A stretch of DNA of 22,146 nucleotides, from the IMG/VR virus record IMGVR_UViG_3300033571_003410, positions 1 to 22,146 of that record. One strand, written 5' to 3'. This document shows, in pieces, positions 1-22,146 of this stretch. The translations under genes were made by a program, and so were the position numbers. The DNA comes from a virus. The first letter of the stretch is position 1. Every line of letters begins with the position of its first letter. Below the pieces are notes generated by a model, which was given only the letters and a program-made list of their open reading frames with translations, searched no databases and had not been told where the DNA came from.

Positions 1-275
1 TATATCAAAAACTTTCTGAAAAGTATAACTTACCTAAATCTGTTATAGAGAGTATAGTTAAACATGAATTTAGTTATACTAAAGAACAGTTAAAAGAGGG
101 TAATGAAGTATTATTACATAATTTTGGTTCATTTGAAATAATAGTCTTTAAGTTAAGAAGTAGAATAAAGTACTTTATTGATAAGTACAGAAAAGAAAAA
201 ACTAAAAATATTGAAGAGGAGTTAAAGAAGCTCCTAAAAATTAGAAACAATTATGCCAAAAAAAGACATGTTTAA
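1..275 (+). CDS. HU/IHF-like DNA-binding protein, 3' end only
   Basis: This is the C-terminal part of a gene that starts left of the window; the first complete codon is at position 3 and the TAA stop is at 273-275. The visible 90 residues contain LKEGNEVLLHNFGSFEI, which matches the HU/IHF signature of a beta-strand, a GFG-like turn and another strand. A Lys/Arg-rich stretch follows and probably forms the DNA-binding arm and C-terminal helix. HU/IHF proteins bend and compact DNA, and crAss-like phages are known to carry such genes. The Lys-rich tail is longer than in bacterial HU. The end overlaps the next gene by 23 bases in another frame. The family call rests on this one motif and the basic character, so it is fairly but not fully secure. 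Confidence 0.6.
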   Translation, partial: YQKLSEKYNLPKSVIESIVKHEFSYTKEQLKEGNEVLLHNFGSFEIIVFKLRSRIKYFIDKYRKEKTKNIEEELKKLLKIRNNYAKKRHV

Positions 276-855
276 AAAAGAAGGAAAGTACATTACATTT
301 CCAGGAACAAGAGATTTTAATCCAGTAACAAATGAAGCTTATACAGAATCAGAAGCTGGAATTATTGTAACACCAGAAGCTGCATCTGAAGCAGCTTTTC
401 TAAGAATGCAAGAACAAAATGAAAGAGATGCTAAAGCTGTAGATGATTATAATAAAAGTTTAGTAACTACAGATTTTAAGGAGTTTGAAAATATTAAATT
501 AATTGGCTCTAAAGTATTATTTAGACCTTTTAAACATACTTTAAGAACTAAAGGTGGATTACATAGAAAGATTTCTTTTTTTCAACCTTTACCTAATACA
601 GAAACAGTAAAAGAAGTTCCATTATCTTATCCTCTACAATATAGAGGGGTAATTTGTAAAATTTCTGATGAATGTCCTGAAGAATTTAAAAGTAAGGTTA
701 AAGTAGGTGATATAGCAGATATTCAAAGTATTGCTTGGCAGCAACAAGCTTATGTGATGGATAGAGATTTATTCCAAGAATTAGAAGAACCATTTACATT
801 CTGGTTAACTCCTGGGCATATTCAAGCTGTTATTGAAAACTATGAAGTAAAATAA
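253..855 (+). CDS. Hypothetical phage protein, possible GroES-like beta-barrel
   Basis: A 200-residue soluble protein without signal peptide or membrane segment. The N-terminal ~80 residues are polar and look flexible (a Glu/Ala-rich stretch near residues 33-65). From about residue 83 the pattern changes to alternating hydrophobics: IGSKVLFRPF, then YRGVICKIS and VKVGDIADI. The order of 'valine-rich strand, G-V-I strand, vKvGD strand' resembles a GroES-type or other small beta-barrel, but I see no decisive motif, so no function is claimed. The ATG at 253 lies inside the upstream HU-like gene; an in-frame ATG at 268 would shorten the protein by five residues. Its stop overlaps the next start (TAATG at 853-857), suggesting translational coupling. 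Confidence 0.75.
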   Translation: MPKKDMFKKEGKYITFPGTRDFNPVTNEAYTESEAGIIVTPEAASEAAFLRMQEQNERDAKAVDDYNKSLVTTDFKEFENIKLIGSKVLFRPFKHTLRTKGGLHRKISFFQPLPNTETVKEVPLSYPLQYRGVICKISDECPEEFKSKVKVGDIADIQSIAWQQQAYVMDRDLFQELEEPFTFWLTPGHIQAVIENYEVK

Positions 856-1109
856 TGATAGAAAATAAATATAATTGCCCATTAGAAATATGGAGAGGTT
901 TTACTCAAACAGAACAAGAATATTATAATTTAATGAGAAAAGAGTTTGAATTTAAAAATCATGTGTATTATTTACATCCTGATACAAATAAATTTATTCC
1001 TGAAGAGTGGAGTACTCTAACTCATAATATGGTAACTATGTTTATTTGGAGAATCTTTAAAGCAGAAAAAGATGAAATGTTTTATGAAAAAACTGATTAT
1101 GAAAACTAA
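855..1109 (+). CDS. Small hypothetical protein (84 aa)
   Basis: A short acidic protein rich in aromatic residues (many Tyr, Phe, Trp) and without Cys clusters or membrane segments. I do not recognise a family. The start codon shares its A with the stop of the upstream gene (TAATG), and its own stop overlaps the next start in the same way, so it sits in a tightly coupled run of three genes. Coding status is supported by this packing and by codon use like that of its neighbours. It may be a structural or regulatory accessory protein, but nothing in the sequence decides this. Confidence 0.75.
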   Translation: MIENKYNCPLEIWRGFTQTEQEYYNLMRKEFEFKNHVYYLHPDTNKFIPEEWSTLTHNMVTMFIWRIFKAEKDEMFYEKTDYEN

Positions 1110-1330
1110 TGAACTTTAAAGATATTAGAAATTTTATAGAAGGAAATTATAATCATTTATTAGATAGGTTTAATAGTTTAGATGATAAGACTAAAGCTAT
1201 GGCACAAAATAGAATTAATATTTGTAAAACTTGTCCTAATCTTATAAATAATAAATGTAGCCTTTGTTCATGTGAATTTCCAGGGTTAACTTTTGCACCA
1301 AGCAAGACTTGTCCTGATAATAAATGGTAG
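1109..1330 (+). CDS. Small Cys6 zinc-binding protein (73 aa)
   Basis: The protein has an N-terminal helix-forming half and a compact C-terminal cysteine domain. Cysteines lie at residues 39, 42, 50, 53, 55 and 68, in the order CxxC, CxxCxC, CP, ending in DNKW. This spacing is typical of a small treble-clef or zinc-ribbon found in short proteins of Bacteroidota phages, which often end in CP..KW. A zinc-stabilised adaptor or nucleic-acid contact is plausible, but the partner is unknown. It is the last of three genes coupled by TAATG junctions and ends with TAG, which shows that TAG is not recoded here. A gene-free stretch with tRNA-like elements follows. Confidence 0.8.
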   Translation: MNFKDIRNFIEGNYNHLLDRFNSLDDKTKAMAQNRINICKTCPNLINNKCSLCSCEFPGLTFAPSKTCPDNKW

Positions 1331-1381
1331 CCCCTCTAAGAGTAGCCCTCTTAGACCGACACTAGTGTGTGTTTCAATAAT
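1331..1381 (+). other. Hairpin and palindrome in gene-free stretch
   Basis: Just after the stop at 1330, CTAAGAG (1336-1342) pairs with CTCTTAG (1348-1354) across a 5-base loop. The perfect palindrome ACACTAGTGT follows at 1359-1368. There is no U-tract, so this is not a standard intrinsic terminator. It could be an RNA processing signal in front of the tRNA-like elements or a protein-binding site; the sequence does not decide. No open reading frame of note is seen here. Confidence 0.4.
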
Positions 1382-1454
1382 AGAATAAAAAGTTTTTTGG
1401 TAAGAATACCTACCAGCGAGTAGGAGGTTTAGGGTTCGACTCCCAGTTATTCTC
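1382..1454 (+). tRNA. tRNA-like element, degenerate (identity unclear)
   Basis: AGAATAA (1382-1388) pairs perfectly with TTATTCT (1447-1453) as a 7-bp acceptor stem. A D-loop-like TTTGGTAA (1396-1403) sits between GTTT and GAAT. A 5-bp anticodon-like stem CCTAC/GTAGG (1409-1413 and 1420-1424) follows, then a typical variable loop AGGTT and a T-loop TTCGACT closed by GGG/CCC. Two features are off: the anticodon loop (CAGCGA) has six rather than seven bases and lacks U33, and the T-stem has a mismatch and a wobble pair. No CCA is encoded. It may be a decayed tRNA or an unusual phage tRNA, and I do not assign an anticodon. Confidence 0.5.
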
Positions 1455-1456
1455 TA

Positions 1457-1606
1457 AGTGTAATGGTAAAATTGGTAAATACGGCAGATTATTAAATCCT
1501 ATTTCGTAGTAATAGCATTAAGTACGTAGGCTCAAGGCTGCTGATAAAGACAAAACCTATGCTATAAGTAGTCTTATCACTGTAGGTTCAAATCCTACTT
1601 ACACTT
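1457..1606 (+). tRNA. tRNA-Leu-like RNA enlarged to 150 nt, possibly interrupted in the anticodon loop
   Basis: The ends form a good tRNA: acceptor AGTGTAA (1457-1463) with TTACACT (1599-1605), a Leu-type D-arm with AATTGGTA, and a perfect T-arm GTAGG/CCTAC (1582-1586 and 1594-1598) around TTCAAAT. The middle is far too long. GGCAG (1483-1487) pairs with CTGCT (1538-1542) as an anticodon stem around a 50-base loop. If 1491-1533 were removed, the loop would read ATTAAGG, giving anticodon UAA (Leu), with the junction between U34 and A35. The variable region is also long: GATAAAGAC (1543-1551) pairs with GTCTTATC (1571-1578) with one bulge. ATAGCAT (1512-1518) could pair with ATGCTAT (1559-1565), giving a pseudoknot. 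The leucine identity and the interruption are inferences; a novel tRNA-like ncRNA is the alternative. Confidence 0.45.
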
Positions 1607-1618
1607 CAACTCAATAAT

Positions 1619-1828
1619 ATGTTAGAAGTTAAAAACAATAAAGATATAACTCTAAAGATAGGTGATAGACTTTTAATAGTTAATAATCAATTAAGTAATA
1701 AAACTTTAGGATTACTAAGTATAGGTGATATAATTACTATAACTAGTTTTTCTGAAAATAAAAAAATTCTTTATTATTCTAACTCTTTAGGGTTATCAGT
1801 AAATAGTAATGTATATGTTAGAATTTAA
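1619..1828 (+). CDS. Small hypothetical protein (69 aa), beta-rich
   Basis: A 69-residue protein with an alternating pattern suggesting a small all-beta domain: ITLKIGDRLLIV, then LLSIGDIITITSF, then YYSNSLGLSV. Two IGD turns spaced about 26 residues apart suggest an SH3-like or similar barrel. No cysteines and no membrane segment. It begins MLEVKN, much like the MLEFKN of the next gene, so the two may be related or share a translation-start context. It is the first gene after the tRNA-like elements and overlaps the next gene. Function unknown. Confidence 0.65.
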   Translation: MLEVKNNKDITLKIGDRLLIVNNQLSNKTLGLLSIGDIITITSFSENKKILYYSNSLGLSVNSNVYVRI

Positions 1829-2006
1829 AAATCCTATTCCAGTTATAGTAGAAAATAATAAAGAAGGATATGCTCTTTACGTAAGAGATGGTGGTACTTT
1901 AGAAAATGATATATGGTGTGTAATTTTGTGTGAAGGTGGTATTGTTAGACATTATAGAAGTGACCAAATAAGAATACATTTTAATGCTACATTTGATATA
2001 AAATAA
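1815..2006 (+). CDS. Small hypothetical protein (63 aa), beta-rich
   Basis: I place the start at the ATG at 1815 because the protein then begins MLEFKN, matching MLEVKN of the preceding gene; an in-frame ATG at 1809 would add two residues (Met-Tyr). The start overlaps the upstream gene by 14 bases. The content is beta-strand-like (IPVIVENN, YALYVRDGG, WCVILCEGGIVRHYRSDQIRI), ending in a pattern often seen in small SH3-like domains of phage accessory proteins. No catalytic motif is visible and I assign no function. One base separates its stop from the start of the following metallopeptidase-like gene. Confidence 0.65.
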   Translation: MLEFKNPIPVIVENNKEGYALYVRDGGTLENDIWCVILCEGGIVRHYRSDQIRIHFNATFDIK

Positions 2007-2007
2007 T

Positions 2008-2307
2008 ATGATTAAATCTTTTGAATTAGGACCTTATACATGGAATGTAGCACAAAAACTAAAGTTAAAAAATAAGACTTTAGGATGGTGTGTATTTGAT
2101 TCTTTTAAAAAAGAAATACAAGTAGCTACACATAATCCTTATAATTTAAAAGAAGAAGTAACTGAAGATGTAAAAAATCATACTTTTTATCACGAACTTA
2201 CTCATGCTATACTCTATGTAATGGAACATGAATTAGCTGAAGATGAAGAATTTGTAACTAAATTTAGTGATTTATTATATCAATTTGAAAAAACTAAGAA
2301 AGAATGA
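2008..2307 (+). CDS. Minimal HELTH zinc metallopeptidase-like protein
   Basis: A 99-residue protein with FYHELTHAILY at about residues 60-70. HELTH fits the HExxH zinc motif, with His62 and His66 as ligands and Glu63 as the catalytic base. About 14 residues on, EDEEFVTKFSDLL supplies a candidate third ligand (Glu80 or Glu81) in a second helix, as in minimal gluzincin or ImmA/IrrE-like domains. An N-terminal beta-rich part (W-N-V and G-W-C-V-F-D strands) precedes the helix, in the order usual for these domains. Similar mini-metallopeptidases occur next to packaging genes in many phages; the substrate is unknown. It overlaps the next gene by four bases (ATGA), suggesting coupled translation. 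Confidence 0.75.
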   Translation: MIKSFELGPYTWNVAQKLKLKNKTLGWCVFDSFKKEIQVATHNPYNLKEEVTEDVKNHTFYHELTHAILYVMEHELAEDEEFVTKFSDLLYQFEKTKKE

Positions 2308-2822
2308 AAGTGTTTGAGATAGTTGAAAATAATGTAACTTTAAACCCTGATATATTAAATGTACCATGTTTTAAAGTTATTTATGATAGAGATAAAGATA
2401 AAAATAAAATTAATGCTTTAAAAGATTTATCTTTTATTTATCACATGTCTGATAATAATTCTATTTATGCAGACTTTCCAAAACAAGAAAAAGAAAATAG
2501 AATTAAAGCTGATTTTAAAATAGAATTAGATTATTCTAATGACTTAGAAGTACAGGAAGCTATTAATACTTATAAAAGTTTTATAGAAACTCCTAAGCAA
2601 AGGTTACTTCAAGCTGCTAAGAATAAAATAGATGAATTTGCTGACTTTATGAATAATACTAAAGTAGATGTAGATTCAGCAGATACAATATTAAAAATAT
2701 TTAAAGATATTAGTACTACAATAGCTAACTTTGATAAGCTTGAAGAAGCTGTTAAAAAAGAAAAAGAAAGTAATAACTCTAAAGTTAGAGGTAATAAATC
2801 AATTTCAATGTTTGAGCAATAA
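2304..2822 (+). CDS. Conserved-looking phage protein directly upstream of terminase
   Basis: A 172-residue, mostly helical, highly charged protein. The stretch FKVIYDRDKDKNKINALKD (residues ~23-41) followed by FIYHMSDNNSIYADFP and then ENRIKADF is distinctive and reminds me of a family found beside terminases in Bacteroidota phages. The C-terminal half (IETPKQRLLQAAKNKIDEF onward) looks like long helices, and the tail is Lys/Ser/Asn-rich and probably disordered. Its position immediately before the large terminase, joined by a TAATG overlap, makes a small-terminase or packaging-accessory role conceivable. There is no clear helix-turn-helix, however, so this is only a contextual guess. Confidence 0.75.
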   Translation: MKVFEIVENNVTLNPDILNVPCFKVIYDRDKDKNKINALKDLSFIYHMSDNNSIYADFPKQEKENRIKADFKIELDYSNDLEVQEAINTYKSFIETPKQRLLQAAKNKIDEFADFMNNTKVDVDSADTILKIFKDISTTIANFDKLEEAVKKEKESNNSKVRGNKSISMFEQ

Positions 2823-5800
2823 TGATATTAAAAGATACAAGTAGGTTTCAAGAGGTTTGGTATAATTTTGTTAAGACAGGTAGTTATTGTAACTATACTA
2901 AAGATAGTTATGCTTATAAAGAATTTTGGCTTAGAGAAGATGATAGATGTCGTAATGGTTTAAAATTAAATGATTTATATATTCCTGGAACTTATTATTT
3001 TTATCTTAACTATTATCCTATATTAGCAAAAGATGAAAAGACAGGAAGAAAAAAACAAATAGCTCCAAGATTTACTGATGTAGATTTGGAGTATTTTACT
3101 ATTATAGAAAGAGCTAGAAAAGAAAAAAAAGGAGTTATATTAGCTAAACCAAGACGTACAGGTTTTTCTTTTAAAAACTCTTGTTTAATTGTACATGAGT
3201 ATAATTTTTATAGAGATGCTAAATGTGTTATAGGAGCTTATTTATCAGACTTATCTACTAATACTATGAGTATGTGTTTAGATGGATTAAACTGGTTAGA
3301 TAAATATACTGAATGGAAAAAACAAAGAAATCCTGATACTAGAACATTTGTAAAAGCAAGATATAAAGAAACTATAGATGGTATAGATATTTGGAAAGGA
3401 TTTAATTCGCAAATAGAAGTAGTAACTTTTAAAGATAACCCCTTCGCATCAATTGGTAAATGTATGGCAAAAGGAACTAAGGTTTTAATGTATGATGGTT
3501 CTTTTAAGAATATTGAAGATGTTGTAGTTGGTGATAAATTAATGGGACCTGATTCTAAAGAGAGGAATGTATTATCTACTACTATAGGAAAAGATTGGAT
3601 GTATGAAATACAACAAGAAAGAGGAATTAGTTATACAGTAAATTCTGAACATAATTTGTATTTGGAACAAAGATGTAATTCTAATGCAGTAAAAGATGAT
3701 GGAATAAAAATATTAACTCCTTTAGAATTTTTAAAACTCCCTAAATATAAACAACTTTATACTACAGGAATAAAAGCAAATCAGATAAATTTTAAATCTT
3801 CTGAAATATTAATTGACCCATACTATTTGGGTTTATGGTTGGGGGATGGAAATTCCTGTGGACCTGCAATAACGATAGGAGATAAAGAAAATGAGCTTTT
3901 AGAATATTTAGAAAAATTTTATAGTTCCTTTAAAGAACACAATATAAAAATATATCGTAAAAATAATAGTAATTGTAGCACTATTAGGCTAACTAAATCA
4001 ACATGTAATAATGAGCTGCATAACTTATTAAAATACTATAAGTTAATAAATAATAAACATATTCCAAAAGAATATTTAATAAATAGTATTGATGTAAGAT
4101 TACAAATATTAGCAGGATTAATAGATTCCGATGGATATAAAATTAATGATACTTATTACGAGATAATACAAAAAAATAAAGTTCTTGCGGATAATATAGT
4201 ATTTTTAACAAGAAGTTTAGGATTTTATACAAAAATATCTGAAAAAAAATCTACTATCAAAGGTAAAGATTGTGGAATTGTTTACAGAATTATGTTTACT
4301 GGAGATTTTTCTAAAATTCCAGTAAAAGTTAAAAGAAAAAAATGTAAGCATAAAAATACACGAACTAATCCATTAAGAACTCGTATAAAAGTAGAAAAAA
4401 AATATTATGGAGATTATTATGGTTTTGAATTAGATGGAGACCATTTGTATCTCTTAGAAGATTTTACAATTACTCATAATACTACAAATATATTTATATT
4501 TGAAGAAGGGGGTAAATTCCCTAACTTAATAGAATCTTACAATATTTCTGAGCCTTGTTGGAGAGATGGTGAAGATATGATAGGTATTCCTATTATATAT
4601 GGTACAGGAGGTGATATGGAAGGTGGTACAGTTGAATTTGCAGAAATGTTTTATAATCCTGAAAAGTTTAATTTATTAGCTTTTGATAATATATGGGATG
4701 ATGATAAATCTGGTTCTAAATGTGGTTGGTTTATTCCAGCTAATAGAATGAGATTTGGTAAGTTTGAATATGAAGGTAAAACAGTTGATTTAGTAGATGT
4801 AGATGGTAATTCTAATGTAGAAGCTGCAACAGCATCTATTATGAAATTAAGAGAATTAAAATCTAAATCTGGTGTAGATAAAGATTATAGAGATACTATT
4901 ACACAGTTTCCTTTAAAACCTGCTGAAGCATTTTTAAGAAGTGGATATAATAAATTTCCTGTAGCAGAATTACAACAAGTTTTAGGAAAAATAGAAAGTA
5001 CTAAATCTTATGAGTATGATGAAAAATATGTAGAATTATTTTTTAATGAAAAAGCTCCAAGAGGTGTAGATTATAATATTTTACATAATGCTAAACCTTT
5101 GGTAGATTACCCTGTAAAAGAAGTTCAAAGAGAAGGTTGTATAGTAGTATATGAATTTCCTATAGAATTACCTGATGGAACTACTCCACCTGAGTTATAT
5201 ATGATAGCACATGACCCTACTAAAAATGATGATGAGGGTAACTCTTTAGCAGGTATTCAAGTATTTAAAACTCATAGATATTTTAATTTATATGGACATG
5301 ATGAAGTTGTAGCAGAGTTTTATGGAAGAAGAGGTAAAGATGAAATAAATGAAATATTAGAAAAGTTAGCTATGTGGTATGGGTTATCTAATAAGATGTT
5401 ATTCTTTGAAAATGCTGTAGGTAATACTAAAGAATATTTTGAAAGAAAAAAGAAGTTACATTACTTATGTACACAACCTCAAACTATCTTTAATAAAAAA
5501 GCTGCATTTACTTCAACAGGAAATATTATTTATGGGTATCCTATGAGTAATCAATATATTAAAGCTGAAGCTGAAGATTATTTAAAAGAATGGTTATTAG
5601 AAGATAGAAATAAAGAAGGTAATTTAAAAAATCTTCATTTACTTAAATCCAGAATGTTATTAAAACAATTAATAGCTTATAATAGAGATGGTAACTTTGA
5701 TGCTGTAATGACAGCAGTAGGGTGGGCTTCAGGTAGAAGGGAAAGATTTAATATTTATGAAAAAGAAAAAGAGAGAGAAAATAAAACAAATAAATTAGAT

Positions 5801-5863
5801 TTTTTGATAAATAATAAAAAAGTATTTAATAATGGCAGCAAATCCGTCAGGGTCAGAAGTTAG
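2822..5863 (+). CDS. terL: Terminase large subunit with in-frame intein
   Basis: This is the packaging motor ATPase and nuclease. The reading frame encodes 1013 residues; removing the intein (residues 214-553) leaves 673, normal for a large terminase. A Walker A variant lies at about residues 109-119 (KPRRTGFSFKN). The Walker B strand with its acidic pair is IFIFEEGG at 557-564, just after the intein. The C-terminal RNase H-like nuclease shows HDPTK with Asp798, LFFENAVGN with Glu863 and FDAVMTAVGW with Asp960 as likely metal ligands. The protein resembles terminases of crAss-like and related Bacteroidota phages. It starts in a TAATG overlap with the upstream gene and overlaps the portal gene by 32 bases. 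The stop is TAG. Motor activity requires the intein to splice out, because it separates the core from the Walker B strand. Confidence 0.93.
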   Translation: MILKDTSRFQEVWYNFVKTGSYCNYTKDSYAYKEFWLREDDRCRNGLKLNDLYIPGTYYFYLNYYPILAKDEKTGRKKQIAPRFTDVDLEYFTIIERARKEKKGVILAKPRRTGFSFKNSCLIVHEYNFYRDAKCVIGAYLSDLSTNTMSMCLDGLNWLDKYTEWKKQRNPDTRTFVKARYKETIDGIDIWKGFNSQIEVVTFKDNPFASIGKCMAKGTKVLMYDGSFKNIEDVVVGDKLMGPDSKERNVLSTTIGKDWMYEIQQERGISYTVNSEHNLYLEQRCNSNAVKDDGIKILTPLEFLKLPKYKQLYTTGIKANQINFKSSEILIDPYYLGLWLGDGNSCGPAITIGDKENELLEYLEKFYSSFKEHNIKIYRKNNSNCSTIRLTKSTCNNELHNLLKYYKLINNKHIPKEYLINSIDVRLQILAGLIDSDGYKINDTYYEIIQKNKVLADNIVFLTRSLGFYTKISEKKSTIKGKDCGIVYRIMFTGDFSKIPVKVKRKKCKHKNTRTNPLRTRIKVEKKYYGDYYGFELDGDHLYLLEDFTITHNTTNIFIFEEGGKFPNLIESYNISEPCWRDGEDMIGIPIIYGTGGDMEGGTVEFAEMFYNPEKFNLLAFDNIWDDDKSGSKCGWFIPANRMRFGKFEYEGKTVDLVDVDGNSNVEAATASIMKLRELKSKSGVDKDYRDTITQFPLKPAEAFLRSGYNKFPVAELQQVLGKIESTKSYEYDEKYVELFFNEKAPRGVDYNILHNAKPLVDYPVKEVQREGCIVVYEFPIELPDGTTPPELYMIAHDPTKNDDEGNSLAGIQVFKTHRYFNLYGHDEVVAEFYGRRGKDEINEILEKLAMWYGLSNKMLFFENAVGNTKEYFERKKKLHYLCTQPQTIFNKKAAFTSTGNIIYGYPMSNQYIKAEAEDYLKEWLLEDRNKEGNLKNLHLLKSRMLLKQLIAYNRDGNFDAVMTAVGWASGRRERFNIYEKEKERENKTNKLDFLINNKKVFNNGSKSVRVRS
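3461..4480 (+). mobile_element. Intein with LAGLIDADG homing endonuclease inside terL
   Basis: A 340-residue insertion within the terminase frame. It begins with Cys214 (block A: CMAKGTKVLMYDGSFKNIED) and has the block B motif YTVNSEHNLYL with His277. It ends in block F/G, YYGFELDGDHLYLLEDF followed by TITHN, whose last two residues are the canonical His-Asn. The first downstream residue is Thr554, a valid +1 nucleophile. Between the splicing halves lie two LAGLIDADG-type motifs, LGLWLGDG (336-343) and LAGLIDSDGY (430-439), so the endonuclease domain looks intact. The host junction IGK|TTNIFIFEEGG rejoins a normal terminase strand just before Walker B. All splicing residues I can check are present, so it is likely active. 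Confidence 0.93.
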
Positions 5864-8375
5864 AAATTTACCTTACCAAAGGATAAGTTTTAAAAAGAAA
5901 AAAGAAAATGATTATGAGTGGGGTAAAAGCACTATAGATTTTCTTATTAATTCCGCAAATGCTATTTCTAATAGTTCTATTAACAATAGAAATGGAATGG
6001 TAGATTGGGATAGAATGTTAGCTAATTATCAGTTGTATGGTAATATAGTTAATCAAATAGATTTTGAAAGTACATTTAATCCTTTAGGTATTGATGTAGG
6101 TCAAGCTACAGATAAGATTCAGCCTTATAATCATAGTTATAATATTATAAATGTTCTTCTTGGGGAAGAGTTAAAAAGACCTTTTAATGTTAAAGCTGTA
6201 CTTACTAATGAAGATGGTTTTAATGCAAGACAAATAGAAAAAAATAAATTATTACAACAGTATGTAATACAGGAATTACAGATGTATATGAATCCTGAAA
6301 CAGGTGAACAAGACCCTGCTCTTGACCCTAAAAAGATAGATAAATATATTTCTACGGAATATCAACCAGCTAAAGAAATAGCTGCTAATAAAGTGTTAAA
6401 GTATTTATATCGTAAGTTAGATATTAAATCTAAAAAGAATGATGCTTTTAAACATGCTTTAATTTCAGGTAAAGAATTTGTACAATTAGATATTGTTAAT
6501 GGTGAACCTGAATTAAATATATTAAACTCTTTATCTACATTTTATAGAAAGTCTCCTGAAATTAAATATGTTCAGGATGGTTTATATGTAGGTTCAAGAA
6601 AAAGAATGCACGTAGGAGATATTATACAAAACTTTGGAAGAGATTTAGATAAAAAAGATTTAGAAGAAATTCTTAAAACAAGTTACTTTTCTAATAATAT
6701 GGATATACCTGCTAAAGAAATGAATTATTTCTTTGAGCATTTGGAATTAAGATATATGGGAGCACCTTTCTATAAAAACTGGGAAGAAGGTTCTTATGGT
6801 AAAACTAACTTTACAGATTTAGAAGTATATCATATATATTGGAGAAGTGAAAGAAAGATAGGATTTTTAGAATATACTGACCCTATGACTGGTGAGTCAG
6901 TAATGGAAATAGTAGATGAAAATTATAAAATAAATAAAGAAATTGGTGAAACAATTGAGTGGGATTGGATTCCTGAAGTATGGGAAGGAATTAGAATAGG
7001 TACTAATATTTATTGTAATATTAGACCTTGTAGAGTACAATTAAGGTCTATAGATAATCCTTATGTAGTTAAGTTACCTATATTTGGTATTGTTTATGAT
7101 ACTATGAACTCTGAGCCTGTTTCTATAATGGATAGAATGAAACCTTATCAATATCTTTATTTTATAGTTATGCACAAGTTTTTAAAGCTTGTAGCTAATG
7201 ATAGAGGTAGAGTAATGCCATTTGATGTATCTTTATTAGGAGATGATATACCTATAGAAAAAGCATTGTATTATCTTAATGAGTTAGATATATATTTATA
7301 TAATGGTTTATCAGGTGGAGATGAACAAGGAGCTGCACATAGAGGGGCTATATCAGGTACTTTAGATAGAAGTAATGCTCAACAAATTGCTCAATATATA
7401 AATATGTTAGAAGCTATTGAGCAAAAGATAGCTATGGCTGCTGGGGTTACACAACCAAGAATAGGAGCTACTTCAGCTAATGAAGCTGTATCAAATGCTC
7501 AACAAAACTTAATGCAATCTTCTCATATTACTGAACCTATGTTTTTTCAACATAATTTATTATGGGAACAAGTATTACAAGGTTTAATAGACGTAGCATT
7601 TACAGCTTATAGAGATAAGATTGAAGAAATGAATGAACCTGTTAAATTACAGTATATTTTAGATAACATGTCTATAGATACTTTAATGATAGATTCTGAT
7701 TTAACTTTATCAGATATAGGTATATTTATAATGGACTCTCAAAAAGATAATGAAATATTTACTAAATTAGAATCATTAGCTCAACCTTTATTACAAAATG
7801 ATAAAGCTGATTTCTTAGATTTAGTTCAAATGTTTAAAGCTGTATCAGTAGAAGATTTAGAAAGAAATGTAGAAGCTGGTATTAAGAGAAAAGAACAAGC
7901 TCAAGCTCAACAACAAGAACAAATTAATGCTATTGAACAAGAAAAGATAGCTTTAGAAAGAGAAAGATTAGATAGAGAAGATATGAATAAACAGCTTGAT
8001 AGAGATACAAAAATACAAGTTGCTACAATATCAGCATTAGGATTTTCTGAAGATAAAGATGTTGATATGTCTGGAGTTCCTGATGTAATTGAACAGTCTA
8101 AATTAGCTTTACAACAACAAGATTTACAGTTTAAACAAATGACTGAATCTCAAAAGATGGCTCAAGAAAAAGAAATAAAAGATAAAGAGTTGTCTTTAAA
8201 AGAGAAAGAATTAAACTCTAAAAAAGAAATTGAAAAGTTAAAAATTCAACAGACTAAAGTGCAGAATGCCAGTCAGGAAAAAATAGCTACACAAAAAGCT
8301 AAATTAGATAAAGAAATGGCTGAAAAGAAACTCCAAATAGAACGTATGAAAGCAAGAAAAAAACCTAGTAAATGA
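5832..8375 (+). CDS. Portal protein
   Basis: An 847-residue protein directly after the terminase, the usual place for a portal. Residues ~60-110 include NYQLYGNIVNQIDF and YNHSYNIINVLLGEELKRPF, the N-terminal pattern of large portals from Bacteroidota and crAss-like phages. The middle holds the wing and stem with AISGTLDRSNAQQIAQYINMLE and the helix-rich VTQPRIGATSANEAVSNAQQ stretch typical of the portal crown and stem region. The last ~150 residues are a long, highly charged coiled coil (Glu/Lys/Gln-rich, ending KARKKPSK) that may reach into the capsid and contact DNA or scaffold. The portal forms the 12-subunit DNA entry ring. Its ATG lies inside the end of the terminase gene (32-base overlap), and its TGA overlaps the next start by four bases. 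Confidence 0.87.
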   Translation: MAANPSGSEVRNLPYQRISFKKKKENDYEWGKSTIDFLINSANAISNSSINNRNGMVDWDRMLANYQLYGNIVNQIDFESTFNPLGIDVGQATDKIQPYNHSYNIINVLLGEELKRPFNVKAVLTNEDGFNARQIEKNKLLQQYVIQELQMYMNPETGEQDPALDPKKIDKYISTEYQPAKEIAANKVLKYLYRKLDIKSKKNDAFKHALISGKEFVQLDIVNGEPELNILNSLSTFYRKSPEIKYVQDGLYVGSRKRMHVGDIIQNFGRDLDKKDLEEILKTSYFSNNMDIPAKEMNYFFEHLELRYMGAPFYKNWEEGSYGKTNFTDLEVYHIYWRSERKIGFLEYTDPMTGESVMEIVDENYKINKEIGETIEWDWIPEVWEGIRIGTNIYCNIRPCRVQLRSIDNPYVVKLPIFGIVYDTMNSEPVSIMDRMKPYQYLYFIVMHKFLKLVANDRGRVMPFDVSLLGDDIPIEKALYYLNELDIYLYNGLSGGDEQGAAHRGAISGTLDRSNAQQIAQYINMLEAIEQKIAMAAGVTQPRIGATSANEAVSNAQQNLMQSSHITEPMFFQHNLLWEQVLQGLIDVAFTAYRDKIEEMNEPVKLQYILDNMSIDTLMIDSDLTLSDIGIFIMDSQKDNEIFTKLESLAQPLLQNDKADFLDLVQMFKAVSVEDLERNVEAGIKRKEQAQAQQQEQINAIEQEKIALERERLDREDMNKQLDRDTKIQVATISALGFSEDKDVDMSGVPDVIEQSKLALQQQDLQFKQMTESQKMAQEKEIKDKELSLKEKELNSKKEIEKLKIQQTKVQNASQEKIATQKAKLDKEMAEKKLQIERMKARKKPSK

Positions 8376-8587
8376 GAAAGAAAACAGAATTATTAAAAGA
8401 AGTAAATGATGCTATTAAAAAAGCTAAACTTTCTGATTTAATTCTGAGAGATACTTATCTTAACACTAACATTTTAAATGTTACAGAACAAACAATTAAA
8501 AAAGCTTTAGAAGATAATATGTATCATTTTAAACAAGACCGCAGAATAAGATTTCAAATATTCAATCCGAATAAAAAATATTTTTAA
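8372..8587 (+). CDS. Small hypothetical basic protein (71 aa)
   Basis: A 71-residue, Lys-rich protein, probably helical in the first half (residues 1-25) and again around NVTEQTIKKALEDNMY. It ends in a basic aromatic tail (RRIRFQIFNPNKKYF). It is translationally coupled to the portal gene through an ATGA overlap and is followed by an 84-base gap before the scaffold gene. No family is recognised. A small virion or assembly factor is possible from location alone. Confidence 0.65.
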   Translation: MRKKTELLKEVNDAIKKAKLSDLILRDTYLNTNILNVTEQTIKKALEDNMYHFKQDRRIRFQIFNPNKKYF

Positions 8588-8671
8588 GCGGTTTAGCTAT
8601 ATACAAGTAAAAAATTTTACAAAACCATTTAATATTACAATTAACAATTTATTAAACTAAAATTATAAGAA
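8588..8671 (+). other. AT-rich leader before the scaffold gene with nested inverted repeat
   Basis: This is the longest gap inside the head block. GGTTT (8590-8594) can pair with AAACC (8622-8626), and inside it GTAAAA (8607-8612) faces TTTTAC (8615-8620). The rest is A/T-rich, typical of Bacteroidota leaders. A promoter or processing site for the scaffold-capsid transcript is plausible here, but I see no Bacteroidota-type -7 box (TAnnTTTG). There is no U-tract, so it is not a good terminator. Confidence 0.25.
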
Positions 8672-9706
8672 ATGAGTGAAAACAAATTAGATTTCTTTGC
8701 AGGACTAGAAGATAACTTTACACCTGCTCCAACAGTAGATGTAGTAACTAAAGATGATGACAAAGTTACAGATTTAGAAAAAAATGTATTTGAACAAGAA
8801 GTAGTAAATGAAATAGATGAAGAAGTAGAAGATACTACAGATACTACAGAAACTGAAACAACTACTGAAGATAAAGATGATATTTATCAGGTATATTTTG
8901 AAGATTTAAAAGATAAAGACTTTTTAGATTTACCTGAAGATTTTGAATTTAAAGGTACAGAAGACTCTCTTAAAGAAGCATTAGAAGTTTCTAAAACAAG
9001 AATTGCTGAAAAAACTAGAGAAGATATTGTAGCAGGATTTCAAGATTTTGTATATAAAAACTTAGAACAAATTCAAAATACTTACAATACTGTAGATTTT
9101 GAACAAGTAGATTTAAGTGATGAAGCTACACAAAAAGAAGTAGTTAAATATTATTTAAAGAAAACTACTAAGTTTAAAGATGAGCAGATTGAAAAGAAAG
9201 TTAATCAACTTGAACAATTTGCTGAATTAGAAGATGAAGCTAAAACTGCTTTAGACGAATTAAAAGTTTTAGATAGAGAAGAAAAAGCTCAATTAGCCAG
9301 ACAAGCTGCTGACTATGAAGCTGCTCAAGCTAAAGCAAGACAAGATGCTGATAAGTTGTTTAGAAAAACTTTAAAAGAAACTGATGAAGTTTCTGGCATT
9401 AAAATAAATAAAGACAGAGTATTTAGCTCTTTATATAATACTATTAAATTAGAAGATGGTACTGTAACTACAAGTTTTAATAAGAATTTGCAAGAAGTAT
9501 TATCTGACCCTACAAAAACTATTTTCCTTGCACATTTGCTTGAAAATAATTTTGAATTAAATAAAATTGAAGATACAAAAGTAAATACTAAAGCTGCTAA
9601 AGTTTTAAAAGAAAAGTTAAGACAAGCAGGTTTAAGTAGTTCAGCTAAGACCAGAGGTGGAGATTTATCAAAACCAGGCAAATTATCTTTAGAAGATTTT
9701 TCTTAA
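8672..9706 (+). CDS. Putative capsid scaffolding protein
   Basis: A 344-residue, very acidic, Lys/Glu-rich protein placed between the portal and the major capsid protein, the classic scaffold position. The N-terminal ~75 residues are Asp/Glu/Thr-rich and probably disordered (runs such as TTDTTETETTTEDKDD). The middle (~150-230) is a predicted coiled coil with KKVNQLEQFAELEDEAKTAL and DREEKAQLARQAAD. The C-terminal ~90 residues include a more ordered part and a basic end (KEKLRQAGLSSSAKTRGG), which in scaffolds often contacts the capsid protein. No protease motif (Ser-His or similar) is visible, so it is probably not fused to a maturation protease. The role is inferred from composition and position. 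Confidence 0.75.
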   Translation: MSENKLDFFAGLEDNFTPAPTVDVVTKDDDKVTDLEKNVFEQEVVNEIDEEVEDTTDTTETETTTEDKDDIYQVYFEDLKDKDFLDLPEDFEFKGTEDSLKEALEVSKTRIAEKTREDIVAGFQDFVYKNLEQIQNTYNTVDFEQVDLSDEATQKEVVKYYLKKTTKFKDEQIEKKVNQLEQFAELEDEAKTALDELKVLDREEKAQLARQAADYEAAQAKARQDADKLFRKTLKETDEVSGIKINKDRVFSSLYNTIKLEDGTVTTSFNKNLQEVLSDPTKTIFLAHLLENNFELNKIEDTKVNTKAAKVLKEKLRQAGLSSSAKTRGGDLSKPGKLSLEDFS

Positions 9707-9729
9707 ATTAAAAATAAAATTGAATTAAT

Positions 9730-11190
9730 ATGGCATTAGGCTACAAAAGTCAACTCTATTTACAAGAGTTTAAAGGTGGTGGTGGTAATTTCGTAGATTC
9801 AGATGCTTTAGCAGCATCTTATGATTCTGACCGCCCTCATGTATTTGAAGGTGTACTAGATAGAATTTACACTTCCGAAGTAAGATTTAGCTCTAAACCT
9901 CTTACCAACATGTTAAAAACTGCTGGTAATGTAATGGAGATTGACACAGATTATTACAGATGGTATTTGCAAGGTGCAGAATATCAAACTTTCCGTTCAA
10001 TGGAAAATTTGGAAGCATCTAATGCAACTCCAGGTATTAACCAAACAGAATTTCGTCTTAAATTAGATGTGGACTATTTAGTTCCTTCTGATGTATTACA
10101 AGGTGAAAATAATGAATATGCTCTAAGAGTACAATCTTATCCAGAGCAAGATGGTAATGGTTACATTTACATGGTTAAATTAGTAACTGATAATCCATTG
10201 GAATATTTCCCTAATGATTTGTTAGATGAAGGTCGTGAGTTCTTGAAGAACTGGACTGTAGTAGCTAATGAAATGAATACAGAATATGGTTCTGGTCAAT
10301 GGGGTCAATACTTCCAATTAGAATCTCAAATTGGCTTCTTTGCTGAAGAGTTTAAAATGACTGATAAAGCAATGCGTAATGCTGATAGATTAGCTATTAA
10401 ACTTGTACATAAAGATAAGTCTTTGACTAACTTTATGGTTATGGGTGAAGCTGATATGAATGAAAGATACTACATGGGTATTGAAGCTGCTTTAACCTAT
10501 GGTAAAAAATCTAATTCTTTGTCTAAAGAAGGTTACCAAATTAAAACTGGTCCTGGTCTAAGACAAATGTTAAAAGATGGTAACGTAGAATACTTTAACT
10601 CTAGCTTAACAGAACAACGTCTTAAAGATTTCTTGTTGAATATATTCTTTGCTCGTAACAATGAATCTCAACGTAAAATTACTTTGATGACAGGTACTTA
10701 TGGTGCTATTATGTTCCATGAAATGTTGGCTAACTCTGCATCAGGTTTCTTAACTGTAGATACACACTTTATACGTAACTCTCCTGATAAAGTATCTAAT
10801 CACCTTTCTTATGGTGCTCAGTTTACTCACTACTATGGACCAGAAGGTATTGAAGTTGATTTGATTAAGAATCCTTTATATGATGATTTGAGATACCAAC
10901 GTAGAACTCACCCTCAATATCCTAATATTCCAATTGACTCTTGGAGAATGACAGTGTTAGATTTCTCTCCTAATGGAAATTCTAAATCTAACATTATGAT
11001 GTTAAAAGAAAAAGATACTTTTAACTATGGTTATGTACCAGGTCGTGTAGGTCCTTCAGGTAAACCTATCCAAGGTGGACAAGCTATTTCTAAAGAAGGT
11101 GCTTGCAACTGGTTTATTCAAGGTTCAGCAGGTCTTTGGATTAAAGACGTATCAAGAACAGGTGAATTAATATTTGATTATGACGGCTAA
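9730..11190 (+). CDS. Major capsid protein, HK97-fold type
   Basis: A 486-residue protein after the scaffold gene. It has an N-terminal arm, a central alpha/beta body and conserved-looking segments such as EIDTDYYRWYLQGAEYQTFR (~90-109) and VDLIKNPLYDDLRY (~380-393) that I associate with capsid proteins of Bacteroidota phages. The gene's codon use stands out: Arg is often CGT, and Phe, Asn and Tyr often use TTC, AAC and TAC, whereas the terminase and portal prefer AGA and A/T-ending codons. This fits very strong expression. The 23-base A-rich leader has no Shine-Dalgarno motif, as is normal in Bacteroidota. Subunits would form the icosahedral shell around the portal. The fold is inferred; length and context fit well. 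Confidence 0.85.
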   Translation: MALGYKSQLYLQEFKGGGGNFVDSDALAASYDSDRPHVFEGVLDRIYTSEVRFSSKPLTNMLKTAGNVMEIDTDYYRWYLQGAEYQTFRSMENLEASNATPGINQTEFRLKLDVDYLVPSDVLQGENNEYALRVQSYPEQDGNGYIYMVKLVTDNPLEYFPNDLLDEGREFLKNWTVVANEMNTEYGSGQWGQYFQLESQIGFFAEEFKMTDKAMRNADRLAIKLVHKDKSLTNFMVMGEADMNERYYMGIEAALTYGKKSNSLSKEGYQIKTGPGLRQMLKDGNVEYFNSSLTEQRLKDFLLNIFFARNNESQRKITLMTGTYGAIMFHEMLANSASGFLTVDTHFIRNSPDKVSNHLSYGAQFTHYYGPEGIEVDLIKNPLYDDLRYQRRTHPQYPNIPIDSWRMTVLDFSPNGNSKSNIMMLKEKDTFNYGYVPGRVGPSGKPIQGGQAISKEGACNWFIQGSAGLWIKDVSRTGELIFDYDG

Positions 11191-11226
11191 TCATAATAGA
11201 TAATATTGAAAAAATAAATAAAATAA

Positions 11227-11847
11227 ATGAATTTAATTCCTGTATCAGGTGGACAAAAAATTAACCCAGCAGGCAGAGTTTATGGTAGATTAACTGTAAC
11301 TAAACTTGCTGGGTATATTATAGAAACAAGAAATAAAGAAAAAGGTACTACAAATAAAGTTGCTGTTTATTCATGTAAATGTGAATGTGGTAATGAACTA
11401 GATGTGAGGTCTAAAGATTTAAAAAGAGGTTTTACTAAATCTTGTGGTTGTTTACACAAAGAAACATCTTCACAAAATGGTAAAAATAATATTTTAAAAG
11501 GAGATGATAATGCTTCTTTAAATATGTTAATTACTCATTATAAAAGTAGAGCACGAGTTAAAAAGTTTGAATACAACTTATCTTTTGAAGATTTTAAAAA
11601 TATAACATCAAGTAATTGTTATTATTGTGGTATTAAACCTTTACAAAATGCTCAAACTAAAACTAAAGGATTAGCTAAAGCTTATTACCATAATGGTATA
11701 GACCGAAAAGATAATACTAAAGGATATAATCTTAATAACGTAGTACCTTGTTGTAAGACTTGTAATTACGCTAAACGTATCCAAACAGAAGAAGAATTTC
11801 TTATTTGGGTTAAACGAATTTCTGAATATCAGAATTTCTGTAAATAA
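11227..11847 (+). CDS. Free-standing HNH homing endonuclease
   Basis: A 206-residue protein with an N-terminal zinc-finger-like module (Cys50, 52, 54, then Cys73 and 75 in KSCGCLHKE), a form common in phage homing nucleases. The C-terminal HNH nuclease has Cys131 and Cys134 (CYYC), a core HNGIDRKDNTKGYNLNNVVP with the catalytic His region at ~155, and Cys175, 176 and 179 in CCKTCN. These nucleases cut a specific site and spread with their flanking sequence. It lies between the capsid gene and a strong terminator, with its own short A-rich leader. Its codons are ordinary A/T-rich phage codons, unlike the optimised capsid gene before it, which fits an inserted selfish gene rather than a virion gene. 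Confidence 0.9.
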   Translation: MNLIPVSGGQKINPAGRVYGRLTVTKLAGYIIETRNKEKGTTNKVAVYSCKCECGNELDVRSKDLKRGFTKSCGCLHKETSSQNGKNNILKGDDNASLNMLITHYKSRARVKKFEYNLSFEDFKNITSSNCYYCGIKPLQNAQTKTKGLAKAYYHNGIDRKDNTKGYNLNNVVPCCKTCNYAKRIQTEEEFLIWVKRISEYQNFCK

Positions 11848-11860
11848 ATAATAAAAGTTT

Positions 11861-11888
11861 AGAGGGTTCTTCAAAAACCCTCTTTTTT
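11861..11888 (+). terminator. Intrinsic terminator after the HNH gene
   Basis: AGAGGGTT (11861-11868) pairs perfectly with AACCCTCT (11876-11883) around a 7-base loop, followed directly by a run of six T (11883-11888). It would end the capsid-HNH transcript, so the genes from 11913 need read-through or another promoter; only about 24 bases separate it from the next start. Confidence 0.9.
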
Positions 11889-11903
11889 CTTAACATATAA
11901 AAT

Positions 11904-11967
11904 ATCGGACCGATGGCGAAAATTTATTTAAAACCAACTCCGAGAACTTCAGCAGTGAAAATCTCGG
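11904..11967 (+). promoter_or_regulatory. Inverted repeat at the start codon plus composite hairpin in the first codons
   Basis: ATCGG (11904-11908), one A, then CCGAT (11910-11914) form a perfect inverted repeat that covers the start of the gene at 11913. Further in, CCGAGA (11940-11945) pairs with TCTCGG (11962-11967), and inside it TTCA (11948-11951) pairs with TGAA (11956-11959) around a GCAG tetraloop, with AC facing AA between the two stems. The symmetry and the high G+C against a very AT-rich background suggest a real RNA or DNA element, such as a translational operator or binding site. Function is not known. Confidence 0.45.
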
Positions 11968-12923
11968 AATTAAAGAACTTATCTGCTGAAAATGGACAAG
12001 GTACTCAAGGTAAAGTAATTAAAAAAACTAAAATCTTACCACATTGTTCAGACACAATTACACCTCTTTATAATAAAAACATAGGGGGTTTAAACACAGG
12101 ATTAAATGTAGAGGATGATAATCCTTTCTTTGAAACTACAGATGCTTTACCTCAAGAGTTTGAATACTTGAGAACTAAAAAGAAAGCTATTCTACAAGAA
12201 ATTTTAGAATGCAAACATGACAGACCTAAAGGTTTCTATACTAATAGAATGCCTCGTAGAGAAGATAAAGAAAGAACATTCTTTCAGGATTTTAAAATCC
12301 AAATGAAAGATATGACTAATATCTTAGATACTACAAATCCACATGATGAATTAGCATATTATGTACTTAAAGCAAGTAAATATGTAGCTGGTTCAGAAGT
12401 TGATTGGAAGAATGGTAAAAAACCTGAAGCATTATATTATATTTCTGATGAAAAAGAAGAGCAGGATAAAATCTTTAAAAGAGAATTTATTAAGAGTAAA
12501 GCTCTTGGTTTATTAACTTCTAATGAAGTTACTCCTGAAATGATGAGGAAATTTATTAAGTATTTAAGAAATACTGATAAAGATTCTAAATTACCTCAAG
12601 GTAATACCTCTAATGAAACTGCTTTCTTAACTCTAAAGGATTATGTTAAAGACTTAAACGGTGCTAAAACATTCTTAGATGCACATGACTTATTTACTAA
12701 GTCAGCTCCAGGAAGACAAAGATTTGAAGCTATTGTACTTTTACAACAATTACTTGAAGCTTATATAGTTTCAAATAGAGGTGAAACTTATACTTGGAAC
12801 TCTACTAAAATTGTAATTGGTAATAGAAAAGAAGAAGTTATTCAATTTCTTTTAAATCCTGAAAAAGGTCCTGAAGTAGAAGATTTAGAAAAAGAACTAC
12901 AAGCTAAATACTCAATAGTATAA
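11913..12923 (+). CDS. Probable virion or head-completion protein (336 aa)
   Basis: The first gene after the capsid-HNH terminator. The N-terminal ~75 residues are Pro/Lys/Asn-rich and look extended. The rest is charged and helical, with several acidic-basic stretches (KIQMKDMTNILDTTNPHDEL around 127-146, and LLQQLLEAYIV around 276-286). No enzyme motif or membrane segment is seen. Its place between the capsid protein and a connector-like protein suggests a role in head or neck assembly, or as an internal protein. The start at 11913 lies inside a short inverted repeat, and a strong hairpin lies in codons ~10-18, so translation may be controlled there. The family is not recognised. Confidence 0.75.
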   Translation: MAKIYLKPTPRTSAVKISELKNLSAENGQGTQGKVIKKTKILPHCSDTITPLYNKNIGGLNTGLNVEDDNPFFETTDALPQEFEYLRTKKKAILQEILECKHDRPKGFYTNRMPRREDKERTFFQDFKIQMKDMTNILDTTNPHDELAYYVLKASKYVAGSEVDWKNGKKPEALYYISDEKEEQDKIFKREFIKSKALGLLTSNEVTPEMMRKFIKYLRNTDKDSKLPQGNTSNETAFLTLKDYVKDLNGAKTFLDAHDLFTKSAPGRQRFEAIVLLQQLLEAYIVSNRGETYTWNSTKIVIGNRKEEVIQFLLNPEKGPEVEDLEKELQAKYSIV

Positions 12924-12937
12924 AATAATAACCAACT

Positions 12938-13720
12938 ATGACAATAACTGAAATGGCATACGATTTCAAGCTGAAGTTGGATAAAGTAGATTCTCAGCAG
13001 AAACGTAACTTAAAAGATTGGGAAGTAGATTGGTTCTTAAATGATGCAATACAAGTCTTCTTAAATCAAGTTGTAGGTGGGAATAATATCAGACTTACAG
13101 GATTTGAAGAAGAACAAAGAAGATATGATGATATAAGGACTCTTGTGATAAAGAGTCCTTCTAGTTTACAGCCAGGCTTACCTGTACTTACACTTAATTC
13201 TAATTTGTATGAATTACCTTTAGCTAGTTTAGGGATTGACCCGATTACTAATACTAAAAGATTTGATTATTACCAATTAGTAAGGTTAAGAGTAGATATT
13301 TCTAAAACAGGTTGTGCTAATAAAAATATAGGAGTTAGACAAATCCAACATGATGATTTAAACAATGCTTTAGTATCACCATTTCATAAACCAAGTTTTA
13401 CTTGGAGTGAGGTTTTAACAACTTATGGAGCTTCTACTAATGGTACAGATGAAGGTTCTATATTTTTTTATACAGATAATTTTTCTGTATTACAAGCATA
13501 TCCAGATTATATTAAAAGACCAAATAAAGTTTGGTTAGGAACTTATAATAGCTTAGATGGTAATTATACTGTTACAGTACCACAAACTACAGTAGATTGT
13601 GATTTACCAGCTACTACTCATCCAAGAATAGTTGACTTAGCTGTAGATATTGCAACAGGAGTAATTCAATCTCCAAATATGTTACAATACACTCAAATGA
13701 AATTAAAAATAAACGAATAA
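12938..13720 (+). CDS. Putative head-tail connector / ring protein
   Basis: A 260-residue protein. The N-terminal helical region (MAYDFKLKLDKVDSQQKRNL, then WEVDWFLNDAIQVFLNQVV) is followed by a beta-rich part (LVRLRVDISKTG, then WSEVLTTYGAS and FSVLQAYPDYIKRPNKVWLG) and a helical C-terminus (HPRIVDLAVDIATGVIQS). The order of helical start, beta-rich body and a 'P.YI.RPnKVWLG..nsLDGNYTV' segment reminds me of connector or ring proteins of Bacteroidota and crAss-like phages that sit under the portal. The assignment is from overall resemblance and position and cannot be confirmed here. It begins 14 bases after the preceding stop. Confidence 0.65.
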   Translation: MTITEMAYDFKLKLDKVDSQQKRNLKDWEVDWFLNDAIQVFLNQVVGGNNIRLTGFEEEQRRYDDIRTLVIKSPSSLQPGLPVLTLNSNLYELPLASLGIDPITNTKRFDYYQLVRLRVDISKTGCANKNIGVRQIQHDDLNNALVSPFHKPSFTWSEVLTTYGASTNGTDEGSIFFYTDNFSVLQAYPDYIKRPNKVWLGTYNSLDGNYTVTVPQTTVDCDLPATTHPRIVDLAVDIATGVIQSPNMLQYTQMKLKINE

Positions 13721-13748
13721 ATTATTAAATTAAAAATTTTAAACAATT

Positions 13749-14996
13749 ATGAAACATAAACCAAAAGTTTCTCTTTTAGTTGCTAAAGACCTTCCATTAG
13801 AAGCTGCTAATACAGCTTTTGCTTCAGCAACTGCTGTAAACCTAAGTTCAGGACAATTAGGTATTTATAATGAAAGTAATGTATCTATAGCTCCTGGTAC
13901 AGTTCCTGCTGATGCTCCTAGAGTATTTATTGCTCAAGGTACACCATTTAGTGCTGCTCCTTTAACTGCTGTTGGTCCTGCTGACATTCCTTCTAACCAA
14001 TCACAATTTATCCCTTCTGTAGGAGTTAAATCAATTACTTATCAAGCTGCATCTACTGGTGTATTGTCTGGTTGGGCTATTGAAGATGTAAATGCAGATA
14101 GTAATACTGCATACTCTTTTGGAGTAGCTTTCCGTAGCAGAATTAAAGATAGAAATTACACTCAAACTGCTGCCGAAATTATACAAGTAAATTTCCCAAC
14201 TGGAGATTTATCAAGCTTTACTTCAGCAGAAGATTATTTAATCCAAAACTTAGTTGCACAAACTAATACTTTTTCTAAAATTGTATCTACTAATGGTAGA
14301 ACAGGTAATAGAGATGTTGTTGCTTTTGCAATAGATTCTAATGGTAGTTCTGGTGTATCTGGAGCTGTAGCTATTTCTTCTATTTCTGCTGGTGTTACAA
14401 CTATTAATGGTGTGGTTATTACTGCTGAAATGGAAGCTGCTTTAGATAATATTGCTGCTGCTTCAAGTGGTATATCTCCAAGTTCTGAACTTGTTCCAGT
14501 AAATTTAACTACTGCTGGTAATGCTGCTAACTGCGATGCTATTGTAGTATTAGGTTTAAATCGTGATTTAGCTGTAGGATATGATAGAATTGACCAAGTT
14601 AAAACTCGTATTCAAGTAGGTCTTAAAAATGGTTTTGATTTAAGTACAGTTACTTTAACTGAAGGTTCTCTTGCTAAAGAAGCACAAGGTACTCCTAGAG
14701 TATGGAGACGTTTCTTTGAAGATACTGTAGGTCAAAGAATTTATGGTAAAAACAAAACATTGTTCCCATTTGCATACCAATATCCTGATTACATTGACAC
14801 TTCAGTAACTTATGATGTAATTACTGTAGAATATGAATCAGAGCCTTACCGTAGAGACCAAAGTTTGACTGTATCTAATCACAAAGTAATTATCTTAGTA
14901 CCTTCTACAGGTTCTAACGTAGCTGCTCTTAAAGCTGATTTAGAAGCTTTCTTTACAGATTGGTGTCCTAATGTATCAGTACCTTCATTTGCATAA
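13749..14996 (+). CDS. Probable abundant virion protein (415 aa)
   Basis: An Ala/Thr/Ser/Val-rich, probably beta-rich protein without signal peptide or membrane segments. Notable parts are RVFIAQGTPFSAAPL near 58-72, a Ser/Gly/Ile-rich repeat-like stretch (AVAISSISAGVTTINGVVIT, ~205-225), and a C-terminal domain with YDVITVEYESEPYRRDQSL and HKVIILVPSTGS. Codon use is shifted like that of the capsid gene (CGT for Arg, more C-ending codons), which argues for high expression, as expected for an abundant structural protein. A tail tube, sheath-like or decoration protein are all possible. I see no clear sheath or tube signature, so I leave the role open. An A/T-rich leader of 28 bases precedes it. 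Confidence 0.7.
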   Translation: MKHKPKVSLLVAKDLPLEAANTAFASATAVNLSSGQLGIYNESNVSIAPGTVPADAPRVFIAQGTPFSAAPLTAVGPADIPSNQSQFIPSVGVKSITYQAASTGVLSGWAIEDVNADSNTAYSFGVAFRSRIKDRNYTQTAAEIIQVNFPTGDLSSFTSAEDYLIQNLVAQTNTFSKIVSTNGRTGNRDVVAFAIDSNGSSGVSGAVAISSISAGVTTINGVVITAEMEAALDNIAAASSGISPSSELVPVNLTTAGNAANCDAIVVLGLNRDLAVGYDRIDQVKTRIQVGLKNGFDLSTVTLTEGSLAKEAQGTPRVWRRFFEDTVGQRIYGKNKTLFPFAYQYPDYIDTSVTYDVITVEYESEPYRRDQSLTVSNHKVIILVPSTGSNVAALKADLEAFFTDWCPNVSVPSFA

Positions 14997-15017
14997 CTTT
15001 AAAAATATAAAATAAAA

Positions 15018-15440
15018 ATGGCTAAAACTAAAAAAACTACTCAAGTTAAACAGTTTGTTTACGATGTAACAGGAGGTGATTCTGGTGCAATAGGAGTAAA
15101 AACATTGGGTGTATTACCAAAAGGAGCTGTATTAACACAAGCTTTCTTTGATGTACAAACTACTTTTGTATCAGCTACAGATGCTGCTACTATTGCTGTA
15201 GGTGTTACAGGTGCTGGTTCAGCTTTTGATGCTGCTATTGCAATCTCTGCTGGAGGTAATCCTTGGGATGCTGGTCGTAGAGCTGCTGATGAGCCTACTA
15301 ACCAAACAGTAATTCCTGCTGCTTTGTCAGACTTTCATGCTGCTGCTGCTTCAAATTCAGTATTTGTAATTGCTACAGTTGCTGTAGAAGCTTTAACTGC
15401 TGGTAAATTTGTATTAAATGTAGAATACTACGTACCTTAA
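15018..15440 (+). CDS. Small beta-rich virion protein (possible head-decoration or fibre subunit)
   Basis: A 140-residue Ala-rich protein with FVYDVTGGDSGAIGVKTLGV then LPKGAVLTQAFFDVQTTFVS and ATIAVGVTGAG. This 'DV..GG..G...LG..LPKGAV' pattern recurs in small phage virion proteins that form a beta-sandwich at head or tail surfaces. The C-terminus VEALTAGKFVLNVEYYVP closes with strands. Codon use includes the CGT Arg codons typical of the strongly expressed genes here. It is the last gene before the terminator at 15466, so it probably shares a transcript with the preceding virion genes. Decoration or fibre attachment is inferred from pattern only. Confidence 0.7.
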   Translation: MAKTKKTTQVKQFVYDVTGGDSGAIGVKTLGVLPKGAVLTQAFFDVQTTFVSATDAATIAVGVTGAGSAFDAAIAISAGGNPWDAGRRAADEPTNQTVIPAALSDFHAAAASNSVFVIATVAVEALTAGKFVLNVEYYVP

Positions 15441-15465
15441 TTAATACTTCTCTTTTCCTTAATAT

Positions 15466-15506
15466 AGAGCTGGTCTGGTCTCATCCCAGCCAGCTCTTTT
15501 TCTTTT
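15466..15506 (+). terminator. Strong intrinsic terminator
   Basis: AGAGCTGG (15466-15473) pairs perfectly with CCAGCTCT (15490-15497). Inside, CTGG pairs with CCAG around a short loop with one unpaired T, giving a long G+C-rich hairpin. TTTTCTTTT follows. It ends the transcript of the virion genes from 11913 or 12938. Confidence 0.93.
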
Positions 15507-15527
15507 AACTAATAAAAAACATATAAA

Positions 15528-16106
15528 ATGGCAAATAAACTTTCAAAAAAAGTTCTAACATTAGAAAGACCAGCATTAGGTTCTTATGAACCTCTTTTAG
15601 CTCCTAAACCAGCACCAGATTCTTTTTCTCATCCTAATGACCCTGTAAAGGAATTAGCATTAGATACTATTACAGAATTTACTACAAATAATGGTGTAAC
15701 TGTTGATGGTGTAATTTTAAAAGATTCTGGAGTAAAAGTTACAGGTGTAACATCTCCTACAAATAGTAATGTTGTAGCAGGATTTTATAGAGCTGCTGCT
15801 CAAATTGATACACCAGCTACTGTAGGTGGAGTAATTCAATTTAATCAACAAGTATTAACTACTTATTTAACTACTATTAATACAGGTGCAGGGGCTCAAA
15901 ATTTAACATTACCTAACAGTACACAAGTTGGTCAATTAATAAAAATATTATTATTAGTTGATGGCGGTGGTAATGCTGTAATCACTCCTACAAGTTTATC
16001 TGGTGGTACTACCATTACTATGAATGATGCTAATGATTTTGTAATCTTAATTTGGAATGGTACTGCTTGGGTTTGTATTGAAAACTCTGGTTCTACTATT
16101 GCTTAA
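15528..16106 (+). CDS. Fibre- or decoration-like virion protein (192 aa)
   Basis: The N-terminus (LTLERPALGSYEPLLAPKPAP) looks extended and may dock on another virion protein. The segment ELALDTITEFTTNNGVTVDG followed by VILKDSGVKVTG (~43-73) matches a motif widespread in Bacteroidota phage fibres and surface proteins ('I.E.T.NNGV..DGV.LKD'). The C-terminal half is a beta-rich domain (LTLPNSTQVGQLIKILLLVD, then AVITPTSLSGG and FVILIWNGTAWVCIE) of the kind that caps fibres or contacts the capsid. It begins shortly after a strong terminator with an A-rich leader, so it probably opens a new transcript with the two small genes that follow. Confidence 0.75.
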   Translation: MANKLSKKVLTLERPALGSYEPLLAPKPAPDSFSHPNDPVKELALDTITEFTTNNGVTVDGVILKDSGVKVTGVTSPTNSNVVAGFYRAAAQIDTPATVGGVIQFNQQVLTTYLTTINTGAGAQNLTLPNSTQVGQLIKILLLVDGGGNAVITPTSLSGGTTITMNDANDFVILIWNGTAWVCIENSGSTIA

Positions 16107-16117
16107 AACTAATTATT

Positions 16118-16255
16118 ATGGCTGATTTTACCTCATATTCAAGTACAACTAATGACTTATTAAAAAGTATTTTAAAAGCATTAGTTGAACAAAATAAATT
16201 AATTCAAGAGCAAACAGTTTTATTACAAACTATTGCTACTAACACAACACCTTAA
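16118..16255 (+). CDS. Tiny hypothetical protein (45 aa)
   Basis: ATG at 16118 to TAA at 16253-16255. The protein begins MADFTSYSSTTNDLLKSILK and continues with a helical, coiled-coil-like stretch (ALVEQNKLIQEQTVLLQTIA), ending in Thr/Asn/Pro. It lies in the gap between two larger genes, is followed after two bases by another tiny gene, and has the same A/T-rich start context (ttattATG). A coupled pair of small helical proteins before a terminator is plausible. No function can be assigned. Confidence 0.6.
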   Translation: MADFTSYSSTTNDLLKSILKALVEQNKLIQEQTVLLQTIATNTTP

Positions 16256-16257
16256 TT

Positions 16258-16425
16258 ATGAAAGATAAATTAAATAAAGATTTAGAAACTATTAAAAAAG
16301 CTATTGAACAAGGAGTTGCACAATTAAATGCACTATATGGTCAAGAAGCTTATATAACTAATTTCCTAAAAGAATTAGACAATGAAGAAAAAAAAGAAGA
16401 AAGTTTGCTAGAGCCTGAAAATTAA
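16258..16425 (+). CDS. Tiny hypothetical coiled-coil protein (55 aa)
   Basis: ATG at 16258 to TAA at 16423-16425. It begins MKDKLNKDLETIKKAIEQGV, then contains AQLNALYGQEAYITNFLKEL and an acidic tail (DNEEKKEESLLEPEN). This looks like a short two-helix protein. The stop codon lies in the loop of the terminator hairpin that follows, so the transcript ends right at the end of the gene. It may form a complex with the 45-residue protein upstream, but this is a guess. Confidence 0.65.
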   Translation: MKDKLNKDLETIKKAIEQGVAQLNALYGQEAYITNFLKELDNEEKKEESLLEPEN

Positions 16426-16439
16426 TCAGGCTCTTTTTT
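16410..16439 (+). terminator. Intrinsic terminator overlapping a stop codon
   Basis: AGAGCCTGA (16410-16418) pairs perfectly with TCAGGCTCT (16426-16434) around a 7-base loop, followed by a T-run (16434-16439). The upstream gene's TAA lies in the loop. The fibre operon that starts at 16462 therefore needs its own promoter or read-through. Confidence 0.93.
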
Positions 16440-16461
16440 CTAACCTGATTAAAACTAAGCA

Positions 16462-17559
16462 ATGGCTTTAAAATTTGATATAAAATCCACACAAGATTGT
16501 GGTACTTTAAAATATACTAACTGTTCTACTTATTGTAGTCCAGATAATTATGTATATGAAATGCTTATAGCTGGAGTAAAACCTATTACAAGTAAAAACT
16601 TATTTGGTGATTTACTGCAATTAGAAGCAGATTATTATACTACAGAAGGAGTTACAGACCCAGCTACACAAGTAAAATGGACTATTAATGCAGTTGACTA
16701 TTTTGGCAATACTGTATTAATACCTGTAGCAGTAGGAATAAATGAAATTACATTAGAAGTTACAGATGATGATGCTAATGTATCTACTTGTACTTTTAAA
16801 GTAAATAGAGACACTTCTACAATAGTTTGGGTAGCTATACCTGAATTATCTATTACTACTAACCAAACTTTAGCTGTACAGTTTGGAAATGCTTCTTACC
16901 TATTAAATACAGCCATTGATGCTGCTACATTAGATTTAGATGTAGATTCTCAAAATTTTGCTACTTTACCACAAAACTACACTTTATCAAGTGCTGGTAC
17001 TTTTAATCCGTATTTATCTTTTGAAGAAGATACAGATGGAGAAGCTGTATCATTAGTTACTTATTTACAAGCTGTAGAAGATACAACTGATTGCACTTCT
17101 CAATTAACTACAGATAATATTTCTTCTGTAGCTGTATTAGCAACATCTCCTTCTGGAAATAACTACACTGCTGATATTACAGATAACTTTTTAGAAGGTC
17201 CTTTTAATCTTACTACAACTATGTTTGGGATTGCTTCAGATACCTTTGAATCAGGTATTTGGACATTTCAAACTATTGTTACTAAAGTAGATACAGAAAC
17301 TTATATTTTTGCACAGACTATTAAAGTAGTTTTATTTTGTAAAGAACAATGTAGCTTTAATTCTTATGTAGCTACTTATGCAGAAGAAGAATTAGATTGT
17401 TGTACTTCTTGTAAAGAAGAAAAAGAAAAGAAAATAATATTAATGTCAACATATATAGATGCAATTAAAAATGCTTCTGCATGTGGAGAATTAACTAAAA
17501 TAACTAAATTTATTAACCTATTGCAAAGACTTCTTAGCAATAAAAATTGTTCATGCTAA
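16462..17559 (+). CDS. Cys-rich virion or fibre-associated protein (365 aa)
   Basis: The N-terminus has a Cys cluster (DCGTLKYTNCSTYCSPDN, ~12-29). The middle is beta-rich (VKWTINAVDYFGNTVLIPVA, then INEITLEVTDDDANVSTCTF), resembling an Ig-like fold often found in phage structural proteins. The C-terminal ~85 residues are a helical, Cys-rich module: LFCKEQC, DCCTSCKEEK, ASACGEL and finally NKNCSC. FCKEQC recurs almost unchanged (FCKKQC) in the 108-residue protein encoded at 19303, so the two may share a paralogous module. The gene opens a run of five genes joined by TAATG stop-start junctions. The cysteines may bind metal, or form disulfides in the mature particle. Confidence 0.72.
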   Translation: MALKFDIKSTQDCGTLKYTNCSTYCSPDNYVYEMLIAGVKPITSKNLFGDLLQLEADYYTTEGVTDPATQVKWTINAVDYFGNTVLIPVAVGINEITLEVTDDDANVSTCTFKVNRDTSTIVWVAIPELSITTNQTLAVQFGNASYLLNTAIDAATLDLDVDSQNFATLPQNYTLSSAGTFNPYLSFEEDTDGEAVSLVTYLQAVEDTTDCTSQLTTDNISSVAVLATSPSGNNYTADITDNFLEGPFNLTTTMFGIASDTFESGIWTFQTIVTKVDTETYIFAQTIKVVLFCKEQCSFNSYVATYAEEELDCCTSCKEEKEKKIILMSTYIDAIKNASACGELTKITKFINLLQRLLSNKNCSC

Positions 17560-18152
17560 TGTGCAACTGTTCAACAAATTCATGTGATTGTAATGAATAT
17601 AGAGTTTCTACTGGACCTCAAGGTAATACAGGACCACAAGGTCCTCAAGGACCTGCTGGACCTCCAGGAAATAGAACTTATTTAATTTCTAATAATTATG
17701 TAAGTTCAGAACCTGAAACTACAGGTACTGGTAGTTATGAAAAATTAGAAGAATATACTTTATCAGGTTCAACATTATCTAATAATGGAGATAGTATTAT
17801 AATTAGAACTGTATATAAAGTATCTAATGGACTTGTTAGTGTACCAAGAACTTTTTCAATTAAATTTGGTAATGTTACTTATACAAAAAATTTACCTGTA
17901 AATGGAGTTAATATTTTACAAGGATTACAAGTAGTTACTTTAAAAGTATCAAGAGTAGCAGCTTCATCACAATTATTAATAGCTGAAGTTAAATATGAAA
18001 ATGGTACTGGGTTTAATTCAAGAATTACTGCTACTGAAACTTTATCTAATTCTATTATTATAGAAGCTGGGGCTACTGTATCAGGTATTTCTGCAATTGA
18101 CCAAGTAAAAATAGTAGAATTTAGTATTGAAAAAATTAAAAATGATAACTAA
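17559..18152 (+). CDS. Collagen-like virion protein with N-terminal Cys cluster
   Basis: I choose the ATG at 17559, which shares its A with the upstream TAA (TAATG, as at the other junctions of this operon); TTG at 17547 and ATG at 17553 are alternatives. The 197-residue protein begins MCNCSTNSCDC, with Cys2, 4, 9 and 11. Seven consecutive Gly-X-Y triplets at residues 19-39 follow (GPQ GNT GPQ GPQ GPA GPP GNR), a short collagen triple helix that would make the protein a trimer. The remaining ~155 residues are a beta-rich C-terminal domain (SIIIRTVYKVSNGLVSVPRT, then FSIKFGNVTYTKNLPVNGVN) like trimeric phage knobs. A fibre or spike joint is likely. Confidence 0.78.
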   Translation: MCNCSTNSCDCNEYRVSTGPQGNTGPQGPQGPAGPPGNRTYLISNNYVSSEPETTGTGSYEKLEEYTLSGSTLSNNGDSIIIRTVYKVSNGLVSVPRTFSIKFGNVTYTKNLPVNGVNILQGLQVVTLKVSRVAASSQLLIAEVKYENGTGFNSRITATETLSNSIIIEAGATVSGISAIDQVKIVEFSIEKIKNDN

Positions 18153-19303
18153 TGAGTGGATTTAAATTATATAATAATATAGATATACTTACCTATCCTA
18201 ATTATTCTATTCCTGTAGCTGATTTAGAAAGTTCTTTTGAAGAGGGTTACAGATGTGTAGGTAATGCTATTTCAGGTAATTTTGTATTAAGTGTAACAGG
18301 AACTCCTATATTAAATATGCAAGTATTTTTATTATGGGAAGCGCAAACTACAGGCACTGTAACTATTTTAGGTACAGCAATGCCTTCTACAATAAAAGAT
18401 AAAAAAGTATTAATTACTTGTACCTATAATGGTTCAGCTTGGCAAGTACATTTTGATGTTGATGCTAACAGTGCAGGAGTAATTGAAAATAGTAATATTT
18501 CAGCTACAGCTAATATAGATAGAACTAAATTAGCGTCTGGTTCAAATAATCATATAGTAATTAATAATGGTTCTGGTGTAATGAGTTCAGAAGCTACATT
18601 AGCTGCTTCAAGAGGTGGTTTAGCTACAGATGCTTCTGCATTTACAGGTGTAGTAAAAGCCTCTACAGGTACTTTTAGTGCTGCTTCTATAGTTAATTCT
18701 GATATATCAGCTTCAGCAGATATTTCTTTTTCTAAATTAACAGCTTTACCTTCAGGTAGAATACTTGTAGGTAATGGTTCTAACGTAGCTACTTCTGTTG
18801 CTTTATCAGGTGATGCTACTTTAGCTAATACAGGTGCTTTAACAATAGCTAATGATGCTATTACTACAGTTAAAATATTAGACGATGCTGTTACTACAAA
18901 TAAAATACTTGATGATAATGTTGTTTCTTCTAAAGTAAGTGCTGATTTAAGAAAATTTGTTTTAACTAGAGAACTTTCATTTGAAGCAGGTGAACAAGGA
19001 GAATACAGAATAGTAATTTCAGGAAAATGTAAATTATTATATCCTGTAGTTAGAGTAACTAAAGCTATTGCTGGAACTGATGATGCTACTATTACTCTTC
19101 AAAATGATGCTGGCACTACTATGACAGGTACAGCAGGAGTAGTAACTATAGCTGCTTCTACAGCATTTGGCTCACAAACAAGTGGTTCTATTACAGGTAA
19201 TAATACATTTGCAGCTACAGGAGAACAAATTAAAATAGTAACAGCTAAAACTACTGCTGGAGGTAAATGTTCTATTGATTTACTTTTTGAATATGAAGAC
19301 TAA
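18152..19303 (+). CDS. Trimeric fibre protein (383 aa)
   Basis: The N-terminal ~110 residues are beta-rich (NFVLSVTGTPILNMQVFLLW, with GSAWQVHFD). The middle has Ala/Thr/Ser-rich fibre repeats, including the tandem 10-residue units DAITTVKILD, DAVTTNKILD and DNVVSSKVSA (~245-275) typical of trimeric phage shafts. A C-terminal domain (LSFEAGEQGEYRIVISGKCK, then CSIDLLFEYED) closes the protein. No chaperone or peptidase domain is seen. It is coupled to both neighbours by TAATG overlaps. A tail-fibre or head-fibre role is likely, with neighbouring fibre genes as partners. Confidence 0.78.
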   Translation: MSGFKLYNNIDILTYPNYSIPVADLESSFEEGYRCVGNAISGNFVLSVTGTPILNMQVFLLWEAQTTGTVTILGTAMPSTIKDKKVLITCTYNGSAWQVHFDVDANSAGVIENSNISATANIDRTKLASGSNNHIVINNGSGVMSSEATLAASRGGLATDASAFTGVVKASTGTFSAASIVNSDISASADISFSKLTALPSGRILVGNGSNVATSVALSGDATLANTGALTIANDAITTVKILDDAVTTNKILDDNVVSSKVSADLRKFVLTRELSFEAGEQGEYRIVISGKCKLLYPVVRVTKAIAGTDDATITLQNDAGTTMTGTAGVVTIAASTAFGSQTSGSITGNNTFAATGEQIKIVTAKTTAGGKCSIDLLFEYED

Positions 19304-19629
19304 TGATAGATTGTTATAAAGATAAAGTAGTATTTGTTAGATGTTGTCTAGCTACTCAAGCTGAAAAGTTAAGAGATAGATTAGCATTAGGTAAAACATG
19401 TAGTTCTGAACTATTAAGTTTAGGAGTTAAAAATGCTATGTTAAAAATCTTAATGCAATATGATAATTGTTCAGAAAATAACTGTTTAACAGAAACACAA
19501 GCTAATTTAATATTAGAAAAATTATTATATTTCTGTAAAAAACAATGTGGTTACAAAGGTATTGATATTACTGAACAAACAATAGAAAGTATTCCTAACA
19601 CTTATATAGATGGAGGATTAGTATTATAA
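19303..19629 (+). CDS. Small Cys-rich protein related to the C-terminus of the 16462 gene product
   Basis: A 108-residue helical protein with nine cysteines, in the order DC, RCC, TC, NC, NC, FCKKQC. FCKKQC matches FCKEQC in the 365-residue protein four genes upstream, and both proteins have a spaced pattern of an LM-containing helix, a Cys pair, then an I..LL..L helix. A common small module is therefore likely, perhaps joining fibre components through metal or disulfides. Its stop overlaps the next start (TAATG), so it is produced together with the large fibre protein. No enzyme motif is present. Confidence 0.75.
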   Translation: MIDCYKDKVVFVRCCLATQAEKLRDRLALGKTCSSELLSLGVKNAMLKILMQYDNCSENNCLTETQANLILEKLLYFCKKQCGYKGIDITEQTIESIPNTYIDGGLVL

Positions 19630-22112
19630 TGGATAATTCATGTAAAGTTCCTGAAGTTAAACCTATTACTATTAAAAGATTTGGTACTGCTGGATTAGTT
19701 CCTACAGTACCAACTACTTTAGATTGTAATTTATGGCAAAAAACTGATTTAAAAGATGGTGAATTTGCTATAAATACAGTTGATGATAAGTTATATATTA
19801 GGTCAGGTAATCAAATTATAGAATTAACAAATCAAAGTTCTGGAGGTAGTACTGGTACAGTAACTTCTGTAGGATTAACTATGCCTTCAGCTTTTCTTGT
19901 AGCTAATAGTCCTATAACAAGTTCTGGTACATTAACTGTAACAGGTGCAGGATTGGCTTCTCAATATGTAAGAGGTGATGGTTCATTGGCTAATTTTCCT
20001 GCATCAACAGGTGGAGGTGCTTCACAATCATTTTATTTAAATGGTTCAGTTTCACAAGGTACTTTTGGTGGTGTAGCATTTAGAGAAATGGACAGAGTGC
20101 CAATATTAGGTGCAGGTACTGACTTTACAATAAACACCAACGGATACATTCAAAGTTTTATTACAGATGCAGGAGTTCCAAATCTTTTAGAAATACCAGC
20201 AGGGAATTGGAACTTTGAAACATATTTTAGTGCTTCAAGTGGCGGAGGTTCACCATCTTTTTATTTTGAACTATATAAGTGGGACGGAGCAACACTATCT
20301 TTAATTGCATCCAACTCGGCTACTCCCGAAGGTATCACAAACGGTACTGCAATAGATTTATACGTGAGTGCTTTAGCAGTTCCACAAACAACATTATTGG
20401 CAACAGATAGATTAGCAGTTAGAATTTATGTAAATAATAGTGGAAGAACTATAACATTACATACAGAAAATAATCACCTTTGTCAAGTAATTACTACCTT
20501 TTCCACAGGATTAAATGCTTTAAATGGCTTGACTGCACAAGTTCAGAATTTTGCAGTTGGTACAAGCGGAACAGATTTTGCAATTAACTCAGTAACAGAT
20601 ACACACACATTCAATCTTCCGACTGCAAGCGCATTAAACAGAGGTGCATTAAGTTCAGCAGATTGGAGTACATTCAATAATAAAGTAAGTACAGGGGCTA
20701 TAACAAGTTCAGGGCTTACAATGGCTACTGCAAGGCTATTGGGCAGAAGTACAGCAGGTTCGGGGGCGGTTGAAGAAATTACTATTGGAAGTGGTTTAAC
20801 TTTAAGCGCAGGTACTTTAACAGCAGCAGGTAGTGGAATAACCATAGGCACAACAGCCATCGCAAGCGGAACGGTTAATAGGATATTATTTGAAGGTGCA
20901 GGTAACGTGGTGCAACAAGATAGTGCGTTTGTTTGGAACAATACAGATAAGAGATTAATATTAGGTACAGAAGCAGTTGCAGATACTAATTCAAGATTGG
21001 TAATTACAGGTTCAGGTTCAGGCTCATCTACTACTACATTTGGTTTAAAAGTACATAACTCAACAGGCACAAATAATGCGTTGGTTATTAGGGATGATGG
21101 GTTTATTGGAATAGGTACAAGCACACCTGATAACTTATTAACTATTCAAGGCGATAATGTAAGTGACGCTTCAAGAATTGCGTACAAAAGAAGTACCGTT
21201 TCTATATTAGAATTAGGTAATGCAAATAGTAGTAATGGCGGTGTCTTTATAAGAGCAAGGCAATTAACATCTGTTACATCAAGTCCATTACATATCGAAA
21301 GTACTTGTTTAAATGCTAATGATACTTATGCTGTAGGAACTTCACAAATATTAATGGTAGTGCAAAGAGAAGCAAGTGCAGCACTAAGTAATAAACCATA
21401 TCTAAATTTGCGTAATGGGAATTTAAACAGGTTTACATTTGCTCCAATGCAAACGCCAACAGGTATATCAACGGCGAATTCAACTTGTTTTGCTTGGCAT
21501 AGTGGTGCTGGAAGTGTTGACCAATTAGTAACTCCTGAAGTTAACAGTATGGGAGAGATGCAAATAAGAGTCACTACTAATCCCACGCCTATTAATTTTA
21601 ACCTTAGAAACTATTTCACAACAACAAATGCAAATCAAATAGCTTCAGCACCATTTTTGAAATTTAGTGGTGGTTATTGGAATGGCGCAGCAGATGTTAG
21701 AGTAAACAGTTCAATAAAAAGCGTCATCACTACAACAAATTATAGAGTAGGGATATTCAACGACAGCAACGAGCATTTATCTGTTTTTAATTCAGGAAAT
21801 ATTACAATAGGAACTACAACACAAGATGCAAATGCAACGAAAACATTAGTAATAAATAATGGCACTGCGCCAACAGGGAATGTTACAGATAGTTTTCAGC
21901 AATATTCAGCAGATATAGTAGCAGGCAATGCAGCACCACATTTTAGAACAGAGAATGGTAGCATAATAAAATTATACCAAGAAACAACAGGAATAGCAGC
22001 AGCAGCATTTGTAGCAAATACTTCATTAATAGCAAATGATACAGCGACATTTGGAGGTTATACAATAGGGCAAGTTGTAGCAGCATTAAAAGCACAAGGA
22101 TTATTAGCATAA
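19629..22112 (+). CDS. Large tail-fibre / adsorption protein (827 aa)
   Basis: The N-terminus (DLKDGEFAINTVDDKLYIRS, then IIELT) is a small domain often found at the start of phage fibres. A fibre repeat follows (GTVTSVGLTMPSAFLVANSP, then ITSSGTLTVTGAGL and YVRGDGSLANFP). From ~135 onward come several receptor-facing beta-rich domains, among them ALNRGALSSADWSTFNN, very common in Bacteroidota phage fibres. The C-terminus (TIGQVVAALKAQGLLA) looks like a short trimerisation helix. No intramolecular chaperone is visible. From about 20100 the DNA has clearly higher G+C and many codons (GCG, AGC, GGC, ACG, CCG) that are rare in the first part, which points to exchange of the receptor-binding part. 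Confidence 0.82.
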   Translation: MDNSCKVPEVKPITIKRFGTAGLVPTVPTTLDCNLWQKTDLKDGEFAINTVDDKLYIRSGNQIIELTNQSSGGSTGTVTSVGLTMPSAFLVANSPITSSGTLTVTGAGLASQYVRGDGSLANFPASTGGGASQSFYLNGSVSQGTFGGVAFREMDRVPILGAGTDFTINTNGYIQSFITDAGVPNLLEIPAGNWNFETYFSASSGGGSPSFYFELYKWDGATLSLIASNSATPEGITNGTAIDLYVSALAVPQTTLLATDRLAVRIYVNNSGRTITLHTENNHLCQVITTFSTGLNALNGLTAQVQNFAVGTSGTDFAINSVTDTHTFNLPTASALNRGALSSADWSTFNNKVSTGAITSSGLTMATARLLGRSTAGSGAVEEITIGSGLTLSAGTLTAAGSGITIGTTAIASGTVNRILFEGAGNVVQQDSAFVWNNTDKRLILGTEAVADTNSRLVITGSGSGSSTTTFGLKVHNSTGTNNALVIRDDGFIGIGTSTPDNLLTIQGDNVSDASRIAYKRSTVSILELGNANSSNGGVFIRARQLTSVTSSPLHIESTCLNANDTYAVGTSQILMVVQREASAALSNKPYLNLRNGNLNRFTFAPMQTPTGISTANSTCFAWHSGAGSVDQLVTPEVNSMGEMQIRVTTNPTPINFNLRNYFTTTNANQIASAPFLKFSGGYWNGAADVRVNSSIKSVITTTNYRVGIFNDSNEHLSVFNSGNITIGTTTQDANATKTLVINNGTAPTGNVTDSFQQYSADIVAGNAAPHFRTENGSIIKLYQETTGIAAAAFVANTSLIANDTATFGGYTIGQVVAALKAQGLLA

Positions 22113-22126
22113 TTTAAACATAAAAC

Positions 22127-22146
22127 ATGGCATTACTTATTAAAAA
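22127..22146 (+). CDS. Start of next gene, truncated by window edge
   Basis: ATG at 22127 opens a frame encoding MALLIK to the edge. It lies 14 bases after the fibre stop and is preceded by an A-rich leader (taaacataaaac) like those of other genes here. Only six codons are visible, so nothing about function can be said; the gene call rests on spacing and leader. Confidence 0.45.

Follow-up and report, generated by a model that had tools for sequence, protein, structure and literature searches.

What kind of RNA joins the acceptor, D- and T-arms of a tRNA-Leu to a centre nearly three times the ordinary length? The question is raised by positions 1457–1606 of the window, by which we mean the whole 22,146-base virus record analysed here. 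The terminase, portal and major head protein encoded in the window match PHROG families 6681, 6547 and 11589, and we take its source to be a crAss-like phage of Bacteroidota. An intein carrying a homing-endonuclease domain (Pfam Hom_end_hint, Hom_end) splits its large terminase gene (2822–5863), and an HNH/endonuclease VII-like gene (11227–11847) comes directly after the gene for the major head protein. The Rfam tRNA model matches exactly 1457–1606 on the plus strand (39.0 bits, gathering threshold 29, E 3.6e-5) and leaves about 80 central bases unmodelled. This covariance-model search thus recovers the boundaries given in the initial annotation, whereas ARAGORN, run on the window with default settings, makes no tRNA call at 1457–1606. 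The outer parts of the element are as follows:

1457–1606, plus strand: whole tRNA-Leu-like RNA gene (Rfam tRNA, 39.0 bits, exact span), missing as a unit in the relative L002
1457–1463, plus strand: 5' strand of the acceptor stem, AGTGTAA, forming seven Watson-Crick pairs with 1599–1605 (sequence and Rfam)
1466–1482, plus strand: D-arm, Leu-type like that of the class described below (sequence and Rfam alignment)
1581, plus strand: U48, the partner of A15 (U in 166 of 169 class centres)
1582–1598, plus strand: T-arm, GTAGG TTCAAAT CCTAC, perfectly paired (sequence and Rfam alignment)
1599–1606, plus strand: 3' strand of the acceptor stem (1599–1605) and discriminator U73 at 1606 (sequence)

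All stems of this shell are complete, as had been claimed from the sequence for the acceptor, D- and T-arms. U8 and G9 are present (sequence, tRNA numbering), the D-stem GUA/UAC has three base pairs (1466–1468/1480–1482), and the D-loop carries A14, A15, G18, G19 and A20a. In contrast, 102 bases lie between D-stem and T-stem, compared with about 36 in an ordinary tRNA-Leu, and they hold neither a normal anticodon arm nor a normal variable arm, in agreement with the earlier remark that the central bases fit no normal tRNA. At the anticodon position there is a stem of 4–5 bp with a 50-base loop, and no 5-bp stem with a 7-base loop containing U33 and an anticodon. The close relative L002, with a terL 93% identical, retains both flanks and the upstream tRNA-like element and lacks about 153 bases (~1455–1607) in one piece; the window gene is a clean presence/absence cassette. 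The element directly upstream, at 1383–1453, is a weaker tRNA-like match that stays under the Rfam tRNA gathering threshold (23.2 bits). Its CCTAC/GTAGG stem closes a loop of 6 bases, it is almost identical in L002, and it may be another non-canonical tRNA-like RNA.

Relatives were sought in IMG/VR through the shell. The first pattern, AATTGGTAVAYRC N75-104 GGTTCRARTCC, gave at least 120 matches and, among the matches listed, 94 of 104 distinct hits had 6–7 acceptor pairs (all seven in 85); the acceptor letters are absent from the search patterns. A second scan with the same shell idea and gaps of 44–73 gave at least 103 distinct hits, 98 of 103 with 6–7 acceptor pairs among the matches listed, and none of these 98 acceptor-paired short-centre members has a canonical anticodon arm. 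Since three gap sizes alone (50–52) yielded 28 contigs in the IMG/VR scan, the class likely has hundreds of members. Some ordinary tandem tRNAs also matched the patterns; they were filtered out by requiring paired acceptors and no canonical anticodon arm. Combined extraction from the pattern scans left at least 202 distinct centres of variable length that share a tRNA-Leu shell and have no canonical anticodon arm, which favours the option, already raised in the initial annotation, of a new phage tRNA-like non-coding RNA. The D-arm of the class is Leu-type, although the letters of the D- and T-arms were fixed by the patterns and their conservation is partly by construction; A73, which lies outside the patterns, is found in 73 of 93 members. 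One acceptor, AGTCAGG/CCTGACT, is repeated across many otherwise unrelated contigs. The shell is conserved and the centres are hypervariable, with no common sequence motif beyond the bases adjoining the T-stem; a multiple alignment of all members was discarded, since centres without sequence homology cannot be aligned meaningfully. In some contigs (e.g., L311 and L287) the same shell occurs two or three times, each time around an unrelated centre, and in one of the L287 copies the centre has only about 34 bases.

The window element has the paired acceptor, Leu-type D-arm, U48 and T-arm of this class and likewise no canonical anticodon arm; its U73 deviates from the class norm. Within this large group of phage RNAs, which combine a single shell with hypervariable, pseudoknotted centres, it counts as a diverged member. 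We consider it likely that the element is an RNA of this phage class in both identity and architecture, with the acceptor, D- and T-arms and the tertiary core of tRNA-Leu and a pseudoknot in the anticodon/variable region.

The pseudoknot was examined with an automatic topology search for a variable-arm helix plus a crossing helix, with an optional hairpin at the anticodon position. The best topology in the window element consists of exactly the helices proposed in the initial annotation:

1484–1487, plus strand: 5' strand of hairpin A, GCAG, at the anticodon-stem position, paired with 1538–1541 (best topology)
1512–1518, plus strand: 5' strand of crossing helix K, ATAGCAT, in the loop of hairpin A, paired with 1559–1565
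1538–1541, plus strand: 3' strand of hairpin A, CTGC (best topology)
1542–1551, plus strand: 5' strand of variable-arm helix V, TGATAAAGAC, with A1548 bulged, paired with 1571–1579
1559–1565, plus strand: 3' strand of crossing helix K, ATGCTAT, in the V loop, paired with 1512–1518
1571–1579, plus strand: 3' strand of variable-arm helix V, GTCTTATCA, which stops two positions before U48, the peak register of the class

Helix V can be written TGATAA(a)GAC/GTCTTATCA, of which the automatic search recovers the outer six pairs; the oversized variable arm noted earlier is thus present and in the class register. With U48, this register and the crossing helix, the element fits the class plan. As judged from this one sequence alone, support for the pseudoknot is only moderately significant: the full topology is equalled or bettered by 23 of 1000 dinucleotide shuffles of the element and equalled by 0 of 25 shuffles in a smaller class-wide test, and helix K alone is equalled by 65 of 1000 loop shuffles. 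Stronger evidence comes from the relatives in the class than from the element itself. The same topology occurs in unrelated members, with crossing helices ATGTATT/AATACAT in L092 and AACGTG/CACGTT in L242. An alternative outer helix, 1486–1493/1567–1574, offers eight pairs by eye but ends seven positions short of U48, off the class register, and is therefore less likely than the variable arm first proposed.

A tRNA-Leu-like gene with additional bases in its anticodon loop recalls the group I introns of tRNA-Leu(UAA), and a remnant or unusual intron was among the initial readings. In this scenario the gene would encode a pre-tRNA-Leu(UAA) interrupted between U34 and A35 by an intron that is tiny or degenerate, and splicing would yield a decoding tRNA. 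GCAG/CTGC could then serve as the anticodon stem, and removal of 1491–1533 joins ATT to AAGG in a 7-base loop with UAA; moreover, group I introns can be abundant in crAss-like phages (PMC7886860). Nevertheless, the supposed insertion has 43 bases and no match to a group I catalytic core, and the group I covariance model (Rfam Intron_gpI) finds nothing at 1457–1606 even at E<=1. ARAGORN still calls no tRNA once 1491–1533 is removed, and its intron mode settles on another 'intron', 62 bases long, and on an Asn anticodon. The supposed intron contains one strand of the pseudoknot, so that its bases join the fold, and compact class members have a 7–8-base loop that itself pairs in the crossing helix (e.g., L242), with no intact anticodon arm hidden in the class. 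Furthermore, L002 lacks the whole gene and not just the insert. An intron is thus highly improbable, and the UAA at the junction is most simply taken as a chance occurrence, because no canonical anticodon arm occurs in the 98 short-centre members.

Evidence that the class fold is maintained comes from 169 non-redundant centres. Of these, 166 have U at position 48, against a T background of 25%. In 63 of 169 the variable-arm helix stops two positions short of U48, with 15–32 at other offsets, and it is a stronger helix than shuffles give (mean -7.3 vs. -4.6). For the full topology the means are -13.8 and -7.2, respectively, and 55 of the 169 members have a topology that no more than one of 25 shuffles equals, where about 13 such members are expected by chance; an earlier test without a fixed variable-arm register gave a weaker result. 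Compensatory changes are found in several small families. In L263/L323/L334 both sides have changed in three of six variable-arm pairs, and 97.9% of cells pair, compared with 31–54% when slid. In L103/L117/L167 there is a double change in each of the hairpin, crossing helix and variable arm, and 98% pair vs. 24–49% when slid. Further cases are L280/306/344, L123/173, L249/259 and L243/311, and other members compared have broken or gapped pairs or no change; given the small families, each case of covariation is modest on its own. The compensatory changes called for in homologues are thus seen in class families, but not for the centre of the window element: neither two scans of IMG/VR nor a GenBank phage BLAST gave a close homologue, so its pseudoknot is left without covariation of its own. 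Across the class, acceptor pairing, U48 and helix compensation together point to selection. This bears on the possibility that the locus is a decayed tRNA pseudogene or functionless recombination relic, as its presence or absence between close relatives, its U73 and its missing anticodon arm might suggest. The seven acceptor pairs, T-arm and D-arm of the window element are nevertheless all perfect, and with the signs of selection in the class we regard decay as very unlikely.

The class is essentially viral, occurs in many different phages and is all but missing from the searched bacterial genomes. A search of 84,980 bacterial and archaeal genomes returned 29 pattern hits, most of which were rejected as tandem or duplicated ordinary tRNA-Leu genes or masked stretches. 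Convincing members were found in Bacteroides graminisolvens, Dysgonomonas macrotermitis, Parabacteroides, Draconibacterium, Taibaiella, Chlorobiaceae and two Prochloron assemblies. Two belong to cultured strains, B. graminisolvens DSM 19988 (L230) and D. macrotermitis DSM 27370 (L214), and have the same centres as the viral contigs L155 and L197; the class is open to testing in such strains. Among 393 Bacteroidales genomes only the seed matched, the 392 others giving no match, and GenBank phages yielded few candidates. Two members, L252 and L200, are on contigs with distant homologues of the terminase and/or portal of the window phage. An ordinary tRNA lies within 1 kb of 63 of 203 elements. 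No conserved neighbour gene was found, the commonest family occurring at 5 loci only, and hence context gives no functional hint. Existing tools mostly pass over these genes: ARAGORN reports no tRNA-Leu around 112 of 120 first-scan hits (among the matches listed), and Rfam at gathering thresholds misses the members in eight sampled loci (L092, L098, L123, L197, L230, L242, L280 and L294).

What such an RNA might do is suggested by the parts that are kept. With the anticodon arm replaced or locked by a pseudoknot with the enlarged variable arm, the window RNA is probably unable to read codons. Leucylation in E. coli needs A73, the A15–U48 pair, G18G19, A20a and D-loop/T-loop contacts; neither the anticodon nor the sequence or folding of the variable arm is a determinant for E. 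coli LeuRS, and variants without both arms are active (PMC9976931). The class keeps this set and drops the anticodon arm, A15, G18G19 and A20a being retained partly by construction of the search. In the window element A15–U48, G18G19 and A20a are all present, but U1606 takes the place of A73, which makes its own charging doubtful. We put forward that the class RNAs, presumably expressed, would be treated like tRNAs by the host maturation enzymes (RNase P, 3' processing, CCA addition), and that a LeuRS blind to the anticodon would charge most of them, to judge from the conserved determinants. The unreadable charged product could then engage tRNA-handling proteins during infection, either as a decoy or as an alternative substrate, host tRNA-targeting defence enzymes being the likeliest target. 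A decoy function, taken on its own, is a tentative proposal. The same caution applies to the broader reading of a large virus-specific class of leucine-accepting, non-decoding tRNA mimics in which a rapidly evolving pseudoknot stands in for the anticodon arm of a retained tRNA-Leu core, for example decoys for host tRNA-targeting immune enzymes, with the rapid change in the centres reflecting an arms race: we hold it as possible, somewhat short of an even chance.

The main rival to the decoy or mimic reading is that the tRNA shell is a processing or stability scaffold for a variable payload, antisense or protein-binding, and resembles a tRNA for maturation only. The hypervariable centres within a conserved shell would suit this, as would the several copies per phage with one shell and unrelated centres. 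However, the shortest centres (34–46 bases) are nearly all helix and offer little room for a payload, and U48 and A73 are kept although maturation through the acceptor and T-arm is not known to need either. A scaffold therefore fits less well than a mimic, and we judge it unlikely. The tmRNAs provide another comparison: they have a tRNA-like domain that is charged without an anticodon, and they contain pseudoknots, so a reduced tmRNA-like RNA acting in ribosome rescue might be imagined. In contrast to tmRNA, the window shell is Leu- and not Ala-type with a full D-stem, the element is far shorter, neither ARAGORN nor Rfam gives a tmRNA match or tag reading frame for it, and class centres of 34–46 bases are too short for a tag frame; this reading is extremely improbable.

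Returning to the preferred reading of a non-decoding tRNA-Leu mimic, the element shares with bacterial (class II) tRNA-Leu the acceptor, the D-arm with A14, A15, G18, G19 and A20a, U48, a long variable arm and the T-arm, and differs in having no canonical anticodon arm, in the pairing of the anticodon side into the variable-arm loop and, in the window, in U73. Among viral tRNA mimics, the TYMV- and BMV-type structures of plant viruses lie at the 3' ends of RNA virus genomes and have Val, Tyr or His identity. They too rely on a pseudoknot (PMC9976931), although theirs is in the acceptor, whereas here a separate Leu-type gene of DNA phages has it in the anticodon/variable region. Allo-tRNAs and other non-canonical tRNAs are likewise unusual genes from metagenomes, but keep the anticodon, and the review that covers them mentions neither phages nor pseudoknots (PMC7609411). 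Phage T4 species 1 RNA (rnaC) is also a stable phage RNA, of about 140 bases, with a T-arm end and annotated beside a tRNA cluster; by eye it has no Leu-type D-arm or matching acceptor stem, and with the T-arm alone similar it was rejected as a relative. The bacterial Y RNAs (YrlA) were considered as well, and no Rfam Y RNA family matches the window element at E<=1. In the open-access journal literature searched, no description of such an RNA class was found, and it is apparently undescribed so far. Viral tRNA mimicry itself is already known; there is a real chance that this is a distinct new RNA class. If so, hundreds of phage tRNA mimics would have been mostly overlooked by ARAGORN, and by Rfam in all sampled IMG/VR and genome members. 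They may carry leucine yet not decode, and would give DNA phages an equivalent of the tRNA-like structures of plant viruses and a candidate countermeasure against immunity by tRNA cleavage; oversized 'tRNA-Leu' hits in viromes should not be dismissed as pseudogenes or introns.

Several further elements were observed along the way. In crAssphage cr4_1 (L352), an unannotated stretch at about 1295–1525 has, by eye, a tmRNA-like start, GGTTTTGACAGCG, and a tag-like frame, NTSYVMDYTRLAA-stop; behind it lies a further unusual tRNA-like element that closes with a T-arm, and neither is reported by ARAGORN or by Rfam at gathering thresholds. In Enterobacter phage SonariX (L355), an unannotated possible tRNA-like RNA of about 100 bases (~634–736), closed by TTCAGAGTG/CACTCTGAA, follows a tRNA cluster; ARAGORN makes no call for this RNA. 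The cultured Sulfitobacter phage phiCB2047-B (L353) has an unannotated possible member at about 1494–1588, with a Leu-type D-arm and T-arm, a short centre and imperfect acceptor pairing. Finally, the elements of the Prochloron genomes (L205 and L219, assemblies of a cyanobacterial symbiont) are tRNA-Leu-like with a similarly enlarged centre.
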